Part shown: piece by piece, positions 1 through 64,000 of the stretch
Numbering within the stretch: position 1 is the first letter of the stretch
How the letters are laid out: every line of letters starts with the position of its first letter
Source: Sulfurihydrogenibium subterraneum DSM 15120
GTDB lineage: Bacteria > Aquificota > Aquificia > Aquificales > Hydrogenothermaceae
Direction of reading: 5' to 3'
DNA length: 64,000 nt
Assembly: GCF_000619805.1 (NCBI RefSeq)
Contig: NZ_JHUV01000009.1
Span: forward strand, 1-64,000
Notes under the pieces: generated by a model
What the model saw: the letters and a program-made list of their open reading frames with translations, nothing else
Database searches by the model: none
What the model was told of the DNA's origin: nothing
Translations under genes and position numbers: made by a program

Positions 1-95
1 TTTCAATTCCTCATAGGCACGCTAAAAACTAAGTATAGAACAAATAAAATTTACGACACTAACAGGTTTCAATTCCTCATAGGCACGCTAAAAAC
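1..95 (-). CRISPR. End of a CRISPR array (two repeats, one spacer)
   Basis: Two copies of a 30-nt repeat are visible: 66-95 complete, and 1-29 identical but missing its first base at the window edge. They flank one 36-nt spacer at 30-65. Read on the minus strand the repeat ends in ATTGAAAC, the usual crRNA 5' handle of many type I-B/III repeats. The array is therefore probably transcribed leftwards, with its leader to the right. The rest of the array lies outside the window and no cas gene is present. Subtype is a guess from the repeat alone. Confidence 0.9.
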
Positions 96-351
96 CCTTC
101 TTTAACCTTATTCGGTTGTCAAGGTTAAAATCGTTTATTATCAACTGTTAGATAGTATACTATACTTTTTTAAAAAGTGCAACAGGAATGTAAAAATTCC
201 AGTCGACCTCCAATCCTGCAAAAATCCCTGGAGTTCGACAGTGATTATTTTTCAATTACTTAGATTAATTAATCTCAATTAGCTCACTCTAATTGAGACT
301 CAAAAACTGCCAATTTCGATAGGACGACGACTGCAACTCGGTTTTTTTACT
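96..351 (-). promoter_or_regulatory. CRISPR leader region with inverted repeats
   Basis: This gene-free stretch abuts the last repeat on its leader side. It holds a 10/11-bp inverted repeat (arms 202-212 and 229-239, 16-nt loop), a 14-bp palindrome at 262-275, and a perfect 10-bp stem with a 6-nt loop (273-282 / 289-298). No ORF is apparent. Position and orientation suggest it is the leader used for array transcription and spacer acquisition. The functions of the individual dyads are inferred. Confidence 0.6.
154..182 (-). promoter_or_regulatory. Candidate leader promoter for the CRISPR array
   Basis: On the minus strand TTGCAC (177-182) and TATACT (154-159) are separated by 17 nt, a good sigma-70-type promoter. 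Transcription would start near 147, about 50 nt before the first repeat. A 12-bp palindrome (152-163) covers the -10 box. Confidence 0.6.
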
Positions 352-504
352 CTACCTATTTACAAAATATTGAAAAATGAAGTATGCAATGGCTATAAAT
401 ATTAATGTTTTTACTATCATTCTTATGGCAAATCCTACCACCTTCATAACTACAAAAGCCACTATTAAAACAATCACCAGTTTAACCCAATCTAAGTTTT
501 CCAT
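352..504 (-). CDS. Small hydrophobic membrane protein (50 aa)
   Basis: A 50-codon ORF starts at ATG 504, 13 nt inside the end of the MATE gene, and stops at 352. A purine-rich GGAAGAGAG lies about 8 nt before the ATG, so translation is probably coupled to the MATE gene. The protein has two hydrophobic stretches (about residues 6-24 and 32-47) separated by a short basic turn, so it should be a two-pass inner-membrane peptide. I do not recognise the family. It could be an accessory of the exporter or merely co-transcribed. The overlap and ribosome-binding site argue that it is a real gene. Confidence 0.55.
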   Translation of the reverse strand: MENLDWVKLVIVLIVAFVVMKVVGFAIRMIVKTLIFIAIAYFIFQYFVNR

Positions 505-1817
505 TTTAAATCTCTCTTCCAATATCCTTTTTTAAATACATAATACAGTATTCCAGCTTTTATAAAAGTTTCCATAAACATTGCATAGTAGATGTATAAA
601 ACACTTCCAAACATCTTAGAAAAGATATAAGCAGGTATTATTCTAAAAAACCATAAGGAAGCTGTGTTTATTATAAGTGTTAGTTTGGTTGAGCCAGCTC
701 CTCTTAATGCCCCGCTTAAAACAAAACCTATTGCAAGTGGAACTTGTGTAAGTCCTACAATTTTTAGATATAAAATAGCTTCTTGAATTACTTTTCCATC
801 GTCCGTAAACACCATAGCAAAATACTGCGGAAATAAAAACATTAAAACACCCATAAAACCCATAAAAACCGATGCTATTTTTGCGGTTTGCCAGCCTAAC
901 TTTTCAGCTCCTTCGTAATTTTTTGCCCCTATACTTTGACCTACCAAAGTCATTGCTGCTATTGTAAAACCAAATCCTGGCATAAATGCCAGCCCTTCTA
1001 TCCTAAGTCCTACTTGATACCCTGCCAATGTATAAGTGCCATACTCTGCAATCATTTTAACAAACAGTAAAAAAGAAAAGTAAGTTATGACCCTTTCAGC
1101 TCCTGCTGGAATACCTATACTTAAAACTCTTTTAGCGTAATCTTTTACAAACTGAGGGTATATAGAGATTACTGTCTTCTTTGATAAAAATACATAAAGA
1201 TACAATACAAAGCTAATATAATAACTTATAGCTGTGGCTATTGCAGCTCCTTTTATTCCAAGTGCAGAAAAACCAAATTTACCAAATATTAAAGTATAAG
1301 CTAAAACTGTGTTTATAACGTTTGCAACAATAACTATTTTTAAAGGAGTTTTTGTGTCTCCTGATGCGTTTAAAGCTGAGTATAGAGCAAACTCTATAAA
1401 AATAACAGGAAAGGTTAAAGATATGATAGATAAGTAAGTTTCTCCCGCCTTTACAACTTCTTCAGAAGAACCCATAAATATAAAAACATACTTGGAGAAA
1501 AAAACTCCAAGTATAGTAAAAGGTATAGATATTAAAAAAGCTATAACAGAAGACGTAAAAGTGGTTTTTCCTGCTTCTTCTATCTCTTTTGCACCTACAA
1601 ACCTTGATACAACCGCAGAATTACCAACAGAAAAAGAAGCCATAAATGCGTATAAAAGTCCTAAAAACTGCATAGATATACCAGCTGCAGCTATTGCAAC
1701 AGGAGAGACCCTACCAAGCATAATCATGTCTACAATAACCTGAATCATATCAAAAAGATTACTAAAAGCAGCTGGGACGGCTAAGGAAAGAATCTTTTTA
1801 TTTGTTTGACTTAACAT
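492..1817 (-). CDS. MATE-family multidrug/cation antiporter
   Basis: The 441-residue protein is hydrophobic throughout with about 12 predicted membrane helices, the normal MATE size. It has the two-fold repeated organisation of the family: an N-terminal AVPAAFSNLF segment, and a matching GIPAGAERVI segment near residue 238 that opens the second half. MATE proteins export cationic drugs or metabolites in exchange for Na+ or H+ across the inner membrane. The substrate cannot be read from sequence. The start overlaps the stop of the upstream methyltransferase gene by 7 nt, and the 3' end overlaps the 50-aa ORF, so these genes form one transcription unit with kdsC. Confidence 0.88.
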   Translation of the reverse strand: MLSQTNKKILSLAVPAAFSNLFDMIQVIVDMIMLGRVSPVAIAAAGISMQFLGLLYAFMASFSVGNSAVVSRFVGAKEIEEAGKTTFTSSVIAFLISIPFTILGVFFSKYVFIFMGSSEEVVKAGETYLSIISLTFPVIFIEFALYSALNASGDTKTPLKIVIVANVINTVLAYTLIFGKFGFSALGIKGAAIATAISYYISFVLYLYVFLSKKTVISIYPQFVKDYAKRVLSIGIPAGAERVITYFSFLLFVKMIAEYGTYTLAGYQVGLRIEGLAFMPGFGFTIAAMTLVGQSIGAKNYEGAEKLGWQTAKIASVFMGFMGVLMFLFPQYFAMVFTDDGKVIQEAILYLKIVGLTQVPLAIGFVLSGALRGAGSTKLTLIINTASLWFFRIIPAYIFSKMFGSVLYIYYAMFMETFIKAGILYYVFKKGYWKRDLKWKT

Positions 1818-2365
1818 TTTTTAATTGCTACCAGCGAAGCTTTATAGGCACTTTCTTGATTACAAGTTATAACTTGTTTTTCTTGATAAAATACAATGTG
1901 TAAAGATAAAAATGAGTGTAAAAGCTCATTTTTTCTCAGTAAAAAGTCTTTATTGGTTTTACTTGGAGAGCCTTCTAAAAATGTTTCAAAAATCAAAACT
2001 CCACCTTCTTTTAGAGCTTCCCTTATGTAAGGAAATAAAGACCTTTCTAAAAAGTTTAGATTTACAATCAAGTCATAACTGTTTTGCGCAGGTCTATACT
2101 CTTTCAAATCTGCGTGAATAGGATTTATGTTAGGATGAAGATTTTTAAGCTTTTCTATCGCAACGTCTGATATGTCCACCGCGTCAACTAAAAAGCCATT
2201 TTGAGCTAAAAATAAAGCATTTCTTCCAAGTCCAGCTGCTATGTCAAGGGCTCTTCCTTTGTTTGATAAATGGATAAAATCTTTTAAAATTTGGGAAGGC
2301 TCTTCTTTTGGCAAAAAGCCTTCAAGATATTTTTTGTTCCATCTTTCTCTGTCTTTATCGTTCAT
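1811..2365 (-). CDS. SAM-dependent class I methyltransferase (TehB-like)
   Basis: This 184-residue cytosolic protein has the class I methyltransferase glycine-rich SAM loop ALDIAAGLGRNALFLA (about residues 38-53). A following acidic segment (DAVDIS) and the motif YDLIVNLNFLERSLFP also fit the fold. Size and sequence style resemble small TehB/UbiE-like methyltransferases, but the substrate is unknown. It overlaps kdsC by 4 nt (ATGA) upstream and the MATE gene by 7 nt downstream, which indicates tight translational coupling. A role in detoxification together with the exporter is possible but inferred only from adjacency. Confidence 0.8.
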   Translation of the reverse strand: MNDKDRERWNKKYLEGFLPKEEPSQILKDFIHLSNKGRALDIAAGLGRNALFLAQNGFLVDAVDISDVAIEKLKNLHPNINPIHADLKEYRPAQNSYDLIVNLNFLERSLFPYIREALKEGGVLIFETFLEGSPSKTNKDFLLRKNELLHSFLSLHIVFYQEKQVITCNQESAYKASLVAIKKC

Positions 2366-2886
2366 TCTAAATTACAGTACTTTTTTATTATATCTTTGTA
2401 TTTACCTTGTATTTTTAAAACAAGGTCTATCACTTCTCTTACAGCTCCGTTTCCACCTTCTTGTTTTGTTATGTATATACAAAGCTTTTTAACTTCTTCT
2501 GGAGCTGATGGAACAGTTGCGGGAAAACCAACCCTTTTTAAAACGGGAATATCAACTATATCATCTCCCATGTATAAAATTTCTTCATCTTGTAGGGAGT
2601 ACTTTTCTTTAATGTATTTATAATGTTGAAGTTTGTTAGAAGAGTTTTGAAAAACTTCAGTTATACCAAGTTCAACTGCTCTTTTGTTTACTATCTCAGA
2701 GTTTCTTCCTGTTATTATGGCTGTTTTTATGCCTGATAGATGAAGCATATGTATTCCTATTCCATCTTTTACACAAAAGTTTTTAATCTCTCTACCTTCA
2801 CTGTCATAGATGATTTTTCCATCTGTAAGGACACCATCTACGTCAAAAATAAACCACTTAATCTTTTTAGCTTTTTCTTCTAACAT
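2362..2886 (-). CDS. kdsC: 3-deoxy-D-manno-octulosonate 8-phosphate phosphatase
   Basis: KdsC removes phosphate from KDO-8-P in the cytosol during synthesis of the lipopolysaccharide inner-core sugar. The 174-residue length is typical of the capless HAD phosphatases of this family. HAD motif I is FDVDGVLTDG (residues 13-22, nucleophile and acid/base Asp). Motif II is in IITGRNS, and motif IV is MGDDIVDIPVL. It is the first gene of a unit with the methyltransferase and MATE genes. A TA-rich sequence (GATAAAAT) directly upstream, behind a terminator-like hairpin, may be its promoter. Confidence 0.93.
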   Translation of the reverse strand: MLEEKAKKIKWFIFDVDGVLTDGKIIYDSEGREIKNFCVKDGIGIHMLHLSGIKTAIITGRNSEIVNKRAVELGITEVFQNSSNKLQHYKYIKEKYSLQDEEILYMGDDIVDIPVLKRVGFPATVPSAPEEVKKLCIYITKQEGGNGAVREVIDLVLKIQGKYKDIIKKYCNLE

Positions 2887-2910
2887 AGGTAATATTTTAT
2901 CATAATTAGG

Positions 2911-2932
2911 AAGGTGGCTTAAAAGCCACCTT
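2911..2932 (-). terminator. Hairpin between the DUF302 gene and kdsC
   Basis: Perfectly complementary arms 2911-2920 and 2923-2932 (effective stem about 8 bp, AAGGTGGC/GCCACCTT) lie just past the DUF302 stop codon. The T-run after the stem is stronger on the plus strand than on the minus strand, so on the minus strand it is a weak or bidirectional-looking terminator. It marks the end of the long sox-linked transcript. Confidence 0.55.
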
Positions 2933-2938
2933 TTTGAT

Positions 2939-3481
2939 TTACATAAGAGATTTTATAGCTTCATCTATTCTTTTTTCCAACTCTTCAACAGCTTCTTTAG
3001 CCTGTGGATATTTTGTTCCATCTAAAAGTAGAGAAGGTCTTGTTCTGACTATGTAAGTTTTGTCATCACCTTCGTACTGGTATATTGTTATAACAAACGG
3101 GGATAAAGCTATAGCGTTAGGGTCGTTAGTTACGATTTTATAAAGAGTTGCCATGCTTGTAACTAAGAAGTTTTGCATGTAGTCAATTTTTAATTTTTTG
3201 TAATCAGGGAAGAGTTTTATGTTGTTTGCAAGTGGAGCCACTGGGTCTGTTGTTGTAACTACTATTATCTGTGCAGCTTCTAAGTTTCCTTTTAGAGCTA
3301 TCATAACATCTCCTGGGTCTCCATCAACTTTATAAACAACCAATCCTTTTCCAGAGTCTGAGCCTTCAGTTTTACTTTGTGTAGAGGAGGTTTGTTGTTG
3401 AGGTTTGGTTTCTTTTTTTTCTTTTGCGTAAGATATGGATACTGTTGTAAATAGTAAAAGTGCTAAAAGAGCTCTTAACAT
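2939..3481 (-). CDS. Exported DUF302-like protein
   Basis: This 180-residue protein has a clear signal peptide (residues 1-19, ending SISYA), then a low-complexity K/T/S/Q-rich linker to about residue 45. The following domain resembles DUF302 (V-Y-K-V-D start, FLVTSMATLYKIV, and a closing LDGTKYPQ region). It is therefore probably periplasmic. It is the last gene of the minus-strand sox-linked series, and a second DUF302 protein lies at 7817-8446. DUF302 proteins have no settled biochemical role but recur in sulfur-oxidation loci. GGAGG sits 8 nt before the ATG. The family call is from pattern only. Confidence 0.62.
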   Translation of the reverse strand: MLRALLALLLFTTVSISYAKEKKETKPQQQTSSTQSKTEGSDSGKGLVVYKVDGDPGDVMIALKGNLEAAQIIVVTTTDPVAPLANNIKLFPDYKKLKIDYMQNFLVTSMATLYKIVTNDPNAIALSPFVITIYQYEGDDKTYIVRTRPSLLLDGTKYPQAKEAVEELEKRIDEAIKSLM

Positions 3482-3523
3482 AAAAACACCTCCTATTTTT
3501 TTATAAAATTATATCAAAATATA

Positions 3524-3985
3524 TTAATGTATTGGAATATAAGCGTACCCTTCGTTTTGCCAGTTGACAAGACCTATAAAGGCATTAGGGATAAGCTCTA
3601 CGAATGGGTATAAGGTTTTAGGGTCAATTTTTTTACCTTTCATTCCTTGTTCACACATCTGAAACCTTACGCCGTAATTTTTATGAAGGTATTCTAACTT
3701 TGCTTGTAATTCTTTTTGTGCTTCTATTAAAGTTTTATCGTCTTTGTAAGGAGAGTTTTGAAGGTCTTTTATGAAAAACTTGTAAGCATCGCCGTGTATT
3801 ATAACTACTACTTTTAACTCTTTTAGATTATTTTTATAGTATTCTGCAGAATTTGCTACACCACTTAAAAGATACATTTTAAACCTGTTTAAATCCCCTG
3901 TGGTAAGGTTGATAACCGCTTTTGGATTGTCCTGTCCAAATGAAAAACCTATAAAAAGAAGGATAAAAGCTAAAAACTTTTTCAC
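3524..3985 (-). CDS. Exported DsrE-like protein (paralogue 2)
   Basis: I chose the GTG at 3985, which has GGGAGG 7 nt upstream. The longer TTG-initiated version would overlap the preceding gene and bury that ribosome-binding site. The 153-residue product has a signal peptide (residues 1-18), then a DsrE/DUF1791-type fold: VVVIIHGDAYKF, a single cysteine at Cys111 in YGVRFQMCEQGM, and the family-typical ending GYAYIPIH. DsrE-like proteins handle sulfane sulfur on a cysteine in the cytosol, whereas this one should be periplasmic. It pairs with a paralogue at 5960-6463. A sulfur-carrier role is inference. Confidence 0.72.
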   Translation of the reverse strand: MKKFLAFILLFIGFSFGQDNPKAVINLTTGDLNRFKMYLLSGVANSAEYYKNNLKELKVVVIIHGDAYKFFIKDLQNSPYKDDKTLIEAQKELQAKLEYLHKNYGVRFQMCEQGMKGKKIDPKTLYPFVELIPNAFIGLVNWQNEGYAYIPIH

Positions 3986-4001
3986 AGTAATACCTCCCAA
4001 A

Positions 4002-4922
4002 TTATTCAAAATCTTCTAAGTCTAAATCGTTATATATTTTATAAACGTTGGCATCGTTAAATACATCGTACATAACATAATTTTTATAAGGAGAGTTTTG
4101 GTTTATGTAAGCTTTTATCTCGTCTAAGGATTTGCCTTGTTCTTTTAGTTTTTTAATTGTATTGCGAGTGTATTCTAAGTAGTTATAAGTAAAGTCAATA
4201 GCTTTTTTATCCATAGGTTCGTTATGTCCGCCTAATATTACTTTAGGGTCTAAATTTTTCATCTCATTTAAAACTTTTAGCCAGTTTTTAGAAGAAGCTC
4301 CTCTGTCTCCTGCAAAAGGTATTCTGTTTATATAAACTAAGTCCCCTGCAAATAGGACTTTGTCATTTTTTACAAAAACTACTATATCGTTGTTTGTATG
4401 GGCTGGGGTCAGAGATATAATTGATAATTCGTATTCTCCTACTTTTAAGGTTTTTTTGTCTGATATCTCAATATCTGCAGGAATAAGTTTTACATTTTTG
4501 TATAATCCTCCAAACCTTTGGTTTGAAGCTTCAAGGGTCATTTTTGCTTCTGGTGAGTTATAAAACTCGTTAAGTTTTTTGTGGGCTATAACCGTTGCAC
4601 CAGCTTGCTTAAATGTAGAAGCTCCATACCAATGGTCTGGGTGATAGTGTGTAATGATAAGGTATTTAACAGGCGATTTTTTTACTTTCATTAGCTCGTC
4701 ATAAAACTCTTTTGAAAGATCTGGCGTTGATAGGCTGTCTATCACTACCCATCCTTCTTTTGTTAAGATAGCGTAAGCGTTTGACATAAAACCTCTATTT
4801 TCTACAGATGGCATAGCATCAACACCGCGAACCATATACATGTTCTTGTGAAACTGCTTTAATTCCATAGCAAAGGTGTTTGATACTACCAAAAGTAGTA
4901 AAGCTAAAATAATTTTTTTCAT
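4002..4922 (-). CDS. Exported metallo-beta-lactamase-fold hydrolase (SoxH-like)
   Basis: A 306-residue protein with a signal peptide (residues 1-18) and a metallo-beta-lactamase domain. The metal-binding HYHPDH is at residues 92-97, with downstream ligands in TPAHTNND, FAGDLVYI and LGGHNEP. Proteins of this type (SoxH and relatives) accompany sox clusters, but their substrate is not established. Thiolester or persulfide hydrolysis is possible. GGAGG precedes the ATG by 6 nt. It lies between the di-haem peroxidase and the second DsrE-like gene, 13-16 nt from each, so it is co-transcribed with them. It is too long and too unlike class B lactamases for antibiotic hydrolysis to be likely. Confidence 0.8.
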   Translation of the reverse strand: MKKIILALLLLVVSNTFAMELKQFHKNMYMVRGVDAMPSVENRGFMSNAYAILTKEGWVVIDSLSTPDLSKEFYDELMKVKKSPVKYLIITHYHPDHWYGASTFKQAGATVIAHKKLNEFYNSPEAKMTLEASNQRFGGLYKNVKLIPADIEISDKKTLKVGEYELSIISLTPAHTNNDIVVFVKNDKVLFAGDLVYINRIPFAGDRGASSKNWLKVLNEMKNLDPKVILGGHNEPMDKKAIDFTYNYLEYTRNTIKKLKEQGKSLDEIKAYINQNSPYKNYVMYDVFNDANVYKIYNDLDLEDFE

Positions 4923-4935
4923 GGTTTACCTCCAT

Positions 4936-5949
4936 TTATTGAGTTGGTAAAATAGGTGGTTTGGTATACTCTTTTGGAATATCTCCTGTTAAACTGTTTA
5001 GAAAAGATTTTATAAATTCTACTTGTTCTTTATTCAACTCTTTATTTAGCTGAACTTTAGCCATAATCCATATTGCATCTTCAATATTTTTTACAGAACC
5101 ATCGTGAAAGTATGGAGCTGTCATCATAACATTTCTCAAGATTGGAACTTTAAAAACATACTTGTCTTCTTCATTTTTAGTAACAACGTATCTACCTTCA
5201 TCTATATTTTCACTTTTTGTGTAATTCCAGTAAGGTTGGAATATACCAAATTTCTGATACGTATTTCCACCCAGGAGAGAGCCATTATGACAAGATACAC
5301 ATCCTACTTCCATAAAAAGCTTTAAACCCTTCTTTTCTTTTTCTGTTAATGCTTTTGTATTTCCTTTTAAAAATTCGTCAAATCTTGAAGGAGTAGACAG
5401 GGTTCTCTCAAATGCACCTATGGCTTTTGCTATGTTTTCTGCTTTTACTGGGTCGTTTTCATTAGGGAAGGCTTTTTTAAAGAGCTCTACGTATTCAGGT
5501 ATAAATTTTAATTTGTTTTCTACTTCTTCTTTTGATTTATTACCAAAGGCTGCGGGTCCTGTTAAGGATTGTAGAGCTTGGTCTTCTACATCTTTTCTAT
5601 TTCCTATCCAGTGTTGAACAAACTGACCAGCGGAATTTAGGACTGTTGGAGCATTCCTTGGTTGTAATGCTAATGCACCCATCTGTCTGGCAGCTGGAGA
5701 TGAGTAGTAGTATTCTATAGCATGGCAAGTAGCACAGCTTATCATATCGTTTGTTGAAAGTCTTCTTTCAAAAAAGAGTAATCTACCTAAATTTACCTTC
5801 TCTTTTGTTATCTCATTATCTTTAGATGGAAATGTTTTAGGCAAGGGAGAAAAGTAGTTTTGAGCTTGTTTTAATAAGTCTTTATCTGAATAATCTTTTG
5901 ATATTACAGTTGTAGCTAAAGCTAAACTTACAATTAAAACTTTTTTCAT
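4936..5949 (-). CDS. Di-haem cytochrome c peroxidase / MauG-family protein
   Basis: The 337-residue protein has a signal peptide (about residues 1-17) and two c-type haem motifs, CATCH at 72-76 and CVSCH at 217-221. It also has the conserved RNAPTVLNS and AYFHDGS segments of bacterial di-haem cytochrome c peroxidases. It would reduce peroxide with electrons from a periplasmic c cytochrome, or, as in MauG, act as an oxidase on a partner protein. Its place within the sox-linked module suggests either peroxide defence for periplasmic sulfur proteins or an accessory oxidation step. Only GGGG precedes the start, a weak ribosome-binding site. Confidence 0.88.
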   Translation of the reverse strand: MKKVLIVSLALATTVISKDYSDKDLLKQAQNYFSPLPKTFPSKDNEITKEKVNLGRLLFFERRLSTNDMISCATCHAIEYYYSSPAARQMGALALQPRNAPTVLNSAGQFVQHWIGNRKDVEDQALQSLTGPAAFGNKSKEEVENKLKFIPEYVELFKKAFPNENDPVKAENIAKAIGAFERTLSTPSRFDEFLKGNTKALTEKEKKGLKLFMEVGCVSCHNGSLLGGNTYQKFGIFQPYWNYTKSENIDEGRYVVTKNEEDKYVFKVPILRNVMMTAPYFHDGSVKNIEDAIWIMAKVQLNKELNKEQVEFIKSFLNSLTGDIPKEYTKPPILPTQ

Positions 5950-5959
5950 GGTTTAACCC

Positions 5960-6463
5960 CTATTTATAACTTTCTTTAACTTTATTTAAATCGTGGACAA
6001 CTGCTGGTATTAATCTATAACCTTCTTCTTGTAATTTTGCAAGTTCTACAACACCTGCAGGGACAATTATAATAAAAGGTTGCATGTCTTCTTCTTTTAA
6101 ACCAAAAAATCTCATGGTATTTCTACACACGTAAATTTTAAGTCCGTAGCTTTGTGTCATTGATTTAAGCCTATCTATTACTTCTTTGTGTTTTTCGTAG
6201 TTCTTCTTTGCAAATATTAAAACTTCTGCACCGTGGCTTACTATTGCTAACTTGTACTCTCCCATTGGGTTAAACTCATCGTAGGCTTTGATAAAGTTAG
6301 ATATAAAGTTAGTAGCCATAACGCTGTTCGAAGGATTTTCAAGCGTCCAATCAAAAACAGCTTTAATTTTGTCTGGAAGTGTAGAGTCAAACTGTGGTTT
6401 TTCTTGAGAAAAGGATTTTAGAGAAAAAAGCAAAACTACAAAAAGCACAAAAAATTTTTTCAT
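5960..6463 (-). CDS. Exported DsrE-like protein (paralogue 1)
   Basis: A 167-residue protein with a signal peptide (residues 1-19, ending SFSQ) and a DsrE/DUF1791-like domain. It has LAIVSHGAEVLIFAKK, a single cysteine Cys113 in YGLKIYVCRNTM, then VPAGVVELAKLQEEGYRLIP. The cysteine aligns by context with Cys111 of the paralogue at 3524-3985, so a conserved periplasmic cysteine is the likely working residue. GGAGG lies 6 nt upstream of the ATG. A strong terminator separates it from the porin gene upstream, so it may be expressed at a lower level, by read-through or from its own promoter. Function in sulfur transfer is inferred from family and context. Confidence 0.75.
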   Translation of the reverse strand: MKKFFVLFVVLLFSLKSFSQEKPQFDSTLPDKIKAVFDWTLENPSNSVMATNFISNFIKAYDEFNPMGEYKLAIVSHGAEVLIFAKKNYEKHKEVIDRLKSMTQSYGLKIYVCRNTMRFFGLKEEDMQPFIIIVPAGVVELAKLQEEGYRLIPAVVHDLNKVKESYK

Positions 6464-6477
6464 GTCTTTCCTCCTAC

Positions 6478-6504
6478 AAAAAAACCCTTCCTAAAAAGGA
6501 AGGG
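6478..6504 (-). terminator. Rho-independent terminator after the porin gene
   Basis: On the minus strand CCCTTCC/GGAAGGG (arms 6498-6504 and 6485-6491) form a 7-bp stem with a 6-nt loop, followed by seven T (6484-6478). This is a textbook intrinsic terminator immediately after the porin stop codon. Confidence 0.88.
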
Positions 6505-6516
6505 CTGGTAAATCCT

Positions 6517-7791
6517 TCAGAATATTAATTGTAATCCAACACCTATGTAATCTCCAGCTTTATCTGTTCCGTACCAAGAGTATGGTGATTTCGAACTTCC
6601 ATCTTGGTTAGCATAATGAATATTTAACTTCATATTGTTTCCTTTTATATACCAGTTTAAACCAATATCAGTAACTTTAAACTTACCATCACCATTTGGA
6701 CTTGAATTACCACCAGCTTTTAATTCAGAATAGGTTATAGCAGGTTCTAAGATTGTTTTGTTCGGTAATGTAAAGTTATAGCCAGCTCTTATGTGCCATA
6801 CTTTGTCTTTGTAGTTTAAAGCTGAGTTGTCAAAGTTTCTTTTTAGCTCGTCATACTCTGCGTTAAATGTAAAGTCTTTGTAGTTTGCCAGTATATCAAA
6901 ACCAAGTAATTGATTCGATTTAAAATCATCTGTTTTTCCTTGATAAGCGTAGTTAATAGCTACGGTTGCTCCATTTCTTTTCCCAAAGTAGTTAACTTTA
7001 TATCCCATTCCGTATTTTTTCATTTCAGGGTCTCCAAGAGAAAGAGCTACTCTTGCAGTTAAGAGTGGATTCCAATTTTTATCAGTTTTGTATTTATCAG
7101 TGTTAAATACTCCAAAGTTGTAGTTTATTCCCCACTTTGCTTTTTCATCGTTGTAAAGACCACCAATATTTATACCTGTTTCACGACCTGGTCCTGTTTT
7201 GACTAAGTGCTGTCTTGGATAAAAGTTTGTAAGTGCCTTTTCAAAAGAAGTAACTTCAAATCCTGCTGTAATGCTTTCTCTACCTACCTGTGGTCTAAAA
7301 TAACCTACCGTAATGTTAGCCCAGTTTTTATGAAGTGCATAAGTGAAAAACGCATCCCAAAGATAGAATTGTTGATTGTTTGAGTTTAGCCCTACTAATC
7401 CTATGGATTTTGATGTTTTTGATTTATTTGGACTTTGAGCTGTTTGACTTTGAGCTAAAGCTGTATGTGAATCCAAACCAACGTTATCATAGGCAAACCA
7501 TACTCTCCAAGATAAATCTTCATTAATTTTACCTTGAAATCCTACTCTTGATCTTCTTAAAAGAAAATCGGCTCTGTTTTTTTCAGAAGTGAAATTTGTA
7601 CATTTGCCTGTATTGTCTATAGCTGTACATTCCACCCTATCCATCGTGTAAACGCCCCAGAGCTGGTTCATGAAGAAGATTTCTAACTCTTTTCCATCTC
7701 CAAAGTAAAACTTAGGAGCTGCTTGAGATGGGTTTGCCAGTAAGGTTGTTGCAGCCAATCCTACAGCTGTTGAGAGAACTACTTTTCTCAT
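6517..7791 (-). CDS. Outer-membrane porin (phosphate-selective porin O/P type)
   Basis: A 424-residue protein with a signal peptide (residues 1-24, ending PSQAA). The alternating aromatic/polar pattern is typical of a 16-strand beta barrel, and it ends in GLQLIF with the C-terminal Phe recognised by the BAM machinery. Sequence style resembles the OprO/OprP-like porins common in Aquificales and sulfur oxidisers. In this context it may admit thiosulfate or other sulfur oxyanions to the periplasmic Sox proteins (inference). GGAGG precedes the ATG, and the gene starts 25 nt after the DUF302 lipoprotein gene. The following terminator suggests the porin ends the strongly expressed part of the operon. 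Confidence 0.82.
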   Translation of the reverse strand: MRKVVLSTAVGLAATTLLANPSQAAPKFYFGDGKELEIFFMNQLWGVYTMDRVECTAIDNTGKCTNFTSEKNRADFLLRRSRVGFQGKINEDLSWRVWFAYDNVGLDSHTALAQSQTAQSPNKSKTSKSIGLVGLNSNNQQFYLWDAFFTYALHKNWANITVGYFRPQVGRESITAGFEVTSFEKALTNFYPRQHLVKTGPGRETGINIGGLYNDEKAKWGINYNFGVFNTDKYKTDKNWNPLLTARVALSLGDPEMKKYGMGYKVNYFGKRNGATVAINYAYQGKTDDFKSNQLLGFDILANYKDFTFNAEYDELKRNFDNSALNYKDKVWHIRAGYNFTLPNKTILEPAITYSELKAGGNSSPNGDGKFKVTDIGLNWYIKGNNMKLNIHYANQDGSSKSPYSWYGTDKAGDYIGVGLQLIF

Positions 7792-7816
7792 GATAACTAA
7801 CCTCCTTAAAGTGATT

Positions 7817-8446
7817 TTATTTGGTTATAGTATCTATTACTTTTTTTATTTCTCTGTCTAAGGTTTTTAATGCTTTTATTCCATCTGCGTCAAGGTTCCC
7901 CATGTACTTTATAGCGGTTGAAGGTTTAAAAACGCCTATAACTAATCTTCCATCTTTTTCATATGTATAGACTCTTATAGGGAATTGAGATGCAAGTTGT
8001 GGATTGTGCTTAAGTATTTTAGAGCATTCTGAAAGTTTACAGACTAAGTAAATGTGCATGTGCTTCCAAAAGTCTTTAACTCCTTGCTCTTCTACTCCTT
8101 TTGTAATGTTTAAAACGTGGACTATTTTAAAGTTTGCGTTTTCAAGCTCCGTTCTTAAAAGTAGGTCTAACTCTTGATAGGACATAGTGGTTGACCTTTC
8201 GTAAATTTCAGACATATCTTCGTCATCTTCACTACCTGATACGACAGCAGAAGATAAAGCAGAAAGGAAAGATTTTTTTTCTACAGGCTGTTTTTCTTTA
8301 TTTTCTTTTTGTAATGTAATCTTTTTTTGAGGCTTTTCATCATATCCTGTTCCTAAGTAGTCTCCTGTTTCAAAAGATACGTCTTTTATCGTTCCACCAC
8401 AGGAAAATAGTAAAATGCTACTACATGCTAAAATAAACTTTTTCAT
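7817..8446 (-). CDS. DUF302-domain lipoprotein
   Basis: I start this at ATG 8446, which overlaps the soxB stop as ATGA; another ATG lies two codons further upstream. The 209-residue product begins with a lipoprotein signal whose lipobox LLFSC puts the lipidated cysteine at residue 16. A charged linker to about residue 75 follows, then a DUF302 domain (MSYQELDLLL, FKIVHVLNITKGV, PIRVYTYEKDGRLVIGV). DUF302 proteins are small alpha/beta proteins of unknown mechanism. Tight coupling to soxB makes it a likely membrane-anchored accessory of periplasmic sulfur oxidation. The second DUF302 protein of the module (2939-3481) is soluble rather than lipidated. Confidence 0.78.
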   Translation of the reverse strand: MKKFILACSSILLFSCGGTIKDVSFETGDYLGTGYDEKPQKKITLQKENKEKQPVEKKSFLSALSSAVVSGSEDDEDMSEIYERSTTMSYQELDLLLRTELENANFKIVHVLNITKGVEEQGVKDFWKHMHIYLVCKLSECSKILKHNPQLASQFPIRVYTYEKDGRLVIGVFKPSTAIKYMGNLDADGIKALKTLDREIKKVIDTITK

Positions 8447-10176
8447 AGACATTTACCCTCACTTGTAGGACATCCACATCCAACGTCAAGTATTTTTACG
8501 TTGGATTTTAAAGGTGGATTTACGACTTTAACTCTTTTAAGATAATCAATTGTAATGTCGTAAACTGGTCTGAATTTCTTTGCGTTTTTACCTGCTCTAT
8601 ATAGATTGCCACCCCAAGATGCAACTACATAACTTCTGTTTGGGTCAAGGTCTTTTCCGTTTACTTTGATATTTGATATTCTTTGACCTGTAGGAGCTGA
8701 TATTTTTATCTCATAATCAAGTCCAAGAGTTCTACTCATATCTCCACCTTGCTGATAAAGAGGATTAGAGTTAAATACGTTGTCCGCTATGTCTTCTAAG
8801 AGGTTTTTAATCTGCTGACCTGTAAGTTCAAACCTGTAAACGTCAGGATATGTTATGGCTGTCATACTGTAAACGTCATCAACTGTAATATTTCCTCCCG
8901 GAAGAACGGTAGTTCCCCATCTATAACCGGGGTTAAACACTATTTCACAGTCTGTCTCTTCTTTTAAAGCGTCCATTATAACCCTATCAAAGGTTGAGTA
9001 GAATGTATCTCTCTTATACAGTATAGTTTGGGTTTTACCTATTACTTGAGAGAGCTGGCTTTCGTATGGTTTATAAACTTCTTCAACTAACTTTTCAACT
9101 TCAGGGTCTGGTTTTATAAAGTTTGATGCTACAGGATAGAGTTTAAATGCAAAATTTGTTATTTTTTTGTTTTTAACTTCTAAGTCAAGCCTTCCTAAAT
9201 ATTTACCGTGGCTTCCTGCTATTACTATTATCGTGTTATCAACTATTACAGGTTTTGGAGCTGGGTCGTGAGTGTGTCCTGATAAAATAACATCTATTCC
9301 TTTTACCATCTTAGCAAGTGCTTGGTCTAAGGTAAATCCATTGTGGGATAGTAAAACTACAACGTCAGCTCCTTTGCTTCTGACTTCATTAACAAATTTT
9401 TGTAATCTTTCTGGTTGAATACCAAACGTCCAACCTTCTATAAATTCTTTTGGGTTTGCAATAGGTGTGTAAGGGAAAGAGTTTCCTATAACGGCAACTT
9501 TTACTCCACCTACTTCTCTTATTGTATAAGGTTTAAATATAAGGTCTCCCCACATTTCATCTGCTATGTTTTGAGATATAAACTCTGCTTTTAAGTGTTT
9601 GTTTATAAGTTCTAAGACTCTGTCTTTTCCGTAAGTAAACTCCCAGTGTCCTACCATTATGTCTATACCAAGTGCATTTTGAGCGTCTACTATGGCTTTT
9701 CCTTGTGTGAAAAGACCTACTGCAGTTCCTTGCCAAGTATCTCCTGAATCCATAAATAAAACTTTGTCAGATCCTCTTTCTGCTTTTATACGGTTTACGA
9801 GAGATTTTATGTAAGATACACCACCCATTTTGCCATATTTTTTTGCCAATTCTTCAAAACCTATGTAAGTATCAAAGTAAGCTCTAATAGTGTTTGGTTT
9901 TATTCCATAGTACTGCATAAATGATTTTCCACATAAAAATCCCGGCGTTCCTATAAGTTCTTTTGCAGATATTAAAGTAGATGGCTCTCTCCAGTAAAGT
10001 GGTTTTAAGTGAGCGTGAAGGTCGCAGATGTGTAAAAGTGTAACGTTTCCAACCCCCTTAAATTCAAAAAAGCTTTCAGGGTTTAATTCGTTCAGCTTTG
10101 CAAAAACATTAGATGAGGTTAATGATAATCCCGAAATAGCCGCAAGGTGGAAAAGGTCTCTTCTTGATATGTTCAT
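8443..10176 (-). CDS. soxB: Thiosulfohydrolase SoxB
   Basis: SoxB hydrolyses the S-thiosulfonate bound to the SoxY carrier cysteine and releases sulfate in the periplasm. The 577-residue protein has a Tat-type signal (SRRDLF at 4-9). It then has the 5'-nucleotidase-like dinuclear Mn site: DLHAH (52-56), the SoxB signature GHWEFTYG (176-183) and LSGHTHDP. The C-terminal nucleotidase domain is complete. Length matches the family. It lies 17 nt after soxA, with GGAGG 9 nt before the ATG, and overlaps the next gene by 4 nt. No soxCD follows, so the sulfane sulfur of thiosulfate must be handled by another route, at least within this cluster. Confidence 0.97.
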   Translation of the reverse strand: MNISRRDLFHLAAISGLSLTSSNVFAKLNELNPESFFEFKGVGNVTLLHICDLHAHLKPLYWREPSTLISAKELIGTPGFLCGKSFMQYYGIKPNTIRAYFDTYIGFEELAKKYGKMGGVSYIKSLVNRIKAERGSDKVLFMDSGDTWQGTAVGLFTQGKAIVDAQNALGIDIMVGHWEFTYGKDRVLELINKHLKAEFISQNIADEMWGDLIFKPYTIREVGGVKVAVIGNSFPYTPIANPKEFIEGWTFGIQPERLQKFVNEVRSKGADVVVLLSHNGFTLDQALAKMVKGIDVILSGHTHDPAPKPVIVDNTIIVIAGSHGKYLGRLDLEVKNKKITNFAFKLYPVASNFIKPDPEVEKLVEEVYKPYESQLSQVIGKTQTILYKRDTFYSTFDRVIMDALKEETDCEIVFNPGYRWGTTVLPGGNITVDDVYSMTAITYPDVYRFELTGQQIKNLLEDIADNVFNSNPLYQQGGDMSRTLGLDYEIKISAPTGQRISNIKVNGKDLDPNRSYVVASWGGNLYRAGKNAKKFRPVYDITIDYLKRVKVVNPPLKSNVKILDVGCGCPTSEGKCL

Positions 10177-10193
10177 TGCTGTTTATCCTCCTG

Positions 10194-11000
10194 TTATCTT
10201 ACTAATCCTGGAGCTTCTATAGTTGATCCGTTTGCTAAAGATGTAACATAAAGCTCTAAAGCGACCATCTCTTTTGACCCAAGAGGTAAAACTTTCATAC
10301 TGGCTTGAGACATGCATTGTTGAAATCTTTGTTCTATAGTAACTACCTTACTTTGAGTCATTCTATAACCTGGCCAGTGAGCTGCGGCGTTTGTTCCCTT
10401 TATTCCGTTGTATTCAGCTCCTAATGGGTTTAATTTCTGCATTCTTAAAACCATTCCGGCTGCATTTTCGTGACAGACTGCACAGGAAAGATTTCTTTTT
10501 CCTCTTTTAAGATTAAAGACATACTTTCCATATTCGTAATATTCTTTTACTACTGAATTGGAAGATGTATCTACGTTTATTTTTTCTCCAGAAGCTATGT
10601 ATTTAAGGTATGTTAGTAGAGCTGTGTTTTCTTGACTTTTTAGTTCAAATGGTTTATCTACTCCTTGGTTTAGCTTCTGACACATCTGTATTCTCTGTTG
10701 TAATGATATTACAGCGTTTAATTTTGGTTCATACTTTGGATAAGTTCCTACTACCTTTTTTAATTTTTCTTCACTGTGGCAAGAAGCACAGGATTTGTTT
10801 GATGTTCCCATAGGTTTGTTAAATAATGCACCACCAACTTCTTGAGCAAAAACTTCTCCTGGGTTTATACCTGATTTATAAAGTGCCAAGTCTTCCTCTG
10901 ATATTGCCTGTCCTGCCTCTTGTGATATAGCTTTATTTACACTGTATGTAGCTATCGCTAACGTAAGTCCAAAAAGCAAGACTTTTCCCTTTAATCTCAT
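10194..11000 (-). CDS. soxA: L-cysteine S-thiosulfotransferase subunit SoxA
   Basis: SoxA with SoxX oxidatively couples thiosulfate to the SoxY cysteine. The 268-residue protein has a signal peptide (about 1-26) and two haem c motifs, CASCH (71-75) and CAVCH (173-177), so it is the di-haem SoxA type. Cys107 (IQMCQKL) and Cys229 (FQQCMSQ) are the expected cysteine haem ligands, the latter being the persulfide-forming active-site residue. GGAGG lies upstream of the ATG. A terminator-like hairpin separates it from soxZ, so soxAB may be made at a lower level than soxXYZ. Confidence 0.96.
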   Translation of the reverse strand: MRLKGKVLLFGLTLAIATYSVNKAISQEAGQAISEEDLALYKSGINPGEVFAQEVGGALFNKPMGTSNKSCASCHSEEKLKKVVGTYPKYEPKLNAVISLQQRIQMCQKLNQGVDKPFELKSQENTALLTYLKYIASGEKINVDTSSNSVVKEYYEYGKYVFNLKRGKRNLSCAVCHENAAGMVLRMQKLNPLGAEYNGIKGTNAAAHWPGYRMTQSKVVTIEQRFQQCMSQASMKVLPLGSKEMVALELYVTSLANGSTIEAPGLVR

Positions 11001-11032
11001 AGCTGGTATTCCTCCTTGTTAGAAAATTTTAG

Positions 11033-11054
11033 AAAAGAGGGCTTTTAAGCCCTC
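11033..11054 (-). terminator. Intercistronic hairpin between soxZ and soxA
   Basis: Arms 11047-11054 and 11037-11044 give an 8-bp GC-containing stem (GAGGGCTT/AAGCCCTC) with a 2-nt formal loop, followed on the minus strand by TTTTC. It sits inside the sox operon, so it probably works as a partial terminator or RNA-processing/stability element rather than a full stop. Confidence 0.65.
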
Positions 11055-11062
11055 AAAAGAGA

Positions 11063-11392
11063 TTAATCTACTTTTATATCTATTACTTTCTCTGTTACAT
11101 CACCTTTGTTATCTTTCCAGACAATTTTTAAAGGAGCTGATTTTGTAGCTTTTACATAGAAAGATATAAACGGGTTTGCACTAACAGATCCAGATACTTC
11201 CATCCATGTTATCTTCTCATCTCCATAGTAAACTTCTACACTTGTGATGTGATGTGCTGCAATATATTTCCCAGACTCTTTATCTTTTACCAGTCCAGTA
11301 TCCATAGGATGCATTATTACAGAGTCAACTCTTACTAAATCATCTTTCTTATATTCTTTTGGATTTATTTTTACTAAAGCTTGTCTTGCCAT
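11063..11392 (-). CDS. soxZ: Sulfur carrier complex subunit SoxZ
   Basis: SoxZ is the partner of SoxY in the periplasmic SoxYZ carrier. The 109-residue protein lacks its own signal peptide, as expected because SoxZ is exported with SoxY. It shows the SoxZ immunoglobulin-like pattern: IMHPMDTGLVKD near residues 26-37, then VEVYYGDEKI and a Val/Lys-rich end. It follows soxY by 22 nt with its own ribosome-binding site. Length is normal for the family. Confidence 0.95.
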   Translation of the reverse strand: MARQALVKINPKEYKKDDLVRVDSVIMHPMDTGLVKDKESGKYIAAHHITSVEVYYGDEKITWMEVSGSVSANPFISFYVKATKSAPLKIVWKDNKGDVTEKVIDIKVD

Positions 11393-11414
11393 TGTTTAAT
11401 CCTCCTTTTTTTAA

Positions 11415-11885
11415 TTATCCACATCCACCGATTGTAACTTTAACCGGTTTTTGTGCTTTTATAAAGCTACCGTCTGCAAGTTGAGCAACCGCAACTACGT
11501 TCATAGTTTCTGCAAGCCTTATTCTTGTAGATATGTAAGCTTTTCCATTTACAGGAGTAAAGTAAACACTCATAGTTCTTGCATTGTGGTTTTTGTCTGC
11601 GAGAATATGTATAGCTTTTACTTGTTCAATAGGTAGTTCTACTTCTACAGTGACAGGCACAACTGCTCCGTTTTCTGCAATTTCAGGAGCTACGAGTTTA
11701 ACTTTGTCTGAGTCTGATACAGCTTTTCCACCTGTTATCTCTTTTAGAGCCTCATCAAAAGGCTTCTTAGGTGGAGGGTTGTCAACTAATTCTGCTGCTC
11801 TAACATTCGTAAACACACCACTTCCTAAAACAGCTGTTGATACAGCTGCTACTGACGTTGCTTTTAAAAATTCTCTTCTGTTCAT
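11415..11885 (-). CDS. soxY: Thiosulfate carrier protein SoxY
   Basis: SoxY carries the sulfur substrate on a cysteine at the end of a flexible C-terminal arm. The 156-residue protein begins with a Tat-type signal (NRREFLKATSVAAVS) and ends in VTIGGCG, with the carrier residue at Cys155. It forms SoxYZ with the following gene and is loaded by SoxAX and unloaded by SoxB. A ribosome-binding site precedes the ATG. It is the key substrate-binding protein of the cluster and shows no anomalies. Confidence 0.97.
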   Translation of the reverse strand: MNRREFLKATSVAAVSTAVLGSGVFTNVRAAELVDNPPPKKPFDEALKEITGGKAVSDSDKVKLVAPEIAENGAVVPVTVEVELPIEQVKAIHILADKNHNARTMSVYFTPVNGKAYISTRIRLAETMNVVAVAQLADGSFIKAQKPVKVTIGGCG

Positions 11886-11895
11886 AAAATACCTC

Positions 11896-12333
11896 CTATT
11901 TTTGTTTCATAAAGTATTCATCCATTGTCATCTCTTTATAGCTTCCAGATGCAAAGTAATTAAGTATTTTAACAAAGTCTTTCTCTTCCCAGGCTCCAAA
12001 AATCGTTTTTATTTTACTTCCATCTGGATTTAAAAAGTAAAACATCGGAGTTCCTACAAAGCCATACTTTTTCCTTACTTCTATTCCTTCGTTGCTACAC
12101 TTTCTAATCTTTACTGGAACAAAATGATTATTAAGCAGTTCTTCTACTCTTTTACTTTCAAATACTGTAAAGTCCATAATATCACAGTAATGGCAAGAAG
12201 GAGAGTATATGTAGATAAATACAAGTTTATTCTCCTTCTTTGCTTTTTCAAAAGCTTGGTTATAAGGAACCCAGTTTATCTGGGCATTAGAAAAACCAAT
12301 TAATACAAGTAAAGCAAGTAAAACCTTTTTCAA
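11896..12333 (-). CDS. Exported thioredoxin-like protein (SoxW-type)
   Basis: A 145-residue protein with a signal peptide (1-17) and a thioredoxin fold: KLVFIYIYSPSCHYC with the redox pair Cys47/Cys50 (C-H-Y-C), then the cis-Pro loop GTPMFYF. Thioredoxins of sox clusters (SoxW) keep SoxYZ cysteines reduced or reverse dead-end disulfides in the periplasm. Its position between soxX and soxY, 4 nt after soxX, supports that role. A similar sequence could also be called a DUF255/thioredoxin_7 protein, so I leave the gene symbol open. Confidence 0.82.
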   Translation of the reverse strand: MKKVLLALLVLIGFSNAQINWVPYNQAFEKAKKENKLVFIYIYSPSCHYCDIMDFTVFESKRVEELLNNHFVPVKIRKCSNEGIEVRKKYGFVGTPMFYFLNPDGSKIKTIFGAWEEKDFVKILNYFASGSYKEMTMDEYFMKQK

Positions 12334-12337
12334 CTTA

Positions 12338-12865
12338 TCACTCCAAGCTTAAAAGATAAGCAGTTAGCTGGCATACTTCTTCGGCTGTTAACTGTCCTGT
12401 TGTGAGCTGAACTGTCATTATGTTATAGTATGGTACACTTTGAAGTTCTTTTGGGATTAAAATTCTTCCGTCGGCAATTTTTTGATGAAGCCAGTCAACT
12501 GTTTTTGGCTCTCCTCTGTAATTTGGAGCTTTAAACAGTCCGTTTCTATAACCTGTAAGATCTGGTCCTATGTTTCCACAACCTTTTGCTTCAGGGGCAC
12601 AGTGACAGGCAACACAGTTTCCTTTTCTCACTTCCATAAATACCTTTTTTCCTTTTTCAGCCAATTTTTTTATGCTTTCTTTATCTGATAAATTACAAGA
12701 AGGGTCGATAGCGTATAATCTTGGTTCAGGAGGTACATCTTTTAGCATCATACTTTTTGCTTCTGGATTTTCTATACCAGCATCTTGAAGGGTTAAAGCA
12801 AATGCTAAAGCTGAAATCCCAGTTATAGCAGCTGCTGTTGTTAGTAGTAATTTTTTAAATTTCAA
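12338..12865 (-). CDS. soxX: Mono-haem cytochrome SoxX
   Basis: SoxX is the electron-accepting haem c subunit of the SoxAX complex. I use the TTG at 12865, because GGAGGA lies 5 nt upstream and the resulting N-terminus (K-F-K-K-L then a hydrophobic run to ALAFA) is a proper signal peptide. The upstream ATG would add 14 unlikely residues. The 175-residue product has one CVACH motif (residues 84-88), followed by the SoxX-typical cysteine-rich CAPEAKGCGNIGPDLTGY and a distal Met in YNIMTVQ. It is the first gene of the sox operon and is preceded by a sigma-54-like promoter. Confidence 0.93.
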   Translation of the reverse strand: MKFKKLLLTTAAAITGISALAFALTLQDAGIENPEAKSMMLKDVPPEPRLYAIDPSCNLSDKESIKKLAEKGKKVFMEVRKGNCVACHCAPEAKGCGNIGPDLTGYRNGLFKAPNYRGEPKTVDWLHQKIADGRILIPKELQSVPYYNIMTVQLTTGQLTAEEVCQLTAYLLSLE

Positions 12866-12902
12866 CTTAATCCTCCTGCATAAGTATTTTGTATTATACT
12901 TA

Positions 12903-12919
12903 CGCAACTTTTATGCCAA
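12903..12919 (-). promoter_or_regulatory. Sigma-54-type -24/-12 promoter of the sox operon
   Basis: The minus strand reads TTGGCATAAAAGTTGCG, against the sigma-54 consensus TTGGCAC-N5-TTGCW. GG (12916-12917) and GC (12904-12905) are exactly 10 nt apart. Transcription should start near 12892, giving a leader of about 27 nt carrying the soxX ribosome-binding site. An alternative sigma-70 reading (TTGGCA with TATAAT at 12893-12898) has only a 15-17-nt-range spacer at best and is less convincing. A sigma-54 activator is encoded 4.6 kb upstream. Confidence 0.7.
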
Positions 12920-12959
12920 ATTGTAAACATGTATTTACAATTGTTAAAATCTCTTAACA
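12919..12959 (-). promoter_or_regulatory. Two matched palindromes upstream of the sox promoter
   Basis: Site 1 is TTGTAAA-N6-TTTACAA (12921-12940, arms extend to 12919 and 12942). Site 2 is TGTTAA-N6-TTAACA (12942-12959). Both fit TGTWAA-N6-TTWACA, and their centres (12930.5 and 12950.5) are exactly 20 bp apart, two helical turns on the same DNA face. They sit just upstream of the -24 box, the place for a dimeric activator or repressor pair. The NtrC-type regulator at 17515-18828 is the obvious candidate ligand (inference). Confidence 0.65.
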
Positions 12960-12966
12960 TGTCCAT

Positions 12967-13000
12967 AAAAGGACAGAAACTGTCCCAAATGGAACAGTTT
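12967..13000 (-). terminator. Terminator with a competing hairpin after the flavoprotein gene
   Basis: In minus-strand order there are three segments: AAACTGTTCC (13000-12991), GGGACAGTTT (12986-12977) and CTGTCC (12976-12971), followed by TTTTA. Segments 2 and 3 form a terminator hairpin with a short T-run. Segments 1 and 2 can instead form a 10-bp stem with one G-U pair. Segment 1 overlaps the flavoprotein stop codon. This is either a plain terminator or a translation-sensitive attenuator. Confidence 0.6.
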
Positions 13001-14267
13001 AACCAAACATCTCTCTCCATAACCCTTTTGCCCATTCGTGATATCTTTTGACTGTAGATTCTCTTCTTGTGTTGTCTTCTCTGTGAATAGGTGTAATTAC
13101 ATTTTTTTCTCTGTTTATCTTGAAGCTTGTCTCTGACATTATAGCTTCTTTATCACTAACCATAGAGTAGCAAAGTACCATTAAAAGCTCTTCTTGTTTT
13201 AATTTTTTACCTGTTATTCTTTCCGCTATGATGTTTGCTACTATCTTGCCTTGCATATTTGCACCAAAACCAGACTTTGGTAAGAATGTTCTTGCAGAGT
13301 CTCCTATAACGAAAACGTTTGGAACTTTTGTCTCAAATGTAAACGTTTCAACTTCTACCCATTTTTGATTGTTTTCTAAAAATCCTATTTTTTCTAAGAG
13401 TTTTGATGCTTTCATTGGTGGTATTACGTTAGCGAGATCAAATTTAAAGTCTCCGTTTGTTGTTTTTACTACATTATTTGCAGTATCTATCTCCTTAACA
13501 GTTGTTCCAGTAATGTAATCTGCGTATCCTTTGTAAAGTTCGTAGTAAGCTTTCATGAATCCTTCTGAGTTAATGACAGGTCTTTCGTTTGCATCTATAA
13601 AGTATAGATGGGCTTTGAGTTTTCTTTTTGTTATGTAGTTTAGTATAAGTGCAGCTCTTTCGTAAGGAGCTGGAGGACATCTATAAGGGTAAGAGGGGAC
13701 AGTTATAACAATATCACCACCATCAAAATTCTCTAACAGCTTTTTTAAATAAAGATGTTCTCCGCCGGGTTTAAAAGCAGGTGGATACTTTACAAAGAAA
13801 TCTTTCTGAGATTTGTCTATATCGTAGGAGATTCCGGGAGATAAAACTAAAAAGTCGTAAGATATTTTATCGTAAGGAGTTATAACTAACTTTTTGTCTA
13901 AGTCTACATCCATTACTTTCGTATTTATAAAATCTATGTTATACTTAGCCTTTAAAGGTTCATATGGAAAACAGAGATTACCAAATTCGTAAAAGTCTCC
14001 TAAATATAGATTACTCATAGGACAGGATACAAAGAAAGGATTTTTGTCTATTAGTGTGATAGATATGTCTGGTAGTAGTTTTCTTAGCTGTTTTGCTGTA
14101 GATACTCCACCGTATCCTCCACCTACTATAACTACTTTTGCCGATTTTGTAGCCTTAAAATCCGCTTCGTTTGCAAGAGATACATTTGGCATTAGATTAG
14201 AAGCTGCTAATGCAGCACTGCCAGCTAAGAACTGTCTTCTGTTAACATTTAATTTGTTCTTTAACAT
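12999..14267 (-). CDS. FccB-like sulfide dehydrogenase flavoprotein (intact)
   Basis: A 422-residue FAD protein of the flavocytochrome c sulfide dehydrogenase/SoxF family, which oxidises sulfide in the periplasm. It has a Tat-type signal (NRRQFLAGSAAL) and an FAD-binding GGGYGG (49-54). The family cysteines are in SCPMSNLYLG (Cys82), YRCPPAPYER (Cys197) and VLCYSMV (Cys366); the last two match the redox-active disulfide of FccB. A second FAD contact is VFVIGDSA. No FccA cytochrome is adjacent; instead a Rieske-type gene overlaps its start by 26 nt and may supply the electron acceptor. It is the last gene before the sox promoter. Confidence 0.88.
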   Translation of the reverse strand: MLKNKLNVNRRQFLAGSAALAASNLMPNVSLANEADFKATKSAKVVIVGGGYGGVSTAKQLRKLLPDISITLIDKNPFFVSCPMSNLYLGDFYEFGNLCFPYEPLKAKYNIDFINTKVMDVDLDKKLVITPYDKISYDFLVLSPGISYDIDKSQKDFFVKYPPAFKPGGEHLYLKKLLENFDGGDIVITVPSYPYRCPPAPYERAALILNYITKRKLKAHLYFIDANERPVINSEGFMKAYYELYKGYADYITGTTVKEIDTANNVVKTTNGDFKFDLANVIPPMKASKLLEKIGFLENNQKWVEVETFTFETKVPNVFVIGDSARTFLPKSGFGANMQGKIVANIIAERITGKKLKQEELLMVLCYSMVSDKEAIMSETSFKINREKNVITPIHREDNTRRESTVKRYHEWAKGLWREMFG

Positions 14268-14958
14268 ACTTCCCTACCTCCATAACTGTTGCGGTTTCTA
14301 CTAAACTTTTTGCTTTTTTTGTAGTTCCATATTGTTCTCTTAAATCGGATTTATAGTTATCAAAAAATTCTTCAAACTGGTCTTTACCTAAAACACCTTC
14401 TGCATAAAATTTTCCATCTTCAAATGTTAATATGATATTCGCTAAAGGAAGTGGTGCAGGACCCTCTAAAACTATTCCTCCTTGAGAAGGGTCAAAAACA
14501 GAAAGGTGAGCACAACATTGAATTACGTTTGATCTGTTTGTGGTTTGGGATTTCTGTTCTGGTGAGTAATAGTTTATAAAAGCGTAATCTTTAGTTGGAT
14601 AGCTCCACTGGTGAGAACAAATAGCCGAATATGCAACTATGTTTTTCTTTATTCCAACACCTCCTTTAAATTTATAAATACTACCATCGGATAACTTTAC
14701 ATCACATGGAGGAACTTCTTTGTCAAGGTTAATTAAATAGCAAGGTGTAGAAACAAAAGGATAGAAGAACAAATAGTAATTGTATGGTTTTATATCCTCC
14801 TCTTTTAAAGGAGTACCGTCTTCCTTTATTAATAGAGCTTTGTTGTACTTTTTTACTAAATTAATCTCTTGAGCAAAAAGTTGATTAAAAAATCCTGGAT
14901 TAATAGTTGACATAGCCCCTATAACTGTACAACTTTTTATAAATTTTCTCCTATCCAT
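14242..14958 (-). CDS. Atypical periplasmic Rieske 2Fe-2S protein
   Basis: I start at ATG 14958, which has GGAGG upstream and gives a Tat-like N-terminus (MDRRKFIKSC). The longer ORF would run through a terminator hairpin. The 238-residue protein has Rieske ligands CSH (Cys114/His116) and CCAH (Cys148/His151), but 31 residues separate His116 from Cys148 instead of the usual 15-17. The cysteines that form the Rieske disulfide in bc1 proteins are not at their usual places. It lies between two FccB-like flavoprotein genes and overlaps the second by 26 nt. It may pass electrons from the flavoproteins in place of a cytochrome (inference). Confidence 0.75.
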   Translation of the reverse strand: MDRRKFIKSCTVIGAMSTINPGFFNQLFAQEINLVKKYNKALLIKEDGTPLKEEDIKPYNYYLFFYPFVSTPCYLINLDKEVPPCDVKLSDGSIYKFKGGVGIKKNIVAYSAICSHQWSYPTKDYAFINYYSPEQKSQTTNRSNVIQCCAHLSVFDPSQGGIVLEGPAPLPLANIILTFEDGKFYAEGVLGKDQFEEFFDNYKSDLREQYGTTKKAKSLVETATVMEVGKYVKEQIKC

Positions 14959-14980
14959 TCTTACCTCCTTATTATAAAAC

Positions 14981-15007
14981 AAAAATGGGTGGTCTTTAAG
15001 ACCACCC
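14981..15007 (-). terminator. Rho-independent terminator after the split flavoprotein gene
   Basis: Complementary arms GGGTGGTCTT (14987-14996) and AAGACCACCC (14998-15007) make a strong stem, followed on the minus strand by ATTTTT (14986-14981). It lies between the interrupted flavoprotein gene and the Rieske gene, so the Rieske gene probably relies on read-through or its own start. Confidence 0.8.
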
Positions 15008-15049
15008 TCCTTTACTTGAATTTTAGGAATAAAAATGTAAAAATTAAAA

Positions 15050-15559
15050 TTAACCAAACATATCTCTGAATAAACCTTTTGCCCATTCTATATAAGCTTT
15101 GTAGTTTGATTCTGTAGCGTTTTCGTCAACTTTTGGATCCGCAAAGGAGAATCCTTTTTGAGGATCATAAGCGTATTTAACGTCTATCCATCCAGCTTTT
15201 TCTTTTTCAACAGCAGAATAACATAATGTTTCTGGAGATTGCCATGGAATATCTTTACCATTTAACTTAGCTACTATTAGTTTCGCAATGTAATGACCTT
15301 CTGAATTTGAAGTGTTTCCACTTTTTGAGAATGGCTGATTTCTTGCATCTCCTGTTACGTATACTCTTTCATCTCCCATAAAGTGATACTTCAACGGATC
15401 AATAGATGGCCATTTTTCACCTTTTTTAACAAGTCCAGCTTTATAAACAATTCCAGCAGCTTTACAAGTTGGATAAATACTTCCATCTGTAAAATCCAAA
15501 TCTCCCCATTGTTCTGTAATAATTTTCTTTTTATACGTTGAGTGAGAAATTAATGCCAT
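15050..15559 (-). pseudogene. C-terminal fragment of an FccB-like flavoprotein, cut off by an IS
   Basis: This 169-codon ORF carries the last 152 residues of a second FccB-like flavoprotein, including YVTGDARN (FAD contact) and the redox cysteine in TLCYSAVE. Its first 17 codons come from the end of the inserted element plus the duplicated target. An SD-like GAGG lies 7 nt before the ATG, only 2 nt after the transposase stop codon, so the fragment can probably be translated. Joined to the N-terminal fragment (16487-17347) with the insertion removed, it restores a continuous frame of about 435 residues, close to the 422-residue intact paralogue. The fragment lacks the N-terminal FAD-binding motif and is unlikely to work alone. 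Confidence 0.88.
15508..15534. repeat. 27-bp direct repeat, left copy (probable target-site duplication)
   Basis: Positions 15508-15534 and 16498-16524 are identical over 27 bp and directly abut the two ends of the insertion sequence. Deleting the element plus one copy restores the flavoprotein reading frame exactly. Confidence 0.88.
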
Positions 15560-15561
15560 AA

Positions 15562-16398
15562 TTAAACCTCACAGTACCTGAAAAAGCTATAACCTATTGC
15601 ATAAGCATACAAATAGGAAAGAAGCGTTATACCTTTTCTCCATCTACTAAGAGCGTTAAATTGTTTTAACCTTGAAAATATGCTTTCAATAATCTGCCTC
15701 TGAGCTTTATCCTCTTTTGTCTCACATACGATAACATTCTCACATCCTCTATACCCTTTGTCCCCTATTACTTCAAAAAAGCTTATAAGTCTTTTAAACC
15801 AAATACTGGTTTTTGCTCTTAATCTAAAAGATTTAACTTCATGATAACTTGCTGGATGAAACCAAATATCATAAACTCTTCCCTTTGTATCACAAATTAC
15901 CATAACAAGCACTCCATAGTATATCTCTTCAAATTTTACTCTTTTTTTGTAGTGTTGACTGTATAGATTTCTTTTTCTTCTTACCCAAAACATCTTTCCA
16001 TTAAATCTCTTTATTCTCTGGGTTCTTGCTCTGTTTAAATTAGCTACTGGAAGTATTGTACCATCTACTATAAGTCTTGGTTTTTTATTAGATACCAAAA
16101 CTTCTATAATTACAGACAGTATTCTCATTTGTAGATATATTCTAAGCAGTTCGTATATTCTTTTAATTCTTGACTTTCTAAATATGTGATAAGACTTTAT
16201 AGAGTCATCAATAAATTGTCTTGCTATTTTCAAAACAGGCATTCCAGTCATGTATGATAAGATGAAAGCTGCTGCTATTTCTTCATCGGTAATTTTTGGT
16301 TTTCTACCAGCATTAGATTTAGCTGTATTTTTATAAAAAGAAACTTTAAATGATTGAAAATTTTTGAGAAGTATGTTATAAAACTTTTCCAGTTGCAT
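15562..16398 (-). CDS. DDE transposase of the insertion sequence
   Basis: This 278-residue protein has an N-terminal helical DNA-binding part with GRKPKITDEEIAAAFILSYM (about residues 32-51). A DDE catalytic domain follows: IVDGT (first Asp), VIGDKGYRG (second Asp) and RQIIESIFSRLK (Glu). The pattern resembles IS5/IS982-type transposases. Start ATG 16398 has GGGAGG 6 nt upstream, next to a hairpin that overlaps the likely promoter. The stop codon lies 2 nt before the ATG of the downstream flavoprotein fragment. Confidence 0.9.
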   Translation of the reverse strand: MQLEKFYNILLKNFQSFKVSFYKNTAKSNAGRKPKITDEEIAAAFILSYMTGMPVLKIARQFIDDSIKSYHIFRKSRIKRIYELLRIYLQMRILSVIIEVLVSNKKPRLIVDGTILPVANLNRARTQRIKRFNGKMFWVRRKRNLYSQHYKKRVKFEEIYYGVLVMVICDTKGRVYDIWFHPASYHEVKSFRLRAKTSIWFKRLISFFEVIGDKGYRGCENVIVCETKEDKAQRQIIESIFSRLKQFNALSRWRKGITLLSYLYAYAIGYSFFRYCEV

Positions 16399-16408
16399 TT
16401 TTGACCTC

Positions 16409-16450
16409 CCAAAAGTAGTTTGGGTATATTATAACCCGAGCTACTTTTGG
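16409..16450 (-). promoter_or_regulatory. Hairpin covering the transposase promoter and flanking its RBS
   Basis: Arms CCAAAAGTAG (16409-16418) and CTACTTTTGG (16441-16450) pair perfectly, with inner GGGT/ACCC. The loop region contains TATAAT on the minus strand, a likely -10 box. RNA started there lacks the first arm. RNA reading in from outside would contain both arms and fold next to the GGGAGG ribosome-binding site, which would damp transposase synthesis, as known for other insertion sequences. Confidence 0.55.
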
Positions 16451-16486
16451 CTTTTTATTAGAAATAAAATTGAAAAAATGAATTTC

Positions 16487-17347
16487 TCACTCAAGGTATT
16501 GTTCTGTAATAATTTTCTTTTTATTTACATCAACAGCTTTTATAGTTGTGTTTGGATAATACTCTATATAATCTTTTAGTTTGTCATAAGCAGTTTGGAA
16601 CAGCTTTGCTTTTACAGGTGCTTGAGCATGTGGGTCTACAAGTACAACTTTACCTTTTATCTTGTTTTCTTTGAAGTACCATGCTATTAATGCAGCTCTT
16701 TCATATGGACCTGGTAAACATCTATAATCCATCCCTGGAGGTACTGTTAAAGCAAAAGTACCTTCTTCAAATTCCTGAATTTTTCTTTTTAATGCTAAAT
16801 GCTCAGAACCTGGAATAAATGCAGCCGGATACCTTTTTCTTGCTATCTCAACATCCTTTGGATCTTTTATCCATTCAGAATATTCATAGGCTATACCAGG
16901 AGCAAGTACTAAGATGTCATAGCTAAGATATCCTTTGTCTGTATAAACTCTTCTTTTTTCCCTATCAACATCGTAAACGGTTGCATTACAGAAATGATAT
17001 CCATACTTATCAGCAGGTTTTAAAAAGTCATGTATAAGGAACTCAAAAGGAAGAAGGTCAACTAACCATAAATTACTCGTTGGACAAGAGAAAAATTCCG
17101 ATCTTTTATCAACCAAGACTACATCGATATTACTATCTTGAGTTTTGATGTACTTTGCAATAGTTAATCCTGACCAACCAGCACCAACAATTACAACTCT
17201 TGGAGAATTGGGACTTGGTTTTTGGAATTTAAGTTCTTCTTCCGAAACATGAGAAGCAAAAACCTTGTTAGAAAAGCCAGTTTCTAAACTTGCTGCAACA
17301 ATTCCTACACCTGCTGCTTTGAATAAATCCCTTCTGTTTAAACCCAT
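16487..17347 (-). pseudogene. N-terminal fragment of an FccB-like flavoprotein, interrupted by an IS
   Basis: The fragment encodes residues 1-283 of an FccB-like flavoprotein followed by three codons and a stop supplied by the insertion sequence. It has a Tat-type signal (NRRDLFKAAGV), FAD-binding GAGWSG (55-60), SCPTSN (Cys88) and YRCLPGPYER (Cys210, one of the two redox cysteines); the partner cysteine is on the downstream fragment. A good promoter and GGAGG precede the start, so the fragment is probably still transcribed and translated. The intact paralogue at 12999-14267 may cover its function. Confidence 0.88.
16498..16524. repeat. 27-bp direct repeat, right copy (probable target-site duplication)
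   Basis: Identical to 15508-15534; it abuts the right terminal inverted repeat of the insertion sequence. Confidence 0.88.
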
Positions 17348-17422
17348 GAGAAATACCTCCTTTTACATTTATTTTTCATGACTTTGGGGCCCCACAAAGC
17401 CACTACTTTTATATTTATATTT

Positions 17423-17451
17423 ATGATAATACCTGTGTAAGTTATTGTCAA
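17423..17451 (-). promoter_or_regulatory. Sigma-70-type promoter of the flavoprotein-Rieske unit
   Basis: TTGACA (17446-17451) and TATCAT (17423-17428) on the minus strand are spaced 17 nt. The leader of about 65 nt contains a GC-rich GGGGCCCC dyad near 17382-17389 before the GGAGG ribosome-binding site. Confidence 0.7.
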
Positions 17452-17484
17452 ATACATATTTTCCTTATAATTATTTTTATATGC

Positions 17485-17500
17485 TAATATCATGATATTA
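17485..17500. promoter_or_regulatory. Perfect 16-bp palindrome upstream of the flavoprotein promoter
   Basis: TAATATCATGATATTA is a perfect palindrome in the 167-bp gap between the response-regulator gene and the flavoprotein gene, about 34 bp upstream of the -35 box. Its size and place fit a dimeric regulator site; the ligand is unknown. It does not share the half-site of the sox palindromes. Confidence 0.5.
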
Positions 17501-17514
17501 AAACTTTAGAATAA

Positions 17515-18828
17515 TTACAAAAGACCAAAGTTTTTCATCTTGGTTCTAAGTTGTTTTCTTGATATTCCAAGTCTTTGAGCTGCTTTTGTTTGATTAAAAT
17601 TTTCTTCCTGTAAGACTTTTAGTATTATGTTTTTTTCTATCTCGTAAAGATTTAAACTTTTTTCCAAATTTATCTCTGATACTAAAGGCTTTTCTTTTAT
17701 TCTTTGAGGTAAATGTTGAGAGGTTATTATCTCTCCTTGGCAAAGAACTACTGCCCTTTCTATTATGTTTTCAAGTTGTCTCACATTTCCAGGCCAGTCG
17801 TATTCCATAAGAATCTCAAGAGCTTCTTCATCTATATCGTATATGTTTTTATTGTTTATCTTACTAAATTTCTCTATAAATCTTTTTACAAGTAGAGGAA
17901 TGTCTTCTTTCCTTTCTCTTAAAGGTGGGATTTTTAAGTGAATTACGTTTATTCTATAAAATAGGTCTTCTCTAAATTCTTTGTTTTCTATCATCTGTTC
18001 AAGATTTCTGTTAGTTGCAGATATAACTCTACATCTCATCTTTATCAAAGATGTTCCACCTACTCTGTAAAACTCTCTTTCTTGTAGTACTCTTAAAAGT
18101 TTTGCCTGCATAAAAAGAGGCATCTCTCCTATCTCATCTAAAAATAAAGTTCCTTCTCCTGCTAACTCTATCTTTCCTATCTCTCTGTTTCCAGCTCCTG
18201 TATAAGCTCCTTTTTCGTGTCCAAACAGCTCATTTTCAAAAAGTTCTGATGGTATTGCAGAGCAGTTAATAGGTACAAAAGGATTTTTCGCCCTTCTTGA
18301 CCTTTTATGAATAGCTTTTGCCACAAGCTCTTTTCCTGTTCCACTTTCTCCTTCTATTAAAATGTAAGACTCACTTTTACTAACTATTTCTATTTCGTTG
18401 AATAACTCTTTCATTTTTTTACTTTTTCCGATAATACCCTCAAATTCTTCTACTTCAAATGGGTTAGATTGTTTTTCTTTGTAAAACTGAATAAGTTTTA
18501 TAAGGTTGTCTGTATCTATAGGTTTTGGTATGTAATGATTAGCTCCTTTTTTTACAGCTTCTACAGCTCCATTTATAGACCCGTAGGCTGTTATGATTAT
18601 AAAAGGTGTTATACTATCTTTTTTTCTAAACGCTTCTAAAATCTCTATTCCAGTTCCATCTTCTAATAGATAGTCAGACAAGATTAGATTATAGTTATTT
18701 GTATTTAACTTTGTAAGAGCTTCTGACTTACTTTTTGCGGTATCAACTTCATAACCCTCTTTTGTAAGGACTGTTTTAATAATTTTTAAAATACTTTCTT
18801 CATCGTCTATCAACAAAACTTTAAACAT
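17515..18828 (-). CDS. Sigma-54-dependent response regulator (NtrC family)
   Basis: I start at ATG 18828, with AGGAG 8 nt upstream; the GTG nine bases earlier would sit on that site. The 437-residue protein has three domains. The receiver has phospho-acceptor Asp52 in LILSDYLLEDG. The AAA+ domain has Walker A GESGTGKE and the sigma-54 contact loop GAYTGA at about 207-212, a Tyr variant of GAFTGA. The C-terminal Fis-type helix-turn-helix is NFNQTKAAQRLGISRKQLRT. It overlaps the kinase gene by 8 nt. It is the natural candidate activator for the sigma-54-type promoter of soxX (inference). Confidence 0.93.
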   Translation of the reverse strand: MFKVLLIDDEESILKIIKTVLTKEGYEVDTAKSKSEALTKLNTNNYNLILSDYLLEDGTGIEILEAFRKKDSITPFIIITAYGSINGAVEAVKKGANHYIPKPIDTDNLIKLIQFYKEKQSNPFEVEEFEGIIGKSKKMKELFNEIEIVSKSESYILIEGESGTGKELVAKAIHKRSRRAKNPFVPINCSAIPSELFENELFGHEKGAYTGAGNREIGKIELAGEGTLFLDEIGEMPLFMQAKLLRVLQEREFYRVGGTSLIKMRCRVISATNRNLEQMIENKEFREDLFYRINVIHLKIPPLRERKEDIPLLVKRFIEKFSKINNKNIYDIDEEALEILMEYDWPGNVRQLENIIERAVVLCQGEIITSQHLPQRIKEKPLVSEINLEKSLNLYEIEKNIILKVLQEENFNQTKAAQRLGISRKQLRTKMKNFGLL

Positions 18829-20389
18829 CTTTATCACTCCTGTCTATTGGTATTTCTATAATAAATTTAGTGTATTTCCCATATACAGATTCAACATTTA
18901 CAGTTCCACCGTGTAAAAAGATTATTTTATAAACCATTGGAAGTCCAAGTCCTGTTCCTTTTGGTTTTGTTGTGAAAAACGGCTTAAATATCTTTCCTTT
19001 GTTTTCTTCTTTTATTCCTATTCCGTTATCTTCCACTATTAATCTTATTTTATCTTTATTTTTCAAGAATCCTGTTGAAATTTTTATAACAGGGTTTTCT
19101 GTATTTTTTTCTCTTATTGCATCTATTGAGTTTAATATGAGGTTAACTAAAACTTGTTTAATTAAATTTTGGTCTATAAAGGTTTTTGGAAGGTTATTAT
19201 CAAGTTTTAAATCTACCTTAATGCCGTAATCTTCACAGTCGTATATTAACAATGCGATAGAATTTTTTATAACCTCGTTTAAATCTTCTTGGGAAAATTT
19301 AGGTTCTATAAGTTTTGAGAAGTTTAAAAATGAAACGGTCATATCGTTTAATCTGTAGCTTTCTTCTTTTATGATTTTACCAAACTCTTTTATAATTTCA
19401 TCATTTGCGTTGTTTTTTATGTAGTTGGCAGCGTTTGAGATTGAGTAAAGGGCATTTTTTATTTCGTGGGCAATCTTTGCACTCATCTCTCCCATTGCAG
19501 CCATACAGCTTAGGGTCTCTCTTTCTTTATAAGCCTCTTCAAGTTTATTTATGTAATCGTTTAAAGAAGAGAGCATCATATAAAAACTGTAAGTAAGATT
19601 TTCTATTTCATCTCCTGATAACTTTGAAAAAACTTCACACTTAGGACATTCTTTTATAGACTTTTCACCTAAAGAAAAAAGTATCTCCTTTCCATTTTTT
19701 GAGCTAAGCCAACACTCTTCTGTAATTCCTTTTACACAGATTACATCAGATTTAGTTTTTGGTTTAAACTCTACAGCTTCTTTAAGATTGTAAAAGCCAG
19801 TCCAAAAAAGGTTTAGTATACTTTCTTTTAGTTTTATAAGAGGATTTACTAAAACTGTTGAGATAAAGAAAGTTCCTAAAAAAGATGCCACTATTATAAA
19901 TCCTACTATTAAAGAAAGAGGATAGATTATTTTCTTTATATCGTTGATAATGTCCTGTTTTATCTCTTTAATATCATACAGAACAACAACCTTTCCAACA
20001 GGCTCTGAGTCAACTGAAAGGTTATACTCTATTTTTTGTAAATCTTTTTGTGGAAAGTTAGACTCTGATTTACCTAAATACTCTAAATCTGTACTTCCTA
20101 TTACTACTTCGTTTTTGTCTAAGATAAACACATTTTTAACAGATTTTACACTTTTTAAAAATCCTACCAACTCATCTATCTTTTCAAGATTTTTTACTAT
20201 GATTTTATCTTTGTAGCTTTCTGATAGATTTTTAATGTTTTCTTCTAATGATTTTATTCTGTCTTCTAAAAGTCTTTCCTGAAAGTTATATACTGTAAAA
20301 AGTATAGACCCTACAAGGACTGCTAAAATGTAAACAGATATTGATAAAGATGTTTTTAACTTTATAGACAGATTATTTATGTACTTCAT
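18821..20389 (-). CDS. Membrane sensor histidine kinase with a cysteine motif
   Basis: A 522-residue kinase. It has an N-terminal membrane helix (about 13-33), a periplasmic sensor region (about 35-155), a second helix (about 156-182) and a cytosolic linker. The HisKA domain has phospho-acceptor His308 in KIAHEIKN, and the ATPase domain has N, G1 (VEDNGIGI) and G2 (GTGLGLPM) boxes. The linker carries Cys218, Cys226-Trp227, Cys248 and Cys251 (C-x7-CW and CPKC), a pattern seen in some redox- or metal-responsive kinases. The gene overlaps the PhnD-like gene by 4 nt and the regulator gene by 8 nt, so the three form one operon. Confidence 0.92.
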   Translation of the reverse strand: MKYINNLSIKLKTSLSISVYILAVLVGSILFTVYNFQERLLEDRIKSLEENIKNLSESYKDKIIVKNLEKIDELVGFLKSVKSVKNVFILDKNEVVIGSTDLEYLGKSESNFPQKDLQKIEYNLSVDSEPVGKVVVLYDIKEIKQDIINDIKKIIYPLSLIVGFIIVASFLGTFFISTVLVNPLIKLKESILNLFWTGFYNLKEAVEFKPKTKSDVICVKGITEECWLSSKNGKEILFSLGEKSIKECPKCEVFSKLSGDEIENLTYSFYMMLSSLNDYINKLEEAYKERETLSCMAAMGEMSAKIAHEIKNALYSISNAANYIKNNANDEIIKEFGKIIKEESYRLNDMTVSFLNFSKLIEPKFSQEDLNEVIKNSIALLIYDCEDYGIKVDLKLDNNLPKTFIDQNLIKQVLVNLILNSIDAIREKNTENPVIKISTGFLKNKDKIRLIVEDNGIGIKEENKGKIFKPFFTTKPKGTGLGLPMVYKIIFLHGGTVNVESVYGKYTKFIIEIPIDRSDKDV

Positions 20390-21195
20390 TTTAAAACAGG
20401 GAATAACATAAGGACTTTTCTGTAATTTTTTATAATTTCAAACATTTTAGGCTGAGGTTTTACAAATCCATCAACTTCCATCTGTTTTAAAGTGTTCTCA
20501 TCTGCAGAAAAAATAGCATTTTCTATATCTTTGTAAAGTTTTTTATCGATGTTTTTTGAAACCATAATTATATGTCTTGGAAATGAAGGTGATTTTGCTA
20601 TAACTTTAACATACTGCTGATAATCTTTTATACTCTCTTCTTTTACTCCCGCTACATCAGCTATAGAGGATATAAGGGCAAGTATAGCTCCTTTATCTGT
20701 TCCAGAGCTCCATATATTAATAACATCATGTTGAGTTATTCCTGCGTTTGCAAGCATGTAAAGGGGCATCACACAGTTGCTCATACATATAGGACTTCCA
20801 AGGGTTATCTTTTTACCTTTAACGTCTTCTATACTATTTATAGGACTGTCTTTCCTTACTATTAAAACACCGTTTTCTACCGCTTTACCGTTGATTTTCA
20901 TTACAGCGACAGCTTCTACATTATACTGTTTTTTAAGCTCAAAATAAACAACAGAACATCCTACTGCTATCTGTGCTTCTTTCTTTTTAAACATTTGAAA
21001 AAGTTTTTCTATATCTTCTACTATTATCACATCAACACTTTTGTTTATCTTTTCAGACAGATACCTTGCAAAAACACTGTACCTTTTATACTCTTTTATA
21101 GGGTCTCCATAAGATAAAACTGCAAACGTTAACTTTTCTTGAGCAAAGGATGACGAAAGAAAAAGAAGCAATAAAATTAATACCTTTTTAAGCAT
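20386..21195 (-). CDS. PhnD-like periplasmic substrate-binding protein
   Basis: A 269-residue exported protein (signal peptide 1-18) of the PhnD/TtrS-sensor type: FAVLSYGDP near the mature N-terminus, AQIAVGCSVVYF, and GVLIVRKDSPINSIEDVKGKK. An unusual C-x3-C (Cys137, Cys141) sits in LGSPICMSNC, where phosphonate-binding relatives have a Ser/Gly-rich loop; Cys80 is a third cysteine. No ABC permease or ATPase adjoins. It overlaps the kinase gene by 4 nt, so it is probably a sensor subunit rather than a transporter component, comparable with the PhnD-like domain of the tetrathionate kinase TtrS. TATAAT lies 11 nt before the ATG with no clear Shine-Dalgarno. Confidence 0.82.
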   Translation of the reverse strand: MLKKVLILLLLFLSSSFAQEKLTFAVLSYGDPIKEYKRYSVFARYLSEKINKSVDVIIVEDIEKLFQMFKKKEAQIAVGCSVVYFELKKQYNVEAVAVMKINGKAVENGVLIVRKDSPINSIEDVKGKKITLGSPICMSNCVMPLYMLANAGITQHDVINIWSSGTDKGAILALISSIADVAGVKEESIKDYQQYVKVIAKSPSFPRHIIMVSKNIDKKLYKDIENAIFSADENTLKQMEVDGFVKPQPKMFEIIKNYRKVLMLFPVLK

Positions 21196-21223
21196 AAAGA
21201 TAATATATTATAAAAATGCCGAG

Positions 21224-22174
21224 TTAGCAAATACTTACATTATCTGTTGGTAAGCTTAGGCTTTTTACCAGATTTACAACTGTTTTATTTACTTTTGGAA
21301 TGTATCCAACTTTTTCTCCTAACTTTACTATTGCACCGTTTAGAGCTTCTATCTCTGTTTTGTTTCCCGATAACAAGTCGTAATACATTGATGGATAATG
21401 GTCTTTTGTAGGTGGGATTAGTTTTGAGTAGAAAAATTCTATATAATCCTCAGCAGATTGAAAATTCAGTTGTATCTTGTTAAGTTTGCATACTTCAAAA
21501 ATCTCTTTTATAATCTCATTCATTAATTCTCTTGTGTAAGGATTTTCTGCAAGTTCTCCGTATCTTTTCTTTAGTATTGCACCTAATGGGTTTAGGGCGC
21601 TATTGTAAAGTATTTTATCCCATAAAATCTTATACACATCTTTTGAAAAGGATGCTGGAATGCCAGAATGTTTTATAGTACAAACAACGTCAATAACATC
21701 TTTATCCTTAGCTAAATTTTCTGGATGTCCTATTCTAACGTCATCTGCGTTTACCGTAACTGTTGCATAACAAGGCTGATTTATCTTACTTCCAAATATA
21801 ACTCTACCAAGCAAAACTTTTTCTTTCGGCAGATAATTTACAGCTGTTTCGTAGTTTCCATAACCGTTTTGAGTTAGTAAAACAAAAGTTTTGTCTTTGA
21901 CTAAATCTTTTATAGATTTTACAGCTTCTTCTGTATCAAAAGATTTTACTGCAACTATTATTATGTCAAATTCTATATTTAAATCTTCTACTTTATCTAC
22001 TATATCATCTAACTTTGCTTCGTGTACTCCCCATATACCGTCAACCTTTAGGCTTTCACAGTTATACTTGTTTTTATCTCTAACAAGTCCGTAGACTTTA
22101 TGACCTGCTTTTTTTAAAAATACTGCAAAAACTGTACCTACTGCACCAAGTCCTACAATAAGTATGTTTTTCAT
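21224..22174 (-). CDS. panE: 2-dehydropantoate 2-reductase
   Basis: PanE reduces ketopantoate to pantoate with NADPH in pantothenate (coenzyme A) synthesis. The 316-residue protein starts with the Rossmann motif GLGAVG (8-13). It continues with LTQNGYGN and the catalytic Lys region [18 protein letters not shown], then a C-terminal helical domain with the conserved [16 protein letters not shown]. Length is normal. It overlaps thrC by 4 nt, so it is translationally coupled to it. Other ApbA/PanE-family reductases cannot be excluded, but the motif set fits PanE well. Confidence 0.88.
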
Positions 22175-23241
22175 TTTAGCTCTAAAAACCTTGCTATCTC
22201 GTTTAAATCTGGTGGTAGTTCAACAGGTTTTTCGCTTGCCTTTATTACAGTGTCAGGGTCTTTAAGACCATTTCCTGTTAGTGTACATACAATAGTTTCT
22301 CCACCTTTAAAAAGACCCTTTTTATATGCTTTTATAACACCTGCAATGGAAGCTGCAGATGCTGGCTCACAGAAAACCCCTTCTGTAGATGCTACTAACT
22401 TGTATGCTTGTAGTATCTCTTCATCTGATACTGCATCTATAAACCCATTACTCTCCTTTGCTGCTTGTAGGGCAGGTTGCCAGCTGTAAGGGTTGCCTAT
22501 TCTTATTGCGGTTGCTATCGTTTGTGGATTTTTTATAGGAAAACCTTTTACGATAGGTGCTGACCCTTCTGCTTGCCATCCTATCATTCTTGGCGTTTTT
22601 TTAGCTTTACCAAGCTGATAGTACTCTTTATAACCTTTCCAGTACGCCGTAATATTACCAGCATTTCCAACAGGTATAAAATGAAAATCAGGTGCATCTT
22701 CAAGATAGTCCACTATTTCAAATGCAGCTGTCTTTTGACCTTCTATTCTGTAAGGATTAACTGAGTTTACAACTTCTACTGGGAATTTTTCTCCTATCTC
22801 TCTTACAATTTCAAGAGCATCGTCAAAGTTCCCCATCACAGCTATGATTTTAGCTCCGTAAACCATAGCCTGAGATAGTTTCCCTATGGCAACCGCACCT
22901 TTTGGTAGTAGAACGTAAGCTCTCATTCCAGCCCTTGCTGCGTAAGCAGCTGCAGATGCAGAAGTGTTTCCTGTTGATGCACATATTACAGCTTCTTTAC
23001 CTGTTTCTTTTGCTTTTGATATAGCCATAGTCATACCACGGTCTTTGAAAGACCCTGTAGGGTTTAGTCCTTCGTACTTTAAATAGATTGTAAGATTTTT
23101 ATCGGGAGCTATCTCTTTTGAGAGGTTATCTGCTTTTATAAGGGGTGTGTTCCCTTCGTGAAGAGTTATAATCGGTGTTTTATCACTTACTGGTAAGTAC
23201 TCTCTGTAAGCTTCAATTATTCCATTCCATTTACATCCCAA
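22171..23241 (-). CDS. thrC: Threonine synthase
   Basis: This PLP enzyme converts O-phosphohomoserine to threonine. The 356-residue length fits the shorter bacterial class. The PLP-binding lysine is Lys66 in GSFKDRG, with phosphate-binding [14 protein letters not shown] and [11 protein letters not shown] near the C-terminus. Translation starts at TTG 23241 with GGAGG 9 nt upstream. It overlaps panE by 4 nt and is preceded 15 nt upstream by the ABC ATPase gene. asd, which supplies the upstream aspartate-family intermediate, is also in this window (29847-30860). Confidence 0.93.
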
Positions 23242-23256
23242 GAAAATTTGCCTCCT

Positions 23257-24042
23257 TTATGTATTAGATTTTTGAAGTTCTTTCATAAGCTCTTCTGTTA
23301 TTGGTCCTTCTGGACTTCTGTTTATGAATTGTTGAACGATAGGGTCAGGATGGTTCTTAATCTCTTGTGGAGTTCCTACTGCATAAATAACACCTTTGTG
23401 TATCATTGCTATTTTATCAGCTATATTAAAAGCACTTTCTAAATCGTGGGTAACAACTATAGAAGTAACTCCAAGCTCGTCTCTTAATTTTAAAATAAGG
23501 TTGTCTATCATTGCAGAGGTTACAGGGTCTAATCCAGAGGTAGGCTCATCGTAAAGTATAATTTCTGGGTCATAAGATATAGCCCTTGCTAGAGAGACCC
23601 TTTTTCTCATACCGCCTGAAAGTTGTGAAGGGTAAAGGTCTTCTATGTCTTTTAATCCTACTAATGCTAACTTTTGTGTTGCAAGTTTTCTAATCTCATG
23701 CTCTGGCATTTTCGTGTTTTCAAGGTAGTAAAAACCTACATTTTCCCAAATTTTTAAACTGTCAAAGAGGGCTCCTTCTTGGAAAAGATATCCTATCTTT
23801 TTTCTAAACTCTATAAGCTCAAAATCTTTTAGTGTTGTTATGTCAACTCCATTGACGTAAATCTTTCCTGATGTAGGTTTAAGAAGTCCAATAATGTGTT
23901 TTATAACTGTACTTTTACCGCTACCACTTCCCCCCATTATTACAAAAACTTCTCTTTCTCTTACCTCAAAACTAACATTTTTTAAAACTTCTCTTTTTCC
24001 AAAAACTTTTACTAAGTTTTCAACCTTTATCTTAACACTCAA
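23257..24042 (-). CDS. mlaF: Mla-type ABC transporter ATPase
   Basis: A 261-residue ABC ATPase with Walker A GGSGSGKST (37-45), signature LSGGMRKRVSLARA, Walker B IILYDEPTSGLDP and switch His in VVTHDLES. The style (LFQEGALFDSLKIWENVGFYY) matches MlaF/Ttg2A ATPases, which power phospholipid transport between inner and outer membranes. The permease and MCE-domain partners are not next to it here, so they must be encoded elsewhere. The start is a TTG with GAGG upstream. Confidence 0.82.
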   Translation of the reverse strand: MSVKIKVENLVKVFGKREVLKNVSFEVREREVFVIMGGSGSGKSTVIKHIIGLLKPTSGKIYVNGVDITTLKDFELIEFRKKIGYLFQEGALFDSLKIWENVGFYYLENTKMPEHEIRKLATQKLALVGLKDIEDLYPSQLSGGMRKRVSLARAISYDPEIILYDEPTSGLDPVTSAMIDNLILKLRDELGVTSIVVTHDLESAFNIADKIAMIHKGVIYAVGTPQEIKNHPDPIVQQFINRSPEGPITEELMKELQKSNT

Positions 24043-24071
24043 ACTAATTCCTCTTTTTTAGAATATAAAAA

Positions 24072-24761
24072 TTATAACATCGATATGTCTATCTGATTAA
24101 AACTTTCTACTTGAGTATAAGGAAAATCTTTTACATACTCTGCATCGTTTGGTCTGACCAATCTAATGACTTTCATCCCAGCTTTAGCTGATGCCAGTAT
24201 CTCATCTGGATTATCTGATAAAAATAATATCTCACTTGGACTTAATCCTATATTTTGTGCTATTTTTGTGTAAGAAAGTGAGTCTTTTTTGTTTCCAATG
24301 TTTGTATCAAAGTAGCCTGAAAATAGATAGTTTAAATCTCCGAAGTTAGTATTTGAAAAAAGCAGTTTCTGTGCCTTTACAGACCCAGAAGAGTAAATAT
24401 ACAGCTTAATTCCTTTTTCATACCACTCTTTTAATTTTTCGTAAGCATCAGGATAAACATAACCTTTTAACTCTCCAGACTTATAACCCTCTTCCCAAAT
24501 AAAACCTTGAAGCTCTTTAAGGGGGGTTATTTTTCTATCTTCTTCTATCCATTTTTTTAAAGTTTGTATTATCTCTTCTAAAGATAACTCTCTTCCTTCT
24601 ATTTTCTTAACATCTTCCAATATTTTTACTATCTGGGGATTATCTTTGTTTTTTAAAACAAACTCTTGAATCTTTTCGTAAGAATAGGGAAATAAAACGT
24701 CTTTTACAAAAGAGATTGGTGTTGTAGTTCCTTCTATATCGGTTAAAACAGCCTTAACCAT
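24072..24761 (-). CDS. mtnC: Enolase-phosphatase E1 (acireductone synthase)
   Basis: MtnC enolises and dephosphorylates 2,3-diketo-5-methylthiopentyl-1-phosphate in methionine salvage. The 229-residue HAD protein has motif I as TDIEGTTTP near its N-terminus, YIYSSGS (motif II) and LFLSDNPDEI (motif IV), all diagnostic for the E1 family. I use ATG 24761, with GGAG 6 nt upstream, rather than the TTG one codon before. mtnP of the same pathway is at 45276-46121, but the other salvage genes are not in the window. Confidence 0.92.
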   Translation of the reverse strand: MVKAVLTDIEGTTTPISFVKDVLFPYSYEKIQEFVLKNKDNPQIVKILEDVKKIEGRELSLEEIIQTLKKWIEEDRKITPLKELQGFIWEEGYKSGELKGYVYPDAYEKLKEWYEKGIKLYIYSSGSVKAQKLLFSNTNFGDLNYLFSGYFDTNIGNKKDSLSYTKIAQNIGLSPSEILFLSDNPDEILASAKAGMKVIRLVRPNDAEYVKDFPYTQVESFNQIDISML

Positions 24762-24773
24762 CAACTACTCCTT

Positions 24774-26234
24774 TTAGTATGTTGTTATAGGGTCTTCTTC
24801 TATTTTTTTGTAGTTTTTAAGCACATAAATGTAATACTGTCTAACTTTGACTTCTCTATATTTTACATCATAGATAGTTTGGAATTCTACAGATTCAAAA
24901 CCAGATTTAACTTTATCTGTAATAGGATGGTCTGCAACGTATATTCCCCAATATCCTTTGTTTTCATACTTTTCTAATCCTTCCCACAAATCCCACTGGT
25001 TCATTCTCCTGTCAACCCTTATGCAGTATACAAAAGGTTTTCCTTCCATATAAAAACTCAGCTCCGATGATATGTGGTAAGAGTCTGAAAAAACAAAACT
25101 TTTAGGATAATCTTTTTTTAATTTACTTACAAACGTTCCCAGCTCCTGCCAACCTACAAGTCTTTTTGTAGGGTCTATTTTAGGGGGTAGAAGAATTGTA
25201 AGCCCTACTTTATCTAAAAGTGGTGTATAAAAAAGAATAATGATAGACAACAAAGATAATGCCATAGGCATTATTGCTAATTTTAAAAATCTTTTATAAA
25301 CATAGTATCCAGCTATAATGTATAAAGTAGAGTATCCAAATGCAGGCCAGTTTGCTTCAACATTTTTTTTCAAAGCCATAAACCCAAAAAATAGAAAAAT
25401 TACTATTGGTGATAATGCTAAGTATATTAATTTTTCATCTTTTTCTTTAAATGGTTTATAAACAGAGTAAATAAAAAATGGCAGTAAAAATACAGAGTTG
25501 ATACCAATCTGCCCCAGTATATAATCTCCAAAATGTTTAAAGTTTAACTCAAATCCTTGGTCTGTACCTGAGAGCTTCCCTACGTGTTTAAAACTTACAA
25601 AGTCGTTATTAAAGTTCCAATAAAGCACAGGCAAAGTAAAAAGTCCAGCTATAAAAATAGCTATGTAAAACCACTTCTCTTTAAATGTTTTCCTTGAAAA
25701 AAGTGTAAGGTAAATAAGCATTACATGAAAGAAAAAAACAACTGAATACTTAGATAAAAATCCCAATCCTGCAACTATTCCAGTTAAAATCCAGAATATT
25801 GGTTTATTTTCTTTGACTGCTACATAAAAAAGATAAGATAAAGCAAGATAAAAGAAGGCTAAAGGCGTATCAGTAAGAAATAAGATAGATGCTATGTCGT
25901 AGGCAGGTATAAAGTATATAAAAACAGAGTTAAAAAAAGCAAGTTTTTCATCTTTAAACAGATAAAGTGAAAATAAGTAAGTTGTTAAAGCTATCAAAAA
26001 TCCTAAAATAATTGCGTTAATCCTTACTCCTATCTCTGTATCTCCTAAAATAGCTGTTGATAAAAAGTTTAAGTATGCTATCAAAGGTGGCTTTGAGTAG
26101 TAAGACAGGTCTAAAAACTTAGACCATAGCCAGTACTGTGCTTCTTCTGGTGATAAGTTTATGTCTCTAAACAGTACATAAAAAACTCTCAAAATTAAGA
26201 CAGCTATGTGAAAAGCTAAAATTTTTTTAAGCAT
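24774..26234 (-). CDS. GT39-family membrane glycosyltransferase
   Basis: This 486-residue protein has about 10-12 membrane helices. Its first periplasmic loop has the GT39/ArnT-like motif (RDINLSPEEAQYWLWS, then YYSKPPLIAYLN). The acidic residues of this loop bind the polyprenyl-phosphate sugar donor. The C-terminal soluble part (about 350-486) is periplasmic. Enzymes of this class transfer a sugar from an undecaprenyl carrier to lipid A, protein or another acceptor; the acceptor here is unknown. A second GT39 gene follows upstream with a 38-bp A/T-only gap containing an AATTTAAATTTT dyad. Confidence 0.82.
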   Translation of the reverse strand: MLKKILAFHIAVLILRVFYVLFRDINLSPEEAQYWLWSKFLDLSYYSKPPLIAYLNFLSTAILGDTEIGVRINAIILGFLIALTTYLFSLYLFKDEKLAFFNSVFIYFIPAYDIASILFLTDTPLAFFYLALSYLFYVAVKENKPIFWILTGIVAGLGFLSKYSVVFFFHVMLIYLTLFSRKTFKEKWFYIAIFIAGLFTLPVLYWNFNNDFVSFKHVGKLSGTDQGFELNFKHFGDYILGQIGINSVFLLPFFIYSVYKPFKEKDEKLIYLALSPIVIFLFFGFMALKKNVEANWPAFGYSTLYIIAGYYVYKRFLKLAIMPMALSLLSIIILFYTPLLDKVGLTILLPPKIDPTKRLVGWQELGTFVSKLKKDYPKSFVFSDSYHISSELSFYMEGKPFVYCIRVDRRMNQWDLWEGLEKYENKGYWGIYVADHPITDKVKSGFESVEFQTIYDVKYREVKVRQYYIYVLKNYKKIEEDPITTY

Positions 26235-26272
26235 AATTTAAATTTTCCTGCTAAAATTTTAATTTAAATTGT

Positions 26273-27709
26273 TTATCTTTCATAAATAAAAAGCTTTGTA
26301 TCTTTTAAGTCGTACTCTTTTACTAATTTTAATTTTTCTCTTTTTGTGCAGTCGATTAAATAATCCCAGTTATTTGTTAAGTGTGATTTTTTTATAACTT
26401 TGTTTAATTTTATATCTAAATATAAGGCAAAGACTTTTTCTCCATAACAGTCAAATGCTATATTTTTTGACTTACTGACTGTTTGGTATATATCTTCCGC
26501 TATTGCTTTTCTTGATACCTTTTTTTCCATATATAGAGGGATGCCTATAAACCCTAATAAAAATCTTACAAATACAATAAAAGTAGCAGAGATAAGGAAT
26601 ATTTTAATCCATCTATCTCTACCAATGTTAACTATTAAATAAGCAAAAATTATGGCGACTAGAGGAAATAAAGGCAATACATATCTTCCTGCACTTTTTG
26701 ATATAAGAAAAGGTATGTAGTTAACTAAAACTAGTACTATTAAAATTTTTATTTTCGGGTCAATCTCAACCTTTTGATTAGCTCTATAAACAGATATTAA
26801 AAGCAATAATACAATAAGGCTTGATGGTAGAAGTTGTTTAAAGTTTAGGATAGGGAAAGATATTATATTGACTAGTCGATTTATTAAATCAGTATTCGTA
26901 CTTGGATGCTGATTAGAATGTAGACCAATTCTAGCCAAACTCTCTTGAAGTAAAAAGTTTAAGTAATTAATAGATTCAGCGGTATTTATTATCCAAATGT
27001 AAGGGATAAAAAAAGCAAAAAGTAATCCTGCTAATAGATATAAATTAAAGATTATTCTAATACTCCTTAGATAAAGTATAAATCCGAAAATTGTTCCTAA
27101 GAAAAAGACTATAGAAGGAAAACCTTTTAATAAAAAGGATAGTCCAAAGATAATTCCTGCTAGGAGTAAAAAAATATTTTTCTTTTCATAAAAACCTATA
27201 AATAAACAGGTCATCATAAGGAAGATAAAAAATGTATATGTAATGTCTATTTCTGCCAGATAACCATACCAGAATATAACATCAAAGAAGGTTACAAACA
27301 CAAGTACAGAAATTAAACTCAAATATCTATTTTTTAAAATCTTAAATGAAAAAAAGTATAACAGTAGAGAATTTAAACCTAAAAATGTTATAGTTACAAG
27401 TCTTCCCGTTAACTCATTCCATCCAAAAATAAAAGAGTATAAAACAATTAGCCAGTTAAATAAAGGTGGTTTTAAGTGATAATTCTCTCCTAAGACTGTA
27501 GGCTGTAGAAAATTTTTTTCTTGAAACATCTCGTATGCTATTAAAGCTCTAAGAGATTCTTCTCCTCTAAACTCTAGTATATGTAAGTTAGGAAATAGAG
27601 ATAATAAAGCAAACAAAATTAGAGTAATTAAGATTTTCTCGTTCTTAAACCACATCCCAGCTTTTTGGAAGAAAATATTTTTATTTATAAATCTTGCAAG
27701 TTGTTTCAT
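26273..27709 (-). CDS. GT39-family membrane glycosyltransferase (second copy)
   Basis: A 478-residue multi-pass protein of the ArnT/PMT type, with FRGEESLRALIAYEMF and NYHLKPPLFNWLIVLYS in the first loop and about 11 further hydrophobic segments. It likely transfers a lipid-linked sugar at the periplasmic face; substrate unknown. The first 24 or so residues look appended: the DNA at 27645-27670 nearly repeats the end of dgt (28819-28844) but is read in another frame. A start further inside the ORF is possible, and the ATG 27709 has no strong ribosome-binding site. Confidence 0.8.
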   Translation of the reverse strand: MKQLARFINKNIFFQKAGMWFKNEKILITLILFALLSLFPNLHILEFRGEESLRALIAYEMFQEKNFLQPTVLGENYHLKPPLFNWLIVLYSFIFGWNELTGRLVTITFLGLNSLLLYFFSFKILKNRYLSLISVLVFVTFFDVIFWYGYLAEIDITYTFFIFLMMTCLFIGFYEKKNIFLLLAGIIFGLSFLLKGFPSIVFFLGTIFGFILYLRSIRIIFNLYLLAGLLFAFFIPYIWIINTAESINYLNFLLQESLARIGLHSNQHPSTNTDLINRLVNIISFPILNFKQLLPSSLIVLLLLISVYRANQKVEIDPKIKILIVLVLVNYIPFLISKSAGRYVLPLFPLVAIIFAYLIVNIGRDRWIKIFLISATFIVFVRFLLGFIGIPLYMEKKVSRKAIAEDIYQTVSKSKNIAFDCYGEKVFALYLDIKLNKVIKKSHLTNNWDYLIDCTKREKLKLVKEYDLKDTKLFIYER

Positions 27710-27751
27710 AAAATATACTCACTTATAATAAATTAAGTAAAGATATTATAA

Positions 27752-27880
27752 ACAAAATTTAACTTTAACACACCTGAACATTTTCATTACAACCCTTGGA
27801 CTGTTTGCAGAGTTGTAAAACCAAACCCAGATATTGAGCAATTAAAAAAATACGTTGATTATCTTGTATCTATTTCGTAA
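27752..27880 (+). pseudogene. Possible C-terminal remnant of an unknown gene
   Basis: A plus-strand frame without a start codon reads 42 residues ending in VDYLVSIS and a stop at 27880. It includes a protein-like segment rich in aromatic residues and prolines (TPEHFHYNPWTVCRVVKP). It lies in the 210-bp gap between the GT39 gene and the Rpn pseudogene. The sequence looks coding, but I do not recognise the parent family. It is probably debris from a deletion at this junction. Confidence 0.35.
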
Positions 27881-27919
27881 AGCATTACTGAAGTTAAAAA
27901 ACGATTTTTAGAAATTAAA

Positions 27920-28797
27920 TTAAAACTCATCCAAGTATTGTATCAAAATTGCCTTTTTCCTCATTTCTTTTAAAGTTTCTATATCATCAGTTGAGTTTAT
28001 TTTAGCCTTTACATCTTCGGGCAAAACTCCAAACTTCAACTCAAGTATTTCAAATATAGAATCTTTTAGCCCTTGTTGTAGTCCTTGCTGTAATCCCTCT
28101 TTTATAAACTTTTCTTTCCCTGTCTTTAAAGCTTTTCCTATTCCTGGATAACTCTCTAACTCTTCCCACGTCCACTCTATCGTTATTGGCATCTCAAAAT
28201 CCTCCTGCCTTATGTACCTCTTTATCTCTTCCTCTATATTATTCCTTATTTTACTTATTTCAAGAAACAGTGTAAATAACTCTTTCCTATCTTTCGGACT
28301 TGCTCTCTTTATCTCTTTTATTACATTCTCTACATAAAACCTTGGGTTTTCTATTTTACACAGTCCTGCAAGTAGTTTGTCTGTGATGTTTGGACTTGAT
28401 ACTAACTCTCTGCAAGGTACATCTTTCATATCTATCAATCTATATCTGTAAGTCCAGTCTGAAAACTGTATTTTGTCTGACATTTTTAAGGGTTCTTTTC
28501 CTATGTATATACATACTTGGACTAGGTCTTTTGGTTTGTATTTGTCAGTGATGAGATAAAAGTATTCAAACATTCTGTAAGGCATAGATGGGTCGTTGGT
28601 ACTTTGGATTTCTATGTGTAATAAAGTATTATCTTCCAACTTAACAACTAAGTCAGCTTCTCTATTTTTAACGATTTTAAGGTCTGTGTCTTGAAGGAGT
28701 TGCCAGTTTATTTTTTTACCAAGGATTATTTCTATTAGTTTTGTAGCTGGTTTTTAAACAGATGTTTAAGTAATAGGTCGGTTTTTATTTTTTCCAA
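27920..28797 (-). pseudogene. Rpn/PD-(D/E)XK transposase-like nuclease, frameshifted
   Basis: The long frame (to about 28750) encodes most of an Rpn-family recombination-promoting nuclease. It has KIVKNREADLVVKLEDN and HIEIQS (the D...ExQ nuclease residues), a helical middle, and a C-terminal GLQQGLQQGLKD region typical of the family. Upstream of a frameshift near 28749-28755 the family start continues in another frame: TTG 28797, GGAG 9 nt earlier, then EKIKTDLLLKHLFKN. One missing C in the run before CAGCT explains the shift. A shortened product could start within the ORF, but it would lack the N-terminus. It lies between near-identical 26-bp repeats. Confidence 0.8.
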
Positions 28798-28818
28798 TAG
28801 TTTATACTCCTACTTCTG

Positions 28819-29850
28819 TTAAACCACATGCCAGCTTTTTGGAATAAATATTTTTTCAAAAGTCTTTATTGCATACCTATCTGTCATTCCTGCTATATAA
28901 TCAACAGCTGCTTGTTTTGGCTCGTAGCTACCCCATAAATTTAAGTACTTTTCATAGAATGGAATTTCGTAGTAATGTTTTTCGTAGTATTCAAAGAGAG
29001 CTTTTAGTATTCCTTTTGCTTTGTCAAGCTCTTTTTTTACAGGGTCTGCAAAGTAAACTTTTTCGTATAAAAAGTCTCTCAGTTTATACATAGCATCGTA
29101 AATCTTTTCATCCATAACTATGTATTTGTAATCGTTTTCTATGGTAGAGTTTATAATGCTTATAACAAGGGTTGATATTCTTTTAGATTTTGTATCGCCT
29201 AAGATTTTTACTACATCTTCAGGAATATCAGACTCTTTTACCAATCCAGCTCTTATGGCATCTTCTAAATCGTGATTTATGTAAGCTATCTTATCTGCTA
29301 TTCTTACTATCTGCCCTTCCAAGGTTTTTGGCATGTTTCCTTCTGTTATTAAAGGTGATTTTCCTTTACTGTGTTTTAGTATTCCATCTCTCGTTTCTTT
29401 TGTAAGGTTTAAACCTCTTCCTTCATTTTCTAACTTTTCCACAACCCTTAAACTGTGTTTTGCGTGGTGATAGCTTCCACTTTCTTTTAGTATAAACTCT
29501 CCTGCGTGTCCAAAAGGTGTGTGCCCTAAATCGTGTCCGTAGCATATAGCTTCTACTAAATCTTCGTTGAGTCTTAGAGCTCTTGCTATAGTTCTTGATA
29601 TTTGAGATACTTCTAATGTATGGGTTAGTCTTGTTCTGTAATGGTCTCCTTCTGGAGATAGAAAGACCTGGGTTTTATGTTTTAGTCTTCTGAAAGATTT
29701 AGAGTGGAGGATTCTGTCTCTATCCCGTTGGAATTTTGTTCTTACACTACATTCTGGTTCTTCTACATCTCTGCTTGCGTAAAGACTTTTAGCAGCTGAA
29801 GGGTGTAAGTACCTTATCTCAAATTCTTCTAAACTCTGGCGTATGTTCAT
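28819..29850 (-). CDS. dgt: Deoxyguanosinetriphosphate triphosphohydrolase (HD domain)
   Basis: A 343-residue HD-superfamily dNTP triphosphohydrolase, in the length range of the shorter dGTPase-like proteins. The N-terminal RTKFQRDRDRILHSKSFRRL is the family opening. Metal ligands are in LTHTLEVSQI and ICYGHDLGHTPFGHAGE, and ADKIAYINHDLEDA follows. It would convert dNTPs to nucleosides and triphosphate, controlling nucleotide pools or limiting phage replication. It overlaps asd by 4 nt. Its last codons coincide with a 26-bp repeat also present inside the GT39 gene. Confidence 0.92.
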   Translation of the reverse strand: MNIRQSLEEFEIRYLHPSAAKSLYASRDVEEPECSVRTKFQRDRDRILHSKSFRRLKHKTQVFLSPEGDHYRTRLTHTLEVSQISRTIARALRLNEDLVEAICYGHDLGHTPFGHAGEFILKESGSYHHAKHSLRVVEKLENEGRGLNLTKETRDGILKHSKGKSPLITEGNMPKTLEGQIVRIADKIAYINHDLEDAIRAGLVKESDIPEDVVKILGDTKSKRISTLVISIINSTIENDYKYIVMDEKIYDAMYKLRDFLYEKVYFADPVKKELDKAKGILKALFEYYEKHYYEIPFYEKYLNLWGSYEPKQAAVDYIAGMTDRYAIKTFEKIFIPKSWHVV

Positions 29851-30860
29851 ATTAGCTCATACTTTATTAAAAGCTCTGCTATTTGAACTGCGTTTGTTGC
29901 TGCGCCTTTTCTAAGGTTGTCTCCTACTATCCACATAGATAGACCGTTTTCAAATCCAGCATCTTTTCTTATTCTTCCTACAAATACGTCATCTTTCCCT
30001 GCAACTTCAATAGGAACAGGATATACGTTGTTTATAGGGTCATCTTCTACTATTACTCCAGGAGCTTTCATAAGAATTTCCCTTGCTTCTTCTGCTGTTA
30101 TAGGAAGTTCTGTTTCTATTGTGACAGCTTCGCTGTGTCCTACATAAACAGGGACTCTTACACAGGTTGGGGATACCTTTATGTCTGGCTCGTGCATAAT
30201 TTTCCTTGTTTCGTTTATCATTTTCATCTCTTCTTTTGTGTAGCCGTTTGGTTCAAAGTTATCTATTCTTGGTATAACGTTAAAAGCTATGTGGTGAGGT
30301 AAAGCTTGAGGATAGTAGTATCTGCCTTCCATTACTGCTTTTGTCTCATTTTCAAGGTCTGCTATTGCAGTAGCTCCTGCTCCAGATACAGCTTGATAAG
30401 TTGCAACGATTATTCTTTTTATTTTTTTAACTTTATGGATAGGATATAAAGCAACTACCATCTGTATTGTAGAGCAGTTTGGGTTTGCTATTATACCTTT
30501 ATGCCACTTTACGTCTTCTGGGTTTACCTCAGGGACTACAAGTGGAACATCTGAATCCATTCTAAAAGCAGAGCTGTTATCTATAACAACAGCTCCTTTA
30601 CTTACAGCGATAGGAGCCCATTTTTTACTCCTTTCTCCACCTGCAGAAAACAAAGCTATGTCAATACCTTTAAAAGCATCTTCACTTACGGCTTCAACTT
30701 TATACTTAACTCCCATATACTCAACTTCTTTTCCCGCAGACCTTTCTGATGCTAAGAATTTTATTTCATTTATAGGAAAATTTCTCTCTTCTAAAACTTT
30801 AATCATAGTTTGACCAACTGCCCCTGTTGCACCTAAGATAGCTACATTGTAGGATTTCAT
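29847..30860 (-). CDS. asd: Aspartate-semialdehyde dehydrogenase
   Basis: Asd reduces aspartyl-4-phosphate to aspartate semialdehyde, the branch point to lysine/diaminopimelate, threonine and methionine. The 337-residue protein has the NADP-binding GATGAVGQTM (10-19), the catalytic Cys129 in ANPNCST, and the conserved Arg/His segment RVPVYVGHSE. Length is typical. It is the first gene of an asd-dgt unit and is divergent from a small membrane-protein gene; an 18-bp perfect palindrome sits between the two. Confidence 0.95.
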   Translation of the reverse strand: MKSYNVAILGATGAVGQTMIKVLEERNFPINEIKFLASERSAGKEVEYMGVKYKVEAVSEDAFKGIDIALFSAGGERSKKWAPIAVSKGAVVIDNSSAFRMDSDVPLVVPEVNPEDVKWHKGIIANPNCSTIQMVVALYPIHKVKKIKRIIVATYQAVSGAGATAIADLENETKAVMEGRYYYPQALPHHIAFNVIPRIDNFEPNGYTKEEMKMINETRKIMHEPDIKVSPTCVRVPVYVGHSEAVTIETELPITAEEAREILMKAPGVIVEDDPINNVYPVPIEVAGKDDVFVGRIRKDAGFENGLSMWIVGDNLRKGAATNAVQIAELLIKYELI

Positions 30861-30882
30861 GATGCCTCCTAAAAAAGTTTTG

Positions 30883-30900
30883 TTGTAAAATATTTTACAA
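30883..30900. promoter_or_regulatory. Perfect 18-bp palindrome between asd and the small ORF
   Basis: TTGTAAAATATTTTACAA is a perfect palindrome in the 65-bp divergent gap. Its half-site TTGTAAA equals that of the sox site at 12921-12940, but the spacer is 4 nt instead of 6. A shared operator for the two divergent genes is possible; no convincing promoter could be placed. Confidence 0.45.
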
Positions 30901-30925
30901 TACTTTGATTAATAAATTGGAGAAA

Positions 30926-31123
30926 ATGAAGAAGTTATACAAAAACCCTGTTTTTATAATTGTGTTTCTTACATCTTTAATGGGCTTGCCTTTTTTAGTT
31001 TTTCTTATGGATAAGTATCTTTTAAACCTAAGTGAGCCTGTTTTATTTTTAGCAGAACTTAGTATAATAACTATGGGTATAACTTCTGCAACTATAATTC
31101 TTTTGTTTTTCTTTAAAAAATAA
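30926..31123 (+). CDS. Small two-helix membrane protein (65 aa)
   Basis: I use ATG 30926, with GGAG just upstream, rather than the TTG at 30905, which has no ribosome-binding site. The 65-residue product has a basic N-terminus, a membrane helix (about 9-27) and a second helix (about 38-60) ending in FFFKK. I do not recognise the family. It lies 12 nt before the cpoB-like gene and probably opens the cpoB-uppS-cdsA unit, so a link to the cell envelope is likely but unproven. Confidence 0.6.
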   Translation: MKKLYKNPVFIIVFLTSLMGLPFLVFLMDKYLLNLSEPVLFLAELSIITMGITSATIILLFFFKK

Positions 31124-31135
31124 AGGGGGTATGAA

Positions 31136-31852
31136 ATGAAAAAGATTTATTTATTTGCTTTATCAGCATTGGTTTTATCTTCTTGTGCTTCTGAAGATAA
31201 GATAGTTTCTCTTCAAAGAGAGATTTTAAGCATTAGGCAAGAATTAAATGAACTTAAAGACCAAACCAGGTCAAACACAGAAGCCATTACAAATCTTACT
31301 TCAAGGGTAGATAGACTATCCCAAGCTGTATCTCAAAACACTACAGATATAGAAAAGCTAAAAGCGTCTAAGCTGTCTGAAGAAAAGCCTCAAGTCAAAC
31401 AACCCCCATCTCCTCCTCCTCAAGAGATAAAGAGAGAAGGCAAAGAAGAAGTAGCGGTGCCTCAAAACGATAAACAGCTTTATCAGTACGCCCTTGACCT
31501 TTATTTTAAAGGTAATATAGAAGAGTCAAGAAAAGCGTTTGTAGAGTTTTTAAAAAAATATCCAGACTCTGACTTATACGGAAACGCAATATTCTGGGCA
31601 GGACAGACTTTTTACGCGGAGAGAAAGTATAAAGATGCTGTAGAAATATGGAATCTTTTACTTCAAAAGTGTGATGAAGGAAAAATTAAAAGATGTGTAA
31701 AGTATCCTGATGCTATGTTAAAAATAGGTTATTCTTATATAGAGATGGGCGATGTGGAAAAAGGTAAAAAGTATTTACAAGATTTGATTCAAAAATATCC
31801 CGATACAGAAGCAGCTGCTTTAGCTAAGAAAAAACTTGAGGCTCTTAAATGA
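31136..31852 (+). CDS. Envelope coordination lipoprotein, CpoB/YbgF-like
   Basis: A 238-residue lipoprotein: the lipobox LSSC puts the lipidated cysteine at residue 17. A coiled coil (about 25-80), a Pro-rich linker (about 85-100) and tetratricopeptide repeats follow (YALDLYFKGNIEESRKAF, YAERKYKDAVEIW, YIEMGDVEKGKKYL). This is the layout of the Tol-Pal-associated protein CpoB/YbgF, which coordinates outer-membrane constriction with peptidoglycan synthesis. E. coli CpoB is periplasmic and not lipidated, so the anchor is a difference. tolB/pal are not adjacent. It overlaps uppS by 4 nt. Confidence 0.75.
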   Translation: MKKIYLFALSALVLSSCASEDKIVSLQREILSIRQELNELKDQTRSNTEAITNLTSRVDRLSQAVSQNTTDIEKLKASKLSEEKPQVKQPPSPPPQEIKREGKEEVAVPQNDKQLYQYALDLYFKGNIEESRKAFVEFLKKYPDSDLYGNAIFWAGQTFYAERKYKDAVEIWNLLLQKCDEGKIKRCVKYPDAMLKIGYSYIEMGDVEKGKKYLQDLIQKYPDTEAAALAKKKLEALK

Positions 31853-32553
31853 TAGAAAATCTGTATAAAATTCCTAATCACGTTGCTATTATTATGGACG
31901 GAAACGGGAGATGGGCTAAAAGAAGAGGTCTTGAAAGGATATATGGACACAAAGAAGGTGTAAAGGCAGTAGAGAGAGCTATAAAGTTTGCTAAAAAAGT
32001 AGGAATAAAATATTTAACCCTTTTTGCATTTTCCACAGAAAACTGGCAAAGACCTACAGATGAAGTAAATGCAATAATGTCTTTACTTGTAGAATACATT
32101 AACGAAAAAATTCCTATGCTTTTAGAAAATGATGTAAAACTAATTTTTATGGGAAAAAAGGAAGGTCTTTGGGACAGTGTTTTACAAGCAATGGAAAAAG
32201 GAGAGAAAGAAACGGCACACTGTAGTAGTTTAACGGTAGTTATAGCCCTAAATTACAGTGGTAAAACGGAGATTTTAGATGCTGTTAATAAAATTTTAAA
32301 ATCTAAGGTTGATAGTATAGATGAAGAGACTTTCAGACAATTTTTTTACAGACCTGAAATTCCCGACCCTGATTTGTTAATTAGAACAAGTGGAGAAAAG
32401 AGAATATCTAACTTCCTACTGTGGCAACTTGCCTACACTGAACTTTACTTTACAGATGTTTTATGGCCAGACTTTGATGAAGAAGAATTTTTAAAAGCCC
32501 TTTACGATTACCAGAGCAGAGAAAGAAGGTTTGGTAAAGTTTTAAATGAATGA
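31849..32553 (+). CDS. uppS: Undecaprenyl diphosphate synthase (cis-prenyltransferase)
   Basis: UppS makes the C55 lipid carrier for peptidoglycan and glycan export. The 234-residue protein has the diphosphate-binding IIMDGNGRWAKRRG (Asp17), the substrate-binding TLFAFSTENWQRP, and the C-terminal DLLIRTSGEKRISNFLLWQ signature. It overlaps cpoB and cdsA by 4 and 8 nt. The uppS-cdsA order is the widespread bacterial arrangement. Confidence 0.95.
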   Translation: MIENLYKIPNHVAIIMDGNGRWAKRRGLERIYGHKEGVKAVERAIKFAKKVGIKYLTLFAFSTENWQRPTDEVNAIMSLLVEYINEKIPMLLENDVKLIFMGKKEGLWDSVLQAMEKGEKETAHCSSLTVVIALNYSGKTEILDAVNKILKSKVDSIDEETFRQFFYRPEIPDPDLLIRTSGEKRISNFLLWQLAYTELYFTDVLWPDFDEEEFLKALYDYQSRERRFGKVLNE

Positions 32554-33328
32554 ACTTTTAAAAAGAATTTTATCAGCTTTAATTCTCTCTATTTTAGTAA
32601 TTGTTGGAATTATATATTTACCTGTTTCAGCTGTTAAGATAGCTATCTCACTTATAACAGTTTTGTGTATTTACGAAGTTTTTAAGTTACTTGATAAAAA
32701 GTTGACAGGCATTTACAGTAAACAAGTCTTATTTGTTAGCTTTCTATCTTCTATTTCTCTTTTGTTTTTTTCTTTTTATCTATCAATTATGATTATTACC
32801 CTTTACAGCTTCTTTACAGCTGTTAAAAAGTATGATTTAAATTATTTAAGCTACAGTATTTTTGGATTTTTCTACGGTGTTTTTTTTCCATCTTCTTTGG
32901 GACTTCTTGCGAGTATTGATAAAAATCTTTTGTTTGTTTTATTTAGCGTTGTCTGGACTGGAGATACTCTTGCTTACTTTGTAGGTAAAAACTTTGGTAA
33001 AAATAAACTATCTCCAATTTTATCTCCTAAAAAGACTTGGGAAGGAGCTGTTGGAAGTTTTTTAGGGTCGGTTGTTGGAGGGTTTTTAGCTATAAAATTT
33101 TTTAATTTTCAAATTTACTGGATAATTCCTGTTGTAGTTTCTGCTGTTTTACTTCAGGTAGGAGACTTGTTTGAAAGCTTTATAAAAAGGCAAGTAAATG
33201 TTAAAGATTCTTCAAACTTAATTCCAGGTCATGGAGGAATATTAGACAGAATAGACTCTCTTATTTTTGCCTCAGCTGTATTTTTTATGTTTTATGAGTT
33301 GTTAAAGTCTTTTTCCATTGCATCTTGA
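32546..33328 (+). CDS. cdsA: Phosphatidate cytidylyltransferase
   Basis: CdsA makes CDP-diacylglycerol from phosphatidate and CTP, the entry to phospholipid head-group synthesis. The 260-residue protein has about eight membrane helices, SPKKTWEGAVGSFLG in the middle and the family signature LIPGHGGILDRIDSL near the C-terminus (metal-binding Asp residues). It overlaps uppS upstream by 8 nt. Its last 37 bp overlap the convergent DUF29 gene. Confidence 0.95.
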   Translation: MNELLKRILSALILSILVIVGIIYLPVSAVKIAISLITVLCIYEVFKLLDKKLTGIYSKQVLFVSFLSSISLLFFSFYLSIMIITLYSFFTAVKKYDLNYLSYSIFGFFYGVFFPSSLGLLASIDKNLLFVLFSVVWTGDTLAYFVGKNFGKNKLSPILSPKKTWEGAVGSFLGSVVGGFLAIKFFNFQIYWIIPVVVSAVLLQVGDLFESFIKRQVNVKDSSNLIPGHGGILDRIDSLIFASAVFFMFYELLKSFSIAS

Positions 33329-33783
33329 TAAGAGTATGGACTTTCTGTGGGTATGTTAAAATCGTCAGGATTGTAATTATTGTTTATAAGCCATATTTTT
33401 AATCTTCCTCTTGCTAAAATCCAAGCAGTTTTTAGTTCATTAGGTAATTTACTTTTTAAACTTGGATATCTCTCAAAGAGAATATGTATTCTAACTCTGG
33501 AATTTTTTATGCTCTTTATCCAAGATTTTCCTGCATTTTCTCCACCAGCTAAGCCTCTAAAGTTATCAAGTTTATACATATGTTCTAAAATAACCGCTAG
33601 GAAGCTTATACAGGCATCTAAATCTCTTCTTCCCATATCTTCTATTTCCTCTATCAAATTGTCCCAATCTACAAGCTCGTAAGATTTTTCTTTGAGAAAT
33701 CTCAAGTTAATCTCTACCCACAGTGGAAAATCTTTATTATAAAGCTGTTTTAACTCTTCTTTTGAAACATATAGTGTTTTCAT
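33292..33783 (-). CDS. DUF29-family protein
   Basis: The 163-residue cytosolic protein matches the DUF29 pattern: DFPLWVEINLRFLKEKSYELVDWDNLIEEIEDMGR at the start (positions about 18-52), LEHMYKLDN, RAGK-like SWIKSIKNSRVRI, and a C-terminal AW-containing helix. The function of DUF29 is unknown; copies are common in cyanobacteria and Aquificales. It overlaps cdsA tail-to-tail by 37 bp, which suggests it arrived or was extended at this site. It follows mqnC by 9 nt. Confidence 0.8.
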   Translation of the reverse strand: MKTLYVSKEELKQLYNKDFPLWVEINLRFLKEKSYELVDWDNLIEEIEDMGRRDLDACISFLAVILEHMYKLDNFRGLAGGENAGKSWIKSIKNSRVRIHILFERYPSLKSKLPNELKTAWILARGRLKIWLINNNYNPDDFNIPTESPYSYQDAMEKDFNNS

Positions 33784-33792
33784 ACTTTACCC

Positions 33793-34872
33793 TCAATTAA
33801 ACACTTTCACTATGTTGTAGTAGGTGTCCCTTTGGGCTGGGATAAAGCCTGCGTCTTTTATCTGTTTTGCCATTTTTTCAGGTCTTGGACTTGATACTTT
33901 AAATCCTGTAGATGCTACCACATTTTCCTCAATCATAGTGCTTCCAAGGTCGTTAGATCCAAACCTTAAACCTGTCTGTCCTATCTTCATAGTTTGAGTT
34001 ACGTGGGAAGATTGGATATTATCAAAGTTGTCAAGATAAATTCTTGAAATTGCTAAAACTTTTAGATACCATACAGAAGTTGCAGGTTCTAAATGGTCTA
34101 ACATTGTATTGCCTTTTTGAAAAGTCCAAGGTATAAACGCAGTAAAACCTCCTGTTTGGTCTTGGAGCTGTCTGACATTTTCAAGATGCTGTATTATGTG
34201 TTTCGGTTTTTCAACGTGTCCAAACATCATCGTTGCTGTAGACCTCATTCCAAGCTCGTGAGCTGTTCTGTGAACTTCAAGCCACTGGGCTGTAGTTGTT
34301 TTATTTGAAGATATTAAAACTCTAACTTCATCGGACAGAATTTCAGCTCCCCCACCCGGTAAAGACATAAGGCCTGCTTCTTTTAACTTTTCAAGAACTT
34401 GTTTTATACTCATTTTTTCTAACTTAGCAATATAGTTAATTTCAGTTGCAGATAAAGAGTGAATCTGTATCTGTGGAAATCTTTCTTTTATCCTTGAAAA
34501 TAGTTCTACGTAAAAATCTAATCTTAAGTCTGGGTTTAGTCCCCCTTGCATTAAAAGAGTAGTTCCTCCCCAGTCTACAAGTTCCTGTATTTTTGCAAAT
34601 ATTTCGTCAAGGTCAAGTACGTAAGCATCTTTGTCAGATTTTCTTCTCTGAAAGGCACAGAACTTACATCCCGCAACGCATATATTTGTATAGTTAATAT
34701 TCCTATCTACAACAAATGTGGCTATGTTATCTGGATGTTTTTTCTGCCTTACAAAATCTGCAAGTCTTCCAAGGGTTAAAAGGTCATAGTTTTCCAGCAT
34801 ATACAGAGCTTCTTCTGGAGTTATCCTTTCTCCTTCTAAAACTTTATCAATTAAAACTTTTTCTTTAAGCAT
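33793..34872 (-). CDS. mqnC: Cyclic dehypoxanthinyl futalosine synthase
   Basis: MqnC is the radical SAM enzyme that cyclises dehypoxanthinyl futalosine in the futalosine route to menaquinone. The 359-residue protein has the 4Fe-4S motif CVAGCKFC (Cys65, Cys69, Cys72). The GGTTLLMQGGLNPDL and MSLPGGGAEILSDEVR segments are typical of MqnC/MqnE/CofH. The SHVTQTMKIGQTGLRFGSNDLGSTM ending (34 residues from it are family-typical) fits MqnC better than CofH. It overlaps the upstream dehydrogenase gene by 8 nt. Confidence 0.88.
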   Translation of the reverse strand: MLKEKVLIDKVLEGERITPEEALYMLENYDLLTLGRLADFVRQKKHPDNIATFVVDRNINYTNICVAGCKFCAFQRRKSDKDAYVLDLDEIFAKIQELVDWGGTTLLMQGGLNPDLRLDFYVELFSRIKERFPQIQIHSLSATEINYIAKLEKMSIKQVLEKLKEAGLMSLPGGGAEILSDEVRVLISSNKTTTAQWLEVHRTAHELGMRSTATMMFGHVEKPKHIIQHLENVRQLQDQTGGFTAFIPWTFQKGNTMLDHLEPATSVWYLKVLAISRIYLDNFDNIQSSHVTQTMKIGQTGLRFGSNDLGSTMIEENVVASTGFKVSSPRPEKMAKQIKDAGFIPAQRDTYYNIVKVFN

Positions 34873-35893
34873 TTACATTTGCCTCTACTTTGTTTTTAGG
34901 ATTTCCTTCTAAGTAAGATTTAAGGTTATCTAATGTTATATCAAGTATTCTATATAAAGCATCTTTTGTGTTATAGGCGTTATGGGGTGATACTATAACG
35001 TTTTCTGAATGTAATACGTAAAAAGATTCTAACGCTTTTTTTAGTTTTATTGCAGGAATATCATCTCTTTTTAGATACTCTTCTTCTATTAAAACTTCTT
35101 CAGCTTCAAATGTATCTAAACCTACTCCACCTGCAAGTCTACCTTCTTTAAGCGCTTGAACAATAGCCTCCATCTCAACGACAGGACCTCGAGAAGTGTT
35201 TACAAGCATTGCATCAAGTTTCATAAGTTTAATGTTAAATCTATTTATAAGATGATGAGTAGATTTGTTATAAGGAACGTGTAATGTGACTATATCAGAC
35301 ATTCTAAGTAAATCTTCAAGTCCTACGTACTCAACACCGTATTTATCTATCAACTCTTTATCTTTATACCTATCATAAACAAGTATTTTCATACCAAAGC
35401 CGTATGCAATCCTTATAACGTGTTTTCCTATTCTTCCTGCTCCGATTACGCCGATAGTTTTCCCCATCAAATCTATTCCTGTTAAACCATCCCTTGAAAA
35501 TATACCTTTTGAAGTCCTTTCTATCATTGGTTTAAACTTCCTTGCAAGTGCAAGAATTAAGGCAAAAGTGTACTCTGCAACTGTATTGTTTCCGTACCCA
35601 GGAACGTTGCAAACAGTTATGCTATTTTTTGATGTGTATTCAACGTCTATATGGTCGTATCCAGTAGAACGGGTTATAATAAGTTTTAAATTGGCCATCT
35701 TACTTAAAACGTCTTTATTAAGTTTTGAGTATATAAACACTATAGCCACATCTATATTTTTGTAAAGCTCTACATTTGTATCATCAAGAGGTTCTTTTGT
35801 AAATTCAACTTCAACATCTAATCCCATGTCTTTTATCTTCTTTTCTAGATAAAGTCTTTCCCAATCTTCTACTTCAAAAAAGTGAACTTTCAT
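34865..35893 (-). CDS. D-2-hydroxyacid dehydrogenase (D-lactate dehydrogenase-like)
   Basis: I use ATG 35893, with GGAGG 7 nt upstream; the TTG two codons earlier is too close to that site. The 342-residue NAD-dependent enzyme has the Rossmann motif GVIGAGRIGKH, catalytic Arg in NTSRGPVV, Glu near LDTFEAEEV and His in LHSENVIVSPHNA, all typical of D-isomer-specific 2-hydroxyacid dehydrogenases. The substrate (lactate, glyoxylate or other) cannot be fixed. TATAAT lies about 30 nt upstream, and it overlaps mqnC by 8 nt. Confidence 0.87.
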   Translation of the reverse strand: MKVHFFEVEDWERLYLEKKIKDMGLDVEVEFTKEPLDDTNVELYKNIDVAIVFIYSKLNKDVLSKMANLKLIITRSTGYDHIDVEYTSKNSITVCNVPGYGNNTVAEYTFALILALARKFKPMIERTSKGIFSRDGLTGIDLMGKTIGVIGAGRIGKHVIRIAYGFGMKILVYDRYKDKELIDKYGVEYVGLEDLLRMSDIVTLHVPYNKSTHHLINRFNIKLMKLDAMLVNTSRGPVVEMEAIVQALKEGRLAGGVGLDTFEAEEVLIEEEYLKRDDIPAIKLKKALESFYVLHSENVIVSPHNAYNTKDALYRILDITLDNLKSYLEGNPKNKVEANVNA

Positions 35894-35925
35894 AGTCAAC
35901 CCTCCTTGGGTTTTACTTTATTATA

Positions 35926-36861
35926 CTATAAATGTACTGATTCTAAATCTAAAAACACCATTATAAATCTATCTAATCCTAGTGAAGCTCCTGCTGACTG
36001 AGGAAGATTTTTAACGGTTTGAATAAACTCTGTGTCTAAAGGATAGTCAAATCCTTCTTTCTTTTTAATTTCTATATCTTTAAGTAGTCTTTTTTCTAAC
36101 TCTTGTGGGTTGTTTAACTCATCATAACCGTTTACAAGCTCTATACCGTGTATATAAGCTTCAAACCTTTTTCCTTTACCATTTTCTACTTTTGCAAAGG
36201 CTGAAAGCTGTGGCGGATAATCGTATACAAAAATTGGTTTTTCTAATCCTAAATTTGGCTCTACATAGAAAGCGTATATATGAAAAAATAACTCTTCCCA
36301 GTTATCACTTCCTTTAAAGTAAGGTTCATTTTGTTTTAAAAACTCATTCATCTTTTCAATGTTATCAGGATATATTTTTGTGTACCTGTAAAAAGCATCA
36401 TCTACTGTTATTTTTTCCCAGTTTGTTAAATCGTAGTTTTTCCCTTTATAAGTAATAAAAGGTTTTCTATACAAAGATATTGCTGTTTCTATGAATATGT
36501 TTTTAGTGTCTTCCATTAGGTCTTCAAGGTTGTAATTTACTCTGTACCATTCAAGCATCGTAAACTCTATCTTATGCTTGTAAGAGCCTTCAAAATTTCT
36601 AAAGACTTTTGTTATTTGAAAAATGTCTGACTTTATTTGAGAGATGATTTTTTTCATTTTAGGCTCAGGAGATGTATGAAGAAACTTTCTTATCTTTTCT
36701 TTTTTTTCATTGAAAACAAAAAGTTCTACTGGATATATATTACTATCTAAGTTGGGATAGTCTAATAGAATGTCTGTGAAAACCTCTATTGCACCTGTTT
36801 TGTAAAAATAATCTCTGATAGACTGGTATATTTTGGATTTTTTTTCAAAGATCTCTTTCAT
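35926..36861 (-). CDS. epmA: EF-P beta-lysylation ligase-like class II synthetase
   Basis: EpmA attaches (R)-beta-lysine to a lysine of elongation factor P. The 311-residue protein is a class II LysRS catalytic core without an anticodon-binding domain: FLHTSPEPKMKK, QITKVFRNFEG, EFTMLEWYR (motif 2) and AGASLGLDRFIM (motif 3). Full-length lysS is separate (42502-44235), which supports EpmA rather than a tRNA synthetase. efp and epmB are not in the window. It follows rpmA across a hairpin with a weak T-run. Confidence 0.88.
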   Translation of the reverse strand: MKEIFEKKSKIYQSIRDYFYKTGAIEVFTDILLDYPNLDSNIYPVELFVFNEKKEKIRKFLHTSPEPKMKKIISQIKSDIFQITKVFRNFEGSYKHKIEFTMLEWYRVNYNLEDLMEDTKNIFIETAISLYRKPFITYKGKNYDLTNWEKITVDDAFYRYTKIYPDNIEKMNEFLKQNEPYFKGSDNWEELFFHIYAFYVEPNLGLEKPIFVYDYPPQLSAFAKVENGKGKRFEAYIHGIELVNGYDELNNPQELEKRLLKDIEIKKKEGFDYPLDTEFIQTVKNLPQSAGASLGLDRFIMVFLDLESVHL

Positions 36862-36866
36862 AGATT

Positions 36867-36887
36867 AAAGCGGGCTTACTAGCCCGC
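36867..36887 (-). terminator. Terminator-like hairpin after rpmA
   Basis: A 7-bp GC-rich stem (GCGGGCT/AGCCCGC; 36870-36876 and 36881-36887) with a 4-nt loop is followed by only three T on the minus strand. It probably reduces, rather than stops, transcription into epmA. Confidence 0.6.
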
Positions 36888-36893
36888 AAGAGT

Positions 36894-37151
36894 TTAACTT
36901 TCTACAGGATATACGCTTACAACTTTTTTACCTTTAGATGTTTCAAACTTAACTTTTCCATCAATTAAGGCAAAGAGAGTGTAATCTTTTCCCATTCCAA
37001 CATTTTTACCGGGATATACCTTTGTTCCTCTCTGTCTTATTAGAATGTTACCTGCTCTTACAACCTGCCCATCGTATCTTTTAACTCCAAGGCGTTTAGA
37101 TATACTATCACGACCGTTACGTGTTGAACCACCACTTGCCTTTGATGCCAT
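36894..37151 (-). CDS. rpmA: Ribosomal protein bL27
   Basis: This 85-residue protein has the bL27 N-terminus [16 protein letters not shown], whose tail reaches the peptidyl-transferase centre, and continues with [19 protein letters not shown]. Length is standard. It follows rplU by 12 nt with a good ribosome-binding site, the usual rplU-rpmA arrangement. Confidence 0.97.
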
Positions 37152-37163
37152 ATCATTTCCTCC

Positions 37164-37454
37164 TTAAGCTATTTCTTCAATCTTTAATAAAGTAAAGGGT
37201 TGTCTGTGTCCGTTTAATCTTTTGTAGTTCTTCTTCCTTTTGTATTTGAATACTAAAACTTTTTTGTGTTTTCCGTGTTTTAATACAGTTGCCTTTACTG
37301 TACCTTCTGTTTTCAAGTTTCCTTGATCATCTTTTACACATATAGCAGGGATCTCTATCTTGTCCCCTTCGTTAGCACAAAGCTTTTCAACCTTTAAAAG
37401 TGCTCCTGACTCAACTTTATACTGCTTTCCACCTGTCTTTATAACAGCGTACAT
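37164..37454 (-). CDS. rplU: Ribosomal protein bL21
   Basis: I use ATG 37454, which has GGAGG 6 nt upstream and gives the family N-terminus MYAVIKTGGKQYKVESG. The longer ORF would add 33 unrelated residues. The 96-residue protein ends in the typical KRKKNYKRLNGHRQPFT region that binds 23S rRNA. It precedes rpmA. Confidence 0.97.
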   Translation of the reverse strand: MYAVIKTGGKQYKVESGALLKVEKLCANEGDKIEIPAICVKDDQGNLKTEGTVKATVLKHGKHKKVLVFKYKRKKNYKRLNGHRQPFTLLKIEEIA

Positions 37455-37503
37455 AAATGCCTCCTTTTTCTGGAATGTTAGATTAGATAGTATATCACAA
37501 AAC

Positions 37504-39303
37504 TTATTCTTGTAGCAACATCTTTGCAACAGATTCAAAATCGTATAAATCATTACTTATTTTATCAACATTTTTAAAGTCAGTTGCTTCAAATAGTGAT
37601 ATATACTCATCTTTAAGTTTAGACACTATAAAGTCGTAAGCTTGTTTTTCTTTTGTTATAAACGGAACGTCAAATTTTGCGTCTTTTATTACATGGAAAA
37701 GCTGAATCTTTTGAGTATCGTGATCTATAAATGAGTAATAAGAGTAGTCTCCCATGATTATTCCTTCAAAATTTTTCCAGAGTTTATAAAATTCTCTATA
37801 AAACACAGGATAAAGCTTATCTAAATTTTTAAAATAAACTATATCAAAACCTGACAAGTTTTCTATCAGTAAAGAGTCTGGACTTTGAATAGATTCACAA
37901 GGTATTACAATGTAGGTTTTAGATGATAAACCTACCTCTAAGTCGTTTAAAAGGTAATTTAAAAGGTATCCTGTAAATGCAGTATCTTGCGTTCTTAAAA
38001 TTAATCTGTTTTTTCTACCACTACCAACTTTTTTAAATTCTTCAATTAAGTCTACAAAGCTTCCTGTTTCTGGAAAGGCCTTTTTACAGTTTATCGTGTA
38101 GTTTACTGGTGAAGGAGTTCTTAAAAATGGTTTTATCTTCAAAGCTGACAGTATTTTATTAACGAAAAATACTATCTCATTTAAGAATTCAACCGCTTCA
38201 TTTAAAGACATTCCAAATCTTCTGAGTTTGTTGTAAAGTATATATCCACTTTTTTTATCGTTGTAAACAAGATAGTTTAAACCTAAAAATATTAAGTAAA
38301 AGATATAAGCTCTTTTTAAGTTTCTGTTAGAGAGATTTAACTGCTGAGATTGTAAGGACAGTTGAGGGTTAAGGATTAAATGTGCCAGCTTATAACTGTC
38401 GTTTACTTCAACTAAAAATTTAAATCTTCTATTTAGGAAATCTTTATTCATAGATAAAAAATCTTCTCCAAAAAAGACTTTCTCATAAATCCTTGTTATG
38501 TAAGAGTAAAGTTTTACAGTGTTTTTTATTAGTTTTTTATATTTTTCATCTTTTTTTGCAAATAGGATAACGGAAGAAGATATAAGCTCAAGTAAAAGTA
38601 AAAGCAAGCCTGCTTTCTTTTTAGGTTGAAAAGATATTAAAGGTGGGAGTTTCTTAAAAAGCTCTACTTTAGTTAAATTAACTTGATTAAATTCTTCAAA
38701 GTCTGGAAGTGGAGATTTGTAAGTGGTTATAAACAGTTCAAAATACTGATAAACTAACTTTTTTAATTTTTCTAAACCAATTCTTGATATAGCTGTTGGT
38801 AAGTCTTTTATTTCTTCAACAGCTCCTTCTGAAATAGAATTCGCCGTTTCAATTATCTTATTTTTTAATAACGTTAAAGGATTGATTAAAAAAGCTAAAC
38901 TTTCTGCATCTGTGTTAGGGTCGTCAACTTCTGCTAAAAGGTTTATAAGGTTGATAAATTCGGGAGATAAATTTATACTGTCAAAATCCTTCTCTGATAT
39001 AGAGTACTTTTTAGTTGTTGAAAAGGTTTTTAAGTATTTTGTATTTTTCTTTATAAACTCTACATCTTCAAAATCTTGTTTAAAAACAAGGTCAATCCGT
39101 GTTTCTGTTATCTCTTTTACAAAGCATCTATACTCTTTTCCATTTATTTTAACTGGAATAGTTAAACCTTCTTGAATTAGGTTTGTTTTTTTATCTGTTT
39201 TTATTCTAAGTAGAGTTTTTGATATAAACTCAGCGTATCCGTAGTCTTCTATCTTTATGTTTTCTAAATAATACTTATCCCAGCGTAATTCAAACTCTTC
39301 CAT
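37504..39303 (-). CDS. Uncharacterised protein with an HDOD-like domain (599 aa)
   Basis: I do not recognise the whole protein. Residues about 35-85 look like a small beta domain, perhaps PilZ-like (GLTIPVKINGKEYRCFVKE). Residues about 112-190 resemble an HDOD signalling domain: LINLLAEVDDPN, FLINPLTLLKNKIIETANS and AISRIGLEKLKKLV. HDOD domains are catalytically dead relatives of HD hydrolases found in motility and stress signalling. The middle (200-380) is helical, and the last 170 residues carry alternating hydrophobic strands (ILRTQDTAFTGYLL, GFDIVYFKNLDKLY) without a clear nucleotide-binding loop. No signal peptide or membrane helix is evident. GAGG precedes the ATG. It ends 49 nt before rplU. 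Confidence 0.6.
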   Translation of the reverse strand: MEEFELRWDKYYLENIKIEDYGYAEFISKTLLRIKTDKKTNLIQEGLTIPVKINGKEYRCFVKEITETRIDLVFKQDFEDVEFIKKNTKYLKTFSTTKKYSISEKDFDSINLSPEFINLINLLAEVDDPNTDAESLAFLINPLTLLKNKIIETANSISEGAVEEIKDLPTAISRIGLEKLKKLVYQYFELFITTYKSPLPDFEEFNQVNLTKVELFKKLPPLISFQPKKKAGLLLLLLELISSSVILFAKKDEKYKKLIKNTVKLYSYITRIYEKVFFGEDFLSMNKDFLNRRFKFLVEVNDSYKLAHLILNPQLSLQSQQLNLSNRNLKRAYIFYLIFLGLNYLVYNDKKSGYILYNKLRRFGMSLNEAVEFLNEIVFFVNKILSALKIKPFLRTPSPVNYTINCKKAFPETGSFVDLIEEFKKVGSGRKNRLILRTQDTAFTGYLLNYLLNDLEVGLSSKTYIVIPCESIQSPDSLLIENLSGFDIVYFKNLDKLYPVFYREFYKLWKNFEGIIMGDYSYYSFIDHDTQKIQLFHVIKDAKFDVPFITKEKQAYDFIVSKLKDEYISLFEATDFKNVDKISNDLYDFESVAKMLLQE

Positions 39304-39384
39304 TTTTTCCTCATTTAATAATGATTTTACAAAATTTTGGCATATATTTATTTTTTAAGATTATATCATAACAGGTGATACACA

Positions 39385-40407
39385 ATGAAAGTACAAGCAT
39401 GGTTATCAGAAAAAAGGAAAGAAAATAAAGTTTTATGTAAAGCATGTTCTCAAAGGTGTGTTTTAGATGTTGGAGAGTATGGTAAATGTGGTATAAGAAA
39501 AAACGAGGATGGTCAGCTTTACTTAACAGTTTATGGCTTGGCAGCTGCCTATAATATAGACCCTATAGAAAAAAAACCATTATTCCATTTTCTACCCAGT
39601 ACAGATATTCTATCCGTTGGAACTGTAGGATGTAATTTTAGTTGTAAATTCTGTCAAAACTGGGAGATTTCTCAATATCCGAAAGAGCATAACTTTGATG
39701 TTTTTGGCGAAAATCTTATCCCACAAACCATTGTAAATATAGCAAAAACTCAGAATATTCCTTCTATAGCTTTTACCTATAACGAGCCGGTAGTTGTTTT
39801 TGAGTATGCTTACGACACATTTAAACTTGCTAAAGAGTACGGTATTAAAACTGTTTTTGTTAGTAGCGGTTATGAAACCAAAGAAGCTCTTGACACTATA
39901 AGACCTTATTTAGATGCGGCAAACATAGATTTAAAAGCTTTTACAGATAAATTTTACAGAGAAATCTGTGGTGCAAGATTAAAACCAGTTTTAGAGGCTA
40001 TAGAATACGCATACAAATTGGGTATATGGATAGAGATTACAACTTTAATAATACCAGGAGAAAATGATAGTAAAGAAGAGTTAAGAGATATAGCAAGATT
40101 TATAGCATCTATAGATAAAGATATTCCTTGGCATATATCAAAATTTTACCCTATGTATAAGATGAAAGACCATCCACCTACACCTATATCTAAACTTATT
40201 GAGGCTTACGATATAGGAAAAGAAGAAGGATTAAACTATGTATACGTAGGAAATGTATTAGATGAAGATAGAGAGTCAACCTACTGTCCAAACTGTAATT
40301 TTAAAGTTATAGAAAGGTCTGGATACGTTGGACAGTTTGTTAAAAACCACCTTGTAGATGGTAAATGTACTAAATGTGCTACTGCTATAAAAGGAGTTTG
40401 GAAATAA
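39385..40407 (+). CDS. AmmeMemoRadiSam system radical SAM enzyme
   Basis: A 340-residue radical SAM protein with the 4Fe-4S motif CNFSCKFC (Cys83, Cys87, Cys90). An N-terminal cysteine set (CKACSQRC, GKCGIRKN) and a C-terminal zinc-ribbon-like pair (YCPNCNF, CTKCATA) flank the core. This layout is characteristic of the AmmeMemoRadiSam family, whose partners are AMMECR1- and MEMO-domain proteins; neither partner is encoded nearby. Substrate and reaction are not established. Older annotation calls these pyruvate-formate-lyase activating enzymes. AGGTG precedes the ATG. It is divergent from the 599-aa gene and directly convergent with the leuS fragment. Confidence 0.87.
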   Translation: MKVQAWLSEKRKENKVLCKACSQRCVLDVGEYGKCGIRKNEDGQLYLTVYGLAAAYNIDPIEKKPLFHFLPSTDILSVGTVGCNFSCKFCQNWEISQYPKEHNFDVFGENLIPQTIVNIAKTQNIPSIAFTYNEPVVVFEYAYDTFKLAKEYGIKTVFVSSGYETKEALDTIRPYLDAANIDLKAFTDKFYREICGARLKPVLEAIEYAYKLGIWIEITTLIIPGENDSKEELRDIARFIASIDKDIPWHISKFYPMYKMKDHPPTPISKLIEAYDIGKEEGLNYVYVGNVLDEDRESTYCPNCNFKVIERSGYVGQFVKNHLVDGKCTKCATAIKGVWK

Positions 40408-41265
40408 TCACTTAACTATAAGGTTTAAAATCTTTCCTTGAATAAATATAGTTTTAGTAATCTGTTTTCCTTCTGTCCATTTTTTAACATCGGGATTGTT
40501 TAAAGCTATATTTACAACATCTTCCTCAGTAGCATCTACTGGAACTTTTATTGTAGCTCTTAACTTTCCATTTATTTGAACTGGTATCTCTTTTTCTTTT
40601 TCTATCAGTAGATTCTCATCGTAGGTAGGATAAGGATAGTCTATAGTAAATCCGCTGTTGCCCAATTTATTCCAAAGATAATCTGCCATAAACGGAGTAA
40701 AAGGAGATATTAAAAGTATAAATTTTTCAAAAACTTCCCTTAGAACTTTAGAGTTTTTACTTTTGTAGTCATACAACTCATTTAGAAGCTCCATCATTGC
40801 AGCTATTGCCGTGTTAAACTGAAAGTTCTTCTCTATATCAGACTTTACTTTTTTAATAGTCCAGTGTAGTTTTTTCCTTATTTTTAAATCTTCTTCTGAT
40901 AAGTTTTTAAAGTCTTCTTCCGTATAAGATACATCTTTAACTAAATCTAAATGCTGAGTAATGTAGTTAAAAAATCTTTTTACAAATCTGTGAGCTCCTT
41001 CTATACCACTTTCTGTCCAGTCAAAGTTGTTTTCGGGAGGAGCTGCAAAAAGTGTGTAAAGTCTTACAGTATCAGCTCCGTATTTTTTTACCATTTCATC
41101 TGGGTCAACGGTGTTATGTTTTGATTTAGACATTTTGTCTGATTTTCCATAGGTTTCTTCAAGTTTTGATAAAATAGACGTATCTACTGCTAACTTTTCA
41201 AGTAAAAGCTTTGCATTATCATTTATATTTAGATGGTTTTCTTTTAAAAAGTCCTTTATTTTCAT
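40408..41265 (-). CDS. leuS: Leucyl-tRNA synthetase, separate C-terminal (beta) subunit
   Basis: The 285-residue protein contains only the C-terminal third of LeuRS: KMSKS loop at 44-48 (SDKMSKSKHN), the anticodon-binding helical domain, and the C-terminal IPVQINGKLRATIKV domain. Aquifex aeolicus is known to make LeuRS from two separately encoded chains of about 630 and 290 residues, so this is a genuine subunit, not a broken gene. The alpha-subunit gene is not in the window. It follows hfq by 19 nt and ends exactly at the convergent radical SAM gene. Confidence 0.92.
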   Translation of the reverse strand: MKIKDFLKENHLNINDNAKLLLEKLAVDTSILSKLEETYGKSDKMSKSKHNTVDPDEMVKKYGADTVRLYTLFAAPPENNFDWTESGIEGAHRFVKRFFNYITQHLDLVKDVSYTEEDFKNLSEEDLKIRKKLHWTIKKVKSDIEKNFQFNTAIAAMMELLNELYDYKSKNSKVLREVFEKFILLISPFTPFMADYLWNKLGNSGFTIDYPYPTYDENLLIEKEKEIPVQINGKLRATIKVPVDATEEDVVNIALNNPDVKKWTEGKQITKTIFIQGKILNLIVK

Positions 41266-41284
41266 TAAGGGTACCTCTTATATG

Positions 41285-41539
41285 TTATTCTTGGTCTTGG
41301 GCTTCTTCTTGGTCAAATTCAAACTCTATCTCTTTTTTAGGTGCGATGGTTGTTATAGCGTGTTTATAAACTAATACCTGTCTTGGTCCTTCTTTGAGTA
41401 GTAATGTAAAGTTATCAAAGTATTTTATCTTTCCTTCTAACTTTACTCCATTTACAAGATAAACATCACATCTAACTTTTTCTTTTCTTATTGTGTTTAA
41501 AAACTTTTCTTGAAGTCTGTTGTCTTTTTGTTTTGCCAT
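41285..41539 (-). CDS. hfq: RNA chaperone Hfq
   Basis: A hexameric Sm-like protein that pairs small RNAs with mRNAs. The 84-residue product has Sm1 (LQEKFLNTIRKEKVRCDVYL and VKLEGKIKYFDNFTLLL) and the Sm2 motif YKHAITTI, followed by a short acidic tail. Length is typical of short Hfq. A ribosome-binding site (GGAGG) precedes the start. It lies between the ADP-ribosylglycohydrolase gene and the leuS beta gene in the same direction. Confidence 0.95.
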   Translation of the reverse strand: MAKQKDNRLQEKFLNTIRKEKVRCDVYLVNGVKLEGKIKYFDNFTLLLKEGPRQVLVYKHAITTIAPKKEIEFEFDQEEAQDQE

Positions 41540-41552
41540 ATTAAACCTCCTG

Positions 41553-42500
41553 TCAGTGTAGTGCTACTTCATAAAGCTTTTTTGATATATCAATAATATA
41601 CTCTTTTTTCAGTAGATTTTCCTTCCATCTTTCTGGTATTGACTCTTCTGAGTTATAAGCCCCTGCAAATAATCCTGCTAAAAGAGCTATACTGTCTGTA
41701 TCTCCTCCGTAATAACCATAACTGTTAGCGGCTTTTACTATAACAGTTTCTGTATCGTGAGGTGTTTTTAAAAATATAAACAGTGCTTGAGAAAAAGATT
41801 CTAACACAAAACTTCCGTTTCCAAGCTCGTTTATAGCTTTTTCGTAATCTGCATCTTCTTTTAAAAGGTTTATAACTTTGTTTAGGTAATGTTTTGTCTC
41901 ATTTTTAAATGTAAAGTTTTTAAGATGCTTTACAAAGTACTCATTTTCATCTGGAAGGTAAAATTTATCTTGAACAAGCTCAGAAAGAGCTACACATATT
42001 GCTGATGCTACGTCTAAAACAAGTTCGTTTCTTGTTGTAAGCATACAGGCAGTTTTTGCAGCTTCTACTGCCAAGTAAGGATTTTTATAGTGGTAAAGTC
42101 CTATTGGGACTGCTGGTAAAGCGTGGTCTATAGTTGACCCACCTTTTTCTATGTCTTGACCTTCTATTATAGACTCAATCGCAAGTAAAAAGTGAGGGTC
42201 TACATAGCTATGGACTTGGGACCTCTCAAACCACTGTATGTACTTTTCTATTATGTCTTTTATGTCTATCATCTTTCTATCTATTATTGATTTTGCAACT
42301 ATTGTGATAATTTCAAACTCACTGGTGTTTTCTCCTGGTCTTAGGAAGTAAGAGGGAGATGATGGATGTGGAACCATTAAGTCTTTAACAGGCTCTCCAT
42401 AAAACTCTATAACGTCATCTATAGGGAGCTCTTCTACCATCATTCCAAGACTATCACCAACTGCAGCTCCTAAAAAAGCTCCTATGAATTTATCTTCCAT
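41553..42500 (-). CDS. ADP-ribosylglycohydrolase family protein
   Basis: A 315-residue DraG-like protein. It opens with FIGAFLGAAVGDSLGMMVEE, where the Asp is a metal ligand of the family, and has the C-terminal di-Mg site GYYGGDTDSIALLAG. Family members remove ADP-ribose from proteins or small molecules. DraG itself reverses nitrogenase reductase inactivation, but nothing here links it to nitrogenase. It starts 1 nt after lysS ends and precedes hfq, so it belongs to the lysS operon. Confidence 0.88.
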   Translation of the reverse strand: MEDKFIGAFLGAAVGDSLGMMVEELPIDDVIEFYGEPVKDLMVPHPSSPSYFLRPGENTSEFEIITIVAKSIIDRKMIDIKDIIEKYIQWFERSQVHSYVDPHFLLAIESIIEGQDIEKGGSTIDHALPAVPIGLYHYKNPYLAVEAAKTACMLTTRNELVLDVASAICVALSELVQDKFYLPDENEYFVKHLKNFTFKNETKHYLNKVINLLKEDADYEKAINELGNGSFVLESFSQALFIFLKTPHDTETVIVKAANSYGYYGGDTDSIALLAGLFAGAYNSEESIPERWKENLLKKEYIIDISKKLYEVALH

Positions 42501-42501
42501 T

Positions 42502-44235
42502 TTACTTTCCTTCTGGTCTTAAAGTAGGGAATAGTATAACTTCTCTTATAGATACACTGTCAGTTAACATCATTACAAGTCTATCTATTCCTATGCCTTC
42601 ACCTGCAGTAGGAGGAAGTCCGTACTCAAGTGCTGTTAAAAACGTTTCATCTACGTCCATAGCTTCTTCATCACCCATCTCTTTTTCTCTTATCTGTTGG
42701 ATAAACCTTTCTCTTTGGTCAAACGGGTCGTTTAACTCTGTGTAAGCATTTGCAAGCTCTTGTTTGTTTATAATAAGCTCAAATCTTTCTACTAAGTCTG
42801 GGTCATTTCTATGGGTTTTTGCTAAAGGAGATAGGATTTTTGGAAAATCTATAACAAAAGTAGGCTGGACTAAATCTTCTTCTACAAAATGCTCAAAAAG
42901 TTTGTCTAAGATTTTCATATGGGTTAAGGTGTCTGCTTTTGGTATTCCTACTTCTTTTGCAAAGTTTTTTGCTTTTTCATAATCTAAGAAAAACTCTTTA
43001 TCTTTTCCTGTTTTTTGTTTTAATGCTTCAAAGAAAGGAAGTCTTCTAAATGGTTTTTCAAAGTCTATCTCTTGGTCTTCCCACTTTATCTTTAAAGTTC
43101 CAACTGTATCTAATAAAATTTTTCTGAAAAGCTCCTCTGTCAACGCCATTAAATCGTTATAATCAAGGTAGGCAGCGTAAAACTCTACCATCGTAAATTC
43201 AGGGTTGTGAGTTGTGTCTATTCCTTCGTTTCTAAAATTTCTACCTATCTCAAAAACTCTGTTAAAACCACCTACCACAAGCATTTTTAAGTAAAGCTCA
43301 GGAGCTATTCTTAGGTAAAGGTTCATATCTAAAGCGTTATGGTAAGTTATAAAAGGTTTAGCCAAAGCTCCAGATGCAACTGGTTGTAAAATTGGAGTTT
43401 CTACTTCTATAAACCCTTTACTTTCTAAAAACTCTCTGAGACTTTTTATTGCTTTTGACCTTAATTTAAATATCTCCCTTGACCTTTGATTTGCTATTAA
43501 ATCTAAAAATCTGTATCTGTACCTTTCCTCTATGTCTTTAAGTCCGTGCCACTTTTCTGGTAAAGGTCTTAAAGATTTTGAAAGCATCTGATAGCTATGG
43601 ACTTCTACTGTAAGCTCTCCAGTCATAGTTCTAAAGAATTTGCCTTTTACTCCAATAATGTCTCCTATATCTATCAGTTCCATTGCCTTTTGATAGTTTT
43701 CTTGTCCTAAGATGTCTGCATTAAAATAGATTTGTAGTTTACCGTCTGCGTCTTGTAGGTGTCCAAACGCTGCTTTACCTTGGTCTCTTAAAGCAACTAA
43801 CCTTCCAGCTACTGCAACTTCTTTACCTTGAGGGTCTTTATCGTAAATCTGCTTTACCTGTGAAACGTCTTCACCTTTTTCTTCAAAGTAAACCTCATCT
43901 GCTATAAGAGTAAGTTTACCGTCAACTCTTTTTAACTTTCCTTTAAAAGATGCAAATGTATTTGGAGATAACTTTTCTTTTTGAGGGAAAATAACTAAAA
44001 TCTCAGAATGTCCGTTTAAATCTTCAAACCTTATTACGTAATCGTTATCTTTTTTAGAGACTCTTTTTATTTTTCCTTTTAATATTACTTCTTTATCTTC
44101 TGGGTCAAACTCTAAGCCTTCTCTAACAGATTTTAAATTGTGGGTTGTCTCAAATTTATGAGGATAAGGATTTATGCCTTCTTTTTCCATTTTTTTTAAT
44201 CTTTCTAATCTACTTTCTAAAATCTCTTCTGACAT
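42502..44235 (-). CDS. lysS: Lysyl-tRNA synthetase (class II) with an extra OB fold
   Basis: I use ATG 44235, with GGAGG 5 nt upstream. The 577-residue enzyme charges tRNA-Lys. It is about 80 residues longer than most bacterial LysRS because two OB-like domains occur in tandem: about 50-125 ([15 protein letters not shown]...[15 protein letters not shown]) and about 140-225 ([26 protein letters not shown]). The catalytic core has motif 2 ([21 protein letters not shown]) and motif 3 ([13 protein letters not shown]). A similar length is known for Aquificales LysRS, so this is probably a lineage trait. Confidence 0.93.
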
Positions 44236-44351
44236 TAAAACCTCCAAAGCTTTTAAATATAAATATAAATTTTACCACATTCTTCTAAGCCTTGACTTTC
44301 TCATAAGTTTTATCCATACTTATATTTGAAAATCTAACAAGAGGGTAAAGT

Positions 44352-45272
44352 ATGAAGGATTTAGAAAGAGAAAAGATAATAAACTACTTTAACTACAATA
44401 TAGCACTTGAACACTCTGCTATCATTCAGTATCTTTTCCACGCTTATACAATAGGAGAAGCAGAAACGGAAAACGAGATTGAAGAAATAGCAAGAGAAGA
44501 GATGAGACATTTAAGAATGTTTGCCCACAAGGTTGTAGAATTAGGAGGAGAACCTGCTATATCAGAGAGGGCTTCTGTTTTCTTACACGCACCTACATTA
44601 GAAGACCTTATGCAACTTGATATAGATGCAGAATTAATGGCGATACAGGAGTATTCAAAACAGTTAAAAGACTTAAGTGATGAATCTGCAAAAAGGATTT
44701 TATCAAGAGTTATAAGTGATGAAGATGCCCACAGTAAAATTTTTACAAAAATGAAAGAAAATCTAAAACAGATGGTAAAAGACAGCTCCTCTGTTAAGGA
44801 ACAAGAAAGATTAGAAATAGCTCAGCTGCTAAATGATATACTTCAAAGACAGTACAAAAAAATCCTTGAAGAACTTTACCAATCCTTTATAACACGATTT
44901 AAAAATCCTCATTTAAGTGATGAATTGGAACAAAAGGCAATAGATAAGATGAAACACTTTGGATGGATTGCAGAAGAGTTAACTGAAAAAGGTTATCAAA
45001 TAGATGTTTCTTTACCAAAAATTGATAAAGTTAAAGATTCAAACGATATTGTTAATTACAATATTAAAGAAGAGATGGAAAGCAAAGAACAATTTTTATC
45101 CTTATCTCAAAAAACACAGCTCCCAGACCTACAGTGGATATTAGAAAGGATAGCAAACAGAGAAATCCACTATACAGATTTGAAAAAGTTCTTAGAAAAC
45201 AATCAGCTGTCTGAAAAAGACTACGGTAAAATTTTATCTGCCTTTACAGTTGGAAGTTTGTTTAAAAAGTAA
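44352..45272 (+). CDS. Ferritin-like di-iron protein with a C-terminal extension
   Basis: Residues 1-150 form a ferritin/bacterioferritin-like four-helix bundle with di-iron ligand patterns: EHSAIIQYLFHAY, EEIAREEMRHLRMF, AELMAIQEY and ISDEDAHSKIF. The remaining 150 residues are helical and not recognised. The protein is 306 residues, nearly twice the usual bacterioferritin length. It may store iron or act as a peroxide-consuming or other di-iron oxidase. A possible promoter (TTGACT, 17 nt, CATACT) lies upstream; GAGG precedes the ATG. It is divergent from lysS and convergent with mtnP. Confidence 0.75.
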   Translation: MKDLEREKIINYFNYNIALEHSAIIQYLFHAYTIGEAETENEIEEIAREEMRHLRMFAHKVVELGGEPAISERASVFLHAPTLEDLMQLDIDAELMAIQEYSKQLKDLSDESAKRILSRVISDEDAHSKIFTKMKENLKQMVKDSSSVKEQERLEIAQLLNDILQRQYKKILEELYQSFITRFKNPHLSDELEQKAIDKMKHFGWIAEELTEKGYQIDVSLPKIDKVKDSNDIVNYNIKEEMESKEQFLSLSQKTQLPDLQWILERIANREIHYTDLKKFLENNQLSEKDYGKILSAFTVGSLFKK

Positions 45273-45275
45273 AGA

Positions 45276-46121
45276 TTAGATAGCTGCTTTACTTAAGACT
45301 TCCTCACAAGAGCAGTTTAATTGAAGGGGAAGTCTATCTATAAACTCTAAGATTAAATGTTTTATATCTTCTGTTTTTTCTTTCATCATTTGTATGACCT
45401 CTTCAGAGGTAAGGTTATGCTGGGAGATGCCTGCTGCAAGGTTTGTAACGATGTTTATCGAGGCAAAATGGATATTAAGCTCCCTTGCAAGAACTATTTC
45501 TGGAACCAAAGTCATTCCTACAATATCGCCACCTATTAAAGATAACATTTTTATCTCTGCTGAGGTTTCTAACCTTGGACCTTCTGTAGCTACATAACAG
45601 CCTTTTGTATGATGTCTGTATCCTTTTTCTTCACAGATATCTTTTATTAAACTTCTCATATGAGGACAGAAAGGGTTTGTAACGTCAATGTGAACTACTC
45701 TTTTATCTTTTAAAAACTGCTTAACTTCGTTCTGAAAATCTGTATCGTCTTCTTTTGATAAAATCCCTTCGTAAAATGTAGATATTCTTGACTTTGTAAA
45801 ATCAATAAATTGGTCAGATATAACAAAATCTCCCGGCTTTAAAAGAGGGTTTATTCCACCTACAGCTGATATAGAGAGTATTTTATTTACTCCTAACTTC
45901 CTAAAGCCCCAAATGTTAGCCCTGTAATTTATAAGATGGGGAGGATACTTATGTCCTTTACCATGTCTTGGAAGAAAAACAGCTTTTTTACCTTTATACT
46001 CTGCTACTACATACTTATCAGACGGTTCTCCAAAAGGAGTGGATACATTTATTTCATCTATGACTTTTAATCCTTCTATGTCATAAAGTCCGCTTCCGCC
46101 AATTATTCCTAACATATACAC
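45276..46121 (-). CDS. mtnP: S-methyl-5'-thioadenosine phosphorylase
   Basis: MtnP cleaves methylthioadenosine to adenine and methylthioribose-1-phosphate in methionine salvage. The 281-residue protein has GIIGGSGLYDIEGL at the N-terminus, FLPRHGKGHKYPPHLINYRAN, and the substrate-binding ATEGPRLETSAEI and GMTLVPE segments of the PNP/MTAP family. It lies 3 nt after the zinc-ribbon protein gene in the same direction. mtnC of the same pathway is at 24072-24761. Confidence 0.93.
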   Translation of the reverse strand: MYMLGIIGGSGLYDIEGLKVIDEINVSTPFGEPSDKYVVAEYKGKKAVFLPRHGKGHKYPPHLINYRANIWGFRKLGVNKILSISAVGGINPLLKPGDFVISDQFIDFTKSRISTFYEGILSKEDDTDFQNEVKQFLKDKRVVHIDVTNPFCPHMRSLIKDICEEKGYRHHTKGCYVATEGPRLETSAEIKMLSLIGGDIVGMTLVPEIVLARELNIHFASINIVTNLAAGISQHNLTSEEVIQMMKEKTEDIKHLILEFIDRLPLQLNCSCEEVLSKAAI

Positions 46122-46124
46122 TCC

Positions 46125-46835
46125 TTACTTAGATTCGTAGAAAAGGTATCTTCCACAGTTTGGACATCTTAGGAGCTGATTTGATTTTAAAAGTTCAGTG
46201 AATATTTTTGGTGGTATAACCATATAACAGCCAGTACATACTTGGTCATCTACAATAGCTATAACCTTGGTTTTTACTTTTTTCTTTATCGTTTCATACT
46301 GAAGTAAATCTTGAGGTTTTATCTGTTTAGTTAACTCTTCTCTCTTTTCTTGAAGTTGTTTTAACTCTTCTTCTAAGTTTTTGATTTCTTGTTGTTTTTG
46401 ATTTATTTGATTTTCTATCTCTTTTATCTTTTCTTCTTTTTCTTTCTCTAAAACTTTTATCCTTTGTTGTAAATCTTCTATCTGTTGCATTATTTGAAGG
46501 ATTTCATCTTCTAAGTGAATAATAGCTTCTTCTGCCTGTGATTTTTCTCTTAAAAACGCTTTATATTCATCGTTGCTTCTTACGGTGTTTAGTTTATCTT
46601 CAATCTTTCTTATTCTATCTTGAAGGGATTGAATGTCTATCTCTTTTTCTTTTTTAGAAAGCTCTAACTGTTTTTTCTGTTTTAGGGTTTCTTCAAATTC
46701 GTCAATAACTTTCTGTTTTTCTTCTTCAAGTTTTTTTATCTCTGCTGGAATTTTTTCTATTTTAGACTTAGCTTCTTCAATTTTAAGGTCTATCTCTTGT
46801 AGTTTTAACAGGTTCTGTGCCGTGATACTATCCAT
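46125..46835 (-). CDS. Coiled-coil protein with a C4 zinc ribbon (DUF164)
   Basis: A 236-residue protein whose residues about 10-180 are almost entirely heptad coiled coil rich in Glu/Lys/Gln. A C4 zinc ribbon with two CxxC pairs follows (VCTGCYMVIP and LRCPNCGRYLFYE). This is the DUF164/CT398-type architecture. Family members are conserved but not assigned a firm function; links to envelope or flagellar regulation have been proposed. It is the first gene of the unit with mtnP and starts just downstream of the tRNA gene. Confidence 0.82.
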   Translation of the reverse strand: MDSITAQNLLKLQEIDLKIEEAKSKIEKIPAEIKKLEEEKQKVIDEFEETLKQKKQLELSKKEKEIDIQSLQDRIRKIEDKLNTVRSNDEYKAFLREKSQAEEAIIHLEDEILQIMQQIEDLQQRIKVLEKEKEEKIKEIENQINQKQQEIKNLEEELKQLQEKREELTKQIKPQDLLQYETIKKKVKTKVIAIVDDQVCTGCYMVIPPKIFTELLKSNQLLRCPNCGRYLFYESK

Positions 46836-46860
46836 TGATACCTCATTGTAAGATTCATTA

Positions 46861-46934
46861 TGGGCCCGGAGGGACTCGAACCCCCGGCCGGACGGTTATG
46901 AGCCGTCTGCTCTAACCAACTGAGCTACGGGCCC
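46861..46934 (-). tRNA. tRNA with CAU anticodon (probably elongator tRNA-Met)
   Basis: A 74-nt cloverleaf on the minus strand. The 7-bp acceptor stem is GGGCCCG/CGGGCCC, and the D arm GCTC-AGTTGGTTA-GAGC, anticodon stem GACGG/CCGTC with loop CTCATAA, and T arm with TTCGAGT all form. G1-C72 pairing excludes initiator tRNA. Elongator Met or the lysidine-modified Ile2 isoacceptor cannot be separated by eye, though the AGTTGGTTA D loop resembles Met. CCA is not encoded. Confidence 0.95.
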
Positions 46935-46952
46935 TTTACTTTTGAGATAAAT

Positions 46953-47003
46953 AATATATATCATTTTTTAAAAGTTGTCAAATAGAAAAAAATGTTTTAT
47001 AAT
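46953..47003. promoter_or_regulatory. Divergent promoters with a shared -35 for tRNA and lytic transglycosylase
   Basis: Minus strand, towards the tRNA: TTGACA (46976-46981), 17 nt, TATATT (46953-46958). Plus strand, towards the transglycosylase: TTGTCA (46975-46980), 17 nt, TATAAT (46998-47003). The two -35 hexamers occupy the same seven base pairs (TTGTCAA), so polymerase can engage only one promoter at a time. Confidence 0.75.
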
Positions 47004-47028
47004 AACTTTTACTTAAGGAGGTATTGAT

Positions 47029-47940
47029 ATGAGTAAGTTATTGAAATTGGCAGTTATTTTATTAACAGTTTTTATTTATAAGGCTCAGGCAGAATTTATT
47101 AATCCAACGGCTGTAAGTGAAAATGTAGAAACTGTGGTTGAAAATTCAAAATCTATGAAAGATTTAGAAGAGTTTCTCTCTAAATCGGATGATCTAATGC
47201 TGGAAACAAAGTTAAAAGAGGAAAAGAAAATTTTACTAAAATCAAAGAGAAAAGAAATTGAAAGCTATCTTGAAAATGGTAAAAATATTTTACCTATTAT
47301 CGTTAAAACTCTTGTAGAACATAATCTACCAAAAGAACTTGCGTTTATACCTATAATTGAAAGCCATTATATAAATGGTTTAAAATCTCCTAAGGGAGCT
47401 GCGGGTATATGGCAACTTATGCCACAAACAGCAAGGAATCTCGGGCTTATTGTTAACAAAGAAGTAGATGAAAGATTAGACCCTGTTAAATCTACGTTGG
47501 CAGCTGTTAAGTATTTAAAAAAGCTCTATGGTATGTTTGGAGACTGGAAGTTGGTTTTAGCAAGTTATAACGCTGGACATAACAAAGTTATAACTAAAAC
47601 AAGTTATCACGGGAGCTCTTTTGCAAGTATTAAAAATTTCTTACCAAAACAAACACAAAATTATGTCTTAAAGTTTTTAGCGGTTGTAGAAGTTGCCATG
47701 ATGATAATGGAAGAAAAAAAGCTACATAAAAACGAACCTTCTTTTGAAGTTGTAAAAGTAAAAGGTGGCTACTCGTTAGATAAAATTGCGTCATTGATAT
47801 ACGTTGAAAAGGAAAAATTAATAAAGCTAAATCCCCACTTTTTAAAGAAAAGAATTCCAGACGATGGAAACGAGTATAACTTATATGTACCAAAAGGTTA
47901 TGGAAAGTTGGCAGAAAATTTGTTAAATAATATGTCGTGA
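47029..47940 (+). CDS. Lytic transglycosylase with SLT and LysM-like domains (MltD type)
   Basis: A 303-residue exported protein (signal peptide about 1-21). The SLT domain lies at about 85-205, with the catalytic Glu in FIPIIESHYINGLKSPKG, AGIWQLMPQTARNLGL and LASYNAGHNKV. A C-terminal LysM-like region (about 240-298: VKGGYSLDKIASLI, YVPKGYG) should bind peptidoglycan. It cleaves glycan strands to 1,6-anhydromuropeptides. GGAGG lies 7 nt before the ATG and a strong promoter is 26 nt upstream of the gene. It overlaps mfd by 4 nt (GTGA). Confidence 0.9.
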   Translation: MSKLLKLAVILLTVFIYKAQAEFINPTAVSENVETVVENSKSMKDLEEFLSKSDDLMLETKLKEEKKILLKSKRKEIESYLENGKNILPIIVKTLVEHNLPKELAFIPIIESHYINGLKSPKGAAGIWQLMPQTARNLGLIVNKEVDERLDPVKSTLAAVKYLKKLYGMFGDWKLVLASYNAGHNKVITKTSYHGSSFASIKNFLPKQTQNYVLKFLAVVEVAMMIMEEKKLHKNEPSFEVVKVKGGYSLDKIASLIYVEKEKLIKLNPHFLKKRIPDDGNEYNLYVPKGYGKLAENLLNNMS

Positions 47941-50759
47941 AGATATACGCAGGAAATAGCTCTTATCCAGAATACTTTATAGTTAAAGAACCTTTTAATA
48001 GAGCTGTTTTTATTGTAAACTCTGAAAAAAAAGCAAAAGAAAGTTTTATTAATCTTACTTCTTACAAAGACTTTTTTAACAGCTCCAAAGAAATTCTATT
48101 TATACCTTCTTCAAAAGATGTGTTAGATTTAGAAAGTCAGATAGAGAGAAACTACTCAATCTACAGATGGCTAACTACTCAGGAAGCTATCTTAGTCCTA
48201 TCAAAAGATGCTTTAGATGTAAGATTAAGACCCTTAGAAGATTTTTATAAATCTTTGATAAATTTACAGAAGGGAGATAGTTTAGACAGGGAATTTTTAG
48301 TTGAGAAACTTTTAAAAATTGGCTACATAAAAGAAGATTATCCAGAAAATGAAGGAGAGTTTAGTGTAAAAGGAGGATACATAAGTATAAACGTTCCAAA
48401 GGTTGGAATAGTTGACATTGACCTTTTTGGAGATGAGATTGAATCTCTATATTTAAAGTCTAAACTTCTTACAAAAAAAGAGATAGACAAGATTTATATT
48501 TATCCCCTCTACGACTTTGATGTTTTATCTAACAGCCCTTTAAAGCTTGAAGATGAAAATTTTGTTTGTCTTAAAGATTATATAAAAGAAGATATCTACA
48601 CCTTAGATATTTTTGAAGACATAAATCAAAAAATATCTTTTTTCAGTAATCTAACAGATAAAAATATAGGAAGTTTAAAGGATGTTGATGAAAGTTTTAA
48701 AGTTAGTAAAATACCAATTAAAAATCCCCTTGTTCTATTAGATGAAAAAGTAGTATTCCTGCCAGAAACTGAAGATAAAAAGTTAGATTTAGACGTAGAG
48801 CCTATAAAAGAGGGAGATTACATAATACACGAAGATTATGGAATAGGTATATTCAAAGGTATAGAGACAAGAGAAATAAGGGGAAAAGTTTACGATTTTA
48901 TGATTTTAGAGTATGCGGAAGGAGAAAAGGTATACGTCTCTTATCTTCACTTTGATAAGATTCACAAGTATAAAACCCAAGGCTTTATAAAACTTGATAA
49001 AATAGGAGCTCCTTCTTGGAAAAATCTTAAGAAGAAAGTAAAAGAATCTTTAAAAAACTTGGCAAGACAGCTTATTCAGCTTTACTCTGAAAGACAGAGC
49101 ATTAAAAGACTACCATTAGATGTAGAAAATGAGCTTATAACAAAGTTTGAAAGAGACTTTCCATACGTTGAAACACCAGACCAGCTTAAAGCCATAAAAG
49201 ATGTAAAAAAAGACCTGTCAAAAGAAAGACCGATGGAAAGGCTCATATGTGGAGATGTAGGATTTGGTAAAACAGAAGTTGCTATTAGGTCAGCATTTAT
49301 TCACGCAGTAAACGGTTATCAAACGCTGGTTTTAGTCCCTACAACTGTTTTAGCATACCAGCACTATGTAAAGTTTAAAGAAAGGTTAGAAAAATACGGC
49401 TTGATTGTAGAAAACCTATCAAGATTAAAAAGTAAATCACAGCAAGAGGAGATAATAAAAAAGTTAGAACAAGGAAAAATAGATATAGTTGTGGCAACCC
49501 ATAAAGCGTTGTCTGATGACGTAAAATTTAAAAATCTTGGACTGCTTGTAATAGATGAAGAACACAGATTTGGAGTAAGAGCAAAAGAAAAGATTAGACA
49601 AATGAAAAAGAACATAGACACCCTCTACTTAACTGCAACTCCTATCCCAAGAACCTTAAATATGGCACTATCTGGATTAAAAGATATATCTGTCATAAAC
49701 ACTCCACCTGAAGGTAGATATGAAGTTAAAACTTTTGTATCACCTTTTGACGAAGAAATACTTAAAAAAGCTGTAGAGTTTGAACTCAGCAGAAAAGGAC
49801 AGGTTTTTTACGTCCATAACCGAGTAGAAACGATAGAAGTGAGAGTGAACTATCTTAAAAATCTATTTAAAAACGCAAAAGTGGACTTTATACATGGACA
49901 GATGAAGCCTTCTGATATAGAGAAGAAAATACTTTCTTTCATAGAAGGTAAAATAGACATTTTAGTGTCAACCTCAATTATAGAAACAGGAATAGACATT
50001 CCAACTGCTAATACTTTAATAGTAGAGAGAGCTGACCTTTTTGGACTTGCACAGCTGTATCACTTAAGAGGTAGAGTAGGAAGAGGAAACATTCAGGCCT
50101 ACTGTTATCTTTTTGTTCCAAAAGAGATTACAAAAGATGCAAAAAGAAGACTTGACGCAATCTTAAAGTTAACAAGACCGGGGTCAGGGTTAAAAGTATC
50201 AATAGAAGACCTTCAAATAAGAGGTCCAGGAAACATTTTAGGTATAGAGCAGAGTGGTTTTATAAAGTCTGTAGGATTTGATATGTACGTAAAACTTTTA
50301 AAAGAAGCCCTAACAGAAGCTTCAGGAGAAAGTGAGTTTGAACCTCAGTTAGACCTTGACTTTGATTATTACATACCACAGTCTTTCATAAAAGACCCAC
50401 AGGAAAGAATGAACCTATACTTAGCTGTCTCAAAAGCAGAAAGCTATGAAGATATAGAAAAGTTAAGAAATTATCTTAAAGAGTTTTACAGTGAACTACC
50501 ATCTATCTTTAACCTATACCTTACTGTTGAAAAGATAAAAAGAATGTTAAAGGCTTTAAAGATAGAAAAGCTTTCATTAAAAGAAGGTAGAGGGGCTTTA
50601 GAATTTTCAGAATATACAAAACCAGAAGTTATACATAATCTAATAAAATACCTTGAGCCTTATAGAGTAGAGTCAAATAAAATCCATTTTTATATCCAAG
50701 ATATAGAAGAGTTAAATTCGGTATTTGAAAAAACAGTCAAAAGCGTTAAAATAGAATAA
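47937..50759 (+). CDS. mfd: Transcription-repair coupling factor
   Basis: Mfd displaces RNA polymerase stalled at DNA damage and recruits UvrA. The 940-residue protein starts at GTG 47937, overlapping the transglycosylase stop. The RNA-polymerase-interacting CarD-like domain is at about 280-350 (GDYIIHEDYGIGIFKGIE). The RecG-like motor has Walker A CGDVGFGKTEVA, DEEH box, TATPIPRTL and the motif V/VI region GRVGRGNIQ. The C-terminal TRCF domain follows. It is about 200 residues shorter than E. coli Mfd, mainly in the N-terminal UvrB-like module. Confidence 0.95.
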   Translation: MKIYAGNSSYPEYFIVKEPFNRAVFIVNSEKKAKESFINLTSYKDFFNSSKEILFIPSSKDVLDLESQIERNYSIYRWLTTQEAILVLSKDALDVRLRPLEDFYKSLINLQKGDSLDREFLVEKLLKIGYIKEDYPENEGEFSVKGGYISINVPKVGIVDIDLFGDEIESLYLKSKLLTKKEIDKIYIYPLYDFDVLSNSPLKLEDENFVCLKDYIKEDIYTLDIFEDINQKISFFSNLTDKNIGSLKDVDESFKVSKIPIKNPLVLLDEKVVFLPETEDKKLDLDVEPIKEGDYIIHEDYGIGIFKGIETREIRGKVYDFMILEYAEGEKVYVSYLHFDKIHKYKTQGFIKLDKIGAPSWKNLKKKVKESLKNLARQLIQLYSERQSIKRLPLDVENELITKFERDFPYVETPDQLKAIKDVKKDLSKERPMERLICGDVGFGKTEVAIRSAFIHAVNGYQTLVLVPTTVLAYQHYVKFKERLEKYGLIVENLSRLKSKSQQEEIIKKLEQGKIDIVVATHKALSDDVKFKNLGLLVIDEEHRFGVRAKEKIRQMKKNIDTLYLTATPIPRTLNMALSGLKDISVINTPPEGRYEVKTFVSPFDEEILKKAVEFELSRKGQVFYVHNRVETIEVRVNYLKNLFKNAKVDFIHGQMKPSDIEKKILSFIEGKIDILVSTSIIETGIDIPTANTLIVERADLFGLAQLYHLRGRVGRGNIQAYCYLFVPKEITKDAKRRLDAILKLTRPGSGLKVSIEDLQIRGPGNILGIEQSGFIKSVGFDMYVKLLKEALTEASGESEFEPQLDLDFDYYIPQSFIKDPQERMNLYLAVSKAESYEDIEKLRNYLKEFYSELPSIFNLYLTVEKIKRMLKALKIEKLSLKEGRGALEFSEYTKPEVIHNLIKYLEPYRVESNKIHFYIQDIEELNSVFEKTVKSVKIE

Positions 50760-50780
50760 GCAAAATTAAAGGATTAAACA

Positions 50781-51398
50781 ATGTATAACCTTACCATAGA
50801 AGAGGCAAGTTTTTTAATAGTTGACTTAGAGACTACGGGATTAAACCCAGAGAATAGTGAAATTATTGAAATAGCAGCTCTCAGAGTAGAAGGTGGTATA
50901 GTTGTAGATAAGTTTCATACTCTTGTAAAGCCATCAATTGGTTTTATTCCACCTTTCATTACAAAACTAACAGGGATAACAAACGCACTCGTTGTAGACA
51001 AGCCTACGATAGAACAAGTTTTTCCACATTTTTTAAAATTTTCTGAAAACTCTATAATAGTAGCCCATAACGCCCAGTTTGATATGTCCTTTTTAAACAG
51101 TGTATCCTATCAGATTACAGGAAAATCTATTCAAAATCCAGTTTTATGCACTCAAAATTTAGCAAAAAGACTGTTTCCAGACCTTCCAAGTAAATCCTTA
51201 GTAAATTTGGCATATCACTTTAACATTCCTTACAATAAAAAACACAGAGCATTAGAAGATGCTTTAGTTACTTTTGAGCTTTTTAAAAAAATTGTTGATT
51301 ATCTATACAGGTTTAACATAAACAAAGTTATGGATTTAGTTAGACTTTCAAACGGTAAGGATTTAAATCAAACTTCAAAAAGGAGAAGGTATGTTTAA
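50781..51398 (+). CDS. DnaQ-family 3'-5' exonuclease
   Basis: The 205-residue protein is a DEDDh exonuclease: DLETTGLNPENSEIIE (Asp15, Glu17), VAHNAQFDMSFL (second Asp) and the HRALEDALVT block with the catalytic His and Asp. It could be the proofreading epsilon subunit of DNA polymerase III or a stand-alone repair exonuclease. It lies 21 nt after mfd and overlaps proC by 8 nt, so it is co-transcribed with both. Confidence 0.88.
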   Translation: MYNLTIEEASFLIVDLETTGLNPENSEIIEIAALRVEGGIVVDKFHTLVKPSIGFIPPFITKLTGITNALVVDKPTIEQVFPHFLKFSENSIIVAHNAQFDMSFLNSVSYQITGKSIQNPVLCTQNLAKRLFPDLPSKSLVNLAYHFNIPYNKKHRALEDALVTFELFKKIVDYLYRFNINKVMDLVRLSNGKDLNQTSKRRRYV

Positions 51399-52185
51399 AG
51401 TAGGTATAATAGGCTGTGGAAATATGGGAGAAGCCATAATAAAAGGTTTGATAGAAAAAGCAGGAGTTAACTCTACTTCCATAGTTGTAAACGACATAAA
51501 TAAAGAAAGGCAAAATTACATAATAGAAAAGTATAATGTAGCAGGGTCTGATATAAAAAAGGTTGTAAATCTATCAGAAATAGTATTTTTAGTTGTAAAA
51601 CCAAAAGATTTAGAAGAAACTTTAAATCCTGTAAAAGATGTATTTAAAGAAAATCAGATTTTAATATCAGTTTTAGCGGGAGTAAAGATAAAAAAGATAA
51701 AAAGCATCGTAGAAAAACCTGTTATAGTTAGAATAATGCCAAACACACCTGCCTTAATAGGAGAGGGTGTTATAGGTGTGTCTTTTGAAAGAGAGATAGA
51801 AAAAAAACAGGAGATAATAGACCTTTTAAAAAGTCTTGGAGAAGTCTTTGAGGTAAAAGAGGAGCTGTTAGATGTTATAACAGGGCTGTCTGGAAGTGGT
51901 CCTGCTTACGTTTTTACATTTATAGATGCTCTAGCACAAGGTGGAGTAAAGATGGGTCTATCCTACCAAGATGCGTTAAAGATAGCTACTCAAACGGTTT
52001 TAGGCTCTGCAAAATTACTAAAAGAAACACAAGACCATCCAGCAGTTTTAAGAGACAAAGTAAGCTCTCCAGCAGGAACAACCATCTATGGTCTTCATGA
52101 ACTTGAGAAGAAAAACTTTAAAGATGCGGTAATATCAGCTGTAGAAACAGCAACAAAAAGAAGCAAGGAGCTGTCGGGAGATTAG
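51391..52185 (+). CDS. proC: Pyrroline-5-carboxylate reductase
   Basis: ProC performs the last step of proline synthesis with NAD(P)H. The 264-residue protein opens with GIIGCGNMGEAIIKGL (Rossmann loop). It has VRIMPNTPALIGEGV and the C-terminal signature LSGSGPAYVFTFIDALAQGGVKMGL, cut here to its core. GGAGAAGG precedes the ATG, which lies inside the end of the exonuclease gene. Length is standard. Confidence 0.95.
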   Translation: MFKVGIIGCGNMGEAIIKGLIEKAGVNSTSIVVNDINKERQNYIIEKYNVAGSDIKKVVNLSEIVFLVVKPKDLEETLNPVKDVFKENQILISVLAGVKIKKIKSIVEKPVIVRIMPNTPALIGEGVIGVSFEREIEKKQEIIDLLKSLGEVFEVKEELLDVITGLSGSGPAYVFTFIDALAQGGVKMGLSYQDALKIATQTVLGSAKLLKETQDHPAVLRDKVSSPAGTTIYGLHELEKKNFKDAVISAVETATKRSKELSGD

Positions 52186-52198
52186 GAAGGGTTTTACA

Positions 52199-52459
52199 AT
52201 GAAAAATGTAAATGAAGAATTAGATTATTATATAAATATGCCTTATACAATTGAGCTTATACCTGATGTGGAAAGTGGTGGTTTTGTGGCTAAGATTGTT
52301 GAACTTGAAGGGTGTATTACATTTGGAGATACAAGAGAAGAAGCTCTCCAGATGTTAGAAGATGCTAAAAGAGAATGGATTGAAACCGCTTTAGAAGAAG
52401 GTTTTGAAATTCCACTGCTTAAAACAGCAAAAAGAAAAATAAGACCTCATTTATTGTAA
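52199..52459 (+). CDS. HicB-like antitoxin without a HicA partner
   Basis: This 86-residue protein has the HicB/UPF0150 fold pattern: YTIELIPDVESGGFVAKIVELEGC, then FGDTREEALQMLEDAKREWIETALEEG. The C-terminus (LKTAKRKIRPHLL) lacks a clear ribbon-helix-helix domain. HicB normally neutralises the adjacent mRNA interferase HicA, but no HicA-sized ORF flanks it. GGAAGGG lies 7 nt upstream. It follows proC by 13 nt and converges on a RelB-like gene 8 nt away, opening the antitoxin-rich island. Confidence 0.8.
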   Translation: MKNVNEELDYYINMPYTIELIPDVESGGFVAKIVELEGCITFGDTREEALQMLEDAKREWIETALEEGFEIPLLKTAKRKIRPHLL

Positions 52460-52467
52460 AGATTTGA

Positions 52468-52725
52468 TTATTTGATAGTTTTTTCCAATTCTTTTATGTT
52501 TTTAACTTCTATTAGGTTTTTGCCTTTCCTTGCTTCCTTTATAACTTTTCTGGTTTTTTCATTTGGAAGTTTTAATTCAAAAGGTAGTCCTCTATGTTCT
52601 TTTACCATCGCGACAAATATGTTGAATGCTTGACTTACATTTAGTCCTAATCTATTTAAAATTTCTTTTGCTTCTTCGTAATTTTTTTTATCTACTCTTA
52701 GAGTGGTATGTATTTTTGTACTCAT
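52468..52725 (-). CDS. RelB/DinJ-type antitoxin without a toxin partner
   Basis: This 85-residue protein starts with the ribbon-helix-helix pattern of RelB/DinJ antitoxins (TTLRVDKKNYEEAKEILNRLGLNVSQAFNIFVAMV) and continues GLPFELKLPNEKTRKVI, the toxin-binding segment. A RelE/YafQ-type toxin gene would be expected directly downstream, but the next sequence is the convergent HicB-like gene. It is therefore an orphan antitoxin, either left over from a degraded pair or acting on a toxin encoded elsewhere. Confidence 0.82.
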   Translation of the reverse strand: MSTKIHTTLRVDKKNYEEAKEILNRLGLNVSQAFNIFVAMVKEHRGLPFELKLPNEKTRKVIKEARKGKNLIEVKNIKELEKTIK

Positions 52726-52784
52726 TTTTTACCTCATCTGTTTTTATACTTTTAATATATGTCAAATAGCATACAAAGTCAATT

Positions 52785-53213
52785 TTAATTTTCTTTGCTT
52801 AATTCTCTATCTACTGTTTTTTCTATAAGTTCTGCAATGTTTATATTTGGTATAATTCTGTCTTGTGGTGAGATGTAAGAGCATTTTTGGAAGATTAAAC
52901 CTCTTAAAAATCCATAAACAATAGAAAGACCGTTGTATAAGAGCATCATTGCTCTTTTTTCTTTGCTTAAATCTCCGTTAAATTCAAATATAGCTACAAG
53001 TTCAGTTTTTATTTTTAATTTTACATTTTTTAATCTATCATTTATTTTTACTTTTACTAATAGTCCATCAAAGTCTTTTTCATTTTTTTTAATTAAAATA
53101 GGCTCAAAGTCCATGTCTATACTAAATTTATTTTGCCCTTCTAAATTTTCTTCTAAAATAAACTCTTTTATGTGTATTTCTTTAAGCTGCAGTTGAGAGA
53201 GATTTACTTTCAT
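52785..53213 (-). CDS. SecB-like chaperone
   Basis: A 142-residue protein whose pattern matches SecB-type chaperones: LQLKEIHIKEFILE at the start, strand-forming DFEPILIK and LVAIFEFNG, and the C-terminal IFQKCSYISPQDRIIPNINIAELIE, which parallels the SecB region before its LAPVNFDAL segment. It overlaps the XRE gene by 32 nt, with GGAG 7 nt before its ATG. SecB-like proteins paired with an antitoxin gene are known as the chaperone of toxin-antitoxin-chaperone modules, where they protect the antitoxin. Ordinary export-chaperone duty is the alternative. The family call rests on pattern only. Confidence 0.62.
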   Translation of the reverse strand: MKVNLSQLQLKEIHIKEFILEENLEGQNKFSIDMDFEPILIKKNEKDFDGLLVKVKINDRLKNVKLKIKTELVAIFEFNGDLSKEKRAMMLLYNGLSIVYGFLRGLIFQKCSYISPQDRIIPNINIAELIEKTVDRELSKEN

Positions 53214-53538
53214 TTGTTATCTCCTTCTTTATTACTTTGAATAAATCTCTATTTGGAGCTGTTTTGTAGCTGATTTTTTCCCTATCAATAATTTTTATTC
53301 CAGCATCAACTTCAAGAGCTGATAGTATTTTTGCAACGGTTTTTAGGGATATGTTTTGACCGCTAAATATTTTTGTAATGTATGCAGGAGATACTCCCAT
53401 CTTTTGTGCAAGTTGTTTTTTGTTAAGTCCTTTCTCTATCATTAATTGTTTTAGATAGTAGGATAAATCAAGCATTAAACCGTAATATATGTATTCTTCA
53501 TCGTATTTATATTCTTCTAACCAATTTTTCAAACTCAT
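53182..53538 (-). CDS. XRE-family HTH protein (antitoxin-like)
   Basis: This 118-residue protein has a helix-turn-helix domain at about 36-82 (LNKKQLAQKMGVSPAYITKIFSGQNISLKTVAKILSAL), close to HigA-type antitoxins. It also has an N-terminal helical part (YYGLMLDLSYYLKQLM) and a short C-terminal tail. It overlaps the SecB-like gene by 32 nt. A promoter lies at 53562-53591, and a TTAAC-N6-GTTAA dyad in its leader is a candidate autoregulatory operator. No toxin is adjacent. Confidence 0.82.
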   Translation of the reverse strand: MSLKNWLEEYKYDEEYIYYGLMLDLSYYLKQLMIEKGLNKKQLAQKMGVSPAYITKIFSGQNISLKTVAKILSALEVDAGIKIIDREKISYKTAPNRDLFKVIKKEITNESKSLSTAA

Positions 53539-53541
53539 CTC

Positions 53542-53591
53542 TTAACCTATAAGTTAAATCTATTGTAAATTGTTTTTTATTGCAATGTCAA
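53542..53591 (-). promoter_or_regulatory. Promoter and candidate operator of the XRE-SecB-like pair
   Basis: TTGACA (53586-53591) and TACAAT (53562-53567) on the minus strand are 18 nt apart. Downstream, TTAAC-N6-GTTAA (53542-53557) overlaps the transcribed leader just before the ATG, which suits negative autoregulation by the XRE protein. Confidence 0.6.
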
Positions 53592-53595
53592 ATTT

Positions 53596-56500
53596 TTACA
53601 GCTCCTGTGCTATGTTATTGGTGGTTTCTTTTTTTAATTTTCTTTCTATTCTTTCTATTTCTTCGTCTGTTAGGTTGTAGAGCTGATAGACAAGCTGGTC
53701 TATCTGGGAGCTGTATTCGTTGACTTTTTGTTGTAGGGTTGGGTTGGTTTCGTAGTCTGGTTTGCTTGTTAGCTCTAATATTTTATCTACAAGGTCTATA
53801 AATGGTTTTTGCTGGTCTAATGTAATTTTTTTAACTGGCAATTTTCCCATATAGTATTTATCGAAGTGCATAGTTCTAATTGCTCTATTAAATACAAACC
53901 AATAAAAATACCATTCTGCCAATTTTGAATTTAAAAGTGCAAGAATATATTGATAACTATAATTTTGATTAGTGATAAAAGTATTCATTACAGTATCTAA
54001 TGTTAAGATTCCTTCCTTATCTAATGTTGCCATAATTATAATTCTATCATAGGGATTCATAACATGTGCGACAATGTTTTGAGATATAATTTTAGGCTTT
54101 AAAATTTCCTTTACTTTCTTTTTTCTTAATTCTTCTGTAGTTAAAGAGATTTTATCTAATTCTCCGTAAATTGCATATTTTTTTATATTTTTACCTCTCA
54201 GAATATATAGATTTCCATTTTTAGAGATTTTTCTTTGAAAAGGAAGCCCTCTTGATGTTTCGGATATACTATCAAGCATAATACTGTCTTTAAGTAATTT
54301 ATTTAAAATCTTAAGTTTTTCATCATCTATATATACTGGAATAGTGTTCAAATTTTGTGCTAAAGATTTTGTGGAATAGCCTTTTATTTCTATTTTTGAA
54401 ATCCAATTATCCCCTGTTAAAAATTTATAATCCTTTTCACTTTTATATTTTTCATAAATTATTATCACTTGTTCAAGTCTTACACGCTCAAAGGCTTTAC
54501 TTACATCAATAATAGTTTTTAAAGTGTTTTCATTTAATATTAATTCTCTTGTTTTATACCAACCTTCTGAAAAAGTTAAAGATTTGGGTACTATATAAGC
54601 AACAATTCCTTTATTTTTTACAATTTCAGATGCTTTTTCTATAAAAAATGAAGCAGAATTCTTTTGCTTATCATAAAACTTATAATATTGAGATTGAGAA
54701 TTAAATTTTTCTACTTTTACTCCATACGGCGGGTTTCCTATGACTATGTCAAAACCATCTTCTACTCCAAACATCCACTCTGGGTCAAACCAGTCAGCTG
54801 AAGAAAGCTGGTCAAAAATGTCAAATTTCGCTATTTTTTCCGTTGCTTCATCAGAAAATCCTATACTTTTTAGCTCTTTTGCTAACTCTTCTCTAATCTT
54901 TTCAGCTTTTTCCTGAATCCTTTTCTTTTGACTTCTATTACTTGCAGAAAAATAACTTTTCATTAACTCTTTATATTTCTCTTCTAAATTCTTTATTTTC
55001 GGTGTCTTAAAAAGTGAATGGGTTTTAAATTTATCTGGTTTTTCTAATCCAATAAGTGTGTTAGCTGATACAAATTTTGTCTCAAGGTTTGGAAGTGGAA
55101 GTATTCCATAGTTTTCTCTGCTTTTATCAACTTTTTGGTCTATTAGCAAAGATAAGAAAAACCTTAATTTTGCTATCTGAATAGCTATTGGCTGTATGTC
55201 AACTCCGTATATTGAGTTTTCTATCAAAAAGAGCTTCCTTGCGTAATCTATCTCATTTTTAAATGCTTTTTCAAGCTCCTCTTTTTGATTTTCAATATCT
55301 TTTAGTATCTCTTCTCTTATTTTTACATCCTGTATCAAATATGCATCTTGTTTTAACTTTTCTAATCTGCTTATCTGTTTTTCTTTCCACATTTTATTAT
55401 CAGGGTCTGTTTTGTGTAAGATGTGAACAAGCTTATGAAGTATTCCCATAGGAAAAGCTCCAGAACCAACAGCTGGGTCTATTACTTTAAGCTCATCAAT
55501 AGCAGTTATTACTTTTTCTCTCTCTTCTTGCGTTAAAGAGTGATTTTCATCGTAAGAGATTAATTCTCTTATTTTTTCTTCTGGTATGCCAGTTTTATTT
55601 ACCAAGTAATAAGTTAATGCCTCATCTACCATAAACTCGACTATCTCTTTTGGAGTGTAGTATGAACCTGTTGCTTTTCTTGCCGTTGTCTGGGTCTCTG
55701 GATTAAAAGAAGCAAGCAAGTTTTCAAATATATGACCTAAGAGCTCTGGGTCTAAAGATACTTCTATATCAATTGGGCTACTTTCATCAACTGTAAAGTT
55801 ATACTCTTTTAGTATGTTAATTATGCCTTTTACTTTTGCTTTTTTATTTTCTCCGTAGAAAAATGAAAGGTCTACATCTTTTTCATCTGAAAAGAATAGA
55901 TAATCTGGAAGTTTTGCTCTTTTTTTCTCATTTCTTGAAAAGCCGTCTATGTATATGTATATGTTATCTTTCTCTTTGTCAAGGCATTCAAACAGTCCTC
56001 CGTTAATAAACGGCACTTTTTCAAGCAGTTTTATAAATTCTTCTTTTGAGATTTTTAATTTACTCGAATACCTGTAAAGAATTTTTATTCCAAAATGCTT
56101 TCTATTTTCTGGAAGGTTGCCTTCGATTGCAAAATCTCTATCTTTTGGTGGCCTGTTTAGTGTTGCAAAAAATAGGTTTTGTAAAATTGCGTTGTAGTAG
56201 TTATCTGCTTTTTTAAAATCTTTAACTATGTTTTCTAAACTTTTTTCATCAAATATTTCTTCTGGAATAAGTTTTTTCTCTTTTAAAAACCATACAAAAA
56301 TTAACCTTGTTATAAGTCTTATTAAATTTTCTTCATCTCTTCCACCAGGAAAACTTCCTTTTTTATCCTGAAACTCCTTTAAAGCCCAAGCATACCAGTT
56401 TTGTATTTCGTTGTAAAACTCTTTTGTCAGCTGTTTAACGCTAAATGCTTCTTTTATCTCGTCTAACGATAAAAACTTGGCTAAGTCTAACCTTTCTATA

Positions 56501-56940
56501 AAGGTTCTATTAGGCTGGTCTTTGCTTACAAAGTAAGTGTATCTTTTGTAGTGGCTAAAATCTCTTTTTTTGCCTTGATACTCTGCAAAGACAAAAGAAA
56601 ATCTAAAATTTCCTTCTTCATCGTAAAAAATAAATATTCCTGCATCTTTATTTCTTAATTTTAAAAGGTCTTTTGCTATCTCATACTGCTGTCTTTTACT
56701 GCTTCTTTCTGATAGGTTTTCTTTTGTTTTTATAGTAAAAAAGTCAAGCTGATAACCATCTTCTAACTCAAGCTCTCCGATTAAAACTGGCTCTTCAAAT
56801 CTATCTGTTAATTTTTCTGTTTCGTATATTTCTTCTAAAGGTCTAAACTTATGATTTTTTTCTTCAAAATACTGGCTAAAAATTTCATTTATATTTTTAG
56901 GATTTGTAAAAACTTCTTTTATCAAACCTGCTGTTTGCAT
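53596..56940 (-). CDS. Eco57I-type DNA methyltransferase / type IIG-like RM protein
   Basis: The 1114-residue protein has an N-terminal domain of about 200 residues of the type seen in large Eco57I-like proteins. A long helical linker follows, then an N6-adenine methylase core: SAM motif IDPAVGSGAFPMGI (488-494 centre) and catalytic IVIGNPPYGV (NPPY at 736-739). About 330 residues form a target-recognition region. No certain nuclease motif is visible, so cleavage may depend on the translocase encoded at 57674-61012. GGAGGG precedes the ATG. It follows higA by 23 nt, so the methylase is in one transcription unit with the higBA pair. Confidence 0.88.
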   Translation of the reverse strand: MQTAGLIKEVFTNPKNINEIFSQYFEEKNHKFRPLEEIYETEKLTDRFEEPVLIGELELEDGYQLDFFTIKTKENLSERSSKRQQYEIAKDLLKLRNKDAGIFIFYDEEGNFRFSFVFAEYQGKKRDFSHYKRYTYFVSKDQPNRTFIERLDLAKFLSLDEIKEAFSVKQLTKEFYNEIQNWYAWALKEFQDKKGSFPGGRDEENLIRLITRLIFVWFLKEKKLIPEEIFDEKSLENIVKDFKKADNYYNAILQNLFFATLNRPPKDRDFAIEGNLPENRKHFGIKILYRYSSKLKISKEEFIKLLEKVPFINGGLFECLDKEKDNIYIYIDGFSRNEKKRAKLPDYLFFSDEKDVDLSFFYGENKKAKVKGIINILKEYNFTVDESSPIDIEVSLDPELLGHIFENLLASFNPETQTTARKATGSYYTPKEIVEFMVDEALTYYLVNKTGIPEEKIRELISYDENHSLTQEEREKVITAIDELKVIDPAVGSGAFPMGILHKLVHILHKTDPDNKMWKEKQISRLEKLKQDAYLIQDVKIREEILKDIENQKEELEKAFKNEIDYARKLFLIENSIYGVDIQPIAIQIAKLRFFLSLLIDQKVDKSRENYGILPLPNLETKFVSANTLIGLEKPDKFKTHSLFKTPKIKNLEEKYKELMKSYFSASNRSQKKRIQEKAEKIREELAKELKSIGFSDEATEKIAKFDIFDQLSSADWFDPEWMFGVEDGFDIVIGNPPYGVKVEKFNSQSQYYKFYDKQKNSASFFIEKASEIVKNKGIVAYIVPKSLTFSEGWYKTRELILNENTLKTIIDVSKAFERVRLEQVIIIYEKYKSEKDYKFLTGDNWISKIEIKGYSTKSLAQNLNTIPVYIDDEKLKILNKLLKDSIMLDSISETSRGLPFQRKISKNGNLYILRGKNIKKYAIYGELDKISLTTEELRKKKVKEILKPKIISQNIVAHVMNPYDRIIIMATLDKEGILTLDTVMNTFITNQNYSYQYILALLNSKLAEWYFYWFVFNRAIRTMHFDKYYMGKLPVKKITLDQQKPFIDLVDKILELTSKPDYETNPTLQQKVNEYSSQIDQLVYQLYNLTDEEIERIERKLKKETTNNIAQEL

Positions 56941-56963
56941 TAATCCCTCCGATTGTAGAAAAT

Positions 56964-57326
56964 CTATTTATTCAATGGTTTAACAGTTTTATTTTTGTAT
57001 TTTCTACTTGGTTTGTGATAAGCTTTCCATAAATCGTAATCCATCTGTAATCCAAGCCAAAATTCTGGGGAAGTTCCAAACTTTTTAGAAAGTCTTATAG
57101 CCATCTCAGGCGTAATGCTTCTTTTTTTGTTTACTATTTCGTTAATTGCTCTTACACTAACGCCAATATCTTTAGCAAGTTTAGATTGAGAAATTCCTAA
57201 TGGCTTCATAAACTCTTCTTCAAGAATTTCTCCTGGGTGTGTAGGCTCTCTCTCAAGTTCTATAATTGACACTACTTGTATATGCTGTTTATTTTTAATT
57301 GCTTTTTTAAACTCTTGTAAATTCAA
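56964..57326 (-). CDS. higA: HigA-type antitoxin
   Basis: The 120-residue protein matches HigA: REPTHPGEILEEEFMKPLG, then the HTH ISQSKLAKDIGVSVRAINEIVN and the ending ITPEMAIRLSKKFGTSPEFW. It should neutralise the adjacent HigB and repress the operon. A TTG start with GGAGG 7 nt upstream is used. An N-terminal extension of about 25 residues precedes the usual HigA start, and a basic tail follows. It lies 12 nt after higB and 23 nt before the methylase gene. Confidence 0.92.
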   Translation of the reverse strand: MNLQEFKKAIKNKQHIQVVSIIELEREPTHPGEILEEEFMKPLGISQSKLAKDIGVSVRAINEIVNKKRSITPEMAIRLSKKFGTSPEFWLGLQMDYDLWKAYHKPSRKYKNKTVKPLNK

Positions 57327-57338
57327 TTTAAAACCTCC

Positions 57339-57620
57339 TTAATGGTAATCTACAATTCCAACATCATAAGCATCACCATCTTTAAATCTAAATATTATTC
57401 TATACTGATCGTTTATTCTTATGCTGTAAAAACCTTCTAAATCTCCTCTAAGAGCTTCTAACCTATTAGATGGTGGTATTTTTAAATCTTCTAAAGATTT
57501 AGATCTTCTTAGCATATCTAACTTTCTTACTGCTCTTTCCCAGATTTCAGGGGGAAATTTTTTACTTTTGCCAGTCCTGTAAAGCTTTTCAGTATCTTTA
57601 TCTATAAAGTTTTTTATCAT
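57339..57620 (-). CDS. higB: HigB-type toxin (RelE/ParE superfamily)
   Basis: This 93-residue RelE-fold protein begins MIKNFIDKDTEKLYRTGKS and has LRRSKSLEDLKIPPSNRLEAL. The catalytic-core strands follow (FYSIRINDQYRIIFRF, VGIVDYH with the terminal His), as in HigB mRNA interferases that cut ribosome-bound mRNA. Toxin-first order is typical of higBA. It has its own promoter (57643-57671) and lies between a translocase gene and a methylase gene, so the addiction pair is embedded in the defence locus. Confidence 0.92.
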   Translation of the reverse strand: MIKNFIDKDTEKLYRTGKSKKFPPEIWERAVRKLDMLRRSKSLEDLKIPPSNRLEALRGDLEGFYSIRINDQYRIIFRFKDGDAYDVGIVDYH

Positions 57621-57642
57621 TTTTACCTTTTACGTTAATAGT

Positions 57643-57671
57643 AATATATACAAAAATTATCATAAATTCAA
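57643..57671 (-). promoter_or_regulatory. Promoter of higBA and the methylase gene
   Basis: TTGAAT (57666-57671), 17 nt, TATATT (57643-57648) on the minus strand, immediately upstream of higB. It lies in the only gap of the island between the translocase gene and higB. Confidence 0.55.
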
Positions 57672-57673
57672 AT

Positions 57674-60600
57674 CTAATTTTCTCTGTTTTCTATAGCTAT
57701 TAAAATTTCAAGTGGTTGGGGTTTTATTTTGTTTTTCTCAATAAAATCCTCTCCTCCCAGCTCCTGTTTAAGGTTGTTTAGGTATGCTATACACTCATCT
57801 ATCTTGTTTGAATTTAAGTTTGAGATTCCTTTAAGTGTGTAAAGGGATAAACTTCCATAATTTTCTACATCTTTTATAAGATTTTTAACAAATGTAAAAA
57901 GTTCTTCATTGTTTTGTATTTCTGGTTTTTGTAATAAGCTTTTTAACATACTTCTTGCTTTTACTTCTGGGTCATTGTGAGCTGTTTTAGTGGTTTTGTT
58001 GCTATCAAAGTCTTTTAACTGCTGGTATGCTTCCCAAAATTGCTGAGATTTATCCAAAGGTTTTTCTTCCTTATCTGCTTTGATTTTTTCGTAAACTTCT
58101 TCAAAAGATACTGATAAAACTTTGTCTTCTGAGTAATTTTTATACCTTACAAAAAGGTTATTTCCTTTTTTTACAAACAGTATTAGCTCGTTTTCTTTTC
58201 CTTTTTTAGCTACTTTTATTCTATGGGGTAGATTGTTTATCTGGTATATAACTTCTGGGTCTTTTTCTTTTATCTCTTGAAACTCTTTTATAACTTTTGT
58301 AAAGAAGCTCTCTTCTTCTAATTCGTCAGGGTTTTTAGTAAGTCTTTTGTAGAGCTCTGACGGGGTAGGTTCTTCGTCAGAAGAGAATATTTTTGCATCT
58401 TCTCCAATGCTGTTGTGTATTAAAAACAGTTTATTTTGGGCTATTTCTCTCTGTCTTGTTAAGTTTTCTCCTTTTTCTGTTGGGAAGAAGTTGTATATGT
58501 AAAGTTTATCAAAAACTTTTTGACCTATTCTGTTTATCCTTCCTACTCTTTGAATAACTCTAACAGGGTTCCAAGGGATGTCGTAATTAATTACCGTTCC
58601 AGCTCTTGCAAGGTTAAATCCCTCTGAAATCTTATCAGTTGCAAGTAGAATGTCGTAATTATCTTCCTGAATGTTATAACTTGCGTCAAAGTTTTTTCTT
58701 ATCTCTTGAATTTTACTATCTGAGAGATTTCCTTCTACAGTAAGCACTTTAAAACGATTTTTTAACTTTTGTCCTAAGTATTTAACCGTATCTCTAAACT
58801 CTGAAAAAATAATTATCTTCCTTTTAGGTTGTCCTTTTTCCTGTTTTGATAGTGTTTGGTCAATAATCTCTATAAGTTTTTCAACCTTTGGGTCTTGGTC
58901 AACTAATTTTAAATCTTCAATTTCTTTTAAGATTTTTTCAAACAGTTTTATGTCAGAATTAATATCTTTTAAAAACTCTTCTTTTTTCTTAAATGTGTTT
59001 ATGTCGTAAATGTAATACTGCCTTCCAAGATTTTTCTTCTCTTTTTGTATATTTACATCAGACTGAAGAATTTCCATTCTTTTTTCTATCTCTTCTAATA
59101 CTTCATCGTCATCTAAATTAAAACTTTCTTCTATAAATTTCCTATCTAAAACATAGTATCCTGTTTTTTCTATAAATTTGCTAACTTTTTTGTATATGTT
59201 TAAAAAGTTTTCTATACTTTGTCTAAAGGCTTCAAAGGAGCTCTCAAACCTTTTTACAAGAAGTCTTCTCATAAAGTCTCTAAGGTTTTCCTGTTGATAA
59301 AACTCAAAGCTTTCTTTTTCTTCTTCATCTATTAACTCTTTGTTTTTTAAACCTTTTTCGTATATGTAAGGCACGTATATAGCACCTTTAAACATTCCAT
59401 TTTCTTTTGAAAAATACTGATTTAAAACTTTGTCGTAAAATTGTGATTGTTTAAAGTCAAGCTCGTAGAGAGCTTCTTTTGGGTCTTCTAACTTTGAGAG
59501 CTGATTTATTTCATCTTTGTAAAGAGGATTTTTCATAAGGTCAAGTCTGTTTCTTCTTATCATCACTGGTTGTATAAACCTTTTTATCTCTTTTGCAAGT
59601 TCTTTTATTTTTTTATCAACTTCTTTAATATCTACCTGCTTTTTACCAAAAATTTCTTTGTATAACTTTTCTGCTTTTTCTCTTTTCTTTGTTTGAGATG
59701 AGTTGTAGTTAGTTTTTATGTAAGCAAGATTTTTAAACTCTCTTTCGTATCTTTTAAACTTTTCTAACGCGTTTTCTTCAAGGGTGATGGTTGACTTTTT
59801 AGGAATCTGAAAGAGTTTTAGCAGTGAAAATATGTCAGAAGGTCTGTTGTTAAAAGGTGTAGCGGTTAGTAGTATTACTTTTTTTCCTCTGACTATCTTA
59901 CTAAGAAGGTCGTAGCTTTTTGTATTTTCATTTCTAAATCTGTGAGCTTCATCTACTATTACAATCTCAATATCAGGGTCATCGTTAACTACATTTAAAA
60001 CATCTTCTAACTTTCCAAGAGAGTAAGCTTCCCAGCCTAACTTGTTAAGCTCAAACTTGTTTATATAATACTTCCAGCTATCAACTAAACCCGGTGGTGA
60101 TATTACTATCCCTTTTCTATCTAAAACATAACCTATAGAAGCTGCTACTATTGATTTTCCAAGTCCAACAACGTCAGCGATGATTGCTCCGTTATTCTCT
60201 TCAATTATAGACACTGCTTGATTTACAGCATCTATCTGATAGCTAAACCTCTTAAAGTTATTTTTTTCTAAAAGTTTTTCTAACCTTTTTATAGGTTTTT
60301 CTGTGTGAAAGGTGTCTATGTAAGTTTTTAAAACTAAGACGTAAGCTTGGTATGGTGTTATCTCTTTTAAAGGTGTTTCATTTTCTATAACTTTAATTAT
60401 CCTTGTTTTATATTCTTCAATTTCTGTAAGTTTTATAGAGTTTTCCCATAAATTGTCAAAATACTCGTTTACCTCTTTTAAGCCAAAGTCTGATATTTCT
60501 ATGTTAAACTCATTTTGATTTGAAAGTCCTGACTTTGTAAGGTTGCTACTACCTGTTATAAAAAGTCCTTGTCTGACTATGCTGTTGTTTTCTTTTAGTT

Positions 60601-61012
60601 TGACTATGTAAAGTTTTGCGTGGTTTGACTTTCTTGTTTTTCTTATATTTAATCTTCCTTGATTGATAAGGTTTATAAAGAAGGTTGCCTTTTCGTAAAA
60701 ATCTTGGTTATCAAAATCTTCGTTGTTGAAAACTGTTTTTATAGACTTTATAAAGTTTTCTACTCTGTCTTCTACACTTAACTTCTTTTCTTCTGATGCA
60801 TACTCGTAAAGAGAGTAGTTTCCTTTATCAACGTCAAGCCCTACAAGTATTTTTAAAGCAAGGTCGTTATTTTCTTTCAAAGCGTTATATACTGCATCTA
60901 ACCCAGAAAAGTAGAAGAACCCAACTAATATTTTGATTTCTTGTGCAAGCTTTATAAGTTGGTTAAGCCTATTTTCAAGGTTTGCAGTTCCTTCATTTTT
61001 TATTATGTACAT
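57674..61012 (-). CDS. PLD-like nuclease fused to a SNF2-type helicase/translocase
   Basis: The protein (1112 residues from ATG 61012; a TTG two codons earlier is possible, and neither has a clear ribosome-binding site) has an N-terminal phospholipase-D-like domain. One HKD motif is visible (HAKLYIVK near 131-138, then GSSNLTKSG). The SNF2-type motor has Walker A DVVGLGKS (about 280-287), VDEAH, LLTATPFNN, and C-terminal IIFSEFRDT and QRVGRINRIGQ motifs. The last 250 residues are a helical extension. PLD-helicase fusions occur in DNA-modification-based phage defence, and the Eco57I-type methylase 0.7 kb downstream is the likely partner. It starts 11 nt after hemW. Confidence 0.88.
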   Translation of the reverse strand: MYIIKNEGTANLENRLNQLIKLAQEIKILVGFFYFSGLDAVYNALKENNDLALKILVGLDVDKGNYSLYEYASEEKKLSVEDRVENFIKSIKTVFNNEDFDNQDFYEKATFFINLINQGRLNIRKTRKSNHAKLYIVKLKENNSIVRQGLFITGSSNLTKSGLSNQNEFNIEISDFGLKEVNEYFDNLWENSIKLTEIEEYKTRIIKVIENETPLKEITPYQAYVLVLKTYIDTFHTEKPIKRLEKLLEKNNFKRFSYQIDAVNQAVSIIEENNGAIIADVVGLGKSIVAASIGYVLDRKGIVISPPGLVDSWKYYINKFELNKLGWEAYSLGKLEDVLNVVNDDPDIEIVIVDEAHRFRNENTKSYDLLSKIVRGKKVILLTATPFNNRPSDIFSLLKLFQIPKKSTITLEENALEKFKRYEREFKNLAYIKTNYNSSQTKKREKAEKLYKEIFGKKQVDIKEVDKKIKELAKEIKRFIQPVMIRRNRLDLMKNPLYKDEINQLSKLEDPKEALYELDFKQSQFYDKVLNQYFSKENGMFKGAIYVPYIYEKGLKNKELIDEEEKESFEFYQQENLRDFMRRLLVKRFESSFEAFRQSIENFLNIYKKVSKFIEKTGYYVLDRKFIEESFNLDDDEVLEEIEKRMEILQSDVNIQKEKKNLGRQYYIYDINTFKKKEEFLKDINSDIKLFEKILKEIEDLKLVDQDPKVEKLIEIIDQTLSKQEKGQPKRKIIIFSEFRDTVKYLGQKLKNRFKVLTVEGNLSDSKIQEIRKNFDASYNIQEDNYDILLATDKISEGFNLARAGTVINYDIPWNPVRVIQRVGRINRIGQKVFDKLYIYNFFPTEKGENLTRQREIAQNKLFLIHNSIGEDAKIFSSDEEPTPSELYKRLTKNPDELEEESFFTKVIKEFQEIKEKDPEVIYQINNLPHRIKVAKKGKENELILFVKKGNNLFVRYKNYSEDKVLSVSFEEVYEKIKADKEEKPLDKSQQFWEAYQQLKDFDSNKTTKTAHNDPEVKARSMLKSLLQKPEIQNNEELFTFVKNLIKDVENYGSLSLYTLKGISNLNSNKIDECIAYLNNLKQELGGEDFIEKNKIKPQPLEILIAIENREN

Positions 61013-61023
61013 AGGCAAATATT

Positions 61024-62127
61024 TTAAGATAAGATAAGCTTAACTGCAATCTCGTTTAAAACCATTATGCCTTTTGCAAGTAAAACAAGCCTTCCGTTTT
61101 CTACAGCTGCATATTCTTCTTCTAATAAGTCTTTGATTATATCTTTATTTTTGATTAAATTTAAATCTACTCCCGACTTTAGTCTTAGAGATAAAAATAT
61201 CTCTTCTTCTCTCTTTTTTTCTTCGTTTAACTCTTCTGTAAATTTTATAGGTTTAACAGATTTTTCTACTAATTCTAAATACTCCTCAATGTTTTTAGTG
61301 TTTCCAAATCTTAGATTGTTTACAAAAGACCAAGATGACACTCCTATTCCTAAAAATTCTGTGTGAGTCCAGTAAAACAAGTTATGTTTACACTGATAAC
61401 CTTCTTTAGCCCAGTTTGAAAGTTCATACCTTTTAAATTTTTTCTCTTCTAAGAAACTGTCTATGAGTTCAAACATTTTTAAGGTTGTTTCTTCATCTGG
61501 CAGGTTATAACAGCCATTTTTTACAAGGGTGCCAAGAGGCGTTCCTTCGTAGGCAGTAAGCATGTAGGCTGATATATGGGTTATAGGTAGTTCGGTGTAA
61601 ATTTTTAAATCTTTTTCTAAATCATCTAAGGTTTGTCCTGGAATACCGTATATAAGGTCTAAGTTTATGTTTGTAATTCCTGCTTTTATACAGTCTTCAA
61701 CTGTTTGAAGTGTGTCTTCTGGTTTGTGGTTTCTCCCCAGAGATATTAGATTTTTTTCTAAAAATGATTGATTTCCTATACTTACACGGTTAACTCCTGA
61801 ATCTTTTATAATTTTAAAGTCTTGATATCTGTAAGTTTTTGGGTTTACTTCAACGGTTATCTCTAACTCTTTTTCTGTTTTTATGTTTTCTTTTATAAAC
61901 TTTATAATGTGGGCTAATAAATCTGGGCTTAAAGATGAAGGGGTTCCTCCTCCAAAGTAAATAGTTTCAAGGTTAAAATCAAGCTCTTTATATAAAGAGA
62001 GCTCCTTTTTTAAAGCAGATACATACCTTTTTTTTAAACCGTCTTCATTCCAGACAAACGAAGTAAAATCACAGTAAGGACATTTAATTTCACAAAAAGG
62101 TATGTGAATGTACAAACCTTTAATCAA
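61024..62127 (-). CDS. hemW: Radical SAM haem chaperone HemW
   Basis: The 367-residue protein resembles HemN but is the HemW type, a haem-binding chaperone for respiratory enzymes. Its radical SAM motif is CEIKCPYCDF (Cys12, Cys16, Cys19) without the fourth cysteine-containing CxxxCxxCxC form of HemN. GGGTPSSLSPDLL and GIPGQTLDDLEKDL follow. Start is TTG 62127 (IKGLYIHIPFC is the normal N-terminus) with no clear ribosome-binding site. A promoter lies at 62162-62190. It is divergent from the bc1 operon, whose cytochromes need haem. Confidence 0.9.
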   Translation of the reverse strand: MIKGLYIHIPFCEIKCPYCDFTSFVWNEDGLKKRYVSALKKELSLYKELDFNLETIYFGGGTPSSLSPDLLAHIIKFIKENIKTEKELEITVEVNPKTYRYQDFKIIKDSGVNRVSIGNQSFLEKNLISLGRNHKPEDTLQTVEDCIKAGITNINLDLIYGIPGQTLDDLEKDLKIYTELPITHISAYMLTAYEGTPLGTLVKNGCYNLPDEETTLKMFELIDSFLEEKKFKRYELSNWAKEGYQCKHNLFYWTHTEFLGIGVSSWSFVNNLRFGNTKNIEEYLELVEKSVKPIKFTEELNEEKKREEEIFLSLRLKSGVDLNLIKNKDIIKDLLEEEYAAVENGRLVLLAKGIMVLNEIAVKLILS

Positions 62128-62161
62128 TAAACAGACTCGTAAATTTAAAAATCATAAAGAC

Positions 62162-62190
62162 ATAATAAAATGTTTTTTGATGTAAGTCAA
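62162..62190 (-). promoter_or_regulatory. Promoter of hemW
   Basis: TTGACT (62185-62190), 17 nt, TATTAT (62162-62167) on the minus strand; start expected near 62155, 28 nt before the TTG start codon. Confidence 0.6.
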
Positions 62191-62217
62191 TGCAACTTTT
62201 TTGAAAGAAAGTTAGTA

Positions 62218-62254
62218 TTTACAAACTCGTTAAAAAGAGTTATGATAATTATCA
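62218..62254 (+). promoter_or_regulatory. Promoter of the cytochrome bc1 operon with an overlapping dyad
   Basis: TTTACA (62218-62223), 17 nt, TATGAT (62241-62246). A 12-bp palindrome TGATAATTATCA (62243-62254) overlaps the -10 box and start site, a possible operator. GGAGG lies 8 nt before the petA ATG. Confidence 0.6.
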
Positions 62255-62281
62255 CGAAAAAAAAATATGGAGGTTTGTTAA

Positions 62282-62788
62282 ATGGCAGATGAAAAAGTTT
62301 CCCGTAGAGACTTTCTTCTGTATGCAATGGGTGCTTGGGCAGCTGTTGGTGTTGGTGGCATTCTTTACGGAATGTATAAGACTTGGGAGCCATTACCTGA
62401 GGTAAAAGCTCAAGCAACAGTATCTTTTGATTTATCTACCGTTGAACCAGGGCAAATTAAAGTAGTCTCTTGGAGAGGTAAACCAGTTTTCGTTTTAAGA
62501 AAAACTCCAGATATGGTACAGTGTAAAGAAAGGTCTGTTAAGGATGAGTACACCGTTGTTTTAGGTATATGTACTCACCTTGGTTGTATTCCTAACTGGG
62601 AAGCTGATAAAAAGATATGGCACTGTCCTTGTCACGGTGGAGAGTATGATGCCTGCGGTAAAAACATATTTGGACCTCCACCAAGACCTTTAGATGTTCC
62701 ACCATTTAAAATTGAAGGAACAACTATCGTTTTAGGTGAAGAAGGAAACGAATATAAACAAATGAAAGAAAAAGGATTAACAGTATAA
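62282..62788 (+). CDS. petA: Cytochrome bc1 complex Rieske iron-sulfur subunit
   Basis: A 168-residue membrane-anchored Rieske protein that carries electrons from quinol to cytochrome c1. The N-terminus has a Tat motif (SRRDFLLY) followed by the single membrane helix. The 2Fe-2S ligands are CTHLGC (Cys97, His99) and CPCHGG (Cys115, His118) with the 15-residue standard spacing, and Cys102/Cys117 form the usual disulfide. It opens the petABC operon and starts 12 nt before petB. Confidence 0.96.
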   Translation: MADEKVSRRDFLLYAMGAWAAVGVGGILYGMYKTWEPLPEVKAQATVSFDLSTVEPGQIKVVSWRGKPVFVLRKTPDMVQCKERSVKDEYTVVLGICTHLGCIPNWEADKKIWHCPCHGGEYDACGKNIFGPPPRPLDVPPFKIEGTTIVLGEEGNEYKQMKEKGLTV

Positions 62789-62800
62789 AGGAGGTAGGTT

Positions 62801-63985
62801 ATGAGATTGATGGATTGGCTAGATGAAAGGTTAGCTATAAGACAGCTTATTAAAGTAATGCTTACAGAGTACTACGTTCCTAAAAACATAAACTTTCTCT
62901 GGAGCTTTGGCGTTCTTGTAATGTTAGTTTTTGCTATTTTAGTTGTAAGTGGAATCTTCTTGCTTATGTACTACAAACCAGATTCTCATCTTGCTTTTGA
63001 CAGCGTTAATAAAACAATTATGATGGATGTTGAGTATGGATGGTTGTTTAGACATACCCACGCAGTAGGTGCGTCTATAATGTTCCTTGTGCTTTTTATT
63101 CACATGGCAAGGGGTATATACTACGGTTCATTTAAAGCACCAAGAGAGATAGTTTGGATAACTGGATATATACTTTTTGTTCTTATGTCTGCAACAGCAT
63201 TTACTGGATATCTACTTCCTTGGGGACAGATGTCTTACTGGGCAGCTCAGACAATTACAACACTATTTGAGAAAATACCTTTTATAGGACCTGATTTAGT
63301 TGTATGGATAAGAGGTAACTACATAGTTGAAGATGCTACTTTAACAAGATTCTTTGCTTTGCACGTAGTTTTCTTACCGCTTTTACTAATAGTATTTACA
63401 GCTATTCACCTTTACGCTGTAAGAATACCCGGGTCTAATAACGAAGATGGTATAGAGCTTACAAAAGAAGAGAAAAAACATGGAAAAGGAATTCCTTTCT
63501 GGCCTGTGTTTATGGCAAAAGAGTTCTTTGTTATGTCAGTTTTCTTGATTTTCTTCTTCTATTTAGTGTTTTACCAGTATAAGTTTGCTATGGACCCAAT
63601 TAACTTTACACCTGCAGATTACTTACAAACACCTATGCATATATACCCTGAGTGGTACTTCCTGGCATTCTACGAAGTTTTAAGAGGTTTCTTCTTTAGT
63701 CAAAACTTAGGTTTAATTGCGTTTGTACTAAGTATGTTTATTGCTGCATTTTTACCTTGGCTTGACACTTCCCCTATAGTAAGTGGTAAAAATAGACCTA
63801 TATATAAAATTCTTTTCTGGATATTTATAGCAGACTTTGTATTTTTAACAATACTTGGAAAACTACCTCCTACTGGTTTATACGCATGGCTTGGATTTGC
63901 TGGAAGTTTAGTATACTTCGCATTTTTCCTCGCTCTTCCAATTTTATCTAAGATAGAGAAGAAAAAAGTAGCAGGAGGTAGGTAA
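62801..63985 (+). CDS. petB: Cytochrome b of the bc1 complex
   Basis: This 394-residue integral membrane protein has eight or so helices. The haem-ligating His pairs are in HTHAVGASIMFLVLFIHMARG (cut at the helix) and FALHVVFLPLLLIVFTAIHL. The Qo-site motif is in PEWYFLAFYEVLRG. It carries both the N-terminal four-helix part and the C-terminal quinol-site part, so it is the fused bc1 type, not b6f-split. GGAGG lies 6-7 nt before the ATG. The following gene begins 1 nt after the stop. Confidence 0.96.
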   Translation: MRLMDWLDERLAIRQLIKVMLTEYYVPKNINFLWSFGVLVMLVFAILVVSGIFLLMYYKPDSHLAFDSVNKTIMMDVEYGWLFRHTHAVGASIMFLVLFIHMARGIYYGSFKAPREIVWITGYILFVLMSATAFTGYLLPWGQMSYWAAQTITTLFEKIPFIGPDLVVWIRGNYIVEDATLTRFFALHVVFLPLLLIVFTAIHLYAVRIPGSNNEDGIELTKEEKKHGKGIPFWPVFMAKEFFVMSVFLIFFFYLVFYQYKFAMDPINFTPADYLQTPMHIYPEWYFLAFYEVLRGFFFSQNLGLIAFVLSMFIAAFLPWLDTSPIVSGKNRPIYKILFWIFIADFVFLTILGKLPPTGLYAWLGFAGSLVYFAFFLALPILSKIEKKKVAGGR

Positions 63986-63986
63986 T

Positions 63987-64000
63987 ATGAAAGAGCTTAA
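63987..64000 (+). CDS. Start of the next bc1-operon gene (partial)
   Basis: ATG 63987 with GGAGG upstream (inside the petB end) opens a frame M-K-E-L that runs off the window after 14 nt. In petAB operons a cytochrome c1 gene (petC) is expected here, but only the start codon and position support it. Confidence 0.5.

Follow-up and report, generated by a model that had tools for sequence, protein, structure and literature searches.

In the window analyzed here (the whole stretch of 64,000 nucleotides from Sulfurihydrogenibium subterraneum DSM 15120), the sox operon is preceded by a predicted sigma-54 promoter of the TspR type, into which a pair of palindromes, A1 and A2, may have been added as operators for a second, dimeric regulator, most likely a repressor. 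For this reading as a whole, the chances are judged to be about even. The regulation of sox is known in few organisms (PMC10318464).

Architecture of the sox Promoter

The sequence-only reading of this DNA had described two TGTWAA-N6-TTWACA palindromes of like architecture, 20 bp apart, upstream of sox, and both were found exactly as claimed (Table 1). A1 is larger than first described; its core, TGTAAA-N6-TTTACA, covers positions 12922-12939. Both palindromes are held by the segment 12920-12959 (ATTGTAAACATGTATTTACAATTGTTAAAATCTCTTAACA), with a distance of 20 bp between their centres. At their junction, the sequence TTAACA-AT-TGTAAA also makes a Crp/Fnr-like box, centred at 12940.5.

The sigma-54 consensus TGGCAYRNNNNTTGCW, in which the GG and GC doublets stand 10 bp apart, is matched by TGGCATAAAAGTTGCG at 11 of its 12 specified positions. 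Since the -24/-12 element TGGCATAAAAGTTGC starts 2 bp downstream of the palindromes and the transcription start is predicted near 12893, A1 and A2 are centred at about -38 and -58. The positions given by the sequence-only reading, and the sigma-54 element that it had placed next to them, were thus right. A1 extends from about -49 to -28, which is where sigma-54 polymerase binds, and A2 occupies the remaining space up to the next upstream palindrome, B2. A role of the A stems as a terminator was rejected, the stems being short and AT-rich, and an Rfam search of the sox promoter region returned nothing relevant. A search of genome contigs with SoxX gave a single short match, from an unrelated organism.

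Table 1. Features of the sox locus and their positions in the window.
Feature	Position	Strand	Remarks
Remaining sox operon	5960-12333	-	Genes for thioredoxin-like protein, soxY, soxZ, soxA, soxB, lipoprotein-like, porin-like and DsrE-like proteins
soxX, first gene of the sox operon	12338-12868	-	TTG start after GGAGG; TIGR04485 above cut-off
Predicted transcription start	near 12893	-	Downstream of the -24/-12 element
Sigma-54 -24/-12 element	12904-12918	-	TGGCATAAAAGTTGC; conserved at soxX in relatives with intact promoter
Palindrome A1	12920-12941	.	ATTGTAAA-CATGTA-TTTACAAT; 8+8 arms; centre 12930.5 (-37.5)
Palindrome A2	12942-12959	.	TGTTAA-N6-TTAACA; 6-bp arms; centre 12950.5 (-57.5)
Enhancer site B2	12960-12975	.	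TGTCCATAAAAGGACA; TGTCC-N6-GGACA; centre about -75; position conserved in relatives
Enhancer site B1	12981-12996	.	TGTCCCAAATGGAACA; centre about -96; conserved; inverted repeat extends over 12978-12999
Flavocytochrome-c-type sulfide dehydrogenase gene, upstream	12999-14267	-	Stop codon abuts B1
NtrC-type response regulator, TspR-like	17515-18837	-	Receiver, sigma-54 AAA+ and Fis-type HTH domains; likely ligand of B
Membrane histidine kinase	18821-20389	-	Likely partner of the regulator
PhnD-type periplasmic binding protein	20386-21195	-	Likely sensor subunit (by inference)

Further upstream, a second flavocytochrome-c-type gene is interrupted by an insertion sequence (15508-16524; DDE transposase gene at 15562-16398, inverted ends of 22 bp), so that its parts now lie at 16487-17347 and 15050-15559. 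An exact direct repeat borders the insertion sequence; at 27 bp, it is unusually long for a target duplication.

The Adjacent B Pair as Family-Wide Enhancer

A role of the A palindromes as the defining control sites of the sox promoter was not supported. The family-wide enhancer is the adjacent B pair (TGTYCC-N4-GGRACA), which is contiguous with the A pair directly upstream and was overlooked in the first reading. The B sites have the TGT-N10-ACA geometry of NifA-type upstream activating sequences (UAS), while the A sites, with TGT-N12-ACA, do not.

SoxX was present in 27 of the 41 Hydrogenothermaceae genomes searched. The promoter comparison left out G027, where the promoter is cut off by a contig edge, and G038, where other sequence has taken the place of the soxX upstream region. 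One or more B sites were found upstream of a -24/-12 element at soxX in 25 genomes of eight genera, i.e., at every intact promoter examined; in G005, where the soxX promoter is divided between contigs, the B pair and the -24/-12 element were both found in the other part. The sites are usually paired, with centres mostly 21-23 or 32-35 bp apart (about two or three helical turns), and, over 44 sites, they are uniform from one sox locus to the next. Four genomes (G002, G003, G004 and G007) have one B site within the two-mismatch limit and a second one that appears degenerate by eye. In the comparison of the soxX upstream regions, B was kept at the same distance in other congeners, which do not have A. 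The strict tandem pattern occurred in 8 of 136 Aquificota genomes, all of them Hydrogenothermaceae, and never in the control. Exact B matches at other places in other genomes, away from sox and the small RNA described below, lay mostly inside coding sequences and are attributed to chance or coding.

The enhancer bound by TspR at sox of Acidithiobacillus caldus is TGTCCCAAATGGGACA (PMC6335251). B1 differs from it by one base and B2 by more, and the exact 16-mer or near-identical forms occur at sox of relatives. Judged by site consensus, the B pair is a TspR-type enhancer, because the published TspR UAS equals the B consensus. The sequence GGGACAG-TTT-CTGTCC-TTTT between the B sites could be drawn as a terminator for the upstream gene, but this was rejected as the reason for the conservation of B, since relatives retain the sites at other spacings and have no T-run there.

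A TspR-Like Regulator as Probable Ligand of B

Sigma-54-dependent two-component genes, a feature of TspR-type sox control, lie beside sox in the window (17515-20389) and are adjacent to it in many genera, in which the regulator gene ends directly upstream of soxX or just before the B sites. The domain order of the regulator (receiver-AAA-HTH_8) agrees with that of A. caldus TspR, the likeness being one of domain order. Orthologues were present in 26 of the 41 genomes, with identities of 62-100%, compared with mostly 41-53% for paralogues. All 25 genomes with a B site at sox carry an orthologue, in G015 as a pseudogene; regulator presence is confounded with sox presence, and only G038 separates the two. 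This genome has soxX without its native promoter and no regulator orthologue, and an orphaned B pair with a -24/-12 element lies on another of its contigs. The NtrC-type regulator encoded at 17515-18837 is thus the likely ligand of the B pair.

The locus resembles the TspS/TspR system of A. caldus (PMC6335251) in having an NtrC-type regulator and a kinase by sox, a sigma-54 element and an upstream palindrome of the same consensus. It differs from that system in several respects: its B sites are paired in helical phase, a PhnD-type binding protein is encoded among the sensor genes, a DsrE-porin operon and a candidate small RNA appear to be served by the enhancer as well, and A has been added in two species. 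Known so far from an acidophilic proteobacterium, the TspR-type enhancer is thereby extended to those Hydrogenothermaceae examined that have sox, with an exact consensus and geometry for the sox enhancer.

A1 and A2 might themselves be extra, weaker sites of this TspR-like regulator, given that both motifs begin with TGT and end with ACA and that NtrC-type regulators form higher oligomers. This is very unlikely: the half-sites differ (TGTWAA versus TGTYCC), the outer triplets are spaced 2 bp differently (TGT-N12-ACA versus TGT-N10-ACA), and the B sites show the uniformity described above. Because of these differences in half-site and half-site spacing, the NtrC-type regulator, which had been named earlier for gel-shift analysis with the palindromes, does not appear to be the natural ligand of A, and its binding there was ruled out by geometry as the main reading.

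Conservation of the A Palindromes

A genome search for the A motif had been suggested earlier. TGTWAA-N6-TTWACA has only three copies in the 1.61 Mb genome, two of them at sox, but there was no enrichment over the backwards control pattern, which also gave three. Since the genome count equals the control count, a lone A site is unremarkable and it is the tandem arrangement that is unusual; for the same reason, no A regulon is visible. The third copy lies between a porin gene and pstS, is hairpin-like, has no link to sulfur genes and has a counterpart in the closest relative, G034; a regulon defined by A was rejected. When the intergenic region was simulated with a first-order Markov model, two TGTWAA-N6-TTWACA sites were obtained in none of 400,000 copies. 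When any sequence was allowed, 20 of 60,000 simulated copies had a like pair of 6+6 palindromes.

In G034, none of the 87 bp of the A-containing stretch differed from the genome studied here (G000). These 87 bp form the start of the intergenic region and hold B1, B2, A2, A1 and TGGCAT; the changes between the two promoters are confined to the -24/-12 spacer and the leader. In the flanking genes, 46 of 218 fourfold sites differ (21%). At this rate, the 40 bp of the A region would remain unchanged with p of about 8e-5, which makes constraint on the A stretch in both genomes likely. The earlier reading would have been refuted if neither palindrome were conserved in close relatives; both are identical in G034. 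Local exchange of DNA between the two close genomes could be another cause of the identity, and diverged sequence flanks the identical stretch on both sides.

Apart from G034, no intact A pair was found at sox in the other family genomes examined, and it was absent at sox in the other genera of Hydrogenothermaceae. Among the five other congeners, G035 and G037 have one half of each A palindrome left, G036 and G039 have a different sequence in place of the A stretch, and G038 has lost the promoter with the replaced upstream region. On this comparison, the A pair is a lineage-specific addition, present in two species, to a conserved TspR-type sigma-54 promoter.

The A pair could also be fortuitous, i.e., an AT-rich spacer that is palindromic by chance, with the identity between the two species due to recent exchange or to constraint on the spacer or on TTTACA. 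The equal motif and control counts and the half-sites left in G035 and G037 would agree with such an origin. It is nevertheless quite unlikely in view of the rarity of such pairs in the simulations, both for the A motif itself and for palindromes of any sequence, and of 87 identical bp against a neutral divergence of 21% with diverged sequence on either side.

Proposed Role of the A Pair

The sequence-only reading had noted that A lies too close to the promoter for a sigma-54 activator and that a second regulator, even a repressor, was possible. This view was reasonable and is supported by the constraint seen in the sister genome. In the mechanism proposed here, the sox operon would be driven by the sigma-54 promoter and switched on by the TspR-type regulator of the NtrC family at B (-75/-96); activation by this route is well supported by the site and gene comparisons. 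A1 and A2 would be later, lineage-specific operators between enhancer and promoter for a second, dimeric DNA-binding protein, which would span about -69 to -28 along a single face of the helix. Its effect would most likely be negative, either as a repressor at the docking site of RNA polymerase or through the enhancer loop. We infer that a protein binds A, that this protein is a dimer and that it represses.

A repressor is considered likeliest, followed by an architectural helper, because A1 sits at the polymerase site and proteins bound in the spacer cut looping. In a sigma-54 system, looping is hindered by proteins bound in the spacer, and tandem operators placed there quench expression, the effect being greatest close to integer helical turns (PMC4740811). 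The sox promoter resembles these quenching enhancers in that its putative operators lie downstream of an NtrC-type enhancer and upstream of a sigma-54 promoter, in tandem at about two helical turns (PMC4740811). The published constructs differ in that they used synthetic operators and known repressors, and quenching was strongest there at 23 bp, compared with the spacing of 20 bp here. The sox promoter would thus be a case of a second operator pair fitted into an enhancer loop.

The sequence of the A sites is close to the TyrR box, TGTAAA-N6-TTTACA, which is defined by at least 10 of 12 matches (PMC4374768). A1 matches at 12 of 12 positions and A2 at 10 of 12, with the conserved G and C 14 bp apart, and TyrR represses from promoter-overlapping boxes (PMC4374768). 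Unlike in TyrR systems, the promoter here is of the sigma-54 type and no TyrR-type protein (ACT/PAS-AAA-HTH_50) was found among the six sigma-54 activators of the genome. None of the six reached the Pfam cut-off for HTH_50, and TyrR was rejected as ligand of A. Crp/Fnr was also rejected, as the occurrence of the family does not track A: one HTH_Crp_2 protein is shared by every congener, those lacking A included, and additional copies are present in G000 and G036 but absent from G034. Neither the six sigma-54 activators nor the Crp/Fnr proteins of the genus thus yielded a candidate for the protein at A.

At many sigma-54 promoters, IHF acts between enhancer and promoter. A1 and A2 might accordingly bind an architectural or helper protein, either a Crp-type activator or a bending protein like HU or IHF, which would help the enhancer loop to form. 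With B2 as close as -75, a bend could help; TTTACA near -24 at the sox, small RNA and dsrE promoters would fit a positive cofactor of the regulon, and the junction of the A sites resembles a Crp/Fnr box. A helper is nonetheless unlikely, since A1 reaches to -28, within the usual footprint of the sigma-54 holoenzyme, neither A site fits the IHF consensus, and congeners without A hold B at the same distance.

Other Promoters with B Sites and a Candidate Small RNA

The B pattern TGTYC-N6-GRACA has seven matches in the genome, six of which fall into three promoter regions, each with a -24/-12 element: those of sox, of a DsrE-porin operon and of a promoter beside an O-methyltransferase gene. The DsrE-porin operon codes for a DsrE-like and a porin-like protein and resembles, in the type of its genes, the final two genes of the sox operon. 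It has three B sites (-123, -145 and -210) before the sigma-54 element TGGCATATTTTTTGAT; its promoter lies outside the window (G000 C8:349,558-349,790; L211, L216). At the third promoter, a single B site before TGGCATAAATTTTGT adjoins the O-methyltransferase gene.

Downstream of TGGCATAAATTTTGT there is no gene; instead, a stretch of about 80 nt follows that closes with a strong hairpin and U-run, also outside the window (G000 C8, about 285,340-285,432; L064, L119, L201). The unit occurs in 15 genomes of six genera (further loci: L184-L187, L189-L192, L196, L197, L199, L203, L124 and L125). In it, CUGCUGCU and CCUACCUCCUCC form short single strands, and CCUACCUCCUCC is complementary to a Shine-Dalgarno sequence; the terminator follows, with a stem sequence that varies between genera. 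Neither a match to an Rfam family nor a conserved reading frame was found, and the available sections of a survey of Aquificales non-coding RNAs centred on Aquifex aeolicus (PMC4227106) do not mention it. The unit is therefore regarded as a candidate sigma-54-dependent small RNA. It resembles Qrr-type sigma-54-dependent RNAs in its NtrC-type enhancer pair, -24/-12 element and terminator (PMC10162802) and differs from them in sequence, phylum and regulator, as well as in being without an Rfam match. Within the literature searched and Rfam, its gene would be the first on record to have an enhancer in common with sox.

Half-sites of A (TTTACA/TGTAAA) were present near -24 in 11 of the 13 regulon promoters of the genus, with 1.9 expected. 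In all six small RNA promoters of the genus, TTTACA is invariant and stands at -17, while the sequence around it varies; it precedes TGGCAT by 17-18 bp at small RNA loci (L201, L196, L197, L199, L124 and L125) and at sox (L006 and L024). This recurrence is suggestive only, because the promoters are not independent by descent. TTTACA may mark one half of the site for the A factor, a contact of the polymerase or the -35 element of an overlapping promoter.

Taken more broadly, the observations might be described as a thiosulfate regulon of Hydrogenothermaceae with TspR-type enhancers, a new sigma-54 small RNA family with anti-Shine-Dalgarno segments and, at the sox promoter of two species, inserted tandem loop operators as a natural counterpart of synthetic quenching enhancers. 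This broader view is put forward tentatively, with rather less than even confidence.

Two relatives show changes at these loci. The sox locus of G015 appears to be decaying, with several stop codons in both soxX and the regulator gene (C11:304,900-313,700; L030, L174), but it has retained the small RNA gene. The B pair of G034 is parted from the small RNA promoter by an IS982-type element (L065:4059-5016), a natural separation of enhancer and promoter by about 1 kb.
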